64,000 nt of DNA from Tamlana crocina (GTDB lineage: Bacteria > Bacteroidota > Bacteroidia > Flavobacteriales > Flavobacteriaceae), in contig CP158972.1 in NCBI GenBank assembly GCA_040429635.1, forward strand, positions 1,002,001-1,066,000. The letters run 5' to 3'. The position numbers and the translations under genes were made by a program. The notes under the pieces are model-generated. The model was not told the DNA's origin. It searched no databases and saw nothing but the letters and a program-made list of their open reading frames with translations. Below are positions 1 through 64,000 of this stretch, piece after piece; the first letter of the stretch is position 1, and each line of letters starts with the position of its first letter.

Positions 1-612
1 TTTGTAGCCGTAAAACCATATCACAGTGATGGTTTGTTCGAGCAAATGAAACCCATGTTGAACAAAGAGCAAGTTATTGTATCTTTAATGGCGGGGGTAA
101 CTATTGAAACCATCCAAGGAAAATTGGAGGTGCCAAAAGTAATTAGAACGATGCCTAATTTGCCGGCACAGGTTGGTAAGGGTGTAACATCTTACACGGA
201 ATCTGAGAGTGTTTCAAAAATCGAACTCATTATGGTTCGAAATTTATTGGACACCACAGGGACATCCATACACGTAAGCACCGAAAAGTTTATAGATGCT
301 TCCACCGGAATTTCGGGTAGCGGGCCGGCATACGTATTCTATTTTATGCAATCTATGCTGGAGGCGGCCCAAAAAATGGGTTTTTCAGATTACGATTCTA
401 GAGTGTTGGTTACCAATACTTTTGAAGGAGCGATAGAGCTGTTCAACCAGTCTGATATTTCTCCCCAAACTTGGATCAGTAGAGTGGCTTCTAAAGGAGG
501 AACCACACAGGCCGCCATAGATTCAATGGAAGATAATAACGTAAAACAGTTGATTCAAGAAGGCGCTTACGCTGCTTTTGATAGAGCTGTGGAATTAGGA
601 AAAGCAAAATAA
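1..612 (+). CDS. proC: Pyrroline-5-carboxylate reductase, 5' truncated by window edge
   Basis: Last step of proline synthesis: NAD(P)H-dependent reduction of 1-pyrroline-5-carboxylate. The reading frame is open from base 1 and begins with FVAVKP, an internal motif of the N-terminal Rossmann domain, so roughly 65 residues and the start codon lie outside the window; the first ATG at 34 is internal. The C-terminal dimerisation domain is intact, with the family signature SGSGPAYVFYFM and the KGGTTQAAI motif near the end. It is followed after one base by proB and then by proA, giving a complete proline operon. A second, full-length proC lies at 55844, inside the arginine operon. Identification is secure. 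Confidence 0.95.
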   Translation, partial: FVAVKPYHSDGLFEQMKPMLNKEQVIVSLMAGVTIETIQGKLEVPKVIRTMPNLPAQVGKGVTSYTESESVSKIELIMVRNLLDTTGTSIHVSTEKFIDASTGISGSGPAYVFYFMQSMLEAAQKMGFSDYDSRVLVTNTFEGAIELFNQSDISPQTWISRVASKGGTTQAAIDSMEDNNVKQLIQEGAYAAFDRAVELGKAK

Positions 613-613
613 C

Positions 614-1393
614 ATGGCAGACGACGATATTAAAAGAGTGGTGGTTAAGGTAGGGACCAATGTACTAACCAACCGCGATAACCGTATTTTAGGTCCTGTA
701 TTACGCGAGTTGGTAAGGCAAATTTTTGTGCTTTACGAACGCGGCATTATGGTGGTATTGGTGTCATCAGGTTCGGCCATTGCCGGTCGCGAAGTTTTGG
801 GGTCAACCAAAATAACCGATAAATCAATACGCAGGCAGGTATATTCATCTGTTGGTCAGCCCCGATTGATGCGCTATTACTACAATATTTTCCATGATTA
901 TGGAATGCAATGTGCCCAAGTGTTGGCCACAAAACGTGATTTCGACCCTGGTTTGCACCGCGAAAATATGATTAATTGTTACGAAGGTTTATTGTCCGAA
1001 GGTGTAATTCCTATTGCAAATGAGGACGATGCCGTATCGTTAACCATGTCGATGTTTTCAGATAACGACGAGTTGGCCAGTTTGGTTGCCGAATTGATTG
1101 ATGCCGATAGATTGATTATATTGTCGGATACCGACGGTTTATATACCGGCCATCCAGACGATGAAGATTCTGAAAAGCTACATGAAGTTAAAGGAGATGA
1201 AAACGTTGAAAAATACGTTCAGGCTTCCAATAAAAAAGAAGGTGAAGGCCGAGGAGGCATGGCTTCAAAAATTAAAATAGCAAAAGGTACCGCGAAAAAA
1301 GACATCCCAACCTATATCGCAAACGGAAAACGTGAAAATGTTATCGTAGATATTATTGATGATAAAGAAATTGGTACTAAATTTATACACTAA
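614..1393 (+). CDS. proB: Glutamate 5-kinase, short form without PUA domain
   Basis: ATP-dependent phosphorylation of glutamate to gamma-glutamyl phosphate, the first proline step. The 259-residue protein is a single amino-acid-kinase domain: the KVGTNVL phosphate loop is near residue 12, SSGSAIAGRE follows, and the SDNDELASL and GRGGMASKIK motifs lie in the second half. The PUA domain present in the roughly 370-residue enterobacterial enzyme is absent. The substrate loop reads IANEDDAVS, where the usual motif is INENDTV, so this copy is more divergent than the second kinase at 57819. It starts one base after the proC stop and 11 bases before proA, so the three are probably co-translated. The direct link to proA supports a proline role. 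Confidence 0.92.
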   Translation: MADDDIKRVVVKVGTNVLTNRDNRILGPVLRELVRQIFVLYERGIMVVLVSSGSAIAGREVLGSTKITDKSIRRQVYSSVGQPRLMRYYYNIFHDYGMQCAQVLATKRDFDPGLHRENMINCYEGLLSEGVIPIANEDDAVSLTMSMFSDNDELASLVAELIDADRLIILSDTDGLYTGHPDDEDSEKLHEVKGDENVEKYVQASNKKEGEGRGGMASKIKIAKGTAKKDIPTYIANGKRENVIVDIIDDKEIGTKFIH

Positions 1394-1404
1394 AAAATAA
1401 CCAG

Positions 1405-2604
1405 ATGAAACTTTTAAGTTCAGACATAAAAAATAAGGTACTCCAATCTATGATTGATATTATAGATCGGGAGCGCGACAATATCATTAAAGCTAACCAA
1501 AAGGATTTGGATGCTTTTAACCGAGACGATCAGGCGCTTTACGACCGATTGGTAGTAAACGAAGCCAAAGTAGACGGCATGATCCAGGCGATTAAGGAGG
1601 TTAAGGAGCAGGACGACCCGGTTGGAAAGGAAATTTCGAACGTTACTTTGGATAGTGGTTTGAAAATAACTAATAAAACAGCTCCTTTCGGAACGATTTT
1701 GATTATTTACGAATCTAGACCAGATGTGACTATTGAAGCGGCTGTACTAGCTTTTAAGGCCAATAATAAAATTTTATTAAAAGGCGGAAAGGAAGCGATT
1801 AACAGTAACTTGATTTTAGAAAAATGTTGGCACGAAGCTTTGGAAGAAAATGGCCTGTCTAAAGAATGGATCAGGCTATTGCACCTTCAGCGTGAGGAAA
1901 CGCAAGAGTTTTTAAGAAACCCAACAGAACCATTAGATTTAATTGTGCCACGTGGCGGTGAGCGTCTCATTAAGTTTGTGAAAGACCACGCTAGCTGTGC
2001 CGTATTGGTGAGTGGTCGTGGTAACAACTTTTTATACGTATCTGAAGATGCCGATTGGGAAAAAACCATCAAAGTTTTGGTTAACGCCAAAACCCATAAA
2101 ATTTCGGGTTGTAATGCTTTAGATAAAGTTTTAATCAATAAAAACATCCCGAATTATGAGGCTAAGTTAAAAGAGCTTCAGGAGGTTTTAAAAAGTGTTA
2201 ATGTTAATATTTTGGTTGATGGAAACATCGGAAAAACCTTAACCGATGAAGCCCAAATTCCAGATGAAGATACTTGGTACGAAGAGTTTTTGGCATTGAA
2301 AATAGTACTTGCCGAAGTCAGCTCGCTGGATGAAGCTATTGAAAAAGTAAATAAGTATTCAGGAGGGCATTCCGCAGCTATTCTAACGGAAGATAAAGAT
2401 AAGGCCACTTTGTTTATGGAACAGGTGGACAGTGCAGCGGTTTATCATAACGCTTCAACACGATTTACCGATGGCGGGCAAATGGGCGTAGGAGCCGAGT
2501 TGGCTATTAGTACCGATAAATTACATCACCGCGGTCCATTAGGATTAAAGCAGTTGGTTACCAATAAATACTATGTTTTTGGTGATGGGCATGTAAGGGT
2601 TTAA
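1405..2604 (+). CDS. proA: Gamma-glutamyl phosphate reductase
   Basis: NADPH-dependent reduction of gamma-glutamyl phosphate to glutamate-5-semialdehyde, which cyclises to the ProC substrate. The 399-residue protein has the aldehyde-dehydrogenase-like fold and normal family length. The presumed catalytic cysteine is Cys236 in the motif THKISGCNALDK, equivalent to the conserved ProA C-N-A motif. It is the third gene of proC-proB-proA. It is the only proA in the window although proB and proC each occur twice. Confidence 0.96.
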   Translation: MKLLSSDIKNKVLQSMIDIIDRERDNIIKANQKDLDAFNRDDQALYDRLVVNEAKVDGMIQAIKEVKEQDDPVGKEISNVTLDSGLKITNKTAPFGTILIIYESRPDVTIEAAVLAFKANNKILLKGGKEAINSNLILEKCWHEALEENGLSKEWIRLLHLQREETQEFLRNPTEPLDLIVPRGGERLIKFVKDHASCAVLVSGRGNNFLYVSEDADWEKTIKVLVNAKTHKISGCNALDKVLINKNIPNYEAKLKELQEVLKSVNVNILVDGNIGKTLTDEAQIPDEDTWYEEFLALKIVLAEVSSLDEAIEKVNKYSGGHSAAILTEDKDKATLFMEQVDSAAVYHNASTRFTDGGQMGVGAELAISTDKLHHRGPLGLKQLVTNKYYVFGDGHVRV

Positions 2605-2620
2605 ATTATAATGTCACTGC

Positions 2621-2647
2621 AGAACCACTTGTTTATCAGGTGGTTCT
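2621..2647 (+). terminator. Hairpin after proA, weak terminator
   Basis: AGAACCACTT (2621-2630) pairs with AGGTGGTTCT (2638-2647), one wobble pair and a 7-base loop, starting 16 bases after the proA stop. No uridine tract follows, so it may stabilise the 3' end and not terminate efficiently. Confidence 0.45.
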
Positions 2648-2716
2648 GTGTATTAATAAAACGTTAAACCATTCAAAATAGTTGTTTTTCACAAGATTTT
2701 TGTTATACTATATGTT

Positions 2717-3091
2717 ATGGTTTATACAGACAAAGAAAAATACTCAGACGTTTTAGAAGACTCGATCGCTTACCTCGAAAATCACGGTTTTGAAAATATC
2801 AAAGCCGATTTTGAAGGCTATGAAAGCCCAAAATCCTATACCAAAGCAGGAAGCGATATATCCATCACCCCAGATGTTGTGGCAACTAAGGAAGGCCGAA
2901 AATACTATTTCGATATCAGCCTTAAATCCGAAAAACCCAAATTACTTAAATCAAAATGGTTGTTTTTAAATACGTTGAGCAACCTAAAATCGCACCGTTT
3001 TAAGCTTATTACCAAACGCGGACATTATAAATTTTCGCAGGACATGCTTGAAGCCATCAATCTTAGCGATAAAAAACTGATTAAAATTTAA
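2717..3091 (+). CDS. Small conserved-looking protein of unknown function
   Basis: I do not recognise this 124-residue soluble protein. It has no signal peptide or membrane segment and is rich in Lys and Ser. A stretch reading PDVVATKEG, then YYFDISLK (P52-D53, D66, K70), loosely resembles the core of PD-(D/E)XK nuclease-like folds, in which an Asp precedes a strand carrying D/E-x-K. Here the residue before x-K is Ser, so the match is incomplete and catalytic activity cannot be claimed. It lies alone between proA and rpoD in the same direction. Good codon structure and length make it a real gene. Confidence 0.7.
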   Translation: MVYTDKEKYSDVLEDSIAYLENHGFENIKADFEGYESPKSYTKAGSDISITPDVVATKEGRKYYFDISLKSEKPKLLKSKWLFLNTLSNLKSHRFKLITKRGHYKFSQDMLEAINLSDKKLIKI

Positions 3092-3262
3092 CATACGAAA
3101 TTCAAATTTCGATTTGTCTCTTCACATGTGACCATTTTAGTATTTGTGTATCTAAAACATAAATAAAAAAATGTGGTTTTTTTGTAACATTTATTTTAGT
3201 TTGTACGTATAACTATTAAATGCCCCATTTATTCACGCATTAAATTAACAGGAGAACATTAA

Positions 3263-4126
3263 ATGAGACAACTTAAAATTACGAAGCAGGTTACTAATAG
3301 AGAAACCGCTTCGTTAGACAAATATCTGCAAGAAATTGGAAAGGTTGATTTGATTACCGCAGATGAAGAAGTTGAATTGGCACAGCGTATTAAAGCTGGC
3401 GACCAAGTGGCTTTAGAGAAATTAACCAAGGCCAACTTGCGTTTCGTAGTATCGGTAGCCAAGCAGTACCAAAACCAAGGATTAACATTACCCGATTTGA
3501 TTAACGAAGGTAATTTAGGTTTAATTAAGGCTGCACAGCGTTTTGATGAAACGCGTGGTTTTAAATTTATTTCGTACGCCGTTTGGTGGATTCGTCAATC
3601 AATCCTTCAGGCTTTGGCCGAACAATCGCGTATTGTACGTTTACCGCTGAACAAGATTGGTTCGATTAATAAAATCAACAAAACCTTTGCGTTTTTAGAG
3701 CAAAGCCATGAGCGTCCGCCTTCCGCTGAAGAAATTGCGAAAGAATTGGATATGACCATTAATGACGTAAAGGAATCGATGAAAAATTCGGGCCGTCACG
3801 TGAGTATGGATGCGCCATTGGTTGAAGGGGAAGATTCAAACCTTTATGATGTATTGAACAGTGGTGAATCTCCAAACCCAGATAAGGAGTTGTTGCACGA
3901 ATCTTTACGTACAGAGATTGAGCGCGCTCTTGAAACTTTAACGCCCCGTGAGGCTGATGTTATTCGTCTGTATTTTGGTTTAGGCAACCAACACCCCATG
4001 ACTTTGGAAGAAATTGGAGAAACATTCGATTTAACCCGCGAGCGTGTTAGACAGATAAAAGAAAAAGCTATTCGTAGACTAAAACATACGTCTAGAAGTA
4101 AAATATTGAAAACTTATTTAGGATAG
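3263..4126 (+). CDS. rpoD: Primary RNA polymerase sigma factor (sigma-70, RpoD/SigA type)
   Basis: Directs RNA polymerase to housekeeping promoters, here presumably of the TTG/TANNTTTG class seen elsewhere in the window. The 287-residue protein has region 1.2 (about residues 17-45), region 2 (about 51-121, with [20 protein letters not shown] and the WWIRQSI motif), region 3, and region 4 with a helix-turn-helix at about 246-275 ([13 protein letters not shown]). Region 1.1 and the non-conserved insert of E. coli RpoD are missing, typical of Bacteroidota. Unusually for this phylum an SD-like AGGAG (3250-3254) stands 8 bases before the ATG. A strong terminator follows, so it is probably monocistronic. 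Confidence 0.97.
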
Positions 4127-4202
4127 TTTCACGTAGAAATGACGACTAAATTACAGTAACAACAGTTACACACATAACTGTTCGTTTTTTGATTGATGAA
4201 AG

Positions 4203-4235
4203 AACCCCCGGCTGATTACCGGGGGTTTATTTTTA
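4203..4235 (+). terminator. Strong intrinsic terminator of rpoD
   Basis: AACCCCCGG (4203-4211), loop CTGATTA, CCGGGGGTT (4219-4227), followed by TATTTTTA. Nine-base-pair GC-rich stem with a T-rich tail, about 75 bases after the rpoD stop. Confidence 0.93.
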
Positions 4236-4284
4236 TCTGTTTGTACTATTTTTTGTATTTTCAAGGTTCAAACATTTTTTTTCA

Positions 4285-4692
4285 ATGATTAAAACGGTGT
4301 GTTATTTAAGCGATTCGGTAGAGCATAATACCATGGACGAATTGAAAACTCTATATGAAAAAGCCAAAGAGAACAATCGTGCCAATAACATAACGGGTGT
4401 TTTAATTTACAAAGACCGTAACTTTTTGCAGGTTTTAGAGGGGGAAGAACATCATGTTGACCAAACTTTTAAGCGGATAGAAAAAGACAAGCGACATAAA
4501 AATATTTTTGAGATAATAAATTCGGAAATTGAAGAGCGCATCTTTGAAGATTATAATTTTGGGTTTACCATTGTTAATAATAGTGAAGAACTTAAAAATT
4601 TATATCAGTATTTAGATTGGCTAAAGGAGGCTGATAGCTCGCATGTAAACAAAGTAGTTAAGATGGTTGAAAACTTTGTTTCAAGTAAGTAA
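4285..4692 (+). CDS. BLUF-domain blue-light photoreceptor, single domain
   Basis: Short FAD-binding blue-light sensor of the BLUF family. The 135-residue protein is a BLUF domain with a short C-terminal helical cap and no attached effector, like PixD/BlrB-type proteins. The residues that form the flavin hydrogen-bond switch are in register: Tyr7 (CYLS), Asn30/Asn31 before NITGVL, and Gln49 in NFLQVLEG; the trailing EKDKRH motif is also typical. The protein must act through a partner, which is not evident next door: the neighbours are rpoD upstream, separated by a terminator, and rpe downstream. It suggests that the organism responds to light. Family call is firm, output unknown. Confidence 0.9.
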   Translation: MIKTVCYLSDSVEHNTMDELKTLYEKAKENNRANNITGVLIYKDRNFLQVLEGEEHHVDQTFKRIEKDKRHKNIFEIINSEIEERIFEDYNFGFTIVNNSEELKNLYQYLDWLKEADSSHVNKVVKMVENFVSSK

Positions 4693-4707
4693 TCCAATAA
4701 AAACCAT

Positions 4708-4715
4708 TACTTTTG
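4708..4715 (+). promoter_or_regulatory. Predicted -7 box for rpe
   Basis: TACTTTTG matches the Bacteroidota -7 consensus TANNTTTG, 23 bases before the rpe ATG. I see no TTG at the ideal 19-base spacing; the nearest TTTG (4675-4678) is 29 bases upstream. Confidence 0.5.
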
Positions 4716-4737
4716 CAAAAAAATAAAGTCAACCTTA

Positions 4738-5400
4738 ATGAACTCTAAATTAATAGCACCCTCTCTGCTAGCAGCCGATTTCGCCAATTTACAACGCGAC
4801 ATAGAAATGGTAAACCAAAGTGATGCCGACTGGTTCCACATTGATATTATGGACGGTGTTTTTGTGCCTAATATTTCTTTTGGAATGCCCGTTTTACAAG
4901 CCATTCAAAAGCATGCTAAGAAAACTTTGGACGTACACCTCATGATTGTCGATCCTGATAGATATATAAAAACTTTTGCCGATTTGGGGAGCGACGTGCT
5001 TACCGTGCATTACGAAGCATGTCCGCACTTGCATAGAACCCTTCAGGCCATAAAAGCAGAAGGCATGAAGGCTGGAGTTTCATTGAATCCACATACCAAC
5101 GTGAGTTTACTGGAAGATACCATTAACGATATTGATTTAGTATTGATTATGAGTGTGAATCCGGGGTTTGGTGGACAAAGTTTTATTGAAAACACCTATG
5201 AAAAAGTAAAACAACTTAAAGCGCTAATTGAACGAAAAGGCGCTAAAACCATAATTGAAATAGACGGTGGCGTAACCAACAAAAATGCCAAAAAACTTGT
5301 GGATGCTGGCGCCGATGTTTTAGTGGCAGGTAGCTATGTGTTCAAGAGCGACAATCAATTAGAAACTATAAAAGACTTAAAGGCGATAGTAAATTCTTAA
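4738..5400 (+). CDS. rpe: Ribulose-phosphate 3-epimerase
   Basis: Interconverts ribulose-5-phosphate and xylulose-5-phosphate in the pentose phosphate pathway. The 220-residue TIM barrel has full family length. The metal ligands and catalytic acids are all present: His34 and Asp36 in FHIDIMDG, His67 in DVHLMI, and Asp176 in IEIDGGV. The phosphate-binding loops NPGFGGQSF (141-149) and AGSYVF are intact. It has its own predicted promoter and ends at a bidirectional terminator facing pnp. Confidence 0.97.
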   Translation: MNSKLIAPSLLAADFANLQRDIEMVNQSDADWFHIDIMDGVFVPNISFGMPVLQAIQKHAKKTLDVHLMIVDPDRYIKTFADLGSDVLTVHYEACPHLHRTLQAIKAEGMKAGVSLNPHTNVSLLEDTINDIDLVLIMSVNPGFGGQSFIENTYEKVKQLKALIERKGAKTIIEIDGGVTNKNAKKLVDAGADVLVAGSYVFKSDNQLETIKDLKAIVNS

Positions 5401-5424
5401 TGTTCCTTTAAAAACCTGAAAAAT

Positions 5425-5459
5425 AAAAGCCCGTTTCAATTTTTGAAACGGGCTTTTTT
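5425..5459. terminator. Bidirectional terminator between rpe and pnp
   Basis: AAAGCCCGTTTCAA (5426-5439) pairs with TTGAAACGGGCTTT (5443-5456) around a three-base loop, with A and T runs on the outside. It can serve rpe on the plus strand and pnp on the minus strand. Confidence 0.93.
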
Positions 5460-5480
5460 ATTGGATGAGATTAATGAGGA

Positions 5481-7715
5481 TTAATCTTCTCTGTTGTTTC
5501 GAGGTTTGCGGTTATCGCGGTTACGATTGTCTCTGCCTCGGTTGTCACGACTGCCACCTTTATTATCTCTTGGTGTACGTGGTTGCCAACCTTCAGGTTT
5601 TGGTAAAATAGCTTTACGCGATACTTTTTCCTTGCGGGTTTTTGGGTCTACACCAAAGTATTTTACATCGAAAACATCGCCCATGTTTACCACATCGCTT
5701 ACGTTTTCAGTACGTTCCCAAGCCAATTCGCTAACATGCAATAAGACTTCGTTTCCTGGGGCTTCGGTATATTCAACCACAGCACCAAAATCGAGCATTT
5801 TTATCACTTTCACTTCATAAACGCTACCTACTTCAGGTTTGAACATTAAGGAGTCAATTTTAGCTAAAACAGCATTGATGCCCTCTTGTCCGGTTCCTAA
5901 AATTTCAACAATACCTTCTTCGGTAACTGGGTCTTCGTTAATAACGATAGTGGTTTTGGTTTCTTTTTGTAATTCTTGAATCACTTTTCCACCAGGTCCA
6001 ATCAAGGCTCCGATATATTCGTTAGGAATAATTCGGGTAACCATTTTTGGAGCATGCGATTTTACATCTGCATTCGGCTCTGAAATGGTTTCAGTAATTT
6101 TATCTAAGATATGTAAACGACCATCACGTGCCTGCTTTAATGCATTCACAAGAATTTCGTATGACAATCCTTTTACCTTAATATCCATTTGGCAAGCCGT
6201 AATACCATCGGCAGTACCAGTAACCTTAAAGTCCATATCACCTAAATGATCTTCATCACCTAAAATATCAGATAACACGGCGTATTTACCAGTTTCGGTA
6301 TCGGTAATCAATCCCATGGCAATACCGGAAACAGGTTTTTTCAACTGAACACCCGCATCCATCATGGCCATGGTTCCGGCACAAACCGTTGCCATAGAAG
6401 ACGACCCGTTAGATTCCAAAATCTCGGAAACCACACGTACGGTATAAGGACAATCTTCAGGAACCATACCTTTCAAGGCACGTTGAGCCAAGTTTCCGTG
6501 ACCCACTTCACGACGTGATGTACCACGAATTGGTCGTGCTTCACCAGTTGAAAAGGGAGGGAAGTTATAGTGCAAATAGAAACGCTCTTCGCCTTCAAAA
6601 GATGGCATATCAATTTGGTTGGCTTCTCTTGAAGTTCCCAAAGTAACCGTAGCCAAGGCTTGAGTTTCTCCACGTGTAAAGATAGACGAACCGTGAGTTG
6701 ATGGTAAATAATCCACCTCGCACCAAATCGGGCGGATATCGGTAGTTTTACGTCCGTCTAAACGTAAACCTTCGTTTAAGGTTAAATCGCGCACTGCGTT
6801 TTTCTCGGCTTTGCTATAATATTTCGAGATTAAATCGCCTAATTCTTCTTGTTCCTCTTCAGAAAAAGAAGCTACAATTTCTTCTTTAATTTCGGCAAAT
6901 GCAGCACCTCTTTCGTGTTTTGATGAACCTGCCTTTGCTACGGCATACACTTTATCGTAAGCCAAATCGTGAATCTTTTTAGCTAAATCTTCATCTTCAA
7001 CTTCTGGCTCGTATTCACGGGTTTCTTTTTTTCCGAAGGCTTCAGCTAATCTAATTTGCGCTTCACACTGCACCTTAATGGCTTCATGGGCAAATTTGAT
7101 GGCTTCGGTCATTTCTTCTTCTGAAATTTCATCCATTTCACCTTCAACCATCATTACTGAATCTGCGCTGGCACCAATAACCATATCGATGTCGCTTTCC
7201 TCCAATTGAGCCAAAGATGGGTTGATGATAAATTCACCATTTACACGACCAACTCTTACTTCAGAAATTGGGCATTCAAATGGAAAATCGGATAGTTGAA
7301 TAGCGGCAGAAGCAGCTAATCCAGCCATAGCATCTGGCATCACGTTTTCGTCGTGAGACATCAATTGTATCATGACCTGTGTTTCACTGTGGTAATCTTT
7401 TGGGAATAACGGACGCAAAACACGGTCTACTAAACGCATGGTTAATACCTCACCGTCGCTAGGTCTAGCTTCTCTTTTGAAAAATCCGCCAGGGTAACGC
7501 CCTGCTGCAGCGAATTTTTCACGATAATCTACCGTTAAAGGTAAAAAGTCAACATCGGCCGACTTGTAATTGGAAACAACCGTACATAATAGCATACAGT
7601 TTCCAGATTGCACAACAACGCTACCGTGCGCCTGTTTTGCCAATTTTCCGGTTTCGATAGAAATTTCTCTACCGTCACCAAGGTCAATGACCTCTTTAAA
7701 AACTTGTGGTTTCAT
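5481..7715 (-). CDS. pnp: Polynucleotide phosphorylase
   Basis: Phosphorolytic 3'-5' exoribonuclease and template-free RNA polymerase acting in mRNA decay. I place the start at 7715 (MKPQVFKEV, 744 aa), because the longer open frame from 7748 adds an atypical leader. Order: RNase PH domain 1, helical linker, RNase PH domain 2 (with [17 protein letters not shown]), a KH domain at about 555-615 ([14 protein letters not shown]) and an S1 domain at about 625-695 ([20 protein letters not shown]). The last 30 residues are an Arg/Asn/Asp-rich tail of RDNR-type repeats, probably an added RNA-binding tail. It lies downstream of rpsO on the same strand, the classical rpsO-pnp order, but with a terminator and a repeat element between them. 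Confidence 0.97.
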
Positions 7716-7838
7716 AATTTTCTTTTGTAGCCTAAGAGTTAATCGCACTTAAGCTATGTTAAACAATGGTCGGTGTGTTGTTGTGTGTAGTGTTGTGTGA
7801 TGACCAATGAAAAACTGTAATGAGCTTCTTCTGTTTTG

Positions 7839-7947
7839 TGTCATTGCGAAGCAAATTTTTAATTTGCTGTGGCATTTCCTTAAATGGAAAATTTTGCCAC
7901 GTTTTAACTGCGCTTAACGCAGACTAGTTACGTTCTTCGCAATGACA
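7839..7947. repeat. Nested palindromic intergenic repeat between rpsO and pnp
   Basis: A 109-base element bounded by perfect 13-base inverted repeats, TGTCATTGCGAAG (7839-7851) and CTTCGCAATGACA (7935-7947). Inside are further palindromes: CAAATT..AATTTG, TTTCC..GGAAA enclosed by GTGGCA..TGCCAC, and CTGCG..CGCAG. It belongs to the GTCATTGCGAAG repeat type that recurs in the window (for example 59650-59732). It lies where rpsO-pnp readthrough would pass. Confidence 0.8.
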
Positions 7948-7973
7948 TTGTAACTTGTGTAAATATAAAAACA

Positions 7974-8000
7974 AAAAAGAGGCTGTAAAAGCCTCTTTTT
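7974..8000 (-). terminator. Terminator of rpsO
   Basis: AAAAAGAGGC (7974-7983) and GCCTCTTTTT (7991-8000) around a 7-base loop; on the minus strand it ends in a T run. It starts one base after the rpsO stop codon. Confidence 0.9.
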
Positions 8001-8001
8001 A

Positions 8002-8271
8002 TTATTTTCTTAATCCTAATTCTTTTACTATGGCACGATATCTTAAGATATCTTTCTTAGTTAAGTAATCAAGTAAAGCACGACGCTTACCTACTAATTT
8101 AACCAACGAACGCTCGGTGTTAAAATCTTTACGATTGTTTTTTAAGTGCTCGGTTAAGTGGTTTATACGGTGTGTAAACAACGCAATTTGTCCTTCGGCG
8201 CTACCAGTATCGTTCTTTCCTTTACCGTGCTTTTCGAAGATGTTTTCTTTTACTTCTTTTGATAAATACAT
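8002..8271 (-). CDS. rpsO: 30S ribosomal protein S15
   Basis: Small-subunit protein that binds the central domain of 16S rRNA and nucleates platform assembly. The start at 8271 gives 89 residues beginning MYLSKEVK, the standard length; the upstream in-frame ATG at 8355 lies in the promoter and is rejected. Family motifs include DTGSAEGQIALFT, HRINHLTEHLK and KRRALLDYL. It has a well-formed promoter about 55 bases upstream and its own terminator. Confidence 0.97.
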   Translation of the reverse strand: MYLSKEVKENIFEKHGKGKNDTGSAEGQIALFTHRINHLTEHLKNNRKDFNTERSLVKLVGKRRALLDYLTKKDILRYRAIVKELGLRK

Positions 8272-8325
8272 GCTAATATTATTGTAAATGATTGTTATGT
8301 ACACGAAAGTCTTTCTTCCGAGCGG

Positions 8326-8355
8326 CAAAGATAGATAATTTTTATGATTGCACAA
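8326..8355 (-). promoter_or_regulatory. Promoter of rpsO
   Basis: On the minus strand TTG (8355-8353) is followed by a 19-base spacer and TATCTTTG (8333-8326), a full match to the Bacteroidota -33/-7 promoter. Predicted transcription start about 8320, leaving a leader of about 50 bases. Confidence 0.75.
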
Positions 8356-8408
8356 TATTTCTTTTTCTGTGAAGTTTTCAGTAAATTAACGTAAAATTTT
8401 TCGCTAAA

Positions 8409-9509
8409 ATGGAGAAAATTATCGCTGATGCTTTAGATGCCAACTTGCTGCCAGACATCTTTAACAATGCATATCATGGCATAGCCATTGTGGGTTTGGA
8501 TGGAAAGTGGCTGTTGGTGAGCAAAAGTTTGTGCGATATTTTAGGGTATACCCAAGAAGAATTGCAAAAGCTTACTTTTCAAGATATTACCCACAAAGAA
8601 GATATAGCTCTCGATTTTAGGAAAGTAAACCAACTGTTAAAGGGTGAAATAAAAAACTATAAAATGCAGAAGCGTTATTTCACTAAAACGGGCAATTTGG
8701 TTTGGGGGCAGCTTTCTGTGTCTCTGGTTAGGGATGATAAAGGAAAACCTAAATATTTTATTTCTCAAGTACAAGATATTACCAAAAGAAAGCAAAAGGA
8801 AGTAGAAAAAGATATTATTGCCAACATGGTTAAGGAACAAAATGAAAGGCTATTAAACTTTTCCAGAATTATAACCCACAATCTAAAAACACACGCCGGA
8901 AACCTAAATAACCTAGCTGGTTTTGTTGAAGAGGAAATTCCGGAAACTAAAGCTAATGAAAGTTTTTTAGTGTTAAAGCAGGCCGTACAAAACCTGCAAG
9001 ATACCGTAGACCACCTTACCGAAATAGCCAAATTTTCAAAATACGATAAATCGGAACTTAAGTCTCTCAATTTACATGAGTATGCGGTAAACGCTATTTA
9101 TAATATGTCATCAATGGCTAAAAACAACAATTGCGAAATTGAAAATCTTATTGCTGAAGATTTAATGGTTGTTGGGATTGAAGCGTATTTAGACAGCATT
9201 ATTCTGAATCTGCTTACCAATGCCATAAAGTATAGGGAGTACTCCAGAAAATGTAAAATTGTATTAAAGAGCAAGATAGAAGATAAGCGTGTTATTTTGA
9301 GTGTTAAGGATAACGGATTGGGAATCGATTTGAAAAAGCACGGAAGCAAAATGTTTATGCTCTATCAAACCTTCCATAAACATGCCGATTCTACAGGAGT
9401 GGGGTTGTTTATCACCAAAAATCAGGTGGAAGCCCTTGGTGGAAAGATAAAAGTAAAAAGTAAACCGAACAAAGGGTCTAAATTTATGGTGTACTTTAAA
9501 AAAGGATAA
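8409..9509 (+). CDS. Orphan PAS-domain sensor histidine kinase
   Basis: Cytoplasmic two-component sensor kinase; no signal peptide or membrane segment is visible. Order: PAS domain at about residues 12-125 with a PAC end (VWGQLSVSLV, QVQDITKRK), a dimerisation segment with the probable phospho-acceptor His157 in RIITHNLKTH, then a HATPase_c domain with the N box NLLTNAIKYR (268-277), G1 box DNGLGID (301-307) and G2 box STGVGLFI (328-335). All ATP-site motifs are intact. No response regulator gene is adjacent, so the partner is unknown. A convergent terminator shared with accD follows directly. What the PAS domain senses cannot be read from the sequence. Confidence 0.88.
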   Translation: MEKIIADALDANLLPDIFNNAYHGIAIVGLDGKWLLVSKSLCDILGYTQEELQKLTFQDITHKEDIALDFRKVNQLLKGEIKNYKMQKRYFTKTGNLVWGQLSVSLVRDDKGKPKYFISQVQDITKRKQKEVEKDIIANMVKEQNERLLNFSRIITHNLKTHAGNLNNLAGFVEEEIPETKANESFLVLKQAVQNLQDTVDHLTEIAKFSKYDKSELKSLNLHEYAVNAIYNMSSMAKNNNCEIENLIAEDLMVVGIEAYLDSIILNLLTNAIKYREYSRKCKIVLKSKIEDKRVILSVKDNGLGIDLKKHGSKMFMLYQTFHKHADSTGVGLFITKNQVEALGGKIKVKSKPNKGSKFMVYFKKG

Positions 9510-9510
9510 A

Positions 9511-9538
9511 AAAATGCCCTTAATTTTAAGGGCATTTT
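9511..9538. terminator. Bidirectional terminator between kinase gene and accD
   Basis: AAAATGCCCTTAA (9511-9523) and TTAAGGGCATTTT (9526-9538) form a 13-base-pair near-perfect palindrome with a T run on either side. It ends two bases before the accD stop codon. Confidence 0.92.
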
Positions 9539-9540
9539 TT

Positions 9541-10398
9541 TTAAGCTCGTAAAGGTTGATTCAGTATTAAATCTAAATACTGGTTTACTTTATCTTTCAG
9601 GTCTTTTCTCAGGGTTATAAAATCCAAGAAACCGTGTTCTAATAAAAATTCTGAAGTTTGGAACCCTTCTGGTAAATCTTTACCGGTGGTGTCCCTTACA
9701 ATTCTAGGGCCGGCAAAACCAATTAAAGCTCCAGGCTCACTAATATTAATGTCTCCCAACATCGCAAAAGATGCTGTTGTGCCCCCCGTTGTAGGGTCGG
9801 TACATAAAGAAATGTAAGGAATTCCTGCATCAGCCAACTGTGCTAACTTAACCGAGGTTTTTGCTAATTGCATTAATGAAAATGCAGCTTCCATCATTCG
9901 GGCCCCTCCAGATTTTGAAATCACCATCAACGGAATTTTTTTCTTCAAAGCATAATCGGCCGCTCGGGCAATCTTTTCGCCTACAACGCTACCCATAGAT
10001 CCGCCAATAAAAGCAAAATCCATACAGGCTACCACTAAATCTTTTCCTTTCGATTTTCCAACGGCTGTTCTAATGGCGTCTTTTAATTGGGTTTTTTCCT
10101 GAGCCGCTTTTAATCGCTCAGGGTATTTTTTAGTGTCTTCGAACTTTAGCGGGTCTTTAGACTCTAAATTGGCATCCAGCTCTTTAAATTTATTGTCGTC
10201 AAAAAGAATTTCAAAGTATTCTTTACTGCCAATCCTAACATGGTAGCCGTCTTCTGGGCTAACATAAAAGTTTTTTTCAAGCTCTTCGGCATCAACTATT
10301 TTTCCAGTGGGCGATTTGTACCAAAGCCCTTTCGGGGTGTCTTTTTTTTCCTCTGTAGTTGTTGTTATTCCTTTTGTTTTTCTTTTAAACCAAGACAT
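9541..10398 (-). CDS. accD: Acetyl-CoA carboxylase carboxyltransferase subunit beta, zinc ribbon degenerated
   Basis: Transfers the carboxyl group from biotin to acetyl-CoA, making malonyl-CoA for fatty acid synthesis, together with AccA (not in this window). The 285-residue protein has the crotonase-type carboxyltransferase core with [22 protein letters not shown] and [12 protein letters not shown]. The N-terminal region that normally carries a four-cysteine zinc ribbon aligns clearly ([10 protein letters not shown], then [10 protein letters not shown]), but all four cysteines are gone: Ser29, a deletion or Thr31, Ser47 and Asp50 stand in their places. Only two cysteines remain in the protein, both in the catalytic core. 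Function as AccD is nevertheless very likely. Confidence 0.95.
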
Positions 10399-10531
10399 AC
10401 TGATTTCTTATTTTTCACTCCAAAATAATTGAGGAGTTTTATTTTATTCAACTGATTGCTAACGCAAAACACAATGGAAAAATAAATATTACTATTTTAA
10501 ATTTTAACATCGATTTGCTGAAAGCAGTATA

Positions 10532-10539
10532 CAAAATTA
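10532..10539 (-). promoter_or_regulatory. Predicted -7 box for accD
   Basis: The minus strand reads TAATTTTG, a match to TANNTTTG, about 135 bases upstream of accD. No clear TTG is seen 19 bases further up, so this is a weak prediction. Confidence 0.35.
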
Positions 10540-10634
10540 AGCCTTTTTTTAATTTTGAAGTAAAACTAAAATGGATTTGTTTGAAGCTTTGTTTGAAGCG
10601 TAACTGTAAGATACTGTTTTTAAGTTTTGTAACA

Positions 10635-10667
10635 AAAAAAAGACCTCAATTAGAGAGGTCTTTTTTT
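10635..10667 (-). terminator. Terminator of fbaA
   Basis: GACCTC (10642-10647) and GAGGTC (10655-10660), extended by A and T runs to a stem of about 13 pairs around AATTAGA. On the minus strand it follows fbaA by about 20 bases; it is symmetrical and could work both ways. Confidence 0.88.
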
Positions 10668-10685
10668 GAGTGGATTTAAACTCTA

Positions 10686-11753
10686 TTATAATGTATTTAC
10701 GTTGTTTAGGTCTTCAAACGCTTTTTTCAAACGCTCAACAAAGGTTTTTTCGCCTTCGCGCAACCAAACACGTGGATCGTAGTATTTTTTGTTAGGCACA
10801 TCGTCACCATCAGGGTTTCCGATTTGAGATTTTAAATACTCGGCTTTTTCGCCCATATAATCTCTAATACCGCTCATAAATGCGTATTGCAAATCGGTAT
10901 CGATGTTCATTTTGATCACACCGTAGCTGATACCTTCGCGAATTTCTTCAACCGAAGAACCTGATCCACCATGGAACACAAAATCGATGTGGTTATGTTC
11001 AACACCATATTTTTCAGAAATGTATTCTTGCGAATTCTTTAAGATTTTTGGAGTCAGTTTTACGTTACCAGGTTTGTAAACCCCATGAACGTTACCAAAG
11101 GCAGCGGCAACGGTAAAACGTGGACTCACTTTGCTTAGCTCTTCGTAAGCATAGGCTACTTCTTCTGGCTGGGTGTAAAGTTTAGAATCGTCAACATCGG
11201 TATTGTCAACGCCATCTTCCTCGCCTCCGGTAATACCAAGCTCAATTTCCAAAGTCATACCCATTTTGCTCATGCGCTCAAGGTATTGCTTGCAAATTTC
11301 GATGTTCTCTTCAAGAGGTTCTTCCGAAAGATCGATCATGTGCGAACTGAAAAGTGGCTTTCCGGTTTCTTCGAAATGCTTCTCGCTGGCATCTAATAAA
11401 CCATCAATCCATGGCAATAATTTTTTTGCACAGTGGTCTGTATGTAAAATTACGGGAACACCATAGGCTTCAGATAGGGTGTGTACGTGCTTGGCACCGG
11501 CAATGGCACCAGCAATAGCCGCTTTTTGCCCGTCGTTGCTTAAACCTTTCCCGGCATTGAATTGAGCGCCTCCGTTTGAAAATTGAATAATTACAGGAGC
11601 GTTTAAATCTCTTGCGGTTTCCAAAACACCGTTAATAGTGTCCGATCCAATAACATTAACCGCTGGCAAAGCATAACTATTGGCTTTTGCATGGTTAAAT
11701 ATCGCTTGTACTTCATCGCCTGTGGCAACACCTGGTTTTATGTTGTGTCCCAT
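10686..11753 (-). CDS. fbaA: Class II fructose-bisphosphate aldolase
   Basis: Zinc-dependent cleavage of fructose-1,6-bisphosphate to dihydroxyacetone phosphate and glyceraldehyde-3-phosphate in glycolysis and gluconeogenesis. The 355-residue length fits the class IIA (FbaA-type) enzymes. Zinc and active-site motifs are present: HTDHCAKK, the acidic loop GITGGEEDGVDN, AFGNVHGVYKPGN and FHGGSGSS. It stands alone between tamL and accD with its own -7 box and terminator. Confidence 0.97.
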   Translation of the reverse strand: MGHNIKPGVATGDEVQAIFNHAKANSYALPAVNVIGSDTINGVLETARDLNAPVIIQFSNGGAQFNAGKGLSNDGQKAAIAGAIAGAKHVHTLSEAYGVPVILHTDHCAKKLLPWIDGLLDASEKHFEETGKPLFSSHMIDLSEEPLEENIEICKQYLERMSKMGMTLEIELGITGGEEDGVDNTDVDDSKLYTQPEEVAYAYEELSKVSPRFTVAAAFGNVHGVYKPGNVKLTPKILKNSQEYISEKYGVEHNHIDFVFHGGSGSSVEEIREGISYGVIKMNIDTDLQYAFMSGIRDYMGEKAEYLKSQIGNPDGDDVPNKKYYDPRVWLREGEKTFVERLKKAFEDLNNVNTL

Positions 11754-11788
11754 ATTTTCTATTTATATGATTAGTAAATTAATATTTC

Positions 11789-11796
11789 CAAAAGTA
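11789..11796 (-). promoter_or_regulatory. Predicted -7 box for fbaA
   Basis: The minus strand reads TACTTTTG, matching TANNTTTG, about 36 bases before the fbaA start. The -33 element is not obvious. Confidence 0.5.
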
Positions 11797-11923
11797 ATCA
11801 AATTTTGAATAAGATCCCTTGGTTTTCTTTTCTGAAACCGAATAAAATAAACTAAAACGTTGTAGTTTTTTAGTTGAATGAAATAGTGATTCCAGTAGAA
11901 AAGTTTTGAAACTTTTAACTGCG

Positions 11924-14470
11924 TTAGAAAGGGTAGTTGATACCAATATTATAAACGGCGTTTGAAAAATTATAGTCGTTAAACCAGCGGTTTCCTTCTG
12001 CATAAAAAGGGTCGTAGGTTTTAAAGCCAATATCGAACCTGAAGACGAAAAAGCTAAAATCGTAGCGTAAACCAAAGCCCGATCCAACGGCAATGTCTTT
12101 TAACGAATTAAAACTATTGAACACGGCACCTTCGGAGGTAGTATTATCCAAGACGTTCCAAATGTTACCGACGTCCACAAAAATAGCCCCGTTCAAATCT
12201 TCAAAAATGTTGAAACGTTGTTCGGCACTTAAGGCCAGTTTTAGGTTAGCTTCGTTAAATTCGTTGGTGGTGTTGGAGCTTCCTGGCCCCAAACTATAGG
12301 CCGTCCATGCCCGGTTGTCGTTGGGGCCTCCTGCAAAAAAACTCTTGGAAAACGGAATACTGTTCGAGTTGCCGTACGGAATGGCCACGCCCAAAAAGCT
12401 TCGCATAGCAAATACGTTTTTCTTGCCCAAGTCCCAATGTTTGGTGTATTCAAACTCGGTTTTTACGTATTGCGAGTACGAAACGCCAAAGAGCTCAAAA
12501 CGGTCGTTTCGATTTCTTTGGAAGCCCAAAAGCTCTGATCCGGTCGCCAATAAATTCCCTGCCAATTCCAATTTAAAACGGAAAATGGAAAAGTCTTCAT
12601 CAAACAAATTGGTGCGCTCGTCGTAAGTTAAATTGTAAATGGACGAAATAATCAAGTTGTTTTCCGTTAAACGTTCTTTTCGTTCCTTTATATTATTGAC
12701 TTCTTTGTACGATGTTGGGGCATTCGATTCAAAACTGTTGTCGGCCAATACCAAATCCATAAATTCGTCCGACCTAGATTTGCTCAATACAAGATTCTCG
12801 TTTTCATCGGTTTCAAGATATTCGTTTGGGGTGTTGTAGACATTCAGGGCAATGTTATTTAGGTTATTGAATGAATTGCTATATACATTAAAATAGTTAT
12901 CGATGTTAAGGTTTTTAACGTATTGCACATTAAACACATCCAGCCTATTGGTGGCTTTGTCGTTAGGCCTCCAGTTATAGTTGAAAATACCACTGAAAGT
13001 ACGCTTGTCGAGACCTATATTGGTCTGGCTGGTTGAGGCCAAACTGATTTTGGTACTCGGCAACATGTATTTTGGAATGAGGTTTTCGGTGTAAAAGGGT
13101 GAAAACAGTCTCGGGATGGTGAGCTTAAAATCAACACCAAATTCGTTGATATCAAAAAAAGGATCACCTTCTTGAGGGTCTTTTGAAGAGCCGATGGAAC
13201 CAATGGCCGATATTTGAAAAGTTTCGGCGCCCCTAAAAATATTTCGAATGAGCAAACTGGGGTTTACCGAAAGGCCAACCGATTGAATGTTACTGGTAGA
13301 TACATCGGTACTAAAGCCCAAGTTGAATTTTTTCAATGGTGTTAGCCTAATGGTGTCGGTAAGGGTGTTGTCAGCATTTTCAATGTATTCAATATTGGGG
13401 TACTTAAAGGTGCGCAGCTCGTTTAAATGGCGATAGGTTCGGGTGCGGTCAATATCTCTAAAAACTTCGCCGGGCGATATAAAAATGGCATCGGTCAAAG
13501 CTTTGGGTTGAAACCGCATTTTATCGTAGCTGTATAGTTTGTAGCCATTGTAGTATATGGAATCTTTAAAAGGTTTTCCGCGGTTTTCAAAAGTGTAATC
13601 GGTTATAATATTTACGTCTCTTATTTTATAGATTTCAAAAGGTTCACGCCTTACCGAATCCTGCGTTCTAATGGCGCGGTCTTGAATAATCACATCAACA
13701 TTTACCTTTTTGTTCGTCCCAATGGTATCCATTTCAAAAGCAATGTAGTCTGGATTAAAATGATAAACACCAGAATTTCGTAATTCATTGGAAATGCGAT
13801 CGCGTTCCCCTTCAAAATTCAAAGTTTTGTATTGTTGGCCACGTTTAATAATGGCCTCGTTTTCAATTTTTCCGTACAACGATTTAACCACGGGCGATTT
13901 TATGGTTTCGGTAATGGAATCGAGAATAAAAGGGCGTCCGGTTTTAATATGGTATTCTACTTCGGCCCGTTTGTTGTCGCTTTTATTGATGTCGTATTCG
14001 GTTTCAACATTAAACCAACCGTTGTTGATGTAATAGTCCTGATAGCGCTTTGCCGATTTTTTGGTTTGTTCCTCACTAACAATGGCAGGAGGTTCTCCAG
14101 TCCGTTTTAGCCAATTGTTGAACCCAATGGCCGAAGCTTTTAGTTTGTCCAACTGCTTTTTCGAGTAACGTTTAATAAGGCGCTCGCGACGGTTGGGTTT
14201 TTTGTCCAACCAAGCTTCAAAAAGGGAGTCTCTATTGGGGCGGGCCAAATTGTAAATGTGTAATCTCAACGGAACACCAGCAATTTTTCGGTTGGTTTTT
14301 TGATAAATTAGGTTGTTTGTAGTAACCGAATTGTCTTTTTTATCGTTAACGAAAACCGTGTTTTTGGTCAATAAATGCTCGTCTTCGGCAACTCTTTTTG
14401 TAGCATCACAGGAAAGGAAGCATCTCGAAAAAATGATTAAAATGAATATTTTTAAGAGTTGACGTGTCAA
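11924..14470 (-). CDS. tamL: TamL, lipidated TamA/BamA-like outer-membrane barrel
   Basis: Omp85-superfamily protein predicted to sit in the outer membrane and work with a TamB-type partner in envelope assembly. The 848-residue protein begins with a signal peptide ending in a lipoprotein box at Cys21 (CFLSCDAT), the feature that separates Bacteroidota TamL from TamA. POTRA-like modules follow to about residue 440 (for example VEYHIKTGRPFILDSI and the YRHLNELRTFKYPNI repeat), then a surface-antigen D15 type 16-strand barrel to the end. The chain ends in tyrosine-proline-phenylalanine, the usual aromatic BAM signal. It is divergent from the trmH-family gene, with ubiE-porT on the far side. No tamB is in the window. 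Confidence 0.88.
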   Translation of the reverse strand: MTRQLLKIFILIIFSRCFLSCDATKRVAEDEHLLTKNTVFVNDKKDNSVTTNNLIYQKTNRKIAGVPLRLHIYNLARPNRDSLFEAWLDKKPNRRERLIKRYSKKQLDKLKASAIGFNNWLKRTGEPPAIVSEEQTKKSAKRYQDYYINNGWFNVETEYDINKSDNKRAEVEYHIKTGRPFILDSITETIKSPVVKSLYGKIENEAIIKRGQQYKTLNFEGERDRISNELRNSGVYHFNPDYIAFEMDTIGTNKKVNVDVIIQDRAIRTQDSVRREPFEIYKIRDVNIITDYTFENRGKPFKDSIYYNGYKLYSYDKMRFQPKALTDAIFISPGEVFRDIDRTRTYRHLNELRTFKYPNIEYIENADNTLTDTIRLTPLKKFNLGFSTDVSTSNIQSVGLSVNPSLLIRNIFRGAETFQISAIGSIGSSKDPQEGDPFFDINEFGVDFKLTIPRLFSPFYTENLIPKYMLPSTKISLASTSQTNIGLDKRTFSGIFNYNWRPNDKATNRLDVFNVQYVKNLNIDNYFNVYSNSFNNLNNIALNVYNTPNEYLETDENENLVLSKSRSDEFMDLVLADNSFESNAPTSYKEVNNIKERKERLTENNLIISSIYNLTYDERTNLFDEDFSIFRFKLELAGNLLATGSELLGFQRNRNDRFELFGVSYSQYVKTEFEYTKHWDLGKKNVFAMRSFLGVAIPYGNSNSIPFSKSFFAGGPNDNRAWTAYSLGPGSSNTTNEFNEANLKLALSAEQRFNIFEDLNGAIFVDVGNIWNVLDNTTSEGAVFNSFNSLKDIAVGSGFGLRYDFSFFVFRFDIGFKTYDPFYAEGNRWFNDYNFSNAVYNIGINYPF

Positions 14471-14517
14471 ATGAAAAATGGGGTTATATTTTAAACTTTT
14501 AGTGCTGCAATTTTGTT

Positions 14518-14525
14518 CAAAAATA
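14518..14525 (-). promoter_or_regulatory. Predicted -7 box for tamL
   Basis: The minus strand reads TATTTTTG, matching TANNTTTG, about 48 bases before the tamL ATG. No TTG at the expected spacing was found. Confidence 0.45.
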
Positions 14526-14700
14526 CACTATTTACACTGAAATAAATAGCAGAATGCCTAGAGCCTCGCAATATTTTCTTTTCTTTATCAAAATTTATGA
14601 AAGCCCATAATGTGTGACTAATAAATAAGGTACATTACCCGTCAAGACAATTAAATAGTTCAACCATAGATTTTTTAATATTTAAACGTTTAAAAATATT

Positions 14701-15429
14701 ATGCTTTCTAAAAACCAAATCAAATTAATAACGAGTTTAAAACAAAAAAAGTTTAGGCAACAGCACGGTTTTTTTGTAGCTGAAGGCATAAAGACCATCA
14801 ACGAACTTTTGCAATCTTCACTTAAACTTCATGAATTGTTCACTATAGAACCTTTCAATAATAATGCCACGAAAGCGACCATGATTTCTGAAAAGGAACT
14901 AAAACGCATCAGTTTTTTAAAAACGCCCAATACGGCTTTGGCGGTATTTGAAATTCCACAACCGAAACCCATAAAAAATGGCGGATTAATTGTAGCGTTA
15001 GATGCTGTTAGCGACCCCGGAAACCTCGGAACCATCATCAGACTTTGCGATTGGTTTGGGATAAAGGATTTGGTTTGCAGTACAGATACAGTAGATTGTT
15101 TTAACCCCAAAGTGGTACAGGCTACCATGGGTTCTATAACTCGGGTTAATATCAGTTATGTGGATTTGGAAGGTTTTTTGGAAAACTACAGCGGTCCTGT
15201 TTTTGGTGCGTTTATGGATGGTGAAAATGTGTACTCGGCTAACTTGCCAAAAAATGGGGTGTTGGTAATGGGTAATGAAGCCAATGGTATTTCGAAAGGC
15301 ATTGAAAGTTTGGTTACGGAAAAAATAGCGATTCCAAGGTTTGGCGATTTACAGGCTACCGAAAGCTTAAATGTGGCGACAGCGACAGCTATTTTATTGA
15401 GCGAGTTTAGGAGGGGCGAACCAAGTTAA
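14701..15429 (+). CDS. TrmH-family (SpoU) RNA 2'-O-methyltransferase
   Basis: SAM-dependent 2'-O-ribose methylation of rRNA or tRNA; the exact nucleotide is not predictable. The 242-residue protein has an N-terminal substrate-binding domain (about 1-90) and a SPOUT knot domain with motif 1 DAVSDPGNLGTIIRLCDW, motif 2 VLVMGNEANGIS and motif 3 ESLNVATATAILLSEF. It is divergent from tamL, an arrangement that fits a conserved housekeeping neighbourhood with porT and ubiE. The 100 or so bases after it contain no terminator that I can see. Confidence 0.92.
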   Translation: MLSKNQIKLITSLKQKKFRQQHGFFVAEGIKTINELLQSSLKLHELFTIEPFNNNATKATMISEKELKRISFLKTPNTALAVFEIPQPKPIKNGGLIVALDAVSDPGNLGTIIRLCDWFGIKDLVCSTDTVDCFNPKVVQATMGSITRVNISYVDLEGFLENYSGPVFGAFMDGENVYSANLPKNGVLVMGNEANGISKGIESLVTEKIAIPRFGDLQATESLNVATATAILLSEFRRGEPS

Positions 15430-15578
15430 CAGTTTACAGTAGCAGTAAGCAGCGCGTTGTATAGTTCTTTGCGCCTCCGCGCCTTTACGAGAAATTAAAG
15501 AGTTAAGCTGTTTTAGAATTTAGTTCGCATTTAAACTCGGTGGAGTTTGAAAACTTTAACTGCGACTGAAAGCTATCT

Positions 15579-16310
15579 TTATTGAAAAGTAAAATTAATA
15601 AACACGCCACGTGTTTTCATGCTGGCCACATTGCTGGTCCATGGGCTGTTGGGGTCTACATCTCTTACCAATTCGTCGTTAATGCCGAATAATCCACGGA
15701 TGGAAGGGGTAAATTTAAAATTGTACAGATAAAAATCGATACCAAAGCCCAATTCATAAAAAATAGAATTTTTTGTGGTTCTAAACTGCCCGTTGCTATT
15801 GTCTTCGGGGTTGTTTTCGTTACTTGAAAGGTTCAATGCTGTTGAAAACCCGCCAACAATAAATGGCTTGAAATTATTGATGCGCTTGGTTGAAATTTTA
15901 ACCAATAGCGGCACATGAATGTAAGTGGATTTTACCTCGCGAATTAAATCGGACGATTTTACATCAGGCACGCCTTCAAAATATTCCTGGCTATAGTATA
16001 GCTCCCGTGTGGTGATAAGCAGGCCGGGTTCCAAACGTAAATCGATAAAACTGTTTACACGTAAGTTTCCAATTAAGCCCACGTTAAAACCGGGGCTTCG
16101 TTTTACGTAAATATCTCGTAAATCGGTGTTGTAATCAAAATTGAAATCGTAAGTGCTAAAGCCTAAAAAATAGCCCCAGCGCAAAAGGTTATTATCGGTG
16201 CTTCCGCGCCCTTGGTTGGCATCGTAAGTCACTTTTTCTTTTTTAAATAGTTGCGCACTAGAGGTTTGGGTGATGAATAAAAAAGCGATTAATGCAAAAA
16301 TATGCTTCAT
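15579..16310 (-). CDS. porT: PorT/SprT, type IX secretion system-associated outer-membrane protein
   Basis: Beta-barrel-type protein of the PorT family, required in studied Bacteroidota for type IX secretion and, in gliding species, for motility. I place the start at 16310 (MKHIFALIAFLF), giving 243 residues with a signal peptide cut after SSA, followed by alternating strand-like segments and an aromatic C-terminus (FINFTFQ). The longer open frame to 16373 runs into ubiE and is rejected. Its start lies one base from the ubiE stop, so the two are translationally linked. Assignment rests on overall character and the ubiE-porT neighbourhood, so a generic OMP-beta-barrel protein remains possible. 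Confidence 0.8.
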   Translation of the reverse strand: MKHIFALIAFLFITQTSSAQLFKKEKVTYDANQGRGSTDNNLLRWGYFLGFSTYDFNFDYNTDLRDIYVKRSPGFNVGLIGNLRVNSFIDLRLEPGLLITTRELYYSQEYFEGVPDVKSSDLIREVKSTYIHVPLLVKISTKRINNFKPFIVGGFSTALNLSSNENNPEDNSNGQFRTTKNSIFYELGFGIDFYLYNFKFTPSIRGLFGINDELVRDVDPNSPWTSNVASMKTRGVFINFTFQ

Positions 16311-16311
16311 G

Positions 16312-17079
16312 TTATTTTTTCGATGATTTATAGATTGTGGCCACACCAAAAGTTTGTGGAAAATCTTCAACATTTATAAACCCAATTTTGCGTAAAATAT
16401 TGTTCAAAGCTTCACCGTAAGGAAAAACAGAGGCCGATTCGCTTAAGTAGCGGTAGGCACTTCGGTCTTTTGAAAACGCTTTGCCAATTAATGGTAAAAT
16501 ATTTTTAGTGTAAAAGGCGTACCCTTGTTTGTATGGAGTTTTTGTTGGTACCGAGGTTTCTAAAATTACAAAAGTACCACCGGGTTTCAATACTCTTAAA
16601 ATTTCTTTTAATCCGTTTTCTAAAGTTTCGAAATTACGCACTCCAAAAGCCACGGTAATAGCATCAAAGGTATTGTCTTCAAAAGGCATGTTTTCGCTGT
16701 CGCCCAAAACCATTTCTATTTTAGAGTCCAAGCCTTTCTTTTTTACTTTTTCCTTTCCTATTGCCAGCATGCCCGAACTAATGTCTAACCCTATAATTTT
16801 TGTAGCATTGGTTTCAGCGAGATTAATAGCCAAATCACCAGTTCCGGTAGCGATATCCAAAATGGTTTCGGGTTCGGTTTCGCCAACCATGTTTACAACT
16901 TTCTTGCGCCATTTAATATCTATTCCGAACGAAATAACCCGGTTTAAACCATCGTAATCGCCAGAAATGGTGTCGAACATTTTGGTAACCTGTTCCTTTT
17001 TACCTAAATCGCTGTTTTTATAGGGCTTTACTTTTGACAAATCTGAAAAATTTTTCAGCAAATATAAACTTTTAGCCAT
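16312..17079 (-). CDS. ubiE: Demethylmenaquinone methyltransferase
   Basis: SAM-dependent C-methylation of demethylmenaquinone to menaquinone (also called menG), needed for the respiratory quinone pool of this phylum. The 255-residue protein shows the class I methyltransferase motif [13 protein letters not shown], the family signatures [16 protein letters not shown] and [15 protein letters not shown], and [10 protein letters not shown]. The N-terminus is some 20 residues longer than usual, but no later ATG precedes the conserved block. It is the first gene of a two-gene unit with porT and divergent from trkA. Confidence 0.96.
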
Positions 17080-17145
17080 GCATAAAATAATATGTGGTCG
17101 ATTATTATAAAACGCCTAATTAACACGCTTATATCTAATTTATAG

Positions 17146-17153
17146 TATATTTG
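17146..17153 (+). promoter_or_regulatory. Predicted -7 box for trkA-trkH
   Basis: TATATTTG matches TANNTTTG, 25 bases before the trkA ATG, in the divergent gap with ubiE. A -33 TTG is not visible. Confidence 0.45.
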
Positions 17154-17178
17154 TGCTACTTTTTATGATTAATAGATA

Positions 17179-18528
17179 ATGAAAATTATTATTGCCGGAG
17201 CTGGTGAAGTTGGGTTTCATTTAGCAAAACTGTTGTCTTACGAATCTCAAGAGATTACTTTAATAGACCCAGATAAAGATAGTTTAGTTTACGCCGATAC
17301 GCATTTAGATATTAAGGTTATACGTGGTGACGCCACTTCAATAGCGGTATTGAAAGACGCCCGCGTGGAGTCTTCAGATCTTTTTATTGCCGTAACATCC
17401 AGTGAAACTACCAATATTACCGTTTGCGTTTTGGCCAAGCAGTTGGGGTCGCAAAAAACCATTGCTAGAATTTCGAATACCGAATTTATCCGGCATAAAG
17501 AAGAAATTGGATTTACCGAATTTGGTATCGATGAGTTGATTTCTCCGGAGTCGTTGGCGGCTGCTGAGATTGAATTATCGTTAAAACAATCGTCGTTCAA
17601 TGATACCTACGAGTTCGAAAACGGTGCATTAACCATGGTGGGGCTAACGCTTTCCAGGTCGGCATCCTTCGTGGGTAAGACGGTAAAGGAAGCGGCCCGA
17701 ATATTTCCAGAAATTCATTTTGTGCCTATTGCCATTCAGCGTTTTGGTACCCAGTACACGCTTATTCCCAGAGGTGATACGGTATTTAAAAGAGGCGATA
17801 GTGTAGTGTTTATTACCAATGAAGGTGGGGCTGAAGATTTATGCCGCTTAACTGGTAAAGCCAACCGCGATATAAAAAATGTGATGATTTTGGGCGGTAC
17901 CCAAATTGGTTTTAAAACAGCTCGTGATTTATCGAAAAAGGGATTTAACGTAAAACTGTTTGAAGCCAACCGAGAGCGCGCTTTTGATATTGCTGATGAA
18001 TTGCCCAACGTATTGGTAATCAATAGCGATGGGAAAAACGTTGATGTGCTTGAGGAAGAGAATATTTCCGATATGGACGCCTTTATTGCTGTTGGAGATA
18101 ATTCAGAAACCAATATCATGTCCTGTTTGGTGGCCAAATCCAAAGAGGTTAAAAAGACCGTGGCTTTGGTGGAAAACATGGATTATTTTGAACTGTCGCA
18201 TTCGGTGGGTATTGAAACCTTGATCAATAAAAAGCTGCTCGCTGCCAACACCATTTTTAGATATATTAGAAAAGGGGAAGTTGTGGCGATGACCAAACTG
18301 AACAATATGAATGCCGAATTGTTGGAGTTTGAAGTAAAATCGACTTCAGCCATTTGTAATAAATACATTAAAAATATTGACTTCCCGAGGTCGGCCATTA
18401 TTGGTGGTGTGGTTAGAAATGGAGAGGGAATCATTGCCTTGGGCGACTTTAAAATCCGTGAGGGCGACCGCATTGTAGTGTGCAGTTTATTGCAGTCTAT
18501 AAAAGGCGTTGAACGATTATTCCGCTAA
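17179..18528 (+). CDS. trkA: Trk potassium uptake regulatory subunit TrkA
   Basis: Peripheral NAD(H)-binding subunit that gates the TrkH potassium channel. The 449-residue protein is a tandem duplication: TrkA_N Rossmann domain with GAGEVG (6-11), TrkA_C domain, second TrkA_N domain with ILGGTQIGF at about 236-244, second TrkA_C domain ending in IVVCSLLQSIKGVERLF. It stops two bases before trkH, so the two subunits are co-translated. Confidence 0.96.
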   Translation: MKIIIAGAGEVGFHLAKLLSYESQEITLIDPDKDSLVYADTHLDIKVIRGDATSIAVLKDARVESSDLFIAVTSSETTNITVCVLAKQLGSQKTIARISNTEFIRHKEEIGFTEFGIDELISPESLAAAEIELSLKQSSFNDTYEFENGALTMVGLTLSRSASFVGKTVKEAARIFPEIHFVPIAIQRFGTQYTLIPRGDTVFKRGDSVVFITNEGGAEDLCRLTGKANRDIKNVMILGGTQIGFKTARDLSKKGFNVKLFEANRERAFDIADELPNVLVINSDGKNVDVLEEENISDMDAFIAVGDNSETNIMSCLVAKSKEVKKTVALVENMDYFELSHSVGIETLINKKLLAANTIFRYIRKGEVVAMTKLNNMNAELLEFEVKSTSAICNKYIKNIDFPRSAIIGGVVRNGEGIIALGDFKIREGDRIVVCSLLQSIKGVERLFR

Positions 18529-18530
18529 AC

Positions 18531-20024
18531 ATGAAACTTAACTATCAAATTATTTTTCATATTCTCGGGCTGCTATTGCTTTTCAATGGTGGGTTCATGT
18601 TGCTGTCGGCACTCATCAGTTTTGTGTATAACGACGGGGTTACCTTAGAGTTGTTTTTGTCTGGGGCAAGCATATCGCTTATAGGTGGGATTGCTATGCT
18701 GGTTACCCGAAAACACCGTAAGGAAATCAATAAACGTGAAGGTTATATCGTGGTGAGTTTTGGTTGGATTATCATGTCGCTCTCTGGAGCTGTGCCTTAT
18801 GTTTTAACCGATAGTATATCGAATTTTACTGGTGCGTTTTTCGAAACCATGTCAGGGTACACCACTACGGGAGCCTCTATTTTAAACGATATTGAAGCCG
18901 TGCCCAAAGGCGTTTTGTTTTGGAGGAGTTTAACCCATTGGATTGGAGGTATGGGAATTATCGTTTTAGCGATTGCCATTTTGCCTTTACTGGGTATTGG
19001 AGGGATGCAGCTTTTCGCAGCTGAAGCCCCTGGGCCGAGTGCCGATAAATTACACCCCAGAATAACCGATACGGCCAAACGTTTGTGGCTTATTTATTTT
19101 GGATATACCGCAGCAGAAACCTTGTTGCTTAGTTTGGCAGGCATGTCGTTTTTTGATGCCATTAACCATGCGCTGTGTACGCTTTCCACGGGTGGGTTTT
19201 CAACTAAAAATGCCAGTGTGGCCTATTGGAATGGAGACCCCGTAATCCAGTACATCATCATTTTATTTATGTTTTTGGCGGGGACCAATTTCGTTTTGAG
19301 TTATTTTGCTTTTAAAGGAAAAGTGCAAAAAGTATTGAAGGATGAAGAGTTCAAATTGTATTTTAAGTTTATAGCCATTTTTACCTTAATCGCTTCGGTG
19401 CTTATTTATTTTAGGGCTGATGTTTCGGTATCTTCCATAGACCATCCTATGGTTTGGGGCGAGGCCGAAAGTGCGTTTAGGCACGGGTTGTTTCAAGTGC
19501 TTTCCGTAATAACCACAACGGGTTTTGTTACGGCCGATTACACAATGTGGACACCATTTTTGGTGGTGTTTTTCTTCGGACTCATGTTTTTGGGCGGTTC
19601 GGCTGGTAGTACTTCGGGAGGCGTTAAAGTTGTGCGCCACCTCATACTCATCAAAAATGGTTTTTTGGAGTTTAAACGCACGTTGCACCCTAGCGCGATT
19701 TTGCCTGTTCGCTACAATAAAAGAGCCATTTCGGGCGATATTGTATTCAACATATTAGGTTTTTTCATTTTGTACATGCTCTCCTTTATTATTGGGGCAT
19801 TGGTGTTTTCCATGTTTGGTCTTGATTTTAAGTCGGCCATTGGTTTAGCAGCATCCACACTTGGTAATGTGGGGCCCGCTTTGGGCGATTTTGGCCCGGT
19901 AAACAATTACGCAGCCTTGCCTGGTTTGGGGCAATGGTGGGCGTCCTTTTTAATGCTTATTGGCCGTTTGGAACTCTTTACCGTTCTTATTTTGTTTACG
20001 CCTTTCTTTTGGCGGAATAGGTAG
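18531..20024 (+). CDS. trkH: Trk potassium channel subunit TrkH
   Basis: Integral-membrane potassium uptake subunit partnered with TrkA. The 497-residue protein contains the four pseudo-repeats of the superfamily of K transporters, each with a pore loop: SGYTTTGASI, CTLSTGGFST, SVITTTGFVT and STLGNVGPALG. The selectivity-filter glycines are present in all four. Length and topology are normal. Gene order trkA-trkH is a standard operon. Confidence 0.96.
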   Translation: MKLNYQIIFHILGLLLLFNGGFMLLSALISFVYNDGVTLELFLSGASISLIGGIAMLVTRKHRKEINKREGYIVVSFGWIIMSLSGAVPYVLTDSISNFTGAFFETMSGYTTTGASILNDIEAVPKGVLFWRSLTHWIGGMGIIVLAIAILPLLGIGGMQLFAAEAPGPSADKLHPRITDTAKRLWLIYFGYTAAETLLLSLAGMSFFDAINHALCTLSTGGFSTKNASVAYWNGDPVIQYIIILFMFLAGTNFVLSYFAFKGKVQKVLKDEEFKLYFKFIAIFTLIASVLIYFRADVSVSSIDHPMVWGEAESAFRHGLFQVLSVITTTGFVTADYTMWTPFLVVFFFGLMFLGGSAGSTSGGVKVVRHLILIKNGFLEFKRTLHPSAILPVRYNKRAISGDIVFNILGFFILYMLSFIIGALVFSMFGLDFKSAIGLAASTLGNVGPALGDFGPVNNYAALPGLGQWWASFLMLIGRLELFTVLILFTPFFWRNR

Positions 20025-20185
20025 TTTTTTTATAGATTGTTATCACCTGCATTTAAGCATTTATCCTATTTTGAAATTTACTTTTTAGGAGGTGAATGTG
20101 TTTTCCTAGCCTAGAACATCAGGGTATACTGTAACTTTTTAGTTGGTTTTTATACTGATATATTGAATTTAAATCTTCAGTAATT

Positions 20186-20446
20186 ATGAGCTTTGGTGTT
20201 GTGCAATCCGCGATTACTTCAATTAGAAATAATTTGAATCAGCTTTCAAAACGAAATGGTTCAAATACATTATCGGTTTCTAAAAAGAAGAAGTATGAAA
20301 CTAAAGCTGAAACTCTAAGTTCTTATGAATTGAAAAAGTTAAAGGATAGGATTTTACAGGAAAATAGAGCAATAAAAAGAAAACAGATTTTATTTGTTGC
20401 TATAATACTTTCAGTTATAATTGCTGTGCTTTTGTATTTTATGTAA
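20186..20446 (+). CDS. Small single-pass membrane protein, unknown
   Basis: Unrecognised 86-residue protein. The first 65 residues are polar and Lys/Ser-rich with a predicted helical or coiled stretch (SSYELKKLKDRILQENRAIK); residues 67-85 (ILFVAIILSVIIAVLLYF) form one hydrophobic C-terminal membrane anchor, so it may be a tail-anchored protein. No partner is evident; neighbours are trkH and a lipoprotein, both in the same direction. Confidence 0.55.
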   Translation: MSFGVVQSAITSIRNNLNQLSKRNGSNTLSVSKKKKYETKAETLSSYELKKLKDRILQENRAIKRKQILFVAIILSVIIAVLLYFM

Positions 20447-20522
20447 AAAGTAACCAAACGTTTTTCTGGTGCTAATGGAATGATTTTTGTTTCAGCAATT
20501 GTAAGCTATTCAAACGAGACTC

Positions 20523-21029
20523 ATGAAACAAGTATTCTATTTCTTTGCTCTATTATTTTTATTCAATTGCACAGAAAAAAGCAATAAAAAAAATCACTCG
20601 ATTATCGGTAAAACTTTTTCGGAACTGAAGCATGTTGAACATCTATCAAATTACGGGAAAATAAGTGATACGGTAATTTATGGTGATTATGTGGGTGCAA
20701 AGCACGGTATTTTGCATTTACAAAACCGAAATCAAAATTTAATCTTGTTTAACAGAGTTGAAAGGGGGGCTTCTTTAGAAAGAGAATATAATGTTTTGGA
20801 TACTTTGGTGATACCGAGAGAAGGTGATTCTAAATTTGTTACAATTGGATATTGTCAAATTAATAACAAAAACGACGAAAATCTAATCGTATTAGCAAAG
20901 AAAACGGATAGCTTAAAAATAAAAACCATTTTTAAAGCTTGGCGTGCCAATACCAAATCGGAGAAAATTGAACCCGTCAATCACTTGGATAGCATCAATT
21001 GTTTTAACGAATGGTTTGAACCATTCTAA
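20523..21029 (+). CDS. Predicted lipoprotein of unknown function
   Basis: Unrecognised 168-residue protein with a short signal peptide ending in a lipobox (FLFNCTEK, Cys16), so it is probably anchored to a membrane on the periplasmic or outer side. The remainder is strand-rich with several N/K/D stretches and two later cysteines. It stands alone before the terminator facing the aminotransferase gene. No function can be inferred. Confidence 0.6.
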   Translation: MKQVFYFFALLFLFNCTEKSNKKNHSIIGKTFSELKHVEHLSNYGKISDTVIYGDYVGAKHGILHLQNRNQNLILFNRVERGASLEREYNVLDTLVIPREGDSKFVTIGYCQINNKNDENLIVLAKKTDSLKIKTIFKAWRANTKSEKIEPVNHLDSINCFNEWFEPF

Positions 21030-21050
21030 AGCAGTCAGATGGTAAACAAA

Positions 21051-21088
21051 AAAAACCTGTCAAATTCAAGGAATCTTACAGGCTTTTT
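21051..21088. terminator. Terminator between lipoprotein gene and aminotransferase gene
   Basis: CCTGT (21056-21060) and ACAGG (21078-21082), continued beyond one mismatch by A and T runs on the two outer sides. It lies between convergent genes and could serve both. Confidence 0.55.
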
Positions 21089-21109
21089 AAATTTATAGGC
21101 TCGATTAAA

Positions 21110-22294
21110 TTAGCTCACGGCTTCTTTAATACGTTTCATAGCTTCGATAATTTGCTCGTTTGAAGCGGCATAAGAAATCCTGATACAATCTGGGTTTCCA
21201 AAAGCTTCACCGGTAACGGTAGCTACAAGGGCTTCTTCCAATAGGAACAATGAAAAATCTGAAGCATTGTTTATTTTCTTGCCTTTTAATGTTTTTCCGA
21301 AGAAGTGTGTTACGTTAGGGAACACATAAAAAGCACCATCGGGCACGTTGCACTTAAAGCCTTCAATGTCGTTCAATAAATCTAAGATTAAATCGCGACG
21401 TTGCTTAAACTCGTCGATCATGTATTTTACCTTTTCGGGCGATTCGGTACAAGCAGTGATAACGGCACGTTGAGCGATACAGTTGGCACCACTAGTAGCC
21501 TGACCTTGCAATTTGTTGCAGGCACGAGCTATTTTTTCTGGAGCACCAATGTACCCAATACGCCATCCCGTCATAGCAAACGCTTTCGATACACCGTTTA
21601 CGGTAATAGTACGGTCGTACATGTCTTCGAATTCGGCAATACTGGTATGGCCTTCTCCGTAGTTGATGTGTTCGTAAATTTCATCCGAAACCACATAAAT
21701 GTCTGGGTATTTTGCTAAAACATCAACCAATGCTTTCAATTCGTCTTTGCTGTACACCGAACCACTTGGGTTACAAGGTGAACTGAACCACATCATTTTG
21801 GTTTTAGGGGTAATGGCTGCTTCCAATTGCTCGGCAGTCATTTTAAAATCGGTAGCGATAGTGGTTTTAACTTCCACAGGAACACCTCCGAATAATTTCA
21901 CGATATCTGCGTAGCTTACCCAGTAAGGACAAGGTAAAATCACCTCGTCGCCATCGTTAATCATCACTCCGGCAACGTTGAACAACGATTGTTTTGCACC
22001 CGTTGAAACCACCACTTGCGATGGTGTGTAAGTAAGGTTGTTGTCGCGCTTAAACTTGGTGATGATAGCCTCTTTTAAGTCGGCGTAACCATCAACGGGC
22101 GAATACGAATTGTAATTGTCGTTAATGGCTTGAATAGCGGCCTCTTTAATAAAATCGGGGGTGTTAAAGTCTGGCTCACCAAGGCTTAAACCAATAATAT
22201 CTTTGCCTTCGCCTCTTAATTCTCTTGCTTTGGCTGCCATGGCCAACGTAGCAGAAGTGGCCATGTTTAAAATTCTATCAGATAGTAATTGCAT
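21110..22294 (-). CDS. Class I/II pyridoxal-phosphate aminotransferase, aspartate aminotransferase type
   Basis: Type 1b aspartate aminotransferase-like enzyme of 394 residues, transferring the amino group of aspartate (or an aromatic amino acid) to 2-oxoglutarate. The PLP lysine is Lys237 in VNGVSKAFAMTGWRIG; SLGEPDFNTPDF, SSPCNPSGSVYS and the DEIYEHI motif with the cofactor-binding Asp and Tyr are present. Substrate choice cannot be fixed from sequence alone. It follows the desaturase gene by 25 bases on the same strand, so the two are probably co-transcribed. Confidence 0.9.
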   Translation of the reverse strand: MQLLSDRILNMATSATLAMAAKARELRGEGKDIIGLSLGEPDFNTPDFIKEAAIQAINDNYNSYSPVDGYADLKEAIITKFKRDNNLTYTPSQVVVSTGAKQSLFNVAGVMINDGDEVILPCPYWVSYADIVKLFGGVPVEVKTTIATDFKMTAEQLEAAITPKTKMMWFSSPCNPSGSVYSKDELKALVDVLAKYPDIYVVSDEIYEHINYGEGHTSIAEFEDMYDRTITVNGVSKAFAMTGWRIGYIGAPEKIARACNKLQGQATSGANCIAQRAVITACTESPEKVKYMIDEFKQRRDLILDLLNDIEGFKCNVPDGAFYVFPNVTHFFGKTLKGKKINNASDFSLFLLEEALVATVTGEAFGNPDCIRISYAASNEQIIEAMKRIKEAVS

Positions 22295-22319
22295 GAAATT
22301 TAGTTAAATAAATTTGTGA

Positions 22320-23420
22320 TTAGAATTGCAGAGCCGGTTTTCTTCCCATTTCCCTTAAATATTTAAAGTGGGAAATGATGGCGCTGCGGGTTGTTTTATA
22401 TTCGTTATAGGGTAAATTAAATTCTTTAGCCGTTTCTCTAACAATTTTAGAGATTTTGGTGTAGTGCACATGGCTGATGTGCGGAAAAATATGATGCTCC
22501 ACTTGGTGGTTTAATCCGCCGGTAAACCAGTTTACAATCTTGTTTTTTGTACTGAAATTGATGGTGGTTTTCAATTGATGAATGGCCCAAGTGTTTTTCA
22601 TGGTGCCATCTTTTTCGGGTAGCGGCATTTCAGCCTCGTTCATAACGTGCGCCAATTGGAATACCACACTCAAAATTAAACCAGCAGTATAGTGCATTAC
22701 GAAAAAGCCGATTAAAATTTTCCACCAAGCAATATCTAAAATCAGCATGGGGATAACAATCCAAATGCTCACATAAATAATTTTTGAAATGACCAATTTG
22801 CTCCAATTCCAAACTGGATTTGGGAATTTTCCGTAAGACAACTTGCGTTTCATATAACGGCGCATTTGTTGCCAATCGGTAGTAATTGCCCAGTTGATGG
22901 TCAATAGTCCGTACAGTAAAATGGAATAATAATGTTGAAAACGGTGGTACCATTTCCATTCAGAATGTTTTGTGAAACGCAGGATTCGTCCAGCATCCAA
23001 ATCTTCATCATGGCCGTGTACGTTAGTGTAGGTGTGGTGCAGTACGTTGTGCTGTACTTTCCAGTTGTAAACATTTCCGGCAAGGATGTAAATACTGCTT
23101 CCCATTAAACGATTAACCCATTCTTTATTTGAAAACGAACCGTGGTTGCCATCGTGCATCACGTTCATGCCCACGCCGGCCATGCCCACGCCCATAACAA
23201 TGGTTAAAAGCAATTGGGCCCAACCTGGCAGGTTTAAGGTCAATAACAAGAAATAAGGTGTTAAAAACAGGGAGAACATCACGATGGTTTTTACCCAAAT
23301 TTTCCAATTTCCCGTACGCTTTATTTGGTTTTCCTTAAAATAAGCGTTTACCCTTTTGTTTAGTGTTCTGAAAAATTTAGCAGAGTCAGTTCTTGAAAAT
23401 GAAAGTGCTTGTTTTGTCAT
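22320..23420 (-). CDS. Membrane fatty-acid desaturase
   Basis: Di-iron acyl-lipid or acyl-CoA desaturase of the membrane FA_desaturase family. The three histidine boxes are intact: HDGNH (89-93), HNVLHH (124-129) and HQVEHH (305-310), the last being the HQ/EHH type of front-end (delta-5/6-like) enzymes. Hydrophobic pairs at about 48-90 and 215-260 give four membrane segments. No fused cytochrome b5 domain is present in the 366 residues, so an external electron donor is needed. Probable role is membrane fluidity or polyunsaturated fatty acid formation; regiospecificity is unknown. A TATCTTTG -7 box stands upstream. Confidence 0.9.
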   Translation of the reverse strand: MTKQALSFSRTDSAKFFRTLNKRVNAYFKENQIKRTGNWKIWVKTIVMFSLFLTPYFLLLTLNLPGWAQLLLTIVMGVGMAGVGMNVMHDGNHGSFSNKEWVNRLMGSSIYILAGNVYNWKVQHNVLHHTYTNVHGHDEDLDAGRILRFTKHSEWKWYHRFQHYYSILLYGLLTINWAITTDWQQMRRYMKRKLSYGKFPNPVWNWSKLVISKIIYVSIWIVIPMLILDIAWWKILIGFFVMHYTAGLILSVVFQLAHVMNEAEMPLPEKDGTMKNTWAIHQLKTTINFSTKNKIVNWFTGGLNHQVEHHIFPHISHVHYTKISKIVRETAKEFNLPYNEYKTTRSAIISHFKYLREMGRKPALQF

Positions 23421-23474
23421 GCTGGCTTTTTAATATGATTAATTTTTTTAATTTGATTGATCATACCCGGAGGG

Positions 23475-23482
23475 CAAAGATA
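23475..23482 (-). promoter_or_regulatory. Predicted -7 box for desaturase-aminotransferase unit
   Basis: The minus strand reads TATCTTTG, a TANNTTTG match identical to that of rpsO, 55 bases before the desaturase ATG. No well-spaced TTG was found. Confidence 0.5.
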
Positions 23483-23512
23483 GGTATAAACCCAATTAAG
23501 TTGTAACGAATT

Positions 23513-23547
23513 TTTGTAAAAATATGTATTTAAAAACCATATTTTTG
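23513..23547 (+). promoter_or_regulatory. Promoter of rsmG
   Basis: TTTG (23513-23516), a 23-base spacer and TATTTTTG (23540-23547), 18 bases before the ATG. The spacing is at the long end for this promoter class. Confidence 0.55.
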
Positions 23548-23564
23548 TTGAAAATTTAACATCG

Positions 23565-24194
23565 ATGGACCTTATTTTAAAGTATTTTCCAAATCTTACC
23601 GAAAAGCAGATTGAGCAGTTTAAAAAGTTGGAATTGCTTTACCAAGATTGGAATTTAAAAATAAACGTGGTATCGCGTAAAGATATTGACGAACTGTACT
23701 TAAGGCACGTGCTGCACTCACTGGGCATTGCCAAGGTATTAAGCTTTAAATCGGGTTCAAAAATATTGGATGTAGGCACCGGTGGCGGATTTCCCGGTGT
23801 GCCGCTGGCCATTTTGTACCCCGAATGTTCGTTCCATTTAGTGGATAGCATCGCCAAAAAACTGAAGGTGGTCGATGAGGTGGTTGATGGGCTAGGGCTT
23901 ACCAATGTAAAAACCACACACAGTAGAGTAGAGGATACCGACGGGCAATACGATTTTATTGTGAGCCGTGCCGTGGCGGCCATGCCCACTTTTGTACGTT
24001 GGGTAAAGGGTAAAATAGCCAAAGAACAACGCCACGAACTTAAAAATGGTATTCTGTATTTAAAAGGAGGCGATTTAACCGAAGAACTTCAAGATTACCG
24101 CACCACGACCATTTACAATTTAAGCGATTTTTATACCGAAGATTTTTTTGAAACCAAAAAAGTGGTGCATTTGCCTTTGAAATATAAAGGGTAA
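23565..24194 (+). CDS. rsmG: 16S rRNA guanine-527 N7-methyltransferase
   Basis: Methylates G527 of 16S rRNA in the 530 loop (also named gidB). The 209-residue protein has normal length and the SAM-binding motif ILDVGTGGGFPGVPLAI, preceded by YLRHVLHSLGIA and followed by HSRVEDTDGQYDFIVSRAVA. It is monocistronic, converging on the TPR gene. Confidence 0.96.
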   Translation: MDLILKYFPNLTEKQIEQFKKLELLYQDWNLKINVVSRKDIDELYLRHVLHSLGIAKVLSFKSGSKILDVGTGGGFPGVPLAILYPECSFHLVDSIAKKLKVVDEVVDGLGLTNVKTTHSRVEDTDGQYDFIVSRAVAAMPTFVRWVKGKIAKEQRHELKNGILYLKGGDLTEELQDYRTTTIYNLSDFYTEDFFETKKVVHLPLKYKG

Positions 24195-24214
24195 GCTTTT
24201 GTTGTGCGATAGCG

Positions 24215-24315
24215 AGGGAATCTGTTGAATTAATGCTTTGATTTATGAGATTGCCACACTTCGACTGCGCTCAGTGCAGGCTGTATCCGCTTGCAATGAC
24301 ACGAGAGTGTTCCCT
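24215..24315. repeat. Degenerate intergenic palindromic repeat
   Basis: The gap between rsmG and the TPR gene holds ATTGCCACACTTCGACTGCG and, further on, TTGCAATGACA, both recognisable pieces of the window's palindromic repeat family, inside a loose inverted pair AGGGAA (24215-24220)/TTCCCT (24310-24315). No typical terminator is seen here. Confidence 0.5.
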
Positions 24316-24340
24316 AAATTAAAGTTTCCGTTCAGAAAGT

Positions 24341-25297
24341 TTATAATTTAGCAATCAGCCCAATATTGTTACTGAAATAATAATATTGGTTTTGAAACCA
24401 ATACGTATTGCTATAAGGTTCAATGGTATTAACATCCTGCGGAATGGAAAGAATGTCGTTGGCACGCTTAAAATTCGTTTTGGCATTCTCAACATCTTTT
24501 AATTTGTAGTACGAAATGGCCAAGCCCAAGTGGGCATCAAAATCGTTGGCATCAAAGGCGATGGCTTTTTTAAAATCTGAAATGGCATCCGTAAATTTTC
24601 CCAACATTAAATGCGAAGCCCCACGGTAAAAATAAGCAAAAGCGTGGTTGCTGTTTAAACGGATGGCTTTGTTCAGGTCGTCGTTGGCCTGTTGGTAATA
24701 TTTAATGTCCATATAAAATGCTCCACGGTTGTAAAAGGCATCGGCCGAAGGTTCAATATAAATCGCCGTACTATAATCTTGGGCTGCTTTTTCGTAGTTT
24801 TCCAAAGCGCGGTAGGCCGCAGCACGAAGTATGTAAGTGTTGGGCTGGTTGGGCACTTTTTTAATCACGGTGTTAAAATCCTTAATCGCTTCCTCGTATT
24901 CGCCCAACTCAAACTTTACGCAAGCCAAGCTATACAGGGCGTCAATAAAACTGTCGTCCAACATATAGGCTTTGGCATAGTCTTCCTTGGCTCCGGTAAA
25001 ATCCTTTATGCTAAATCGGGAGTTGCCCCGGTTGTAATAGGTGTCGGCATCGGGGGCTTCCACGATGATTTTTGAGTAATCGACAATAGCGCCGCCGTAA
25101 TCGCCCATATCGTTTTTGGCCAAGGCACGGTAAAAATAAGCGTCCCAGTTTTTGGGGTCTAAAGCTATGGCTTGGGTAAGGAGTTCTATTTTTTCGTTGG
25201 AATTGTTGCTGCGTTTGGCCTGCCTCAATAATTTATTGGCTTGCGCAAACCCGATAAACGGAACGATAATAAGTAGGAGAAGGATTTTGTTTTTCAT
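24341..25297 (-). CDS. Exported TPR-repeat protein
   Basis: The 318-residue protein has a signal peptide (MKNKILLLLIIVPFIGFAQA) and then about seven tetratricopeptide repeats, recognisable by recurring W/Y-G-A-Y-x-F/YRALAKN and AIxDFxKAI cores; TPR arrays are scaffolds for protein-protein contact. Probably periplasmic. No enzymatic domain is present. It is monocistronic and convergent with rsmG. Partners are unknown. Confidence 0.85.
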   Translation of the reverse strand: MKNKILLLLIIVPFIGFAQANKLLRQAKRSNNSNEKIELLTQAIALDPKNWDAYFYRALAKNDMGDYGGAIVDYSKIIVEAPDADTYYNRGNSRFSIKDFTGAKEDYAKAYMLDDSFIDALYSLACVKFELGEYEEAIKDFNTVIKKVPNQPNTYILRAAAYRALENYEKAAQDYSTAIYIEPSADAFYNRGAFYMDIKYYQQANDDLNKAIRLNSNHAFAYFYRGASHLMLGKFTDAISDFKKAIAFDANDFDAHLGLAISYYKLKDVENAKTNFKRANDILSIPQDVNTIEPYSNTYWFQNQYYYFSNNIGLIAKL

Positions 25298-25405
25298 AGC
25301 GGTAAAGCAACAAATAATGTGCCGTATTTTTCGGAACTAAATTTAGTGATTTTTTTGGATAGTGATTTGTTGCTTTGTAGTTTTTGATATGGGATTTTAA
25401 AAACA

Positions 25406-25430
25406 AAAACGCCCTAAAATGGGCATTTTT
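25406..25430 (-). terminator. Terminator of the accessory minus-strand operon
   Basis: GCCC and GGGC around TAAAAT, extended past a C-A mismatch by runs of A and T. It lies about 60 bases downstream of the Ntn-hydrolase gene stop on the minus strand. Confidence 0.6.
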
Positions 25431-25490
25431 ATTTCAAGTTTTTACGAAATTATGGACTTGTGCAACGTTACCATTGTTGGCAGTTTGTTG

Positions 25491-26315
25491 TTATTCCTTA
25501 AGTTTAATTTTTTGCCGTTTTGATTTGGTAAACTCCTTGTTTAAATCAAGTTGTATTATGTTTTTATTACTCAATTTATAGGATAGAAAAAATTTGTTGT
25601 CTGTAATATCAATAAATGAGGTATAAACTGTTCCTCCACTTCTTCCGTTCTCAAGTTCTCTTGCTGGTTGTCCGGCTTGTCCGAAAGTATTCCCAACTTT
25701 TAAAAGGTTGATTTCGTCTCCATGGTCTTCAAGTTCCGAAATCCTGTTTTCAATGCTCTCATAGCGATGGCAAGGATAATTGCCTGCTTCTGGTTCAGAC
25801 AAGAGATAATTGGTCATAATCAATTTGTTATCCTTAATCCAATGAAGTTTTCTTTTACCATCTACCCATTCAACTACAACTGCTTTTCCCGTTTTATCTC
25901 CGAACATCATATGACTATTGTTCAACGCTATTTTCTCACTTTCCAAAAATTTCAATGCTTCGTCAACTGTTGCGCAATTCGCTAAAATTTTGTCTCCCAA
26001 GTTGTTTTTTGGGTTTTCGTATCCTTTGATTCGCTGTTGTTCAGGTGTAACGGCAGCATCAAAAAAGAGTCCTTTTTCATTAATGCCTCCTTGTGCGAAC
26101 TTGTCCCATCCGTACCATAATCTTGCAAATTTGTTTTTTGACTTTGGTTCAATTTGAATGTACGCATCCACGTCCAAAAAGTAATCTTCACTATTAACAG
26201 CATATATTTTCCCTGTTGCTGAATCAATGTAATAAAGTACCGAACAAGCTGTTGATATTTCGGGTGTCATTAAAATTCCGAATAACATTATTAGTAATAA
26301 TCTAAATCTTTTCAT
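25491..26315 (-). CDS. Exported Ntn-hydrolase, choloylglycine/penicillin-acylase-like
   Basis: Linear-amide C-N hydrolase-like protein of 274 residues. A signal peptide ends at ISTA and exposes Cys24 (CSVLYYI) as a new N-terminus, which is the expected nucleophile of Ntn-hydrolases in the conjugated bile-acid hydrolase/penicillin V acylase group. Later family-like segments include GGINEKGLFFDA and the MTNYLLSEPEAGNYPCHRY block. Substrate is unknown; amides in the periplasm are plausible. It is the last gene of a minus-strand run that starts with a Crp-type regulator, 15 bases after the broken VOC gene. Base composition is AT-richer than the housekeeping genes. Confidence 0.75.
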   Translation of the reverse strand: MKRFRLLLIMLFGILMTPEISTACSVLYYIDSATGKIYAVNSEDYFLDVDAYIQIEPKSKNKFARLWYGWDKFAQGGINEKGLFFDAAVTPEQQRIKGYENPKNNLGDKILANCATVDEALKFLESEKIALNNSHMMFGDKTGKAVVVEWVDGKRKLHWIKDNKLIMTNYLLSEPEAGNYPCHRYESIENRISELEDHGDEINLLKVGNTFGQAGQPARELENGRSGGTVYTSFIDITDNKFFLSYKLSNKNIIQLDLNKEFTKSKRQKIKLKE

Positions 26316-26330
26316 TCTTCTTTTGTTGCG

Positions 26331-26735
26331 TTAGAACATGAATACATCTTCCAATTGTTGAGTATATTTAACTATACCAATTTCTGTTCCATTTGGGGTT
26401 TCAATGGCAAAATGTCTTTCTCCCTAAGGTTTGTCTCTTAAATCTACCTTTATTTCAGCTCTCTTGGTTTTTATTTTTTCATATATTTTGTCAACACCGT
26501 CAGCCTTAATAGTTAGGTGCATTCCTTCTCCTCGAAAAGGTTTATGAAAAAAAGGTTGTTGAGTTGGGTGATTTGGTAAAAGAAAACTCAATGTATCTTT
26601 TCTATTAGGTGTTTTAAGAAGAAGATAAAATTCATTTTCAAATTTGATTTTAAACTCTAAGTTCTCCTTATAAAATGCCTTTGTTTCTGAGAGTTTTGTA
26701 GTCAATATTCCAGCGTTTAATCTCATAGCTGCCAA
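26331..26735 (-). pseudogene. VOC/glyoxalase-like protein with in-frame amber codon
   Basis: The frame starting at 26735 reads as a vicinal-oxygen-chelate domain protein (RLNAGILTTKLSETKAFY, GMHLTIKADGVDKIYEKI) but meets TAG at 26426-26424 after DKP. Beyond it, in the same frame, the family C-terminus continues as GERHFAIETPNGTEIGIVKY and ends at a TAA at 26333-26331, for 135 codons in all. The usual motif at this place is D-x-PWG, so the amber codon occupies the Trp codon and one base change TGG to TAG explains it. The truncated 103-residue product would lack the last beta strand and a metal-ligand region. It may be a fresh pseudogene, a sequencing error or a readthrough case. Confidence 0.8.
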
Positions 26736-26754
26736 TTTATATTTTGTTTTAGAA

Positions 26755-27132
26755 TTAATAAGATTCCATTATTACAGCATTAAATTCACCTGATGAATGC
26801 CTTAGCGCTTTTAATGTTTTATAATCTTTAGAATCGTACCATTCATTAGCCTGTTCTAAACTAGGAAATTTAATCATTACCAAAGATTTGGGTTTCCATT
26901 GGCCTTCTAGGGTTTTTGGTTTTCCTGCAACAATGTATTTTCCACCAAATTTCTCTACAATAGTGGACACGCTTTTCTTATACGTATCAAATTTTACAGA
27001 ATCTGTAATTTTTACGTTTTCGAATAAACAATACACAGGTTTTGCTTTTTTTGAGGTGCATGAAGCTGACATTATCATAGTACTTATAGCTAATAGGACG
27101 AAAAGGAAGTGGAATATAGTTCTTAAATTCAT
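26755..27132 (-). CDS. DUF1330-like lipoprotein
   Basis: A 125-residue protein with an N-terminal signal peptide and lipobox (SASC, Cys25), followed by a ferredoxin-like alpha/beta domain resembling DUF1330/dimeric barrel proteins (FDTYKKSVSTIVEKFGGKY, VMIKFPSLEQANEWYDS). Such domains are usually cytoplasmic, so a lipidated version is uncommon. Function unknown. It lies within the minus-strand operon between the FMN reductase and the VOC gene, 27 and 19 bases away. Confidence 0.72.
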   Translation of the reverse strand: MNLRTIFHFLFVLLAISTMIMSASCTSKKAKPVYCLFENVKITDSVKFDTYKKSVSTIVEKFGGKYIVAGKPKTLEGQWKPKSLVMIKFPSLEQANEWYDSKDYKTLKALRHSSGEFNAVIMESY

Positions 27133-27159
27133 GAAATATAGTTTTTGATTATCGCTATC

Positions 27160-27699
27160 CTATTTATCATTCAAAACTTTTTCAAATAAATGGATTTTAT
27201 CAATCAATTCTAGTTTTAATTCGATATTAGTAATTTGATTTTCTAAAAAAGTATCATAGAAGTTAGGTAATGAAAAAACTTCAATTACATTACCTCCTAA
27301 AAACGGAAAATAGGTTTTGGCAGATTCTAAAACAATGGTTCCACCTCTAGCACCTGGAGAAGTTGCCAAAAGCAATATGGGTTTATCTTTCCATACTTTG
27401 ATATCAATTCTGGACATCCAGTCTAGGGCGTTTTTGAAAGCGACCGTGTAAGAACCATTATGTTCTGCTAATGCTATAACTAACCCATCTACACTTTCTA
27501 TTTGTTTACTTAGTTTTACTGCATTCTCAGGAATTCCATGTGCCGTTTCGTAATCAATTCCATAAAGCGGTAATTCAAAATCATTTAAATCTATACTGTT
27601 TACCTCTGCATTTTCAATTTTGTTAGCCGCATGAATAGCCAGCGTCTTATTTATGGAGTTTTTACTATTACTTCCTCCTAATGCTATTATTTTTTTCAT
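27160..27699 (-). CDS. NADPH-dependent FMN reductase family protein
   Basis: Flavodoxin-fold oxidoreductase of 179 residues, using FMN and NAD(P)H. The phosphate-binding loop GGSNSKNSINKTLA is at residues 8-21 and the active-site segment AEHNGSYTVAFKNALDWMS at about 97-115; TSPGARGG follows. Members reduce free flavin, quinones, azo dyes or chromate. The start is one base from the DoxX stop, so it is tightly coupled with DoxX. Probable role in redox or electrophile stress; substrate unknown. Confidence 0.85.
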   Translation of the reverse strand: MKKIIALGGSNSKNSINKTLAIHAANKIENAEVNSIDLNDFELPLYGIDYETAHGIPENAVKLSKQIESVDGLVIALAEHNGSYTVAFKNALDWMSRIDIKVWKDKPILLLATSPGARGGTIVLESAKTYFPFLGGNVIEVFSLPNFYDTFLENQITNIELKLELIDKIHLFEKVLNDK

Positions 27700-27700
27700 C

Positions 27701-28156
27701 TTATTTTTTGTTTAAGTATTTTAAAATTTGATTGTCTACTGAAAGTTTACCGGCACCATTTATTACCGCAGTAATTGCTAATCCAATAATTAGGAGCGAG
27801 TATTCATAGCCTTCTCCTTTTTGAGCACCAAACCAATTCATAAAAAATCCATGCTCAAATTGTGCTGTAAAAATGATCCCTATGAATAAAAATACTATAG
27901 CTAATGACCAAACTCTGGTAGCACAACCTAGGATTAAGAAAATTGCCCCAAAAAACTCTATTATGATAACCAAAAAGGCTATGATTGATGGAAGTTGCAT
28001 TTGATGGGTTAAAGCATCCATAGTTGCGGTATATCCATACCCGCCAAATAGCCCCAACATTTTTTGTGCACCATGAGGAAATAAGACTAAACCTAGTGTT
28101 AAACGAGAAATTAATTGCCCCCAATTTTCATTTGTTTTTAAAATTTTACGTATCAT
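27701..28156 (-). CDS. DoxX-family membrane protein
   Basis: The 151-residue protein has four hydrophobic helices, at about residues 16-35, 54-78, 80-104 and 120-140, and the DoxX signature RLTLGLVLFPHGAQKMLGLFGG. DoxX-type proteins are often linked to quinone or thiol redox enzymes, which fits the adjoining FMN reductase. Inner membrane. Inferred to be part of a redox-stress operon under the Crp-type regulator upstream. Confidence 0.85.
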   Translation of the reverse strand: MIRKILKTNENWGQLISRLTLGLVLFPHGAQKMLGLFGGYGYTATMDALTHQMQLPSIIAFLVIIIEFFGAIFLILGCATRVWSLAIVFLFIGIIFTAQFEHGFFMNWFGAQKGEGYEYSLLIIGLAITAVINGAGKLSVDNQILKYLNKK

Positions 28157-28164
28157 TTTTATGT

Positions 28165-28818
28165 TTATTTGTTAATGAATATTTTTCTAACAAAAAGCCC
28201 TATCGAGGTTTTTGTAATTGGTGTTTTGCCGTATTGGTCAAAATCAACAGCTAAACCAAATTGTGTTGACTTCAAGGAAAGTCCTGTTCTTACTTGCTGA
28301 AAACTTCTTGCGTGTGTTGAAAATTTATCCCAGTGGGTAAGCATTAGAACACTAAATAATGTGTTCCAATCGTTTTTTAAAGGTTGAAGAAATTGCATTT
28401 GAAGGAACAACTCTCCATTAATAAAATTAGTTAACTCCATATGAGCGATAGAAGGAATAGCAGCTATCGAAAAACGTTTTGTTTTTGTAGAAAAGAATAC
28501 AGAGATTCTTTCAGAAAAACCTGCAACACTATTATAATATAGAGAAGGACCTATAGCAAAGGATTTACTAAAATTCCAAAGCGCAGTTGTTTGCACACCC
28601 AGCTCATCAAAAACTTCATTTTCTTTTTCATGATACTTTTGAAAAAAAGCCAAAGTTGCTATGGAAAATATTTTCTTATCGTCTATTGGTCGAATTGAGA
28701 AAGAAGTAAAATCGGTTTTCGCAATTCCAGAAGCAAATTCTAATTGTGCGATTTGGGCGCATATCTTTTGACTAAAAATCAAAAGAAAGAGCATTAAAAT
28801 AGCATTTGTTTTTTTCAT
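28165..28818 (-). CDS. Exported protein, probably outer-membrane, unknown
   Basis: Unrecognised 217-residue protein with a signal peptide (cleaved at KICA-Q) and alternating amphipathic strands consistent with a small beta-barrel; it ends in FVRKIFINK, without the usual terminal aromatic. It is the first structural gene after the Crp-type regulator, 53 bases downstream of it and 8 bases before doxX. No function is assigned. Confidence 0.6.
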   Translation of the reverse strand: MKKTNAILMLFLLIFSQKICAQIAQLEFASGIAKTDFTSFSIRPIDDKKIFSIATLAFFQKYHEKENEVFDELGVQTTALWNFSKSFAIGPSLYYNSVAGFSERISVFFSTKTKRFSIAAIPSIAHMELTNFINGELFLQMQFLQPLKNDWNTLFSVLMLTHWDKFSTHARSFQQVRTGLSLKSTQFGLAVDFDQYGKTPITKTSIGLFVRKIFINK

Positions 28819-28819
28819 C

Positions 28820-28843
28820 CTACAAAGAACATGCTACTTGTAG
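28820..28843. promoter_or_regulatory. Possible operator: inverted repeat in front of the redox operon
   Basis: CTACAA (28820-28825) and TTGTAG (28838-28843) form a dyad with a 12-base centre between the regulator gene and its downstream neighbour. The half-site is compatible with a Crp/Fnr-type site but was found by eye only. Confidence 0.3.
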
Positions 28844-28871
28844 TAGAGAAAAATAATGTACATTAAGAAAA

Positions 28872-29453
28872 TTACATCGAGGCCATTTTTTTTCGCAATA
28901 CACTCAAAAATTCTGGAGTAACCCCTAAGTATGCAGCAATGTTTTTTTGAGAAATTCGATGAATTAAAGTTGGATATTTTTTTATAAAATTATGAAAACG
29001 CTCTTCGGCGTTTAATGAAATGTTCTGGTCAGATTGTTGGATGTATGACACCAAGGACCTTTGATATAAGATTCTATAAAAACGCTCAAATTTTGGTATT
29101 TTTTCAAACAGTAAATCAAAATTTTCTTTTGACATTAATAGCACTTCAGAATCTTCAAGTGCTTGTATAAAATAATTCCCTGGTTTTTGGGTTAAGAAAC
29201 TTGCCATATCTCCAGACCACCAATCTTTAATAGCAAACATAGATATGTGTTCAGAACCACTATCGTCTATTTTATAGATTTTTAGGCAGCCTTTGGTGGT
29301 AAAATAATCATACCGTGCAATTTCTCCTTGTCTTAGTAAAAACTCTTTTTTCTTGAGTTTTTTCTCTGTCAACAACGAGGTGTATAAAGCTTGTTCTTCT
29401 GTGTTTAAATCTATAAACCGACTAATGTTTTTTAATATTAATTGGTAGTTCAT
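28872..29453 (-). CDS. Crp/Fnr-family transcriptional regulator
   Basis: A 193-residue regulator with an N-terminal cNMP-binding-like beta-roll (about 10-120, with LLRQGEIARYDYFTTKGCLK) and a C-terminal helix-turn-helix (about 150-187, ISQKNIAAYLGVTPEFLSV). No FNR-type cysteine cluster is present, so it is not an iron-sulfur oxygen sensor; the ligand is unknown. It is the first gene of a minus-strand run of seven genes with short gaps, so it most likely regulates the DoxX/FMN-reductase operon behind it. Confidence 0.87.
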   Translation of the reverse strand: MNYQLILKNISRFIDLNTEEQALYTSLLTEKKLKKKEFLLRQGEIARYDYFTTKGCLKIYKIDDSGSEHISMFAIKDWWSGDMASFLTQKPGNYFIQALEDSEVLLMSKENFDLLFEKIPKFERFYRILYQRSLVSYIQQSDQNISLNAEERFHNFIKKYPTLIHRISQKNIAAYLGVTPEFLSVLRKKMASM

Positions 29454-29623
29454 TATTAATTTTATGGTCGATTTGAACTTTTATATTTTCTAACATAGCT
29501 CTTCCTTTATTAAAGAACTCTAATGTCAAATATGGTTAATTTTTTTTAACTTTAAAATTATGTAGCCTTTATTCAGGACGGGTAAAAATGACGCACACAG
29601 GTCTCGTTATGTTTCCGTTGCGT

Positions 29624-29693
29624 GAAAATCCGCGAGGATTTTCCGCCGTAAACCGAAGATAGCAAATTTGCGAGGACTTTCCGAAAGGAAAGT
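29624..29693. repeat. Pair of short hairpins with GNRA loops
   Basis: GAAAATCC-GCGA-GGATTTTC (29624-29643) and ACTTTCC-GAAA-GGAAAGT (29676-29693) are two perfect hairpins, 32 bases apart, with tetraloops of the very stable GNRA kind. They lie between the regulator gene and the PH-domain gene, and no gene explains them. Confidence 0.75.
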
Positions 29694-29716
29694 TAGAATT
29701 AATGAACTATAGACGG

Positions 29717-29726
29717 TGTTAGCACA
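29717..29726 (+). repeat. Left inverted repeat of PH-domain cassette
   Basis: TGTTAGCACA; its exact reverse complement TGTGCTAACA is at 30289-30298. The stop codon of the enclosed gene lies inside this repeat. Confidence 0.65.
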
Positions 29727-30285
29727 CGTTTTTATTTTCTTTGTAATTCAATTTTTGGCTGTAAACTTTTCTAACATTAGGTATCAAATCCAACTGTGGA
29801 TTTACTTTCACACCAGGCCACCAATTCATTCCATTTCCCCAAATCATAATTGGGTTCTTTGGTCCAAAGGAAATAGTTCCACTCCCATCATTCTTTTCAG
29901 AATATTCAATATCAGACAAAGTTTTAATGTTTAGAGATTTTACTTTTTTAGATGTAATTCCAGATTTGATTATTATTCTATTTTCTGTCAGTCCGTAAGT
30001 AGTATTTTCACGTTGTTTAGAGTCAATTATGAATCTGCCGAAAACAAAAATCAGTCCGACAATTACAAACGGAATTCCAAACAAAGCAAATATTCCAGCT
30101 TGGGAAGCCATTATTACCCAAAAAATTGCAAATCCGCACCATAGAACACTAAAAGGGATTAAAAATATGTCTGCTTGTCTGAATATAATTCTACTTTTCG
30201 GTTTACCAGTCCCCAATAGATTTTCGTCATTCTCAAGATGTGGTCTTAGTTCAGATTGTAAATTTTGTCTCACAATTTTTGTCAA
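29719..30285 (-). CDS. Membrane protein with bacterial PH-like domain
   Basis: The 188-residue protein has two close membrane segments (about 43-62 and 65-88) followed by a bacterial PH/DUF304-like domain (TTYGLTENRIIIKSGI, SLNIKTLSDIEYSEK). It has no catalytic motif; these proteins are thought to work as membrane scaffolds. The gene is framed by a 10-base inverted repeat and its stop codon is in the left one, so gene and repeats look like one transposable or cassette unit. AT-rich like the rest of this block. Confidence 0.72.
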   Translation of the reverse strand: MTKIVRQNLQSELRPHLENDENLLGTGKPKSRIIFRQADIFLIPFSVLWCGFAIFWVIMASQAGIFALFGIPFVIVGLIFVFGRFIIDSKQRENTTYGLTENRIIIKSGITSKKVKSLNIKTLSDIEYSEKNDGSGTISFGPKNPIMIWGNGMNWWPGVKVNPQLDLIPNVRKVYSQKLNYKENKNVC

Positions 30286-30288
30286 ATC

Positions 30289-30325
30289 TGTGCTAACAAT
30301 TGGCTAAAACCAATTGCGTTTAGCT
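30289..30325 (-). repeat. Right inverted repeat with attC-like imperfect hairpin
   Basis: TGTGCTAACA (30289-30298) overlaps a larger imperfect palindrome: CAATTGG (30297-30303), loop CTAAAA, CCAATTG (30310-30316), flanked by GCTAA and TTTAGC. The shape recalls integron attC sites, but the core sequences do not match the classical consensus. Confidence 0.45.
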
Positions 30326-30383
30326 CCATTCTATTTGTTCCGGCAGTAGTTAAAAAACATTACGAAATTAGAATTATATAATG

Positions 30384-30532
30384 AAGAGGCGGTTTTTAAA
30401 AGTAATAAATTAACGTAATGGGGGAGGTGTGACGTTGTAATCTCATTATCAGAGACTAGAATTTTAAAGATTTCAACCTCGCTTTTGTAGTCGCTCCTCG
30501 GAATGACGACCTTACTTTTTAAACCGCCTCTT
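30384..30532. mobile_element. MITE-like element with 21-base inverted ends
   Basis: AAGAGGCGGTTT-TTAAAAGTAA at the left (30384-30405) and its near-exact reverse complement at the right (30512-30532) enclose about 105 bases without a gene. The interior carries GTCATTCCGAGGAGCGAC (minus strand), a repeat motif of the window's palindrome family. The element lies between the PH-domain gene and metK and has no transposase. Confidence 0.65.
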
Positions 30533-30553
30533 AAACTTTATGAGCATTGGGAT

Positions 30554-31807
30554 TTAGAGCCCAAATGCTTTTTTAATGGTATCAACGTAATCCAGTTTTT
30601 CCCAAGTAAACAGTTCCACATCCAAAGTGATGCTTTCGCCATTAGGTTGCGAAAAGGTTTTGGAGACGGTTTCGTTTGTGCGCCCCATGTGGCCGTAAGC
30701 AGCGGTTTCGCTGTACATAGGTGAACGCAGTTTTAAACGCTCCTCAATAGCAAACGGACGCATATCGAAAATTTCAGATACTTTTTTGGCAATATCGCCA
30801 TTGCTCAAATCCACTTTGCTGGTGCCGTAAGTGTCGATAAAAATTCCCATAGGCTCTACCACGCCAATAGCGTAACTTACTTGAACCAAAACTTCATCGG
30901 CCACACCGGCAGCCACCAAGTTTTTGGCAATGTGGCGCGTAGCGTAAGCGGCACTTCTATCTACTTTACTCGGGTCTTTTCCAGAGAATGCACCCCCACC
31001 GTGGGCCCCTTTTCCGCCGTAAGTATCCACAATAATTTTACGTCCGGTTAACCCGGTATCGCCATGCGGACCGCCAATTACGAATTTCCCCGTGGGGTTG
31101 ATGTGGTATTTTATATCGCTGTTGAATAACTTTTGAATGCCTTCGGGTAACTTGGCAACCACACGCGGAATTAAAATCTCCACAATATCTTTTCTGATTT
31201 TTGCCAACATGGTCTCATCATCGGCAAAATCGTCGTGTTGTGTAGACACCACAATCGCATCGATGCGCTGTGGTACGTTATCATCACTATATTCAATGGT
31301 TACCTGGCTTTTGCTATCGGGACGTAAATAGGTGATGTCCTTATTTTCGCGACGCAACGCCGAAAGTTCCTTTAAAATCCTATGTGACAAATCTAAAGCC
31401 AAAGGCATGTAATTTTCGGTTTCGTTGGTGGCGTAACCAAACATCATCCCTTGGTCGCCGGCACCTTGTTCTTCCTTGCTACCGCGATCTACCCCTTGGT
31501 TAATGTCTTCCGATTGCTCGTGGATGGCCGAAAATACCCCGCACGAATTGCCATCAAACATATATTCGCCTTTGGTGTAGCCAATACTGTTAATGGTATC
31601 CCTCGCAATTTTTTGAACATCTAAATAGGTGGTCGATTTTACCTCTCCAGCAAGTACTACCTGCCCTGTGGTTACCAAGGTTTCGCAGGCTACTTTCGAG
31701 TCGGTATCGAAAGCTAAAAAGTTATCGATTAACGCATCGCTAATTTGGTCTGCTATTTTGTCTGGATGCCCTTCAGAAACACTTTCCGAAGTGAATAAAT
31801 AAGCCAT
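30554..31807 (-). CDS. metK: S-adenosylmethionine synthetase
   Basis: Makes S-adenosylmethionine from methionine and ATP. I use the ATG at 31807 ([20 protein letters not shown], 417 aa); an upstream in-frame ATG at 31936 lies in a repeat region and gives a non-homologous extension. Motifs are [18 protein letters not shown]-type loop here as [12 protein letters not shown], and [19 protein letters not shown]. It is monocistronic with a -7 box 160 bases upstream. Confidence 0.97.
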
Positions 31808-31877
31808 AATATTGTATTTTATTGCAAGATTTGACGGAAAACGTCGAAGGAAGTTCGCACTGCCTTTAGCATTTTTC

Positions 31878-31904
31878 ATGCCGTACTTGATACGGCATCT
31901 CATC
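31878..31904. repeat. Interspersed palindrome GATGC..GCAT in metK leader
   Basis: ATGCCGTA, loop CTTGA, TACGGCAT. A second copy with the same frame but different arm bases (GATGCTGAATCGAGTTCAGC) is at about 32167-32186. Such palindromes recur in flavobacterial intergenic DNA. Confidence 0.6.
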
Positions 31905-31970
31905 TTCGAAATTATCGAATCTGAAAGAGGTTGCAATCAGTCAAATCTTTCCTCTGTTTTTTTGATTGGG

Positions 31971-31978
31971 CAAAAGTA
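31971..31978 (-). promoter_or_regulatory. Predicted -7 box for metK
   Basis: The minus strand reads TACTTTTG, matching TANNTTTG. It would give a 5' leader of about 155 bases that contains the palindrome at 31878. No -33 TTG was found. Confidence 0.4.
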
Positions 31979-32096
31979 TAAAAATTAAGTAAAACCGTTG
32001 TTAAAATTTTTCTTAAAAGGTGAAGCGATGTTTGTTTGGGTGGATTTGGCCGTTGTGAGTTGTAAAAACTCCTAAAATTGGTACTTAACTCAAAGT

Positions 32097-32130
32097 TGTC
32101 ACACTGAGCGGAGTCGAAGTGTTATTTCAG
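32097..32130. repeat. Interspersed repeat, TGTCACACTGAGCG type
   Basis: TGTCACACTGAGCG followed by GAGTCGAAGTGTTATTTCAG; closely matches the copies at 59588-59627, 54782-54806 and 61676-61702. GTCACACTG-type start and TCGAAGTGTT end are partly complementary. Confidence 0.75.
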
Positions 32131-32252
32131 AATTTAATTATAAAATGAAGGTTTATTGGCAACATGGGATGCTGAATCGAGTTCAGCATGACGAAAACGA
32201 CGTGTTATGAAGAAAAGTAAACATTCAATTTTAAGGATTTCTTTTCAAAAAA

Positions 32253-32283
32253 TTGGCTGTTACATTTTATTTGTAAATATTTG
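32253..32283 (+). promoter_or_regulatory. Possible promoter of the ilv leader
   Basis: TTG (32253-32255), 20-base spacer, AATATTTG (32276-32283), one mismatch from TANNTTTG. Transcription would start just before the leader ATG at 32295. Confidence 0.4.
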
Positions 32284-32294
32284 TACTTCCAAAA

Positions 32295-32360
32295 ATGAGA
32301 AAACACGTTTTAAATATGGTCATTTCTACAGTCGGTGTCGTTATTGCGCATCGAAAGTAG
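32295..32360 (+). CDS. ilv operon leader peptide
   Basis: A 21-codon frame, MRKHVLNMVISTVGVVIAHRK, ends at TAG 32358-32360. Eight of its 21 residues are branched-chain amino acids (Val 5, Ile 2, Leu 1), clustered at positions 5-17, and it lies about 310 bases upstream of ilvD. It is followed within 30 bases by an intrinsic terminator. This is the arrangement of ribosome-mediated attenuation: starvation for Val/Ile/Leu would stall the ribosome before the stop codon. There is no Shine-Dalgarno sequence, which is normal here. The leader is inferred from sequence and is too short for ordinary gene prediction. Confidence 0.75.
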   Translation: MRKHVLNMVISTVGVVIAHRK

Positions 32361-32398
32361 GGCTGGTTTAATTAAACGAAAATATAAATTAAAGCCTT
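32359..32398 (+). promoter_or_regulatory. Possible antiterminator pairing in the ilv leader
   Basis: AGGGCT (32359-32364), overlapping the leader stop codon, can pair with AGCCTT (32393-32398), the left arm of the terminator. A ribosome at the stop would cover the first segment and let the terminator form; a ribosome stalled at the Val/Ile codons would leave it free. Confidence 0.5.
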
Positions 32399-32419
32399 CC
32401 CAAATGTGAGGGCTTTTTT
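32391..32419 (+). terminator. ilv attenuator terminator
   Basis: AAAGCCTTC (32391-32399) pairs with GAGGGCTTT (32408-32416) with one wobble pair, followed by a run of T. It lies 30 bases after the leader stop and 248 bases before ilvD. Confidence 0.8.
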
Positions 32420-32666
32420 AATGCAATTTTTTTTCATTTTGGGCATCATAAAAATATTGCGTTAAACACCTGACAAACAGTTGTTTGAGTTTGTTTTCTG
32501 TGTTGTGGATTTAACCTGTAAATACAATACGGGGGTAAGATAAAGCAGCAATAAATTAATTTCGAAAACTGTTTAAGTGGGTTTTGTTGAAATTTTTGAA
32601 AAACCCTTAAAAATTTTAGAATATATCACTAATTCACGATTAAAATAAGAATTATTCATAATAAAA
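32420..32666. other. Long untranslated stretch between attenuator and ilvD
   Basis: About 250 bases without a gene. I see only a weak pair GGGTTTT/AAAAACCC at about 32579-32612 and no second leader or promoter match. It may be part of the ilv 5' untranslated region. Confidence 0.4.
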
Positions 32667-34352
32667 ATGAAGGAACTTAATAAATATAGTAGAAGGTTAA
32701 CTCAGGATGAATCGCAGCCCGCTTCGCAGGCCATGTTGTATGCCGTTGGTTTAACGGATGAAGATATGAACAAGGCCCAAGTAGGGATAGCTAGTACAGG
32801 TTACGATGGCAACCCATGTAACATGCATTTAAATAGGCTAAAGGATGAGGTGAAAATAGAGTGTAAGATTGCCAATTTAGTAGGTTTAGGCTTTAACACT
32901 ATTGGAGTGAGTGACGGTATTTCTATGGGTACTTCTGGGATGAACTACTCGTTGGCGTCGCGAGATATTATTGCCGATTCTATTGAAACCGTAATGAATG
33001 CACAAAGTTACGATGCGTTGATTTCTATTGTAGGTTGCGATAAAAATATGCCGGGTGCCGTTATTGCTATGTTGCGTTTAAACCGTCCTTCAATTATGAT
33101 GTACGGCGGAACGATTGCTTCTGGAAATTATAATGGAAAAAAATTAAATATTGTTTCGGCTTTTGAAGCTTTGGGACAAAAAGTAGCGGGTGAGATTGAC
33201 GAAGACGAATACCGCGAAATTATTAAAAGAGCCATTCCTGGGGCTGGTGCTTGCGGTGGAATGTATACCGCCAACACCATGGCGTCGGCTATAGAGTGTA
33301 TGGGCTTTGCTTTGCCTTATAACTCGTCTATTCCAGCTGAAAACCCAAATAAATTATCGGAAGCCGAGCGCCATGCGATTGCTATTAAAAAGCTGTTGGA
33401 ATTGGATTTGAAACCTTTGGATATCATTTCAAAAAAATCCATTGAAAATGCCATCGCTTTAGTGAATGCTTTAGGCGGGTCGACCAACGCGGTATTGCAC
33501 TTTTTGGCCATTGCCCATGCGGCCGATATTGAATTTACTTTAGAGGATTTTCAGCGTGTAAGCGACAGAACACCGCTTATTGCCGATTTAAAGCCTAGCG
33601 GAAAATATTTAATGGAAGATGTTCACGGTATTGGTGGAACACCGGCCGTGATGAAATATCTTTTGGATAATGGCTATTTGCACGGTGATTGTATGACGGT
33701 TACGGGTAAAACCTTAGCTGAAAACTTGGCGGATGTAGAGCCTTTGGAGTTTGAAGAAGATAGCCAAGATGTGATTTATCCAACCGATAAAGCATTGAAG
33801 ACTTCTGGAAACCTACAAATCCTTTACGGAAACTTGGCCAGCGAAGGTGCTGTGGCAAAAATTTCTGGAAAGGAAGGATTGGTGTTTGAAGGTAAAGCCG
33901 TGGTTTACGATGGTGAACAAGCAGCGAATACAGGGATTTCGAATGGTGAAGTACAACGTGGTGATGTGGTCGTCATCAGGTACGTCGGCCCAAAAGGTGG
34001 TCCCGGTATGCCAGAAATGCTAAAACCAACCTCGTTGATTATGGGAGCTGGTTTAGGTAAATCGGTGGCCTTGATAACCGACGGACGTTTCTCTGGTGGT
34101 ACGCACGGATTTGTAGTGGGGCACATCACGCCAGAAGCGCAAACCGGAGGGACTATTGGCTTAGTGAAAACTGGTGATAAAATTAGAATCAGTGCCGAGG
34201 ACAACTCCATTAATGTGTTGATTTCAGATGAAGAAATGGCCAAAAGAAAAGCCGAATGGAAAGCGCCAGAGCTTAAACATAAAAAAGGTATTTTATACAA
34301 ATACGCTAAATCGGTAGCATCAGCATCAAAAGGATGTGTTACCGATGCGTAA
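32667..34352 (+). CDS. ilvD: Dihydroxy-acid dehydratase
   Basis: Iron-sulfur enzyme that dehydrates 2,3-dihydroxy-isovalerate and -methylvalerate to the keto acids of valine and isoleucine. The 561-residue protein carries the cluster cysteines in VGCDKNMPG and [14 protein letters not shown], and [12 protein letters not shown] and [12 protein letters not shown]. First structural gene of ilvD-ilvB-ilvN-ilvC-ilvA, behind a predicted attenuator. Confidence 0.97.
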
Positions 34353-34404
34353 AAATTGATTTTTTTCATTTCCGCGGAAGCGGGAATCTCAATAAAGTGT
34401 GACT

Positions 34405-36138
34405 ATGAAAACACAAACCGCAGAAAAAACAAAAGAAGTGGCAAATAAAGTAGAACGTATTACAGGCGCCGAAGCCGTTATAAAAAGCTTGATAGCAGAA
34501 GGTGTGGATATTTTATATGGTTATCCGGGTGGAGCTATTATGCCTGTTTACGACGAGTTATATAAATTTCAAGATCAAATTCATCACGTATTAACGCGTC
34601 ACGAGCAAGGTGCGGCACATGCAGCGCAAGGTTATGCGCGTATTTCGGGAAAGGTGGGGGTGGCCATGGCAACATCAGGGCCAGGTGCAACCAATTTAGT
34701 TACCGGAATTGCTGATGCGCAAATCGACTCCACGCCGTTGGTGTGTATTACGGGGCAGGTGGCTTCGCATTTATTGGGAAGTGATGCGTTTCAGGAAACC
34801 GACATTGTGGGTATTTCAACACCAGTAACCAAATGGAATTGCCAAGTAACCAATGCAGCCGATATTCCTGCAGCTTTGGCCAAGGCCTTTTATATCGCTA
34901 AAAGCGGAAGACCGGGACCGGTATTGGTAGATATTACCAAGAATGCACAGGTGTCTGAATTGGATTTTAAATATGAAAAATGTACTGGAGTTCGCAGTTA
35001 TAAGCCGGTTCCAAAAACCAGTCCTGAAGCTGTTAAAGCCGCAGCTGAATTAATCAATAATGCCAAAAAACCCATGATTGTTTGGGGGCAAGGTGTTATT
35101 TTGGGAGAGGCTGAAGCCGAACTGAAAGCTGTTATCGAAAAATCTGGTGTGCCAGCGGCATGGACTATTTTAGGGGCATCGGCATTGCCAACATCACACC
35201 CATTAAACGTGGGTATGGTGGGGATGCATGGTAACTATGCGCCTAACAAATTAACCAACGAATGCGATGTGCTTATTGCTATTGGTATGCGTTTCGATGA
35301 CCGTGTAACGGGGAATTTGGCAACCTATGCCAAGCAGGCCAAAGTGGTTCATTTTGATATCGACCCGGCCGAAATAGATAAAAACGTAAAAACCGATGTG
35401 GCCGTTTTAGGAAACTCGAAAGAGAGCTTGGCGATGTTGTTGGAGGCTTTAAATGAAAACAGTCACGAGGCGTGGTTGCAGGAGTTTAAAGATCTATACA
35501 AAATTGAGTTTGAAAAAGTCATTAAAGACGATTTGGAGCCGACCAAAGAAGGCTTGACTATGGGTGAGGTGCTTAAGCAAATCAACATAGAAAGTAAGGG
35601 GCAGGCAGCTATTGTTTCAGATGTGGGGCAGCACCAAATGATTGCGTGTCGTTATGCCGATTTTAACGTGACTAAAAGTAACATTACTTCAGGTGGTTTG
35701 GGTACCATGGGCTTTGCGCTTCCTGCTGCTATCGGAGCTAAAATGGCAGCGCCAGAGCGAGAGGTGGTTGCTATTATTGGCGACGGAGGTTATCAAATGA
35801 ACATTCAGGAATTGGGTACCATTTTCCAAACCAAAGCAGCGGTTAAGATTGTAGTGCTTAACAACGAATTTTTAGGAATGGTACGCCAATGGCAGCAGTT
35901 ATTTTTCGATAAGCGTTATGCTTCCACCGAAATGACCAACCCTAATTTTGTGGCGATTGCCGAGGGCTATTACATCAAAGCAAAACGCGTTACCAAGCGA
36001 GAGGAATTGGCCGATGCCGTTAAGGAAATGATGGCTTCAAAAGAGTCGTACTTCCTTGAGGTTTGTGTAGAGAAAGAAGATAACGTATTTCCAATGATAC
36101 CTACGGGAGCATCGGTTTCTGATGTAAGATTAAGTTAA
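34405..36138 (+). CDS. ilvB: Acetolactate synthase large subunit
   Basis: ThDP-dependent condensation of pyruvate with pyruvate or 2-ketobutyrate, the committed step for valine and isoleucine. I use ATG 34405 (577 aa); a GTG six bases earlier is also in frame. Order: Pyr domain (GYPGGAIMPVYDEL, catalytic Glu in RHEQGAAHAAQGYAR), central FAD-binding domain, PP domain with the ThDP motif IIGDGGYQMNIQELGT and NNEFLGMVRQWQ. It works with IlvN, 115 bases downstream. Confidence 0.97.
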   Translation: MKTQTAEKTKEVANKVERITGAEAVIKSLIAEGVDILYGYPGGAIMPVYDELYKFQDQIHHVLTRHEQGAAHAAQGYARISGKVGVAMATSGPGATNLVTGIADAQIDSTPLVCITGQVASHLLGSDAFQETDIVGISTPVTKWNCQVTNAADIPAALAKAFYIAKSGRPGPVLVDITKNAQVSELDFKYEKCTGVRSYKPVPKTSPEAVKAAAELINNAKKPMIVWGQGVILGEAEAELKAVIEKSGVPAAWTILGASALPTSHPLNVGMVGMHGNYAPNKLTNECDVLIAIGMRFDDRVTGNLATYAKQAKVVHFDIDPAEIDKNVKTDVAVLGNSKESLAMLLEALNENSHEAWLQEFKDLYKIEFEKVIKDDLEPTKEGLTMGEVLKQINIESKGQAAIVSDVGQHQMIACRYADFNVTKSNITSGGLGTMGFALPAAIGAKMAAPEREVVAIIGDGGYQMNIQELGTIFQTKAAVKIVVLNNEFLGMVRQWQQLFFDKRYASTEMTNPNFVAIAEGYYIKAKRVTKREELADAVKEMMASKESYFLEVCVEKEDNVFPMIPTGASVSDVRLS

Positions 36139-36215
36139 TTGGAAAATAAGAAAACAGATAAAAGAATATAGAAACTAGAGATGGTGCAAGAGCTTTAAAG
36201 CAAGATTTAAACGTC

Positions 36216-36243
36216 TTTTCTCTTTCATCTTTTCTCTTTCATC
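36216..36243 (+). repeat. Two tandem copies of a 14-base unit
   Basis: TTTTCTCTTTCATC twice in succession, just upstream of the ilvN ATG (36254). Pyrimidine-rich; may come from slippage. Confidence 0.8.
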
Positions 36244-36253
36244 TTTTTTAAAA

Positions 36254-36787
36254 ATGAACGAAGACATAAAAACACTCACCATATCCGTTTATACCGAAAA
36301 CAACATTGGTTTGTTGAACCGTATTTCGGCTATATTTCAAAGGAGACACATTAACATTGAAAGCTTAACCACCTCGCAGTCTGAAATTGATGGCGTAAAC
36401 CGTTTTGTTATTGTAGTGAATATTACCGAAAGCCATGCTAAAAAAATCGTTAAGCAAATAGAAAAGCAGGTAGAAACGATTAAGGCTTATTACCATACCG
36501 ATGAAGAGACTATCTTTACCGAGTCGTGTATGTTTAAGATCAAGTCGAGTTTGTTGTTTGACGAACCTCAAATTCAAAATATAATTAAAGAGAGCGATAC
36601 CAGAATCGTTACCGTAAACCGCGAGTTTTTCGTTCTTGAAAAATCGGGCAGGCGCCACGAAATTGAAGCACTGCGTCGCGATTTGAACGTATTCGGTATC
36701 ATGCAGTTTGTGCGCTCGGGCCGAATTGCGGTAACCAAAGATGAAATGAAAGTAACCGAATTGCTTAAGGCATTCAATAACCAATAA
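36254..36787 (+). CDS. ilvN: Acetolactate synthase small regulatory subunit
   Basis: Regulatory subunit conferring valine feedback inhibition and full activity on IlvB. The 177-residue protein has an ACT domain at residues 5-80 ([30 protein letters not shown]) and a C-terminal ALS_ss_C domain. It ends 25 bases before ilvC. Confidence 0.95.
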
Positions 36788-36812
36788 TAGAATAATAACA
36801 ATTAAAATTAAA

Positions 36813-38288
36813 ATGGGAAATTATTTTAACACACTGTCGTTAAGAGACAAACTAGATCAATTATCGAAGTGTAGATTCATGGATACTTCTGAGTTTTCAG
36901 ATGGAGTAAATGCATTAAAAGGAAAGAAAATTGTAATAGTAGGATGCGGTGCCCAAGGGTTAAACCAAGGGTTGAACATGAGGGATTCTGGATTGGATAT
37001 TTCTTATGCATTGCGCGATGCTGCTATTTCAGAAAAGCGTGCTTCTTACGTTAATGCAACCGAAAACGGTTTTACAGTTGGTACTTACCAAGAATTGATT
37101 CCAACGGCCGATTTGGTGCTTAACCTTACGCCAGACAAGCAGCATACTAATGTGGTAAACGCGGTAATGCCTTTAATGAAAAAAGGAGCTACTTTGGCTT
37201 ATTCCCATGGATTTAATATTGTTGAGGAAGGAATGCAAATTCGTGAAGACCTTACCGTAATCATGGTAGCGCCTAAGTCGCCAGGTTCTGAGGTTCGCGA
37301 AGAATATAAAAGAGGTTTTGGTGTACCAACCTTAATTGCGGTACACGAAGAAAACGATCCAGAAGGAAAAGGTTGGGCGCAAGCTAAAGCTTATGCCGTA
37401 GCTACTGGTGGTGATAGAGCGGGTGTTTTGGCATCGTCTTTTATTGCTGAGGTGAAGTCTGATTTAATGGGTGAGCAAACCATTCTTTGTGGATTGTTGC
37501 AAACTGGTTCTATCCTTTGTTTCGACAAAATGGTTGAAAAAGGTATCGAGCCTGGCTATGCTTCAAAATTAATCCAATACGGATGGGAAACCATTACTGA
37601 AGGATTGAAGTACGGTGGTGTAACCAACATGATGGACCGTTTGAGTAACCCTGCAAAAATCAAAGCTTTTGAATTAGCTGAAGAGTTGAAGGATATTATG
37701 CGTCCGTTGTTCCAAAAGCACATGGACGATATTATTGAAGGGGAGTTCTCTAAAGGCATGATGGAAGATTGGGCTAACGACGATAAGAAATTATTGGATT
37801 GGAGAGCTGCTACCGGAGAAACTGCTTTCGAAAAAACGCCTGCTGGAGATGCAGAAATTACAGAGCAAGAGTACTACGATAACGGTGTGTTGATGGTCGC
37901 TTTTGTAAAAGCAGGTGTAGAATTAGCTTTTGAAGCTATGGTAGATTCTGGAATTATCGATGCATCGGCTTACTACGAGTCATTGCACGAAACGCCACTT
38001 ATCGCCAACACGATTGCTAGAAAGAAATTGTTCGAAATGAACCGTGTGATTTCTGATACAGCGGAGTACGGATGCTACTTGTTCGATCATGCTTGTAAGC
38101 CATTGTTGGCCGATTTTATGAAGAAAATCGATACCGACGTTATTGGTAAAGCATACGCTAAAGACAACGGAAAAGCAGTTGACAATGCTAAATTAATAGC
38201 GGTTAATAAGGCTTTGAGAAATCACCCTGTTGAAAAAGTAGGTGAGTTCCTTAGAGCTTCAATGACAGCTATGAAACCAATAGTATAA
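36813..38288 (+). CDS. ilvC: Ketol-acid reductoisomerase, class II long form
   Basis: Mg2+ and NADPH-dependent isomerisation and reduction of acetolactate. The 491-residue length marks the class II (E. coli-like) enzyme with a duplicated knotted C-terminal domain, longer than the 330-residue class I form. The Rossmann loop is [17 protein letters not shown] and the substrate segment includes [10 protein letters not shown] and [13 protein letters not shown]. It is co-directional with ilvN; a hairpin follows. Confidence 0.97.
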
Positions 38289-38328
38289 GCCATTAAAACA
38301 GACTAAACTAAACTAAATTTTGATGGTA

Positions 38329-38367
38329 AAACCTGTTGGATTTGTAAAGTCCAACAGGTTTTTTTTA
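38329..38367 (+). terminator. Strong hairpin between ilvC and ilvA
   Basis: AACCTGTTGGA (38330-38340) pairs with TCCAACAGGTT (38350-38360), followed by eight T. It should end most ilvD-ilvC transcripts; ilvA, 22 bases further on, would need readthrough or its own promoter. Confidence 0.9.
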
Positions 38368-38388
38368 TGACTAAAAAAATCAAAAGCT

Positions 38389-39648
38389 ATGGAAAGCCAA
38401 ACTTATTTTCCAAAACTGGAAGACATAAAAAAAGCAGCCGAAACCATTAAGAACGTTTCGGAGGTAACTCCGTTAAGTAAAGGTTTGAGGTATTCAAAAC
38501 AATTTGGTGCAGAAATTTATTTTAAGCGCGAAGATCTTCAGCAAGTACGTTCGTATAAAATTCGTGGGGCGTACAATAAAATAAGTTCGCTAACAAAAGA
38601 AGAAGCGCAAAATGGCGTAGTATGTGCCAGTGCGGGCAATCATGCTCAAGGTGTAGCGCTATCTTGCAAATTGTTGAAAATAAAAGGATCAATTTTTATG
38701 CCGGCACCAACGCCCAACCAAAAGGTGGAACAGGTAAAGATGTTTGGTGAAGATTTTATTGAGATCAAATTGGTGGGCGATACTTTTGACGATGCTAGTG
38801 AGGCGGCCATGAAGGAATGCAAAGAGCAAGGTAAAACCTTTATTCACCCTTTTGATGACAAAAGAGTGATTGAAGGGCAGGGCACGATAGGTTTGGAAAT
38901 TATTGAGCAAACCCAAGTGCCGATTGATTATGTGTTCATCGCTATTGGTGGTGGTGGATTGGCATCTGGGTTGTCAACCGTGTTTAAGGAATTGTCGCCC
39001 AACACAAAAATTATTGGGGTTGAACCAGAAGGGGCGCCATCCATGAAAACGTCCATTGCAAACAACCAAAACATCGAACTCGAACATATTGAAAAATTTG
39101 TTGACGGCGCAGCGGTAAAACGGGTGGGCGATTTAAACTTTGTTATCTGTAAACAGAATCTCGACGACGTGATTACTGTTCCCGAAGGGAAGGTTTGCGA
39201 AACCATTCTCGAACTTTATAACAAAGATGCCATTGTAGTAGAACCGGCCGGAGCACTGAGTATTGCTGCTCTAGATTTTTATGCTGAAAAAATAAAAGGC
39301 AAAAATGTAGTTTGCGTGGTTAGCGGAAGCAATAATGATATTACCCGAACTCCCGAAATTAAAGAACGGGCCTTGCTTTATGCGAATCTGAAACATTATT
39401 TTATTGTGAATTTTCCGCAGCGTGCAGGAGCCTTAAAGGAATTTGTGGTAGATATTTTAGGAGAGAATGACGATATCACCTATTTTCAATATGCTAAAAA
39501 AACTAATCGGGAAAACGGTTCTGCGGTGGTGGGTGTGCAATTAAAATCATCCAACGATTTGGAGCCACTCATTGCTAAAATGAAAAAACGGAACTTTTAC
39601 GGCGATTATTTAAATGACAAACCAGATTTGTTTCAGTTTTTGGTTTAG
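38389..39648 (+). CDS. ilvA: Threonine dehydratase, biosynthetic with single ACT-like domain
   Basis: PLP-dependent deamination of threonine to 2-ketobutyrate, feeding isoleucine synthesis. The 419-residue protein has the PLP lysine at 57 in RSYKIRGAYN, GGGGLASGL as the phosphate loop, and one C-terminal ACT-like domain (about 330-419, FIVNFPQRAGALKEFV), compared with two in E. coli IlvA. Expected to be feedback regulated by isoleucine. Separated from ilvC by a terminator. Confidence 0.94.
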   Translation: MESQTYFPKLEDIKKAAETIKNVSEVTPLSKGLRYSKQFGAEIYFKREDLQQVRSYKIRGAYNKISSLTKEEAQNGVVCASAGNHAQGVALSCKLLKIKGSIFMPAPTPNQKVEQVKMFGEDFIEIKLVGDTFDDASEAAMKECKEQGKTFIHPFDDKRVIEGQGTIGLEIIEQTQVPIDYVFIAIGGGGLASGLSTVFKELSPNTKIIGVEPEGAPSMKTSIANNQNIELEHIEKFVDGAAVKRVGDLNFVICKQNLDDVITVPEGKVCETILELYNKDAIVVEPAGALSIAALDFYAEKIKGKNVVCVVSGSNNDITRTPEIKERALLYANLKHYFIVNFPQRAGALKEFVVDILGENDDITYFQYAKKTNRENGSAVVGVQLKSSNDLEPLIAKMKKRNFYGDYLNDKPDLFQFLV

Positions 39649-39827
39649 AATTTTAAAAGGATAGTTTGGTCGTAGCGTAATTATTTTCGCTTTATTGCTC
39701 ATAATTCTCGAATTTTCAAACACAAATTCTGAGTAATTTTTCTTTACTTTGATGAGGTCAATAAAGGCATTTCAAATATTAGAATAAAACTGGCATTGGC
39801 AAAGGCTACTAACAAAAACAAAACACA

Positions 39828-41420
39828 ATGAGCACAACAATCCAAGATATTCCGGAAGCATTTAAAATCGATTCTATTTATCACCAAAATACCTATTTGT
39901 CAGGTGGCGAGTTAAAACACTGGGAAGGCGATACGGCCGAGGTGTATTCTACCATTTCGTCAACTGAAAAGTACCGTCCAACCTTGTTGGGAACGGTGCC
40001 GCAGTTGGGAGAGGAAGAGGCTATGGATTCACTAAATTCAGCGGTCTCTGCCTACGATAACGGGAAAGGGTTGTGGCCTACCATGAAAGTGGTAGATCGT
40101 ATTGCTTGTATGGAAAAATTCGTTAAGCAAATGAAAACCAAGCGTGATGAGGTAGTGAAATTCATTATGTGGGAAATTGGTAAAAACCTTCCTGATGCTG
40201 AAAAGGAATTTGACAGAACGGTCGATTATATTTATGATACTATAGAAGATTACAAACAATTAGATCGCGACTCTGCCAAGTTTCAGAAAAACTCTGGGGT
40301 TTATGCGCACATCCGTCGTGGACCGCTTGGGGTTGTTTTGTGTTTGGGGCCATACAATTATCCACTCAACGAAACCTTTACTTTGCTTATTCCAGCGTTG
40401 ATGATGGGAAATACCGTAATTTTTAAACCCGCAAAATTAGGAGTTTTGCTTATTTCTCCGTTATTGGAGGCTTTTCAAAATAGCTTTCCAAAAGGTGTGG
40501 TAAACGTGATTTACGGCCGTGGCAGGGTGTTGGCAACACCTATTATGAAATCAGGAAAAGTTGATGTTTTAGCATTGATTGGCAACAGTAAATCGGCCAA
40601 TGCTTTGCAAGCACAGCACCCAAAAGGAAATAGGCTTCGTATGGTTTTAGGGCTTGAAGCTAAAAACCCGGCTATTGTGTTGCCCGATGCCGATTTAGAT
40701 TTAGCGGTTGAAGAATGCATTACGGGAACGCTGTCTTTTAACGGGCAACGTTGTACAGCTTTAAAAGTGGTGTATGTACACGAGTCGGTAGTTGAAGAAT
40801 TCAACAGACGTTTTTCTTATAAAGTAGATCAATTAAAATTTGGAAACCCATGGGAGCCAGGAGTAAAATTAACACCACTACCAGAGGTGGAAAAGCCGGC
40901 ATTTATTCAGGAGTTGATTGATGATGCATTAACAAAAGGTGCAAAAATATTAAACGACAAAGGGGGCAAGTTAACCGAGAATTTTATTTTTCCTGCGGTA
41001 TTGTATCCGGTGAGTAAAGATATGCGCGTGTTTAAAGAGGAGCAATTCGGCCCGGTAATTCCGGTAGTGCCATTTTCGGATATTGACGAGCCTTTGGATG
41101 ATATGGCTAGATCGGATTACGGACAGCAAGTGAGTTTGTTTGGAAAGAATGTTCAAACCCTGTCGCCGCTCATCGATACTTTGGTGAATTTAGTATGCCG
41201 TGTAAACCTAAACAGTTCGTGCCAACGCGGGCCGGATGTTTATCCGTTCACCGGAAGAAAAGATTCAGCTTTCGGAACACTGAGTGTACATGATGCGTTG
41301 CGTTCGTTTTCAATAAGAACTTTTGTCGCTTCAAAAGACAATGCTTACAACAATGCTATTCTTCAAGAATTATTGGAGCAAAAAACTTCTAATTTTATCA
41401 GTACTGATTATATTTTGTAA
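39828..41420 (+). CDS. gapN: NADP-dependent glyceraldehyde-3-phosphate dehydrogenase, GapN-like
   Basis: Non-phosphorylating aldehyde dehydrogenase family; the probable reaction is oxidation of glyceraldehyde-3-phosphate to 3-phosphoglycerate with NADPH formation. The 530-residue protein has the ALDH fold with the catalytic cysteine in [13 protein letters not shown] and the general-base Glu in [14 protein letters not shown], and the cofactor loop [17 protein letters not shown]. It is longer than the streptococcal GapN (about 475). Another ALDH substrate cannot be excluded. It is followed 16 bases later by an azurin gene. Confidence 0.85.
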
Positions 41421-41436
41421 TTAAAACCAATATTAT

Positions 41437-41943
41437 ATGTTCGTTTATAAATATTTTACGCTCTTACTGTTGGCTGTGTTTTTAGTGGCCTGCGGTAACA
41501 AAGACAAAGAGAAAAAAGAAAATTTTTCTTATGAAAAAACAATGGAAGCCCCGAAAGCAGCCTCCAGCAACCCTAACGATGTAGTTATAACAGGTAATGA
41601 CGGCATGCAATTCAATAAAAAGCAAATCAGGGTTGAAGCTGGGAAAAAAGTAAAAATCACATTAAGGCACATTGGGAAAATGGACAAAAACGTGATGGGG
41701 CACAATTTTGTGTTATTGAAACAAGGGGTTGATGTGATGACCTTTGGGCCTAAAGCTGCTGCGTTTAAGGATAGTGAATATATTCCCGCTAATACTCAGG
41801 ATGTGATTGCGCACACCAAGCTAATAGGTGGAGGTGAAACAGCAGTAATCGAATTCGATGCTCCCGAACCAGGAGTTTATGATTTTATTTGCAGTTTCCC
41901 TGGGCATTATGCGCTTATGAAAGGCAAATTTATTGTGGAGTAA
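41437..41943 (+). CDS. Azurin-like lipoprotein, type 1 copper protein
   Basis: Soluble-domain blue-copper electron carrier tethered by a lipid. The lipobox LVAC puts the lipidated cysteine at 19, followed by a Lys/Glu-rich linker of about 25 residues and the cupredoxin domain (47-168). Copper ligands are His89 (MGHNF), Cys152 and His157 (DFICSFPGHY) and Met161. The protein probably carries electrons in the periplasm or on the outer membrane; partner oxidase or reductase is not in the window. It lies immediately after gapN. Confidence 0.92.
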   Translation: MFVYKYFTLLLLAVFLVACGNKDKEKKENFSYEKTMEAPKAASSNPNDVVITGNDGMQFNKKQIRVEAGKKVKITLRHIGKMDKNVMGHNFVLLKQGVDVMTFGPKAAAFKDSEYIPANTQDVIAHTKLIGGGETAVIEFDAPEPGVYDFICSFPGHYALMKGKFIVE

Positions 41944-41972
41944 AAGAATAAGATGTATTCTTAAAGGGGTTT

Positions 41973-42002
41973 AAACTCTCAGTATACTTGTACTGAGAGT
42001 TT
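41973..42002. terminator. Bidirectional terminator between azurin and DUF1080 genes
   Basis: AAACTCTCAGTA (41973-41984) and TACTGAGAGTTT (41991-42002) around TACTTG, flanked by T tracts on both strands. It ends right at the stop codon of the minus-strand gene. Confidence 0.9.
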
Positions 42003-42800
42003 TTACTTTAACTCTAATAGTTCAATATTCTTAAATTCTATAGGGTGGCTTTCGCTTTGCAATGAAATATAGCCCCCTTTTAAAGGTTGGTTTTCTTTTG
42101 GTTTCCACTTGTTTCCAGTATTAACGGCCTCTCCTCCAATATGGGGTTTGTTGTATGCTAATACTTCTTCTCCATTTATATAGTGCTTAATAATAGAGTC
42201 ATTTCTCACTTCAATTTCAACATTTACCCATTGGTCGCCATGATAGGTTTTTGAAGACGATTTAATAATATGCTCTGTAACCAAAGAATCTTTGTAAAAA
42301 ACGTGCGTACCAGGGGTACATAAATTTCCGGTGGAACGTTCATCTAGACCATTGCCTCCTAAAAGTTGTACCTCAATAGAAACTGGGAAGTTTTGGTTGA
42401 GTTCCATGCCTTTTGGGTCTTCACAATGAATCATAATACCACTATTTCTTAATGCCCAAGCTTTTCCTCCTGCAACTTGTTCTCCCGTAAAGCGATAATC
42501 CATTTTAAACTTGTAGTTGTTATATGGTGTTTTGTAGAAAAGATGCCCAAATGCGTTGTTGAAGGAATCGTAAGCTTTGTAGGAAACTTTTAATAGGCCA
42601 TCTTCAACAATAAATGTATTCTTGTAATTATTACCGTATTCGTGCCCCATTATTTTTGGCGTCCATCCTTTTAAGTCTTTGCCGTTGAATATGGATTTCC
42701 ATTCAGATTTGTTACTGGGGCCTTCTGATTTTTTCTTGCACGAAAGTGTAAAATAAAATACCAATAGAACGCATACAACTTTGATTAAAATAGATTTCAT
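42003..42800 (-). CDS. DUF1080 lipoprotein, 3-keto-disaccharide hydrolase family
   Basis: The 265-residue protein has a lipobox at Cys21 (FTLSCKKK) and a concanavalin-like DUF1080 domain (WKSIFNGKDLKGW, then NSGIMIHCEDPKGMELN and IEVQLLGGNG). DUF1080 is the domain whose characterised members cleave 3-keto-glycosides. It is the third gene of a minus-strand unit led by a GMC oxidoreductase, so the pair can be read as oxidation followed by cleavage on the outside of the cell. Substrate unknown. Confidence 0.85.
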   Translation of the reverse strand: MKSILIKVVCVLLVFYFTLSCKKKSEGPSNKSEWKSIFNGKDLKGWTPKIMGHEYGNNYKNTFIVEDGLLKVSYKAYDSFNNAFGHLFYKTPYNNYKFKMDYRFTGEQVAGGKAWALRNSGIMIHCEDPKGMELNQNFPVSIEVQLLGGNGLDERSTGNLCTPGTHVFYKDSLVTEHIIKSSSKTYHGDQWVNVEIEVRNDSIIKHYINGEEVLAYNKPHIGGEAVNTGNKWKPKENQPLKGGYISLQSESHPIEFKNIELLELK

Positions 42801-42831
42801 GTATGTTGTAGTTTATAAAGATTTGAATTAT

Positions 42832-43419
42832 TTACAAAGACCAAGCGTTTCCACCAGTAGCTTCTTCAACTGAAATACATCCCTTTTGTGATGCAGGAAT
42901 GGGGTCGTATGCCAATACTTTTTCACCAACATTTTCACTGGTTTGGTAAGCCCAAACCGTTTGGTTTCTTAGATTTAAGAGTGCTTCATAAACTAAGCTT
43001 TTTTCTGCTTTAAATTGTTTTTCTTCCGCTTTAGGTGCTCTTAAGTATTTATCCAATAAAGTGGTGTAGTCTTCGGTGTTTAGGTGTTTTGCTCCAGTCT
43101 CAGGGATGTGTAGGGCCTCAATTATACTTTCTATGCCCTTTTTGTATTCTGCTTTATCTTCATCATTATAAGCTTTAGAGGCATATAAATCTATAAACTC
43201 GGGGACATTAACGTCTAAAGCGCCCGGTGTTGCTTCGGTTTTAGGTAGAATTAAATCCACTAAGTGTTTTATAACGATGCTTTCTTCTTCAGTAAAGAAT
43301 ACAGGTGTCCATTTTTCAACGTCACTTGTACAGCTTTGTAAAATACTCAGGGCACTTGGGGCAACGGCAGAATAACCAATGGTTAAACCAATATTTTTTA
43401 ATGCTTCTCTACGATTCAT
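42832..43419 (-). CDS. Gluconate 2-dehydrogenase subunit 3 family protein, Tat-type
   Basis: Small subunit of a membrane-linked sugar dehydrogenase complex, thought to carry the FAD subunit through the Tat system. The 195-residue protein starts MNRREALKNIG, with a twin arginine, and a lipobox-like LQSC at Cys30. Its ATG overlaps the stop of the GMC gene by four bases (43416-43419), so the two subunits are coupled. The GMC protein has no signal peptide of its own, which fits hitchhiker export. Confidence 0.85.
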   Translation of the reverse strand: MNRREALKNIGLTIGYSAVAPSALSILQSCTSDVEKWTPVFFTEEESIVIKHLVDLILPKTEATPGALDVNVPEFIDLYASKAYNDEDKAEYKKGIESIIEALHIPETGAKHLNTEDYTTLLDKYLRAPKAEEKQFKAEKSLVYEALLNLRNQTVWAYQTSENVGEKVLAYDPIPASQKGCISVEEATGGNAWSL

Positions 43420-45119
43420 GGTTGTTTAGCTTTAAATTGTTTAACCGCATGATTTGCGGCTCGTGCAGTTAATGCCATATAGGTTAAAGATGGGTTTTGG
43501 CAACCTGCCGAGGTCATACAGGCACCATCGGTAACATAGACATTTTGAACGCTATGAATTTGGTTGTATTTGTTAAGTACAGATGTTTTCGGGTCTCTTC
43601 CCATTCTTGCTGTGCCCATTTCATGGATGCCTATACCGGGGCCAGATGGTCTGTTATAGGTGCGAATATCTTTAAAACCTGCCTTCTTTAGCATATCTGC
43701 AGCTTGTTCCATTATGTCTTTTCGCATGTTAAGTTCGTTCTCTTTCCATTCTGCGTCAAAGGTAATGGTTGGCAATCCCCATTGATCTAGTTTATTATAA
43801 TCTAATGTCATTTTATTATCATGATAAGGCAAGCATTCTCCAAAACCACCTAGGTGCATTCGCCACGGACCGGGTTTTAGTAATTCTTCTTTAAACTCTG
43901 CGCCATAACCTAGTTCGGCAACATGTTCAGAAATACCATATCTGCCGGCACCACCTTGATAGCCGTAACCTCTAAGAAATGATTTTTGCTCACTTTCCTT
44001 GTCACCTAGGTTTCTAAATCGAGGAATGTAAATGCCATTAGGCCTTCTTCCTTTATAGTATTTGTCTTCAAATCCTTCAATCGAACCTGATGCACCAGAA
44101 CCTAAATGGTGATCCATGATATTGTGTCCTAATTCTCCAGAATCATTTCCTAAACCATTGGGAAATCTATCAGATTTTGATTGCATTAAAATGGAAGCAG
44201 ATGCTATGGCGGAGGCGCAACAAAAAATAACATCTGCTTCAAATTCAAGTTTTTCTTTGGTCTTTTCATCAATCACCTTGACTCCTGTCGCTTTTTTAGA
44301 GGATTCGTCATAAATAATTTCATAGGTTATGGAGTGCGGCCTCAAAGTTAAATTACCTGTTCTGTTGGCAGCAGGTATAGTTGAAGAAACACTACTGAAA
44401 TAAGCTCCATAAGGGCATCCGCGCCTACATCTGTGCCTGAATTGGCATTTACCTCTACCTTCATGTGGCTGGTTTCCTGTAATATGTGCTACCCTTCCAA
44501 TGGTTAAAACACGCCCATGGTTTTGTGCCATTTGTTCTTTTAGGTGCTGCTCAACGCAATTTAGTTCCATGGGTGGTTCAAAAACACTATCGGGCAATTG
44601 GGGCAAACCAAGAGCTTCTCCACTAATGCCAATGTAGCGTTCTACATAACTGTACCACGGTTCAATATCTTTGTAGCGAATGGGCCAATCTACACCATAA
44701 CCATCTTTTTTGTTAGCTTCAAAATCCAAATCACTTAGTCTATAGGTTTGCTTTCCCCATGTTATGGACCGTCCCCCAACATGGTAGCCCCGAATCCAAT
44801 CAAATCTCTTTTTCTCATTATAGGGATGGTCGTAATCATCAACAAACCAATGTCTGGAATCTTGTTTTACAACGTAACTTGTTCGTGCTTGTTTGTATTG
44901 TCTGGCTTTTTGTTCAGCTGTGGGGTCTCCTCTTAGTTCCATATCCCATGGGTCTAAATTCATAGTGGGGTAATCTTTTATGTGTTCAACCATGCGCCCA
45001 CGCTCTAGTACCAAAGTTTTTAAGCCGCCTTCACATAGTTCTTTAGCCGCCCAACCTCCTGTCATTCCCGAGCCTATAACTATAGCGTCGTATTTGGTAG
45101 CCTTAGTTTCTTCTGTCAT
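43416..45119 (-). CDS. GMC-family FAD-dependent sugar oxidoreductase
   Basis: Large flavoprotein subunit of a dehydrogenase that probably oxidises the C3 hydroxyl of a sugar. The 567-residue protein has the FAD Rossmann motif VIGSGMTGGWAAKEL (14-28), a cysteine-rich insert (RGKCQFRHRCRRGCPYG) and the GMC C-domain with catalytic GIGIHEMGTARMG and NPSLTYMALT. No signal peptide is seen; export with the Tat-type small subunit is inferred. The unit is divergent from the AraC regulator across 126 bases. Confidence 0.88.
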   Translation of the reverse strand: MTEETKATKYDAIVIGSGMTGGWAAKELCEGGLKTLVLERGRMVEHIKDYPTMNLDPWDMELRGDPTAEQKARQYKQARTSYVVKQDSRHWFVDDYDHPYNEKKRFDWIRGYHVGGRSITWGKQTYRLSDLDFEANKKDGYGVDWPIRYKDIEPWYSYVERYIGISGEALGLPQLPDSVFEPPMELNCVEQHLKEQMAQNHGRVLTIGRVAHITGNQPHEGRGKCQFRHRCRRGCPYGAYFSSVSSTIPAANRTGNLTLRPHSITYEIIYDESSKKATGVKVIDEKTKEKLEFEADVIFCCASAIASASILMQSKSDRFPNGLGNDSGELGHNIMDHHLGSGASGSIEGFEDKYYKGRRPNGIYIPRFRNLGDKESEQKSFLRGYGYQGGAGRYGISEHVAELGYGAEFKEELLKPGPWRMHLGGFGECLPYHDNKMTLDYNKLDQWGLPTITFDAEWKENELNMRKDIMEQAADMLKKAGFKDIRTYNRPSGPGIGIHEMGTARMGRDPKTSVLNKYNQIHSVQNVYVTDGACMTSAGCQNPSLTYMALTARAANHAVKQFKAKQP

Positions 45120-45245
45120 AAATTTTAGTTAAGAAATTACAATTATTGAAGTGTTTATTTGGTATTTTAATATATAAAGGTTTAAAAATATGAATATGTT
45201 TTAAAAATAGTTAATTTGCATCTGTTAATTGTTTAAAATATTTCA

Positions 45246-46289
45246 GTGAAAGTAAACGTACATGAAATTGAGCCCTATGAAGCAAATGGTGTGGTCTATC
45301 ATGCTGATACTTGTTTGCCGTTAATTGATGCCTATAAAAGAAAAAAATTAAAATTTAAAGCATTGGCAAGACATACCTACCCTGGGGAACGGTTGGATGA
45401 TAATACATTGGGTTTGAATAGTATTGGTTATTGGGATGCTAATGAACCACAGGATTGGGGTTTAGATTGGCACCGAAATGAGGGTATGGAATTTCATTTT
45501 CTAGAATCAGGCACCATGCCATATGCTCAGGAGGGTAAAGAGGTACTGTTAACTCCTAATAATTTAACCATCACACGTCCGTGGGAAGCACATAAAGTTG
45601 GGAACCCTAATATTGGAATGGGAAAATTTTATTGGGTGATTATTGATTTAGGAGTTCGAAGGCCGCATCAGGATTGGGTATGGCCAGATTGGATTACATT
45701 AACAAATAATGATTTATCGCAATTAACAACTATTTTAAGGCATAACGAGAAATCTATTTTGAAAGCAGATCAGAGAGTTCGCGATTGTTTTAAGCGCATA
45801 AATGTTGCGGTTAATACTGATGAAAATGGTAGTAATGCCTCTAGAATTAGGTTGTTAATAAACTATTTATTGATATTAATTTTAGATCTGTTAAAAACTG
45901 AGGATATTGTGCTTAATGAATCTTTAACTGATAGCTCTAGGAGTGTGCAATATTTTTTAAAAGAACTAGATAAGAACTTGTCTGAAAACTGGACCATTGA
46001 GGAGATGGCAAAGTCTTCAGGGGTTGGGCTAACTCGGTTTACTTACCATTGTAAGCAATTAACCAATTTAACGCCCATGCGATATTTAAATATTCGTCGT
46101 TTAGAAATGGCTAAAAACATTCTAAAAGATAGTCCTAATTTAACGGTTGGAGAAGTGGCTTATATTTGTGGTTTCACAACAAGTCAATACTTTTCTACGG
46201 TATTCAAAAAACACGAAAAATGCTCTCCGAAAGCTTTTAGGGAAAGGTTTCGTTTGAACGAAAAAATAAGCGCCTATCCCGAGGTTTAA
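45246..46289 (+). CDS. AraC-family transcriptional regulator with cupin-type sensor
   Basis: The 347-residue protein starts at a GTG (45246). An N-terminal cupin-like ligand domain (about 50-150) has the H-x-N-x-G-M-E-F-H-F-L-E pattern (WHRNEGMEFHFLESG) and the C-terminal AraC helix-turn-helix pair spans about 240-335 (WTIEEMAKSSGVGLTRF, TVGEVAYICGFTTSQYFST). It lies between the divergent GMC unit and the isomerase operon, so control of both in response to a sugar is the simplest reading. Confidence 0.88.
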   Translation: MKVNVHEIEPYEANGVVYHADTCLPLIDAYKRKKLKFKALARHTYPGERLDDNTLGLNSIGYWDANEPQDWGLDWHRNEGMEFHFLESGTMPYAQEGKEVLLTPNNLTITRPWEAHKVGNPNIGMGKFYWVIIDLGVRRPHQDWVWPDWITLTNNDLSQLTTILRHNEKSILKADQRVRDCFKRINVAVNTDENGSNASRIRLLINYLLILILDLLKTEDIVLNESLTDSSRSVQYFLKELDKNLSENWTIEEMAKSSGVGLTRFTYHCKQLTNLTPMRYLNIRRLEMAKNILKDSPNLTVGEVAYICGFTTSQYFSTVFKKHEKCSPKAFRERFRLNEKISAYPEV

Positions 46290-46389
46290 ATTTGTTTAAA
46301 TTTTTTCACTGAACAAAAATAAACAGCTCTTGCGGGATATTTCTATAACTTCACGTCTCGTCTAATTAATTTATATACGAACAAAAAAT

Positions 46390-47352
46390 ATGAAACGTCG
46401 CGATTTTATTGTTAAAACAACCCAAACAGGTGTAGCAGTTTCAGTACTTGGACTTCACGCATGCAAGAATTCAAAGGAAAATAAAATTATTAATAAAGCT
46501 GAAGAACCAAAGGAATCAGAAGAACTGTTTTTTAAGATTTCTTTAGCGCAATGGTCTTACAATAGATCACTCAGAGGTGGGGCTATGGATAACTTGGATT
46601 TTGCTGCAAAATCAAGAAGTTTTGGCTTTGAAGGTATAGAATACGTAAATAGTTTCTTTAAGAATAAGGCTCAAGATATGAGTTATTTAAAAGAAATGAA
46701 TTCAAGAGCTAATGCCGAAGGTCAAAAAAATGTGCTCATTATGGTAGATGGAGAGGGAGCATTGGCAGATGTCGATACCAAAAAGCGTTTAAAAGCTATT
46801 GAAAATCACTATAAGTGGGTTGAAGCGGCTCATTTTTTAGGTTGTCACGCCATTAGAGTTAATTTGGCCGGAGGAATAGATGAAGATGAAGCTGCAAAAG
46901 CAGGAATTGATTCTCTAACGCAACTTTCAGATTTTGCAAAAGGGTCAAATATTAATGTTTTGGTAGAGAATCATGGTGGCTTTTCTTCCAATGGCGCTTG
47001 GATGTCAAGAGTGTTTACTCAAATAAAAAATAAAAACTGTGGTACATTACCAGACTTTGGAAATTTTTGCATTACAAAAGATGCAGAAAGGAATTGTTTG
47101 GAAGCTTACGATAGGTATAAAGGGATGCAAGAAGTATTGCCTTTTGCAAAAGCAGTTAGTGCCAAATCATATGAGTTTGATGCTCAGGGGAATGAAACCA
47201 CAATAGATTATAAACGTGTCATGCAAATGGTGAAGGATTCTGGTTATAAAGGATTTGTAGGAGTTGAGTTTGAAGGTAAAACGATTTCGGAAGAAGCAGG
47301 AATACAAGCCACTCGTGATTTACTCATTAAAGTTGGTAAACAGCTTACTTAA
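46390..47352 (+). CDS. TIM-barrel sugar isomerase/epimerase, Tat lipoprotein
   Basis: Xylose-isomerase-like AP2EC-fold protein of 320 residues. The N-terminus MKRRDFIVKTTQTG carries a Tat-like twin arginine, followed by a lipobox-like LHAC (Cys25), so it appears to be exported and tethered. Body segments include LAQWSYNRSLRGG, VENHGGFSSNG and VGVEFEGKTISEEAG. Reaction unknown; probable isomerisation or epimerisation, or cleavage, of a keto sugar. First gene of a run of six plus-strand genes. Confidence 0.8.
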   Translation: MKRRDFIVKTTQTGVAVSVLGLHACKNSKENKIINKAEEPKESEELFFKISLAQWSYNRSLRGGAMDNLDFAAKSRSFGFEGIEYVNSFFKNKAQDMSYLKEMNSRANAEGQKNVLIMVDGEGALADVDTKKRLKAIENHYKWVEAAHFLGCHAIRVNLAGGIDEDEAAKAGIDSLTQLSDFAKGSNINVLVENHGGFSSNGAWMSRVFTQIKNKNCGTLPDFGNFCITKDAERNCLEAYDRYKGMQEVLPFAKAVSAKSYEFDAQGNETTIDYKRVMQMVKDSGYKGFVGVEFEGKTISEEAGIQATRDLLIKVGKQLT

Positions 47353-47379
47353 TGCAAAACTAATCAAACAAAATAATTT

Positions 47380-48552
47380 ATGGAGAATATTAATAAAAAC
47401 AGGTTGTTTTTGGGAAGTTGTCTCGCTCTAATTACAACAGCCATGACTTTTGCTATACGTGCTCGTTTAGAAACTGTCTTTGGTCCCGAGGGTGTGGGGT
47501 TAACCATGGAGCAAATAGGTTATGCCTTTGCACCCGCCTTTTTTGGATTCACAATTGCTATGATTATTGGTGGGCCACTAGTTGACTTACTGGGGATAAA
47601 AAAAATAACGTGGATGGCATTTATTACGCACGCTATTGGTATTGTTTTAACGCTTATGGCAGACTCGATGACCTCGCTATTTATTGCCACATTGTTTATA
47701 GGAATTGGTAATGGCTTTGTTGAGGCAGCGCTCAATCCTATGGTAGCTTCCATGTATCCAGACCAAAAAACTAAAATGTTAAATAGATTTCATGTATGGT
47801 TTCCAGGAGGTATCGTAATTGGAGCATTAATAGGTTGGTTAGTTATGGATGTTTTAGGCTTAAGTTGGCAAATTATGGTAGGGACTCTGTTTATTCCATT
47901 AGTGATTTATGGATTATTATTTTGGGGGCAAAAAATACCGGTTACCGAGCGTGTTCAAATGGGAGTGAGCAATAAAAAAATGTTTTCTAGTGTTTTAAAA
48001 CCTCTGTTTTTGTTCATGGTAGCCTGTATGTTTTTAACAGCAGCTTCTGAATTAGGCACTACCCAAAGAATAGAATCCTTGTTAAAAGAATCGGTAACTG
48101 CACCATTGTTAGTTTTGGCATTTATTAACGGTATTATGGCTATGGGAAGGCTGTTTGCAGGACAAGTGGTACATAAATTGAGTCCGTCAGGAATGTTATT
48201 GTACTCTGCCGTTTTCACGTTTATTGGGTTGTGGTTACTAACGGTGACAACTGGTGGGATGACCTTTGTTGCGGCAGCCGTTTTTGCTATCGGGGTAACG
48301 TTTTTTTGGCCAACTATGTTGGGTTTTATTGCCGAGTATTTACCAGAAACAGGAGCTTTAGGGTTATCAGTAATGGGAGGAGCTGGTATGTTTTCTGTTT
48401 CCTTAGTGTTGCCAATTATGGGTAATCTAATGGATAATGTTAGTGCCTCTGAAGCATTGCGAACTATGTCTATTTTACCTGGTATTTTGATAGTTGCATT
48501 TTTAGGTTTACACATTTATATGAAAAAAAGTAAACAAATATTAGAATCTTAA
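47380..48552 (+). CDS. MFS sugar permease
   Basis: Major facilitator protein of 390 residues with 12 hydrophobic helices, the conserved loop GNGFVEAALNPMVASMYPDQKTK in its first half (quoted in part) and a DKAKML-like MFS loop. Probably imports the cleaved monosaccharide or keto-sugar across the inner membrane. Flanked at 27 and 7 bases by the isomerase and the oxidoreductase gene, consistent with one operon. No SusC/D-like receptor is present. Confidence 0.85.
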   Translation: MENINKNRLFLGSCLALITTAMTFAIRARLETVFGPEGVGLTMEQIGYAFAPAFFGFTIAMIIGGPLVDLLGIKKITWMAFITHAIGIVLTLMADSMTSLFIATLFIGIGNGFVEAALNPMVASMYPDQKTKMLNRFHVWFPGGIVIGALIGWLVMDVLGLSWQIMVGTLFIPLVIYGLLFWGQKIPVTERVQMGVSNKKMFSSVLKPLFLFMVACMFLTAASELGTTQRIESLLKESVTAPLLVLAFINGIMAMGRLFAGQVVHKLSPSGMLLYSAVFTFIGLWLLTVTTGGMTFVAAAVFAIGVTFFWPTMLGFIAEYLPETGALGLSVMGGAGMFSVSLVLPIMGNLMDNVSASEALRTMSILPGILIVAFLGLHIYMKKSKQILES

Positions 48553-48559
48553 ATAGTTT

Positions 48560-49708
48560 ATGAGTAAAAAATTAAAAATGGGAATGGTTGGTGGTGGCAT
48601 AGGCTCTTTTATTGGAGATGTGCATCGAAAAGCTGCAGGTATTGATGGTATGATAGAGCTTGTTTGTGGAGCGTTTAGTAGTACCGTAGAAAAATCAATA
48701 GCATCAGGGAAAGCTCTTGGATTGGATGAAAACCGATGTTATGGTACTTTTGAAGAAATGATTCAAAAGGAAAAAGAACTTCCTGAAGCTATCCGAATGG
48801 ATTTTGTAGCCATTGTAACACCAAATCACATGCATTTTCCTCCTGCTAAACTAGCTTTGGAAAATGGCTTTCATGTAGTATGTGATAAACCTGTAACCCT
48901 AACTTTGGACGAAGCTGAAGTTCTAAAAACAGTGATTGAAAAAAGTGGAAAGCTATTTGCCTTGACTCACAATTACACAGGGAATTCTATGGTAAAACAA
49001 GCTAAAGCTATGATAACTAAAGGCGAATTGGGAACTATAAGAAAGATACAAGCACAATATCTACAAGGCTGGTTATCGACTTCTTTGGAGAAGACAGAGC
49101 AAAAGCAAGCGGCTTGGAGGGTAGACCCAAAACGTTCTGGCATTGGTGGCGCTTTAGGAGATATTGGCACACACGTTGAAAACTTAATAGAGTACATTAC
49201 AGGGTTGAAGATTATAGAAATTGCAGCTGATTTGGGAAGATTTGGAGAAGGGCGTGTTTTAGATGATGATGGTAATATGTTGATACGGATGGAGAACGGT
49301 GCAAAAGGCACAATTTCTATCTCACAAATTGCATTGGGTGAAGAAAATAATTTGGGCATCAAAGTTTATGGAACAAAAGGAAGTGTGGAATGGTACCAAG
49401 AAAACCCAAATGAACTGATAACACGATGGCTAGAAGAACCTAAAAAGGTATATACGCCCAATGGCAACGGATTGCATGACGAGGCCTTGGAGGTTTGCAG
49501 AATTCCTGCCGGTCACCCTGAAGGTTACTTGGAGGCGTTTGCTACAATATACAAGAGTTTTGCCATACACCTTACCGCAATAAAAGAAGGAAAAACAATT
49601 GAAAAACCCGATTACCCTACCATTAAAGATGGTGTGCGTGGTATGAAATTTATTTATGCGGCGGTAGAAAGTGACAAAAACAATGCGGCATGGGCTAAAC
49701 TCAGTTAA
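48560..49708 (+). CDS. Gfo/Idh/MocA-family oxidoreductase
   Basis: Cytoplasmic NAD(P)-dependent dehydrogenase of 382 residues. The Rossmann loop is MVGGGIGSFIGDVHR (9-23), the EKP-like triad reads VVCDKPVTLTLDEAE and the substrate segment has GGALGDIGTHVENL. Family members oxidise or reduce sugars at C3, C5 or C6 of glucosides. In this context a C3 sugar redox step is likely, complementary to the external GMC enzyme. No export signal. Confidence 0.88.
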   Translation: MSKKLKMGMVGGGIGSFIGDVHRKAAGIDGMIELVCGAFSSTVEKSIASGKALGLDENRCYGTFEEMIQKEKELPEAIRMDFVAIVTPNHMHFPPAKLALENGFHVVCDKPVTLTLDEAEVLKTVIEKSGKLFALTHNYTGNSMVKQAKAMITKGELGTIRKIQAQYLQGWLSTSLEKTEQKQAAWRVDPKRSGIGGALGDIGTHVENLIEYITGLKIIEIAADLGRFGEGRVLDDDGNMLIRMENGAKGTISISQIALGEENNLGIKVYGTKGSVEWYQENPNELITRWLEEPKKVYTPNGNGLHDEALEVCRIPAGHPEGYLEAFATIYKSFAIHLTAIKEGKTIEKPDYPTIKDGVRGMKFIYAAVESDKNNAAWAKLS

Positions 49709-49728
49709 ATGAAAGAATATAATAACAT

Positions 49729-50781
49729 ATGAAAACAATAAAAGGTCCGGCAGTATTTTTGGCGCAATTTGCGGGTAATGAATCACCGTTTAATAGTTTA
49801 GGTGGCATGTGCCAATGGGCGGCCGATTTAGGTTACAAAGGCATTCAAATACCAACATGGGAAGCCAGTTTAATTGATGTTGAAATGGCTGCCGAAAGCC
49901 AAACCTATTGCGACGAATTAAAAGGAAAAGTGCAGTCTTACGGGTTGGAAATCACCGAACTCTCAACGCATTTGCAAGGGCAGTTGGTGGCGGTTCACCC
50001 AGCTTACGATACTTTGTTTGATGGTTTTGCACCAGAGAATGTGCGGGGTAATCCCAAAGCCCGAACCGAATGGGCGATAGATTTTGTTAAAAAATGTGGA
50101 ACGGCCAGTGGACGGTTGGGTTTAAAATCGCACGCGAGTTTTTCGGGGGCGCTGCTATGGCAAACGGTGTATCCGTGGCCACAGCGCCCTGCAGGACTGG
50201 TGGATTTAGGGTTTCAAGAATTAGCGAACCGTTGGTTGCCTATTTTAAATCATTTTGATGAGCATGGGGTAGATGTGTGTTACGAATTGCATCCGGGTGA
50301 AGATTTGCACGACGGTGTCACTTTCGAGCGTTTCTTAGATGCTACGAACAACCATAAACGAGCTAATATTCTGTACGACCCTAGCCATTTTGTACTTCAA
50401 CAGTTAGATTATTTAACCTTTATAGATTATTACCACGAGCGCATTAAATCCTTCCATGTTAAAGATGCGGAGTTTAATCCGTCGGGAAAACAAGGGGTTT
50501 ACGGTGGTTATGCCGATTGGAAAGACCGAGCTGGCCGTTTTAGAAGTTTGGGCGACGGACAAGTAGATTTTAAAGGCATTTTTACAAAGTTAACCAAGTA
50601 TAACTGCGATGTGTGGGCGGTTATGGAATGGGAGTGTTGTATAAAATCTTCGGAGCAGGGCGCCCGGGAAGGAGCACCGTTTATTCAAAAGCATATCATT
50701 GAAGCGGCTACACGTAGTTTTGATGATTTTGCCGGAGGCGACATTGATGAAAATTATTTGAAAAGTGTTTTGGGCATTTAA
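49729..50781 (+). CDS. TIM-barrel sugar isomerase/epimerase, cytoplasmic
   Basis: Second AP2EC/xylose-isomerase-like protein of the locus, 350 residues, without signal peptide. Metal-site motifs include CYELHPGEDLHDG, YDPSHFVLQQLDYL, SFHVKDAEF and VMEWECC. It differs in length and start from the exported homologue at 46390, so the two are probably non-redundant. Natural partner of the Gfo/Idh enzyme 20 bases upstream. Confidence 0.85.
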   Translation: MKTIKGPAVFLAQFAGNESPFNSLGGMCQWAADLGYKGIQIPTWEASLIDVEMAAESQTYCDELKGKVQSYGLEITELSTHLQGQLVAVHPAYDTLFDGFAPENVRGNPKARTEWAIDFVKKCGTASGRLGLKSHASFSGALLWQTVYPWPQRPAGLVDLGFQELANRWLPILNHFDEHGVDVCYELHPGEDLHDGVTFERFLDATNNHKRANILYDPSHFVLQQLDYLTFIDYYHERIKSFHVKDAEFNPSGKQGVYGGYADWKDRAGRFRSLGDGQVDFKGIFTKLTKYNCDVWAVMEWECCIKSSEQGAREGAPFIQKHIIEAATRSFDDFAGGDIDENYLKSVLGI

Positions 50782-50790
50782 TCCTGTAAT

Positions 50791-51564
50791 ATGAAGCGAT
50801 TACTGTTAGGCTTTTCGGTTGTTATGGTGTTTTCGGGATGCGCTTTTGGTCAGGTTAAAGATTCGAAACGAATAAAAGAACCCACCAACCCCAAAGATAC
50901 AGAAGTTTGGCAGCCTAAACCGAAAGTGGCAACCGTTGATGCGGAAACAGGAATACCATCGGATGCGATTGTACTTTTTAATGGTGAAAATTTTAATGAA
51001 TGGGTATCAACTAAAGATTCCTCAGCAGTAAACTGGATATTGAATGCCGATAGAAGTATGACCGTAAAAGATAAAGCAGGCGACATACAAACCAAGCGAA
51101 ATTTTGGCGATATACAATTGCATATAGAATGGAAGTCGCCAAAAGATATTCGTGGAAACGGTCAGCATCGTGGCAATAGCGGTGTGTTTCTTCAAAACAG
51201 GTACGAGGTTCAGATTTTAGATAACAACAACAACGATACCTATGTTAATGGTCAGGCTGGAGCTATTTATAAGCAAGCCGTTCCGTTGGTGAAAGCGTCA
51301 TCAAAAACGGGAGATTGGAATGTTTACGATATTGTTTACCATGCACCAAAATTTGATGAGAGCGGAAACAAAACTAAATCTGGCACAATAACGGTGCTCC
51401 ATAACGGGGTGCTTATTCAGGACCACGTAGAGATAAAAGGCACGACCGAATTCATAGGCTGGCCAAAAAACGAGCCTCATGGCAAAGCGCCAATTCGGCT
51501 TCAGGATCACAAAGATAATAGTGGTGTGAGCTACAGAAATATTTGGGTACGCGAATTAAATTAA
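50791..51564 (+). CDS. DUF1080 protein, 3-keto-disaccharide hydrolase family
   Basis: The 257-residue protein has a signal peptide with a Cys near residue 17 (VFSGCAFG), possibly lipidated, and a DUF1080 domain (IVLFNGENFNEWVS, IQLHIEWKSP, NSGVFLQNRYEVQIL). It is a paralogue of the protein at 42003, placed here after the isomerase, suggesting a second keto-glycoside specificity. Substrate unknown. Confidence 0.85.
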   Translation: MKRLLLGFSVVMVFSGCAFGQVKDSKRIKEPTNPKDTEVWQPKPKVATVDAETGIPSDAIVLFNGENFNEWVSTKDSSAVNWILNADRSMTVKDKAGDIQTKRNFGDIQLHIEWKSPKDIRGNGQHRGNSGVFLQNRYEVQILDNNNNDTYVNGQAGAIYKQAVPLVKASSKTGDWNVYDIVYHAPKFDESGNKTKSGTITVLHNGVLIQDHVEIKGTTEFIGWPKNEPHGKAPIRLQDHKDNSGVSYRNIWVRELN

Positions 51565-51573
51565 AATGAAATA

Positions 51574-52551
51574 ATGATAAAGCGAATTGTTTTGGTGGTA
51601 CTGACCATTTGTTTGAATTCAAAGGGTTATAGTGCAACTGATAAGAAAGACAAAATAAAAGTATTGATCGTTGATGGGCAGAACAACCATTCGGTTTGGC
51701 CAAAATCTACCATTATGATGAAACAATATTTAGAAGAGACAGGCTTGTTTGAGGTAGATATTGAGCGCACTCAGTATTTAACCAATAGCGAACGGTTTAA
51801 GGATTGGCTGCTATTGGCGAATGCAGGAGAAGGCACTGAGGGAAAACCAAAAACAGATACAGATTTTTGTCCGAAATTTAAAAATTACGATGTCGTTATT
51901 TCAAACTTTGGGTACAAGGCGGCTTCATGGCCTGAGAAAACTCAACGGGCTTTTGAAAAGTTTGTGCGTAAAGGCGGTGGTTTTGTGAGTGTTCACGCAG
52001 CGGATAATTCGTTTCCAAATTGGAAAGCCTACAACGACATGATAGCCATTGGTGGCTGGGGCGGGCGCACCGAGAAGCACGGGCCTTATTTGTATATCGA
52101 TAAAGATAACCAACCTAAAAGAGATTATTCCGAAGGAAAAGGAGGGGCGCACGGTAAACGTGAAGATTTCGTGGTAACTAATTACAACCAATCGCATGCT
52201 ATTACAGCAGGGTTGCCAAAAAAATGGATGCATGCCAACGACGAATGTTATGCCTTTTTACGTGGGCCGGCTAAAAATGTAACCATTTTATCAACAGCGG
52301 TAACCACGCTTAAAAAGCCAGAATTAGAACAGAAAGAACCTGTGGTAATGACCATAGATTATGGCAAAGGTAGGGTATTCCATACGACGTTGGGGCACGA
52401 TGAAGAGGCTTTTGAGTGCGTAGGCTTTATCACTTTGCTGAAACGCGGTACAGAATGGGCGGCTACAGGTAAGGTAACCCAAACTGAGGTGCCCGATGAT
52501 TTTCCATCAGAAACAAAAAAATCAACACGCGATTTTGAACTGAAAAAATAA
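51574..52551 (+). CDS. Exported ThuA-domain protein
   Basis: The 325-residue protein has a signal peptide (ending about SKGYSA) and a ThuA (trehalose-utilisation) domain with KVLIVDGQNNHSVWP and GGGFVSVHAADNSFPNW; the class I amidotransferase-like fold is typical, the exact reaction is not established. In other organisms ThuA is tied to conversion of 3-keto-trehalose and related disaccharides, which supports the reading of the whole locus. Last gene of the sugar operon, 10 bases after DUF1080. Confidence 0.85.
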   Translation: MIKRIVLVVLTICLNSKGYSATDKKDKIKVLIVDGQNNHSVWPKSTIMMKQYLEETGLFEVDIERTQYLTNSERFKDWLLLANAGEGTEGKPKTDTDFCPKFKNYDVVISNFGYKAASWPEKTQRAFEKFVRKGGGFVSVHAADNSFPNWKAYNDMIAIGGWGGRTEKHGPYLYIDKDNQPKRDYSEGKGGAHGKREDFVVTNYNQSHAITAGLPKKWMHANDECYAFLRGPAKNVTILSTAVTTLKKPELEQKEPVVMTIDYGKGRVFHTTLGHDEEAFECVGFITLLKRGTEWAATGKVTQTEVPDDFPSETKKSTRDFELKK

Positions 52552-52646
52552 TATTCCTTTTTTTTAGTAGCATTTTGATTCTGGGGTTGCTAACTGCTAA
52601 TTCGATTTAATAAAAGCCAAAATACTTTTATTTTATCAAATTTAAT

Positions 52647-52677
52647 GTTGTGTGTTCCATAATAAATTGTAATTTTG
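52647..52677 (+). promoter_or_regulatory. Promoter of the arginine operon leader
   Basis: GTTG (52647-52650), exactly 19 bases, TAATTTTG (52670-52677): the best -33/-7 promoter in the window. Predicted start about 52683. This excludes the longer frame that opens upstream of it. Confidence 0.75.
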
Positions 52678-52742
52678 CGCCTTATATTAACGAAAGGGGC
52701 TCACGCCGACGATTTAGAGTTAATAGTAAAGATAGTTATTCA

Positions 52743-52835
52743 GTGAAAACAGGAAACAACATATCTCCTATCTCTTTTAATCTAGTAAACACTACTAGAG
52801 CTGTTGTTGTGCGTTTTCCTCAAACTCGCCCCTAA
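52743..52835 (+). CDS. Candidate arginine leader peptide (GTG start)
   Basis: A 30-codon frame starting with GTG and ending TAA. Its C-terminal part is RAVVVRFPQTRP, with Arg at positions 19, 24 and 29. It lies between a good promoter and an intrinsic terminator in front of the arginine operon. No ATG exists between 52683 and 52970, so GTG is the only plausible start. Ribosome stalling at one of the Arg codons is inferred to regulate the operon. It is less certain than the ilv leader because three Arg in 30 is only modest enrichment. Confidence 0.5.
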   Translation: MKTGNNISPISFNLVNTTRAVVVRFPQTRP

Positions 52836-52840
52836 GGGGC
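52828..52840 (+). promoter_or_regulatory. Mutually exclusive GGGGC/GCCCC pairings at the arg leader end
   Basis: GCCCC (52828-52832), in the last codons of the leader, can pair with GGGGC at 52836-52840 or with GGGGC at 52696-52700 in the 5' untranslated region. Such competing stems are typical of attenuators, but the pairing is short. Confidence 0.4.
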
Positions 52841-52906
52841 TGTCCAGTTTCAGAAAGTATTCGTTACTTTCAATTTTCGTTATTATATTTCAGATTTAAA
52901 AAAATT

Positions 52907-52928
52907 AAAAAGCTAGAAAGGCTTTTTT
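52907..52928 (+). terminator. Putative arg attenuator terminator
   Basis: AAAAAGC (52907-52913), 7-base loop, GCTTTTT (52921-52927), then T. Seven base pairs; about 70 bases after the leader stop and 43 before the GNAT gene. Confidence 0.65.
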
Positions 52929-52970
52929 GAAATCCTTAGTCGTTTACTTTGGGTTTAATAATTATTGAAA

Positions 52971-53585
52971 ATGGATTCAATATTGGATATAGAAAAAAAT
53001 ACCTTAATCGAGGAAGCAAAAGCCTATTGTGAAGAGCAAGGTTTTGAAATTGTTTTCACCCACGAGATTTCGGCAACCAATTTGCAGGTCATCTCCGAAA
53101 GAACCAAAAATCTTCCCGCCATGTTTCACGCCAATGTGGGCATGTTGCTAGACCGTTTAAAAAACGGATGCTACCTGTTAAGGAAAGACGGTGAAATCTA
53201 CGGACATATTTTTGCCCATAGGCACGTGGTTGATAAATTCTCGGTTTATGAGCGTTCGGCTTTATGGATTCATGATGCGCATAGAAATCACAATTTAGGA
53301 TTGCTTCTAATGGATTTGTTGTCGCAAAATTTTAGGAAAGATTTTCTAATTTCCATTGCTCAAGAACCCACGGTTCACCAAAATAATTTATTGTTGGGTA
53401 TGAAATTCGTGACCTTAAAAGATTTGTCTCCGGTATTGATTTCAACCTTAGAAAAACTAGGGAAACTAAGAGATGAGCTTAAATATAAATATTACGTTAA
53501 CCCTTATTTCGAATCAAAACTTAATCAAATAAATAAGATTTTAAAAAGTAAAATTCCAAACATTCCAAACACACCAAACACATGA
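52971..53585 (+). CDS. GNAT-family N-acyltransferase, first gene of the arginine operon
   Basis: Acyl-CoA-dependent N-acyltransferase-like protein of 204 residues; I use ATG 52971 (an in-frame TTG lies six bases earlier). The acyl-CoA region reads SALWIHDAHRNHNLGLLLMDLLSQ with a recognisable but weak R/Q-x-x-G-x-G/A-like loop. Its ATGA overlap with argG (stop 53583-53585, next start 53582) shows co-translation. No argA or argJ is in the window, so this is a good candidate for N-acetyl- or N-succinyl-glutamate synthase. The C-terminal tail KIPNIPNTPNT comes from a short CCAAACA repeat. Confidence 0.78.
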   Translation: MDSILDIEKNTLIEEAKAYCEEQGFEIVFTHEISATNLQVISERTKNLPAMFHANVGMLLDRLKNGCYLLRKDGEIYGHIFAHRHVVDKFSVYERSALWIHDAHRNHNLGLLLMDLLSQNFRKDFLISIAQEPTVHQNNLLLGMKFVTLKDLSPVLISTLEKLGKLRDELKYKYYVNPYFESKLNQINKILKSKIPNIPNTPNT

Positions 53586-54760
53586 AAAAGTTAGTAATAG
53601 CCTATAGTGGCGGCTTAGACACCTCGTATTGTGCCGTTAGTTTATCAAAAGAGTACGATGTACACGCGGTAAGTGTAAACACTGGCGGTTTTACCAAAAA
53701 AGAAATCAAGCATATTGAAAGTAACGCTTATAAAATGGGCGTTTCAACTTATAAAAATATTGATGCGGTATCTACATTTTACCAAAAAGTGGTGAAGTAT
53801 CTAGTGTTTGGTAATGTGTTGAAAAACAATACCTATCCGCTATCGGTAAGTGCCGAACGTATTATTCAGGCTATTGAAATTATTGAATATGCCAAAAGTA
53901 TTGATGCTGAGTATATTGCCCACGGAAGCACCGGAGCCGGTAACGACCAAGTGCGTTTTGATATGATTTTTCAAACCTTGGCACCGAATATTAAAATCAT
54001 TACCCCGATCAGGGATCAAAAATTAACTCGACAAGAAGAAATCGACTATTTAAAAGAAAACGGTATCGATATGTCTTGGGAAAAGGCCAAATACTCGGTT
54101 AACAAAGGTCTTTGGGGAACCAGTGTTGGTGGTGCCGAAACATTGACTTCGGAAAAACCATTACCGGGGGAAGCCTACCCGTCGCAATTGAAACATTCCG
54201 AAGAGGAAAAAGTAAAACTAACTTTTGAAAAAGGCGAATTGGTGGCCGTAAACGGCATTGAAAATGCACCGGAAATCAATATCGAAACCCTAAATAATTT
54301 GGCGTCGGCTTATGCCATTGGTCGCGATATCCATGTGGGCGATACCATTGTGGGCATTAAAGGTCGCGTAGGCTTCGAAGCGGCTGCAGCACTAATCACC
54401 ATAAAAGCGCACCATTTGTTGGAAAAGCACACGCTTACCAAATGGCAGTTGCAGCACAAGGAATATATTGCCAGTTTCTACGGCATGCACTTGCACGAGG
54501 GGCAGTACTTAGATCCCGTAATGCGCGATATGGAGGCCTTTTTGCAAAGCAGTCAAGATAAAGTGTCTGGCGATGTTACCGTATCGTTGAAGCCGTACCA
54601 CTTTACTTTAGATGGCATTGTTTCAGACCACGATTTAATGAGCGCCAAGTTTGGAAGCTATGGTGAAGAAAATAAAGGTTGGACCGCCGATGAAGCCAAA
54701 GGATTTATTAAAATTGTAGGCAACCAAAACAAAATTTACCAGCAAGTAAATTCGAAATAA
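53582..54760 (+). CDS. argG: Argininosuccinate synthase
   Basis: Joins citrulline and aspartate with ATP. The 392-residue protein has AYSGGLDTSYC (PP-loop at residues 6-16), HGSTGAGNDQVRF, and the substrate block SVNKGLWGTSVGGAETL. Length is normal. Overlaps the GNAT gene by four bases. Confidence 0.97.
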   Translation: MKKLVIAYSGGLDTSYCAVSLSKEYDVHAVSVNTGGFTKKEIKHIESNAYKMGVSTYKNIDAVSTFYQKVVKYLVFGNVLKNNTYPLSVSAERIIQAIEIIEYAKSIDAEYIAHGSTGAGNDQVRFDMIFQTLAPNIKIITPIRDQKLTRQEEIDYLKENGIDMSWEKAKYSVNKGLWGTSVGGAETLTSEKPLPGEAYPSQLKHSEEEKVKLTFEKGELVAVNGIENAPEINIETLNNLASAYAIGRDIHVGDTIVGIKGRVGFEAAAALITIKAHHLLEKHTLTKWQLQHKEYIASFYGMHLHEGQYLDPVMRDMEAFLQSSQDKVSGDVTVSLKPYHFTLDGIVSDHDLMSAKFGSYGEENKGWTADEAKGFIKIVGNQNKIYQQVNSK

Positions 54761-54781
54761 AACGGACTTTGTCTTGCAGGA

Positions 54782-54806
54782 TTGTCAGGCTGAGCGCAGT
54801 CGAAGC
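54782..54806. repeat. Interspersed repeat, TGTCAGGCTGAGCG type
   Basis: TTGTCAGGCTGAGCG followed by CAGTCGAAGC, in the 66-base gap between argG and argC. Same family as the copies at 32097, 59588 and 61676. Confidence 0.75.
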
Positions 54807-54826
54807 TTAATTTTAAAGTATTAAAA

Positions 54827-55810
54827 ATGAAAAAACTACAAGTAGGAATAATTGGTGGAGCTGGGTACACGGCAGGCGAATTAATCAGACTGCTGATTAA
54901 TCACCCGCAAGCCGAAATTAATTTTGTATTCAGTACAAGTAATGCCGGAAACAAAATAAGCAAAGTGCACCAAGATTTAATCGGGTCGTTAGATTTAGAA
55001 TTTACCGATACGGCAAACCCCGATGTTGATGTGTTGTTTTTGTGTTTGGGTCACGGTAATTCGGTAAAGTTTTTGTCGGCCAATACCTTTTCGGAAAACA
55101 CGAAAATCATTGATTTGGGCAACGATTTCAGATTGGAAGCCGATAAAACTTTTGAAGGTAAAACCTTTGTTTACGGACTGCCAGAATTGCAAAAAGAAGC
55201 CATCGAAAAAGCCAATTATATAGCCAATCCTGGTTGTTTTGCCACAGCAATTCAATTAGGACTTTTGCCATTGGCGAACAAAGGCTTGTTGAATACCGAT
55301 GTGCATATAAACGCAGTAACCGGAGCCACAGGAGCTGGAACATCGCTGTCGGCAACCACACATTATACTTGGCGCGATAACAACTTTTCGTATTACAAAC
55401 CCTTTACCCATCAGCATTTGGGTGAAATCAACCAATCGGTTAAGCAATTGCAAAATGATTTTTCAAAAGAGATCTTGTTTATGCCCAACCGAGGGAATTT
55501 TTCAAGAGGTATTTTCGCAACTATATATACCGATTTCGAAGGCTCGGTAGATGAGGCTAAAACCTTATATAACGAATTTTATAAAGAGGCTAATTTTACA
55601 TTTGTTTCAGATGATTTTTTACATTTGAAACAAGTAGTGAATACCAATAAATGTTTAATCCATTTGCACAAGCACGAAGGTAAGTTGTTGGTAACGAGTA
55701 TTATTGATAACTTATTAAAAGGCGCTTCAGGGCAAGCGGTTCAGAACATGAATTTAATGTTCGGACTGGAGGAAACCACGGGCTTAAGCTTAAAAGGAAC
55801 TTATTTTTAA
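54827..55810 (+). CDS. argC: N-acetyl-gamma-glutamyl-phosphate reductase
   Basis: NADPH-dependent reduction of N-acyl-glutamyl phosphate to the semialdehyde. The 327-residue protein has the Rossmann loop IIGGAGYTAGELIR and the catalytic Cys137 in IANPGCFATAIQ; HTTYTWRDN-like HYTWRDNNFSYYKPF follows. Third structural gene of the operon. Confidence 0.95.
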   Translation: MKKLQVGIIGGAGYTAGELIRLLINHPQAEINFVFSTSNAGNKISKVHQDLIGSLDLEFTDTANPDVDVLFLCLGHGNSVKFLSANTFSENTKIIDLGNDFRLEADKTFEGKTFVYGLPELQKEAIEKANYIANPGCFATAIQLGLLPLANKGLLNTDVHINAVTGATGAGTSLSATTHYTWRDNNFSYYKPFTHQHLGEINQSVKQLQNDFSKEILFMPNRGNFSRGIFATIYTDFEGSVDEAKTLYNEFYKEANFTFVSDDFLHLKQVVNTNKCLIHLHKHEGKLLVTSIIDNLLKGASGQAVQNMNLMFGLEETTGLSLKGTYF

Positions 55811-55843
55811 TATCTCAAGTAAAACGATTAACAAACTATTGCA

Positions 55844-56638
55844 ATGAAAATAGCCATTATCGGTACTGGTAATTTAGGGAGTTCGATTGCCAAAGGACTG
55901 GTGAAAAACAACACCTTTTCATCCTTGTATTTAAGTGACAAAAATACGACAAATGTTGATGCGTATAAAAGTCTGCCCAATGTGGTAGTAACTAACGATA
56001 ATGAGTTGGCCGTAACACAATCTGATATTGTGATTTTTGCGCTTCAGCCCAAACACATCAATGCGGTTTTAGAGAGCGTGTCTTCCAAATTCACAGATAG
56101 GCACGTGGTGATGTCTGTTGCCGCTGGTGTCGAGATCTCAAGAATCGAAAGCATTATTGGGTCTGATAAAAATATCATCCGCGTGATGCCCAATACGGCT
56201 ATTTCCATAGGGAAATCAATGACATGCATTGCGGCTAACAAAGCAGCGCAAGATAAAGTGCCAATGGCTCAAGATATTTTCAATCAACTGGGCACCACTA
56301 TGGTTATTCCCGAAGATCAAATTCAGGCTGCTACGGTTATATGTGCCAGTGGTATTGCCTTTTGGATGCGTTTGGTGCGTGCCACAACCCAAGGGGCTAT
56401 TCAATTAGGCTTCGAGGCTCATGAAGCGCACCAATTGGCTTTGCAAACTTGTTACGGAGCAGCCAGTTTATTGAAAGAATCTGGAAGACATCCAGAGGAA
56501 GAAATAGACCGTGTAACCACCCCGAGCGGTTGTACCATTGAAGGTCTTAACGAAATGGAGCACCAAGGATTAAGCTCTTCGCTCATTAAAGGAATTAATG
56601 CTTCCTTTGAAAAAATAAACCAACTAAAAAAGAATTAA
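55844..56638 (+). CDS. proC: Pyrroline-5-carboxylate reductase, second copy, in arginine operon
   Basis: Full-length ProC of 264 residues with IIGTGNLGSSIAKG at residues 5-18 and ATVICASGIAFWMRLV and RVTTPSGCTIEGL near the C-terminus. The latter differs from the SGSGPAY motif of the first copy (here CASGIAFWM), so this paralogue has a divergent substrate signature. Its place between argC and argD suggests a role in channelling glutamate-semialdehyde or N-acyl analogues; ordinary proline formation is also possible. Confidence 0.88.
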   Translation: MKIAIIGTGNLGSSIAKGLVKNNTFSSLYLSDKNTTNVDAYKSLPNVVVTNDNELAVTQSDIVIFALQPKHINAVLESVSSKFTDRHVVMSVAAGVEISRIESIIGSDKNIIRVMPNTAISIGKSMTCIAANKAAQDKVPMAQDIFNQLGTTMVIPEDQIQAATVICASGIAFWMRLVRATTQGAIQLGFEAHEAHQLALQTCYGAASLLKESGRHPEEEIDRVTTPSGCTIEGLNEMEHQGLSSSLIKGINASFEKINQLKKN

Positions 56639-56639
56639 C

Positions 56640-57797
56640 ATGCCATTATTTGACGTTTACCCATTATACAACGTAACGCCGGTTTCGGCCAAGGGACTTT
56701 ATGTTTACGATGATGCCGACAAGGAATATTTAGACCTTTACGGTGGGCATGCCGTAATTTCCATTGGGCATGCACACCCAAAATATGTCGATGCCGTTTC
56801 AAGCCAGGTGGCCGATTTGGGCTTTTATTCCAACGCCATTCAAAACCCGTTACAGGTACAATTGGCCGAAAAGCTGGAAACACTTTCTGGTTGCGAAGGC
56901 TATAATTTGTTTTTGTGCAATTCGGGAGCTGAAGCCAACGAAAATGCATTGAAATTAGCTTCCTTCAAAACAGGAAAATCAAGAGTGGTCGCGTTTAAAA
57001 ATGGTTTCCATGGAAGAACTTCAGCAGCAGTGGCGGCAACCGATAATCCTAATATTATCGCACCGATAAACGCTCAGCAAAAAGTAACCATTTTAGAGTT
57101 GAATGATATTTTGGGCGTTAAGGCCGAATTAGAAAAAGGCGATGTTTGTGCTGTTATCGTAGAGTTTATCCAAGGTGTAGGCGGATTGGACCAAGGCACG
57201 GCCGATTTTTTCGAGCAAGTTTATGCCCTTTGTCAAGCTAATGATACCATGTTTATCGCCGATGAGGTACAATCAGGTTATGGACGTTCGGGCAAATTTT
57301 TCGCTTTTCAGCATTACAATGTCACTCCCGATATCATTTCGATAGCCAAGGGTATGGGGAACGGTTTCCCTATTGGCGGTATTTTAATCCACCCCGATAT
57401 TGAAGCTAAACACGGCATGTTGGGTACTACTTTTGGTGGGAATCACTTGGCTTGTGCGGCTGGTCTTTCGGTGTTAAACGTTATTGAAGATGAAAATTTG
57501 ATGGATAACGTTAACGCCATGTCCGAGTACTTTTTAAAACTGGCGAAAAGCGTTCCGCAGATAAAAAATATAAAAGGGAGAGGTTTGATGCTCGGTTTGG
57601 AGTTTGATTTTGAAGTGGGCGAACTCAGAAAAAAACTTATCTATAATCACCGCATTTTCACAGGAGGGGCTTCCAACAAAAAACTGTTGCGAATTTTACC
57701 GCCATTAACCATTCGAAAAGATCATATCAATCAATTCTTTGAAGCATTGATTGAAGCGTTATCTGAAATTGAAGAAAATCAATTGCAAAACATTTAG
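56640..57797 (+). CDS. argD: Acetylornithine/succinylornithine aminotransferase
   Basis: PLP enzyme that makes N-acylornithine from the semialdehyde with glutamate. The 385-residue class III aminotransferase has Lys237 in ISIAKGMGNGFPIGG, CNSGAEANENALKLA (93-107) and DEVQSGYGRSGKF. It follows proC by one base and overlaps nothing. Confidence 0.94.
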   Translation: MPLFDVYPLYNVTPVSAKGLYVYDDADKEYLDLYGGHAVISIGHAHPKYVDAVSSQVADLGFYSNAIQNPLQVQLAEKLETLSGCEGYNLFLCNSGAEANENALKLASFKTGKSRVVAFKNGFHGRTSAAVAATDNPNIIAPINAQQKVTILELNDILGVKAELEKGDVCAVIVEFIQGVGGLDQGTADFFEQVYALCQANDTMFIADEVQSGYGRSGKFFAFQHYNVTPDIISIAKGMGNGFPIGGILIHPDIEAKHGMLGTTFGGNHLACAAGLSVLNVIEDENLMDNVNAMSEYFLKLAKSVPQIKNIKGRGLMLGLEFDFEVGELRKKLIYNHRIFTGGASNKKLLRILPPLTIRKDHINQFFEALIEALSEIEENQLQNI

Positions 57798-57818
57798 CAA
57801 TCGTTGCATACCAAAAGC

Positions 57819-58583
57819 ATGAAAAGAAAAAAACGTGTTTTATTAAAAGTGGGTTCCAATACGCTTACCAAGGAAACCAATAATATTTCCAGGGGTAAGA
57901 TTGAAGACTTGGCCAGCCAGATTGCACAACTTCAAGATACGCACGAGTTTGTCATCGTCAGTTCTGGGGCTATTGCCGTAGCCAAGCAATTTGTAAAGCT
58001 GGAAAGCAAGCAAAAGGACGTTTTTGTAAAACAGGCTTTGGCATCCATCGGGCAACCCCATTTAATCCGTATTTATCAGGAGATTTTCCGTGAATATGGG
58101 CTATTGACTTCGCAATGTTTATTGAGTTATTCCGATTTTGAAAAAAAGGAAAGTCGAAAAAACATCGTGAATACCATCAATGTTTTGGTGAACAATAATT
58201 ATATTCCCATCATTAACGAAAACGATACGGTGGCTACTGATGAGATAAAATTTGGTGACAACGATAAATTAGGAGCTTTAACGGCCTCGCTTTTAAAAGC
58301 CGATTTGTTTATAATCGCTACCAACACCAACGGGATTTATACGAAAGAATCCTACGAAAACGGTACGCCGGAAACCATTAAAGTGGTTGATGATTTTGAG
58401 GAGTTGAACAAACAGGTAGTCGATTCCAAATCGTCCCACGGCAGTGGTGGTATGCAATCGAAGATTGAAGCGGCATCCGTAGCAAAAAATGCCAATATTG
58501 AAACATGGATTGTTAATGGTCTGGAAGATTATTTCATTTTAAACGCCATTGAAAACAAAGTGCCATTTACCAAAATAAAATAA
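57819..58583 (+). CDS. proB: Glutamate 5-kinase, second copy, in arginine operon
   Basis: Amino-acid kinase of 254 residues starting at ATG 57819 (an in-frame TTG at 57804 is less likely). KVGSNTLTKE, SSGAIAVAKQF, the substrate loop IINENDTVATDEIKFGDNDKLGALTASLL and GSGGMQSKIEAA are all canonical, so this copy is closer to a standard ProB than the one at 614. PUA domain absent. No proA accompanies it, so its product must be passed to the ProA encoded at 1405 or to ArgC, or it serves another acyl-glutamate substrate. Confidence 0.88.
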   Translation: MKRKKRVLLKVGSNTLTKETNNISRGKIEDLASQIAQLQDTHEFVIVSSGAIAVAKQFVKLESKQKDVFVKQALASIGQPHLIRIYQEIFREYGLLTSQCLLSYSDFEKKESRKNIVNTINVLVNNNYIPIINENDTVATDEIKFGDNDKLGALTASLLKADLFIIATNTNGIYTKESYENGTPETIKVVDDFEELNKQVVDSKSSHGSGGMQSKIEAASVAKNANIETWIVNGLEDYFILNAIENKVPFTKIK

Positions 58584-58593
58584 CGATAATGTA

Positions 58594-58610
58594 CAGACCC
58601 GACAGGTCTG
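58594..58610. repeat. Palindrome CAGACC..GGTCTG between proB and argF'
   Basis: CAGACC (58594-58599), loop CGACA, GGTCTG (58605-58610), followed by A run. It lies in the 46-base gap inside the arginine operon and resembles interspersed CAGACC-type repeats. Confidence 0.55.
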
Positions 58611-58629
58611 AAAAAAACAAGATAGAAGA

Positions 58630-59568
58630 ATGAAACATTACACCTCCATACACGATATCGATAATATCAATTCATGGATTGAGGAAGCCAAACAATTAAA
58701 GGAGGATCCTTTAAAGCACATCGAATTGGGAAAGAACAAAACCTTGGGTTTACTGTTTTTCAATTCAAGTTTGCGTACCCGTTTAAGTACCCAAAAAGCG
58801 GCTTTAAACTTGGGGATGAATCCTATTGTAATGAATGTTTCTGGTGATGCTTGGGGATTGGAATTTGAAGATGGCACTGTGATGAATGGCTCAACCGCTG
58901 AACATATTAAAGAAGCGGCTGCTGTGGTGTCGCAATACTGCGATATTATTGCGGTACGTGCTTTTCCAACGCTAACCGATAAAGAAAAAGACGAAAGCGA
59001 GCAGGTGTTGAGTGCCTTTAAGAAATACGCTTCCGTGCCTATTGTCAATATGGAAAGTGCTACCGGCCACCCGTTACAAGGGTTTACCGATGCTTTAACC
59101 ATTTCGGAGCATGCGCCAACCAAGAAGCCTAAAGTTGTGTTAAGCTGGGCGCCGCACATAAAAGCTTTGCCACATGCCGTGGCCAATAGTTTTGCCCAAG
59201 CCATGCAAAAAATGGATGTGGACTTTGTTATTGCCAATCCTGAAGGTTATAATTTAAACCCAGAAATTACAGGCGATGCCAAAATTTACCACAATCAAGA
59301 GGAAGCCTTTAAAGATGCCGATTTTGTGTATGTTAAAAACTGGAGCAGTTACGAAAACTACGGAAAAGTAAAAAATACCGACCCCAATTGGATGATTACC
59401 AAAGAAAAGTTGGGCGATGCTAAATTTATGCACTGTTTACCAGTAAGACGAAATGTGATTGTTGAAGATGCGGTTTTAGATTCTGAAAATTCCATTGTAA
59501 TCGAGCAGGCCAACAACCGAACGTATGCCGCGCAGTTGGTACTTAAAAAAATATTGGATAATTTGTAA
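58630..59568 (+). CDS. argF': N-acylornithine carbamoyltransferase
   Basis: Carbamoylates an N-acylornithine (acetyl or succinyl) in place of free ornithine. The 312-residue protein has the carbamoyl-phosphate loop FNSSLRTRLSTQKAAL (44-59) and HCLPVRRNVIVEDAV. Aligned in register with the Bacteroides fragilis succinylornithine enzyme as I recall it, the position known to set acetyl versus succinyl preference (Pro90 there, Glu92 in Xanthomonas) is Ala90 here (STAEHIKEAA). Both acyl groups remain possible. Confidence 0.92.
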   Translation: MKHYTSIHDIDNINSWIEEAKQLKEDPLKHIELGKNKTLGLLFFNSSLRTRLSTQKAALNLGMNPIVMNVSGDAWGLEFEDGTVMNGSTAEHIKEAAAVVSQYCDIIAVRAFPTLTDKEKDESEQVLSAFKKYASVPIVNMESATGHPLQGFTDALTISEHAPTKKPKVVLSWAPHIKALPHAVANSFAQAMQKMDVDFVIANPEGYNLNPEITGDAKIYHNQEEAFKDADFVYVKNWSSYENYGKVKNTDPNWMITKEKLGDAKFMHCLPVRRNVIVEDAVLDSENSIVIEQANNRTYAAQLVLKKILDNL

Positions 59569-59587
59569 AATTATCGTCATTCTGAAC

Positions 59588-59627
59588 TGTCACACTGAGC
59601 GTAGTCGAAGTGTTGTTTCAGAATCTC
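59588..59627. repeat. Interspersed repeat, TGTCACACTGAGCG type
   Basis: TGTCACACTGAGCGTAGTCG then AAGTGTTGTTTCAGAATCTC. Near-identical to the copy at 32097. In the 176-base gap between argF' and argB. Confidence 0.8.
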
Positions 59628-59649
59628 ATAACGTGATGAAATAAATAAC

Positions 59650-59732
59650 GTCATTGCGAAAGAGGAACGATTGAAGCAATCTTTTTTATTTTACAACAGA
59701 TTACTTCGTCGTGAAAAACTCCTCGTAATGAC
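59650..59732. repeat. Interspersed repeat, GTCATTGCGAAAG type
   Basis: CGTCATTGCG at the left and CTCGTAATGACC at the right are imperfect inverted ends of an 83-base element in the argF'-argB gap. Same type as the element at 7839-7947, with GAAGCAATCTT inside. Confidence 0.7.
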
Positions 59733-59744
59733 CAATAGAATAAA

Positions 59745-60521
59745 ATGGAAAAACTATCCATAGTAAAAATAGGAGGAAACATTATTGAGGACGAAAGCGC
59801 TCTAAATGCCTTTTTAAAATTGTTTTCAAATTTAGAAGGCAAGAAAATTTTGGTGCACGGTGGTGGCAAACGCGCCACGCACATCGCATCAAAATTGGGC
59901 ATAGAATCCCAAATGGTGAATGGCCGCCGAATTACCGATGCCGAAACCCTTGAGGTCATTACCATGGTTTACGGAGGTTTGGTGAATAAAAATGTGGTCG
60001 CCAAACTACAGGCATTGAATACCAATGCCATTGGTTTAACCGGTGCCGATATCAACAGTATTAAATCAGTAAAACGCCCGGTAAAGGAAGTTGATTTCGG
60101 TTTTGTGGGCGATGTGGAAAGCGTGTCGTATCAGTCTATCGATAAATTGATTCAAGCCGATTTTACTCCAGTGTTTTGTGCTATAACCCACGATGGTAAT
60201 GGCCAATTGCTTAATACCAATGCAGATACCATAACTTCTCAGGTCGCAGTAGGGATGAGTGAATTGTACGAAACATCGATATATTATTGTTTTGAGCTGA
60301 ATGGTGTTTTAAAAGATATCAACGATAAAAATTCAGTAATTAAGCATATCGATTCCAATACTTATAAAGACCTTTTGGAACAAGGCATTATTGCAGACGG
60401 TATGCTTCCGAAACTTGAAAATTGTTTCGACGCTTTGAATAACGGCGTAAAAAACATTAACATGGGAAATACCTCGATGTTAACGAAAACCGACTCTAAT
60501 TTTACAACCATAACTTTATAA
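59745..60521 (+). CDS. argB: N-acetylglutamate kinase
   Basis: Phosphorylates N-acylglutamate. The 258-residue amino-acid kinase has KIGGNIIEDESAL, LVHGGGKRATHIA (with the double-glycine loop), NGRRITDAETLEV and NINMGNTSM. Length fits. Starts after a repeat-rich gap, yet directed like the rest of the operon. Confidence 0.93.
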   Translation: MEKLSIVKIGGNIIEDESALNAFLKLFSNLEGKKILVHGGGKRATHIASKLGIESQMVNGRRITDAETLEVITMVYGGLVNKNVVAKLQALNTNAIGLTGADINSIKSVKRPVKEVDFGFVGDVESVSYQSIDKLIQADFTPVFCAITHDGNGQLLNTNADTITSQVAVGMSELYETSIYYCFELNGVLKDINDKNSVIKHIDSNTYKDLLEQGIIADGMLPKLENCFDALNNGVKNINMGNTSMLTKTDSNFTTITL

Positions 60522-60522
60522 T

Positions 60523-61590
60523 ATGGCGCTACAGGAATTAACCCAAAAAGCCATTGCGCTTTTAAAAAAACTGATTGAAACGCAGTCGTTTTCTTCTGAA
60601 GAAGATGCTACTGCGGCACATATTGAAGACTGGTTTAAACAATTCAATATTGACTACACACGTACCAAGAACAACGTTTGGGCGGTCAATAAATATTTCG
60701 ACGAGAGTAAACCAACGCTGTTGCTAAACTCGCATCACGATACCGTAAAACCGAACAGTGCCTACACCAAAGATCCGTTTAAAGCCATTGTTGAAGATGG
60801 TAAATTGTACGGTTTGGGCAGTAACGATGCAGGTGGTTGTTTGGTGTCGTTAATCGCTACGTTTACCCATTTTTACAATCAAAAAGATTTAAAATACAAT
60901 TTGGTTTTGGTCGCTTCCGCGGAAGAAGAAAGTAGCGGTCCAAACGGTTTGAACAGTATGTTGCCCATTATCCCGAAAGTTGATGTAGCGATAGTTGGCG
61001 AACCAACACTAATGAATTTGGCAGTGGCCGAAAAAGGGCTTGTGGTTTTTGATGCTGTCGTGGAAGGCACCCCAAGTCACGCCGCACACCCCAACGATAA
61101 CAACGCCATTTATAATACGATTGAGGTCATTCAGTGGTTTAAAGATTTTAAATTTGAAAAAAGTACCGAAGCCTTGGGTGATGTTAAAATGACGGTTACA
61201 CAAATAAACGCAGGGTCGCAGCACAATGTGGTTCCTGGCCATGTCGATTTGGTAGTAGACGTCCGTGTAAACGACGCTTACAGCAATGCAGAAATTGCTG
61301 AAATACTGCAAACAAAATCGCCGTGCACAAAAATTACACCGCGTAGTTTACGATTAAATTCGTCGTCTATCCCAATGGACCATGATTTGGTAAAAGCTGG
61401 GATGGCCATGGGCAGAAGTAAATATGGTTCACCAACCTTGTCTGATCAAGCGGTACTGAAATGCCCAAGTTTAAAACTGGGGCCTGGTGATAGCACGCGC
61501 TCGCATTCGGCAGATGAGTTTATTTATATCAACGAAATAGAGGAAGGTATCCAAATTTATGTGGAGTTGTTGAATCGGGTTATCGTGTAG
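60523..61590 (+). CDS. argE: M20-family N-acyl-ornithine/citrulline deacylase
   Basis: Zinc peptidase-like hydrolase of 355 residues. Metal ligands are His72 and Asp73 in NSHHDTV, Asp102 in GSNDAGG, Glu134/Glu135 in SAEEESSG, and the GEPT and LGPGDSTRSHSADEF segments. In a pathway with N-acylornithine carbamoyltransferase the substrate is N-acyl-citrulline. It starts one base after argB. Confidence 0.92.
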   Translation: MALQELTQKAIALLKKLIETQSFSSEEDATAAHIEDWFKQFNIDYTRTKNNVWAVNKYFDESKPTLLLNSHHDTVKPNSAYTKDPFKAIVEDGKLYGLGSNDAGGCLVSLIATFTHFYNQKDLKYNLVLVASAEEESSGPNGLNSMLPIIPKVDVAIVGEPTLMNLAVAEKGLVVFDAVVEGTPSHAAHPNDNNAIYNTIEVIQWFKDFKFEKSTEALGDVKMTVTQINAGSQHNVVPGHVDLVVDVRVNDAYSNAEIAEILQTKSPCTKITPRSLRLNSSSIPMDHDLVKAGMAMGRSKYGSPTLSDQAVLKCPSLKLGPGDSTRSHSADEFIYINEIEEGIQIYVELLNRVIV

Positions 61591-61664
61591 CGTCATAGCG
61601 AGGAGCGGAGCGACGTGGCTATCTCTTCAAAAGAGAAAAGATGGTATACTTCGTTCGAAATGAT
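61591..61664. repeat. Interspersed repeat directly after argE
   Basis: CGTCATAGCGAGGAGCGGAG at the left and TTCGTTCGAAATGATA at the right, with TCTCTTTTGAAG-type palindrome between. It begins at the base after the argE stop. Confidence 0.65.
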
Positions 61665-61675
61665 AATAAGAATGG

Positions 61676-61702
61676 TTGTCACCCTGAGCGTAGTCGAAGG
61701 GG
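61676..61702. repeat. Interspersed repeat, TTGTCACCCTGAGCG type
   Basis: TTGTCACCCTGAGCG followed by TAGTCGAAGGGG. Fourth copy of this family in the window. Confidence 0.78.
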
Positions 61703-61727
61703 CTAAAAAAAACTAAAGAATTAAAAG

Positions 61728-61747
61728 ATTCCCGTTTTCACGGGAAT
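61728..61747. repeat. Palindrome ATTCCCG..CGGGAAT before argH
   Basis: ATTCCCG, TTTTCA, CGGGAAT, followed by GACAA. Its ATTCCCG..CGGGAATGAC form is another member of the interspersed palindromes, 16 bases before the argH ATG. Confidence 0.7.
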
Positions 61748-61763
61748 GACAAAAACATAATAA

Positions 61764-63038
61764 ATGAAACTCTGGGACAAAGGCATTTCCATCGATAAGA
61801 AAATAGAACAATTTACGGTTGGCAACGATCGTGAAATTGATATCCATATTGCAAAATACGACGTAATCGCATCCAAGGCGCACGCCAAAATGCTGCATAA
61901 AATAGGCATTTTAAGCACTATTGAATTGGAGCAACTTTTAGGCGGACTGCAAGTTTTGGAAAATGAAATTGAAGCAGGCGAGTTTGTAATCGACCAGCAG
62001 TTTGAAGATGTACATTCTAAAATTGAGTACGAACTTACCGTAAGTTTGGGTGACGTTGGAAAAAAGATACACACGGCACGCTCTAGAAACGATCAGGTTT
62101 TAGTAGCGCTTCATTTGTATTACAAAGAAAATCTAGCCTTGGTTAAAGAAAAGACTAAAACGCTTTTCAATACACTTATAGATCAAGCTGAAAATTATAA
62201 AGACAAGGTGTTGCCTGGTTATACGCACCTGCAAGTGGCCATGCCATCGTCTTTCGGGTTATGGTTTTCGGCCTATGCCGAATTGATGGTAGATGATGTG
62301 TTTTTAATAGATGCGGCCATAAAAACGGTAGACCAAAATCCGTTGGGTTCTGCAGCGGGTTATGGAAGTTCATTCCCTATCGATAGGGAGTTTACTACTA
62401 ACGAAATGGATTTTGCAACACTAAAGTACAATGTGGTAGCTGCACAAATGGGGCGTGGTAAAAACGAGCGTACCATTTCGGCTGCTTTAGGAAGCTTGGC
62501 CAATACCATGTCGCGATTTGCAATGGACGTTTGTTTGTATATGAGCCAGAATTTCGGTTTTATTTCATTTCCTGATGAGTTAACCACAGGAAGTAGTATC
62601 ATGCCGCATAAAAAGAACCCTGATGTGTTTGAGCTTATCCGTGGTAAGTGCAACAAAATACAAGCACTTCAAAGCGAAATGGTGTTAATTACCAATAATC
62701 TGCCAAGTGGATATCACCGCGATTTTCAATTGTTGAAAGAAAACATGATTGCCGCCTTTGAAGAAATTAAGGATATTTTGGACATTTTCAATTATTCCAT
62801 TCAGCAAATCATTGTAAAGGATATTGATACCAACAGCGATTTGTACAAGTATTTATTTACGGTGGATAATATCAACACTTTGGTGGTTGAAGGGCAAACT
62901 TTCCGGGAGGCTTACCAGAAAATCGGTGGCCAGGTACAGGACGGAACCTATGTGCCGGATACCTCGAAGAAGCATACCCACGAAGGCAGTATCCATAACC
63001 TGTGTTTAGATAAAATCAGGGCTAAGTTTCCCAAGTAA
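61764..63038 (+). CDS. argH: Argininosuccinate lyase
   Basis: Last step of arginine synthesis: argininosuccinate to arginine and fumarate. The 424-residue protein has SRNDQVLVALHLY and the superfamily signature SSIMPHKKNPDVFELIRG. The first 60 residues carry the expected GKxxDKxxEQFT-like start. Last gene of the operon; a palindrome follows. Confidence 0.96.
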   Translation: MKLWDKGISIDKKIEQFTVGNDREIDIHIAKYDVIASKAHAKMLHKIGILSTIELEQLLGGLQVLENEIEAGEFVIDQQFEDVHSKIEYELTVSLGDVGKKIHTARSRNDQVLVALHLYYKENLALVKEKTKTLFNTLIDQAENYKDKVLPGYTHLQVAMPSSFGLWFSAYAELMVDDVFLIDAAIKTVDQNPLGSAAGYGSSFPIDREFTTNEMDFATLKYNVVAAQMGRGKNERTISAALGSLANTMSRFAMDVCLYMSQNFGFISFPDELTTGSSIMPHKKNPDVFELIRGKCNKIQALQSEMVLITNNLPSGYHRDFQLLKENMIAAFEEIKDILDIFNYSIQQIIVKDIDTNSDLYKYLFTVDNINTLVVEGQTFREAYQKIGGQVQDGTYVPDTSKKHTHEGSIHNLCLDKIRAKFPK

Positions 63039-63062
63039 CAGCAAATATTCAATAAGAAAAAT

Positions 63063-63105
63063 ATTCCTCAGTTTTAAAGTGTTTCACGATTAAAAACTGA
63101 GGAAT
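63063..63105. terminator. Long hairpin between argH and the ROK gene
   Basis: ATTCCTCAGTTTT (63063-63075) and AAAACTGAGGAAT (63093-63105) form a 13-base-pair stem with a loop of 17. The T run is short, so termination is plausible but not strong. Between convergent genes. Confidence 0.6.
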
Positions 63106-63128
63106 TTAGCTTGAACTGTTACGTTATT

Positions 63129-63869
63129 TTAGGGCTTGTCGTTAGGGTGCAATGCAGCGGCCGCTGCACCAATTATACCCGCATGATTTCCTAAATAGGC
63201 AGGAATAACGGGAGTGTCTATTTTTATGTGCTTTTTATATTCATCGAAATGTTTGGACGTGCCTCCGCCTAAAAAAATATAATCGGGGCTACATAAGGTT
63301 TCCACAATTTCCAAAAAGACATTAAACCGTTTTCCCCACTTTTTAAAGCTTAATTTTTTACGCTTTTTAACTGAGGCTTATTCAATACATTCGTATTTCT
63401 TATAAGGAATTCTGCCCATTTCAAAATTAGGTATCAGTTGACCGTTATAGAAAACACCTGTACCTAAACCTGTGCCAATAGTGACCATCACCACTAAGCC
63501 CTGTTTGTCTTTTCCAATGCCATAATTCATTACTGCATAACCGGCAGCATCGGCATCGTTTATAACGTGAACCGGAAGCTTGCAGGCATCAGAAAATAAT
63601 TTTTCGGCATTGACGTTCATCCAGCTGGGGTGTAAGTTTCCGGTAGATTTACACACACCATTTTTTATAATAGTTGGGAAACCACAACCAACGGGGCCTT
63701 TGTAGTTAAAATGCTGAACAATAGCGTTGAAGGTTTTGGCCATATCTTCGGGTGATCTGGATGACGGAGTAGCAATTCTATGTCGCTCGGTTAGCATTTC
63801 TCCGGTTTCTGAGTCTACAATAGCACCTTTCATTCCTGAGCCACCTACATCAATTCCTAGTAATTCCAT
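63129..63869 (-). pseudogene. ppgK: Polyphosphate-glucokinase-like ROK kinase with in-frame TAA
   Basis: The frame from 63869 reads as a ROK-family glucokinase of the PpgK group: GIDVGGSGMKGAIVDSETGE, NDADAAGYAVMNYG and VMVTIGTGLGTGVFYNGQ. It meets TAA (63380-63378) after codon 163, then continues in the same frame as ASVKKRKKL, LSFKKWGKRFN, YIFLGGGTSKHFDEY and GIIGAAAAAL to a TAA at 63131-63129. The whole frame is 247 codons, the normal length. The stop stands where family members often have Tyr (E-x-A-S context), so TAC/TAT to TAA explains it. Without readthrough the protein lacks its C-terminal third. Confidence 0.85.
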
Positions 63870-63922
63870 TTAGGTTTTAAATTTTGATTCAGCTTAAAAA
63901 TACAACAGTTTCGATAAATTAA

Positions 63923-63949
63923 AAAAGCGCATGTAAAACATGCGCTTTT
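63923..63949 (-). terminator. Hairpin upstream of the ROK gene, probably terminating the next gene
   Basis: AAAAGCGCATGT (63923-63934) and ACATGCGCTTTT (63938-63949) around a three-base loop. It lies 54 bases before the ROK gene start and presumably ends a gene just beyond the window; symmetrical, so direction is uncertain. Confidence 0.8.
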
Positions 63950-64000
63950 AAGGACTTCCAAAATGTTTAGTTTTAATATGTTGGCGACTAACTCAAATAA

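Follow-up and report, generated by a model that had tools for sequence, protein, structure and literature searches.

Does the short reading frame rich in branched-chain codons that lies before ilvD in Tamlana crocina belong to a ribosome-mediated attenuator, in a phylum without the usual Shine-Dalgarno initiation? We examined the locus in a window of 64,000 nucleotides (G000:C1:1002001-1066000) of the single-contig, 3.75 Mb host genome, and in the ilvD upstream regions of its relatives. Ribosome-mediated transcription attenuation of the ilv operon is the reading that we prefer, with a probability of about 0.87. The operon has the gene order ilvD-ilvB-ilvN-ilvC-ilvA and occupies positions 32667-39648:

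32667..34352, + strand: ilvD (TIGR00110)
34399..36138, + strand: ilvB, acetolactate synthase large subunit
36254..36787, + strand: ilvN/H, acetolactate synthase small subunit
36813..38288, + strand: ilvC
38389..39648, + strand: ilvA, threonine ammonia-lyase

Divergent from the operon, a SAM-II riboswitch (RF01726) lies upstream of metK at 31856-31960 on the minus strand (46.4 bits, cut-off 44). Elsewhere in the window an S15-Flavobacteria ribosomal protein leader (RF03161) was located at 8269-8333, also on the minus strand (70.8 bits).

Elements of the ilvD leader

Five elements were recognized between the start of the leader frame and the end of the terminator:

32295..32360, + strand: leader frame MRKHVLNMVISTVGVVIAHRK*, with Val/Ile control codons; GTC makes up three of its five Val codons
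32325..32361, + strand: protector (1:2) hairpin inside the leader frame, from the fold, synonymous-codon shuffles and a covarying homologue in 39 relatives
32360..32373, + strand: antiterminator 5' strand GGGcuGGUUUAAUU, starting within the leader stop codon, from the fold and an 87-unit permutation test
32387..32401, + strand: antiterminator 3' strand AAUUaAAGCCuuCCC, overlapping the left arm of the terminator, from the fold
32391..32419, + strand: intrinsic terminator with a 9 bp stem, an 8 nt loop and a U run, from the RNA fold and covariation in 39 relatives

A preliminary description of this DNA had claimed a frame of 21 codons with 8 Val, Ile or Leu residues followed by an intrinsic terminator. 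The ORF translation gives the frame exactly so (8/21 residues), and the terminator is present as AAAGCCTTC / CCAAATGT / GAGGGCTTT plus TTT. Richness in these residues is common by itself, since of the 440 window frames that begin with ATG and have 15-30 codons, 36 reach at least 8/21. A rich frame with a terminator 8-60 nt further on was found at only three places on both window strands, the ilvD leader included. The terminator folds at -11 kcal/mol (z -2.0), a value equalled by 10 of 200 shuffles; a simple terminator scanner missed it and reported one other site, and a separate scan of our own detected it.

The protector hairpin carries the control codons Val15-Val16-Ile17 in or near its loop and has the stop codon in its 3' arm. 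Its folding energy in the window is -15.6 kcal/mol (z -3.2 against synonymous-codon shuffles), and it is larger than the version of the relatives, which is mostly TTGTGA-TTATT-TCACAA and contains the last Val/Ile codons. This in-frame hairpin accounts for the conserved Ser-Gln end of the leaders.

Concerning the antiterminator, the preliminary description had proposed that AGGGCT, overlapping the leader stop, pairs with the left arm of the terminator. The motif is there and pairs with AGCCTT at -5.4 kcal/mol (-6.3 when the rest is free to fold), but this is a weaker register than that of GGGcuGGUUUAAUU with AAUUaAAGCCuuCCC (GGG..GGUUU with AAGCC..CCC), which reaches -9.2 kcal/mol with a z of only -1.4. 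Taken alone, the antiterminator of the window does not outperform shuffled regions (p 0.14).

Conservation among relatives

The decisive evidence for the observation is its conservation. We defined a leader and terminator unit as a Val/Ile/Leu-rich frame that is followed by a terminator after 8-60 nt. Of 164 ilvD upstream regions, 75 contain at least one such unit, whereas the same search on the reverse strand gave 4 of 164. The 75 loci hold 87 units in total, some of which are weak and maybe false (e.g. L126, L090, L016). The loci with units comprise 51 of the 86 in the family sample and 24 of the 78 named loci, and all three genomes of the genus carry one (L001, L031, L032). Beyond the family, units occur at the loci L127 and L131, both labelled Saprospiraceae, and at L104, labelled Ignavibacteriae.

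IlvD was detected in 87 of 120 family genomes and in 3/3 genus genomes. The family sample of 86 consists of 85 of these 87 genomes plus two genus genomes, less L083; G062 and G065 fall outside it, being fragmented or having the gene at a contig end. The further named ilvD loci were the best 80 of at least 596, and the nearest named relatives among the matches listed are Algibacter, Flaviramulus and other Flavobacteriaceae. The 164 regions are those left after removal of the duplicates L100 and L117 and of L083, which lacks upstream sequence; L020 has only 265 nt of it.

The preliminary description had suggested alignment with relatives as a check on the Val/Ile codons and on both stems. The leader frame is kept with its Val and Ile codons: among the 1722 leader residues of the 87 units there are 476 Ile, 237 Val and 104 Leu, and many leaders of close kin share the pattern M(K/R)xQILNI(I/V)SIIVIVIISQ(G/R). 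Two stem classes were distinguished, CCTTCC (class A) and CTGTATC (class B). Covariation was counted in 39 of the 64 class A units, after divergent units had been removed by hand. In this alignment pairing in the terminator reaches 96.8%, with double changes in 12 cells, and the protector hairpin is 82.5% paired with double changes in 10 of 11 pairs (29 such cells); 0/500 shuffles did as well in either case. The synonymous-codon control of the protector hairpin reached significance in only 26 of the 64 units of class A and 5 of the 23 of class B. Thus the expected covariation was found in the terminator and in the in-frame hairpin but not in the class A antiterminator, for which 330 of 500 shuffles were as good.

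Support for the antiterminator comes instead from a permutation test across loci. As in the covariation counts, the stems were picked by a finder that requires complementarity and the related sequences are non-independent. The terminator left arms of the 87 units pair with their own stop-codon region at -9.98 kcal/mol versus -7.32 with those of others, and 0 of 20,000 permutations matched this. Each class fits its own stop region: a class A arm on a B region gives -4.8 and a B arm on a B region -10.7. Single units were better than shuffled regions at p<0.05 in 49/87 cases.

A predicted, nearly leaderless leader mRNA

Two elements point to a promoter, P1, immediately before the leader frame:

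32253..32255, + strand: TTG, possible -33 element, separated by 20 nt from the -7 element of P1
32276..32283, + strand: AATATTTG, -7 element of P1, a conserved -7-like element before the leader ATG

The -7 element is given as TAnnTTTG at -12 to -5 in passages of a study of Flavobacterium psychrophilum (PMC9723704). By this measure the P1 start is predicted at about 32288, with a 5' UTR of about 7 nt, and the mRNA would therefore be nearly leaderless. Of the 75 first units, 54 show a -7-like element at 2-12 nt upstream of the leader ATG, compared with a mean of 4.6 and a maximum of 13 over 500 shuffles; among second units of serial loci the same search gave 0/12. TTG occurs at roughly equal spacing in many relatives. 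The predicted 5' UTR would be mostly 4-8 nt in class A and about zero in lone class B units, 9 of 13 of which have the -7 box 2-5 nt from the ATG; in Flavobacterium loci the box stands 18-22 nt before it. Such a placing is unusual, since passages of the same study count only 5.5% of the F. psychrophilum mRNAs with a mapped start as leaderless (PMC9723704).

A candidate second promoter behind the terminator

A conserved block and a second -7 box lie between the terminator and ilvD:

32439..32450, + strand: block site 1, TTGGGCATCATA, from the conserved block alignment
32462..32487, + strand: block site 2, imperfect inverted repeat AAACACCTG..CAGTTGTTT, from the block alignment
32506..32516, + strand: block site 3, TGGATTTAACC, from the block alignment
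32557..32564, + strand: TAATTTCG, -7 element of the putative promoter P2, 118 bp after the block start

The sequence TTGRRYRYSRTA is found between terminator and ilvD in 58 loci, the first 12 positions of the block being conserved through the selection of the rows. An alignment anchored on the block was more useful than a single global alignment of the terminator-to-ilvD stretch. It placed a -7-like TAnnTT(T/C)G at 117-119 nt from the block start in 46 of the 58 loci, all other offsets together giving 5 matches; the remaining 12 mostly have TAATTTAG at the -7 place. Within the block, conservation also peaks at 31-41, where CTG..CAG forms an inverted repeat, and at 67-77, which reads TGAATTTAACC. 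The rigid spacing, with little conservation between the sites, suggests proteins on the DNA, and block and -7 box together are likely a second promoter with a predicted start at about 32569. Attenuation therefore probably controls only part of the transcription of the operon.

The preliminary description had held that a transcription start downstream of 32419 would count against attenuation. Such a start is probably provided by P2, but the attenuator is not thereby removed. In the family sample (n=86), 34 loci have attenuator and block, 17 the attenuator only, 10 the block only and 25 neither; the last two groups indicate that the switch is dispensable. In the whole host genome the block matches exactly at ilvD only. 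When 2 mismatches were allowed, the count rose to 36 matches, versus 20 for a reversed control pattern, and these matches are for that reason uninformative on a regulon.

The most serious alternative is that the ilv genes are transcribed chiefly from P2 through a DNA-binding protein at the block, the attenuator being an accessory or a remnant with little effect. The three conserved sites with their fixed 117-119 bp distance to the box speak for it, as do the 10/86 family loci in which the block stands without a recognised attenuator. However, frame, protector hairpin and terminator are evidently selected in 51/86 family loci, 34 of them beside the block, the attenuator occurs without the block in 17/86, and the regulator itself is putative. 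We consider this alternative unlikely, though it deserves more weight than any other.

Leaders of other amino-acid operons

Leader codons that match the pathway were also found at other operons. All 20 related genomes, the host among them, have a frame with a His run before hisG (MTFIHTHHHFQIGSQAK in the host), and 19/20 have one with a Trp run before trpE (MNIILNTAWWWCFRN in the host). Terminators behind these frames were examined in the host genome (L215 and L250), where a terminator hairpin is readable after the Trp frame. At leuC no Leu leader was recognised in 20 loci.

These analogues bear on the idea of a constitutive terminator that shields the divergent metK/SAM-II region or closes a small RNA, the frame being a coincidence of AT-rich sequence with its many Val/Ile/Leu codons. 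Rich short frames are indeed frequent in the window (36/440), but together with the His and Trp leaders the conserved frame length, end motif and hairpin, and the excess of forward over reverse units (75/164 versus 4/164), make it most improbable.

Equally hard to credit is a metabolite riboswitch or T-box sensing the amino acid or tRNA directly, which would explain why an amino-acid operon is preceded by a conserved 5' region and a terminator, because the conserved structure sits in and just after a translated frame, the Rfam search of the ilvD leader region gave no family at the gathering score, no riboswitch or T-box matched in 32150-32700 at that score or at E up to 5, and the sub-threshold cis-regulatory bacterial matches were all leader-peptide models (Phe_leader 24.2, Leu_leader 21.7 and Trp_leader 16.2 bits; cut-offs 55, 50 and 41).

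Serial units and codon choice

Two units stand in series in 12 of the 75 loci (L013, L027, L034, L043, L046, L053, L057, L064, L094, L104, L111, L122); the window has one leader-terminator unit only and is not a tandem attenuator. In 10 of the 12 pairs the CCTTCC type comes first and the CTGTATC type second, and in 2/12 both are of class A. The second units should share the transcript of the first, because they lack a -7 box of their own. We infer an ancestral A-B pair from which the Tamlana genus, among other lineages, lost B.

The Val codon GTC makes up 110 of the 237 Val codons in the leaders (46%) versus 9.0% of 1845 in 51 ilvD genes, and it is enriched in both classes (75/179 and 35/58). 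ARAGORN typed 39 of 40 tRNA matches in the host genome, among them one Val-tRNA with the anticodon UAC, by which GTC would be read slowly through wobble; pairing in the hairpin may contribute part of the bias. Selective charging was considered as an explanation and rejected, since that account of codon choice, as given in passages of PMC1183508, requires two isoacceptors and only one Val-tRNA (UAC) is among the typed matches.

Proposed working of the switch

The locus has the parts of an attenuator: end-product codons, a terminator, an antiterminator (across loci) and a protector hairpin that overlaps the control codons. Conservation of the frame and covariation of terminator and in-frame hairpin support the attenuation reading of the preliminary description; how the switch would answer to the supply of Val and Ile we infer as follows. 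RNA polymerase would start from P1 at a site that the -7 box places about 7 nt upstream of the leader ATG, and a ribosome would load at once on the almost leaderless mRNA. With charged Val- and Ile-tRNA in ample supply, it would reach the stop codon at 32358 and cover the antiterminator 5' strand (from 32360); the terminator 32391-32419 would then form and the P1 transcript would end in the cell after about 130 nt. Under shortage of Val or Ile, the ribosome would stall at Val13-Ile17 (32331-32345) and open the protector hairpin 32325-32361, leaving GGGcuGGUUUAAUU free to pair with AAUUaAAGCCuuCCC, and transcription would continue into ilvD. Without a loading ribosome, the antiterminator strand would stay in the protector hairpin and the terminator would form. 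P2, about 150 nt past the terminator end and presumably governed by the three-part block, would probably bypass the switch.

A wider and more tentative reading, to which we give slightly less than even odds, joins four proposals on layered ilv control in Flavobacteriaceae. As parts of this joint reading, leaderless or near-leaderless leader mRNAs would let ribosomes load at the 5' end as the polymerase leaves the promoter, rather than by Shine-Dalgarno pairing; an ancestral Ile/Val pair, CCTTCC then CTGTATC on one transcript, would have given a multiplied response, of which the Tamlana genus kept one unit; a second promoter behind the attenuators would carry an operator of three sites spaced at a fixed helical distance; and GTC, which the one Val-tRNA found (UAC) would serve least among the Val codons, would have been chosen as the sensitive control codon.

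Comparison with known systems

The ilvGMEDA operon of E. coli has a leader, ilvL, rich in Val, Ile and Leu, a protector hairpin with control codons, an antiterminator near the leader stop and a terminator. The Tamlana ilv leader shares all these parts and the pathway, but differs in a predicted 5' UTR of about 7 nt without a Shine-Dalgarno sequence, a Bacteroidota sigma-A, few Leu codons and a likely second promoter between the terminator and the first gene. The kind of element is thus an ordinary ribosome-mediated attenuator; its distinguishing features would be the near-leaderless start, the second promoter and, in relatives, the serial units.

In the same family, passages on F. psychrophilum strongly suspect leader-peptide attenuation upstream of amino-acid operons, mentioning structured 5' regions with short peptides; those passages name neither sequence nor operon (PMC9723704). 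The Flavobacterium ilvD loci of our set have the leader about 60 nt before ilvD, a longer 5' UTR and no P2 block. For ilvBNC of C. glutamicum, passages of two papers describe a leader peptide before the ilv genes, treat the mRNA as leaderless and give a three-hairpin model (PMC11857589, PMC3890552); phylum and sequence are different, and the Tamlana class A leader is near-leaderless, not strictly leaderless. Two leader frames in series on one transcript are described for Salmonella mgtCBR in passages of PMC3641672, according to which mgtM and mgtP sense different signals, whereas both members of the flavobacterial pairs have Ile/Val runs and the Tamlana window has one unit. At the time of a 2010 survey, the known leader-peptide systems were confined to Proteobacteria and Actinobacteria (PMC2965389). 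In the CC-licensed PMC literature on Bacteroidota attenuation, tandem leaders and flavobacterial ilvD we found no description of a flavobacterial ilv leader.

On this comparative evidence, classical attenuation works in a phylum without the usual Shine-Dalgarno initiation, and a start codon at or near the 5' end suggests how the ribosome reaches the leader in time. Coupling of transcription and translation in Bacteroidota thereby becomes testable with a small reporter, for which the covarying hairpin and the class A and B stems are ready mutation targets. Second promoter and serial attenuators would make the control of the ilv operon a layered one.

Variant and additional frames

Another Val/Ile/Leu-rich frame in the window, at 41858-41920 (+), reads out of the end of an ORF, with a strong terminator behind it. 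The frame shares sequence with the ORF 41437-41943, and the terminator is probably that gene's own. In nine loci (L124, L128, L129, L140, L141, L157, L030, L114 and L019) the leader frame extends across the antiterminator sequence to a GMV or GML end, and a GGAATGGTATA-like sequence is kept there despite being read in frame.
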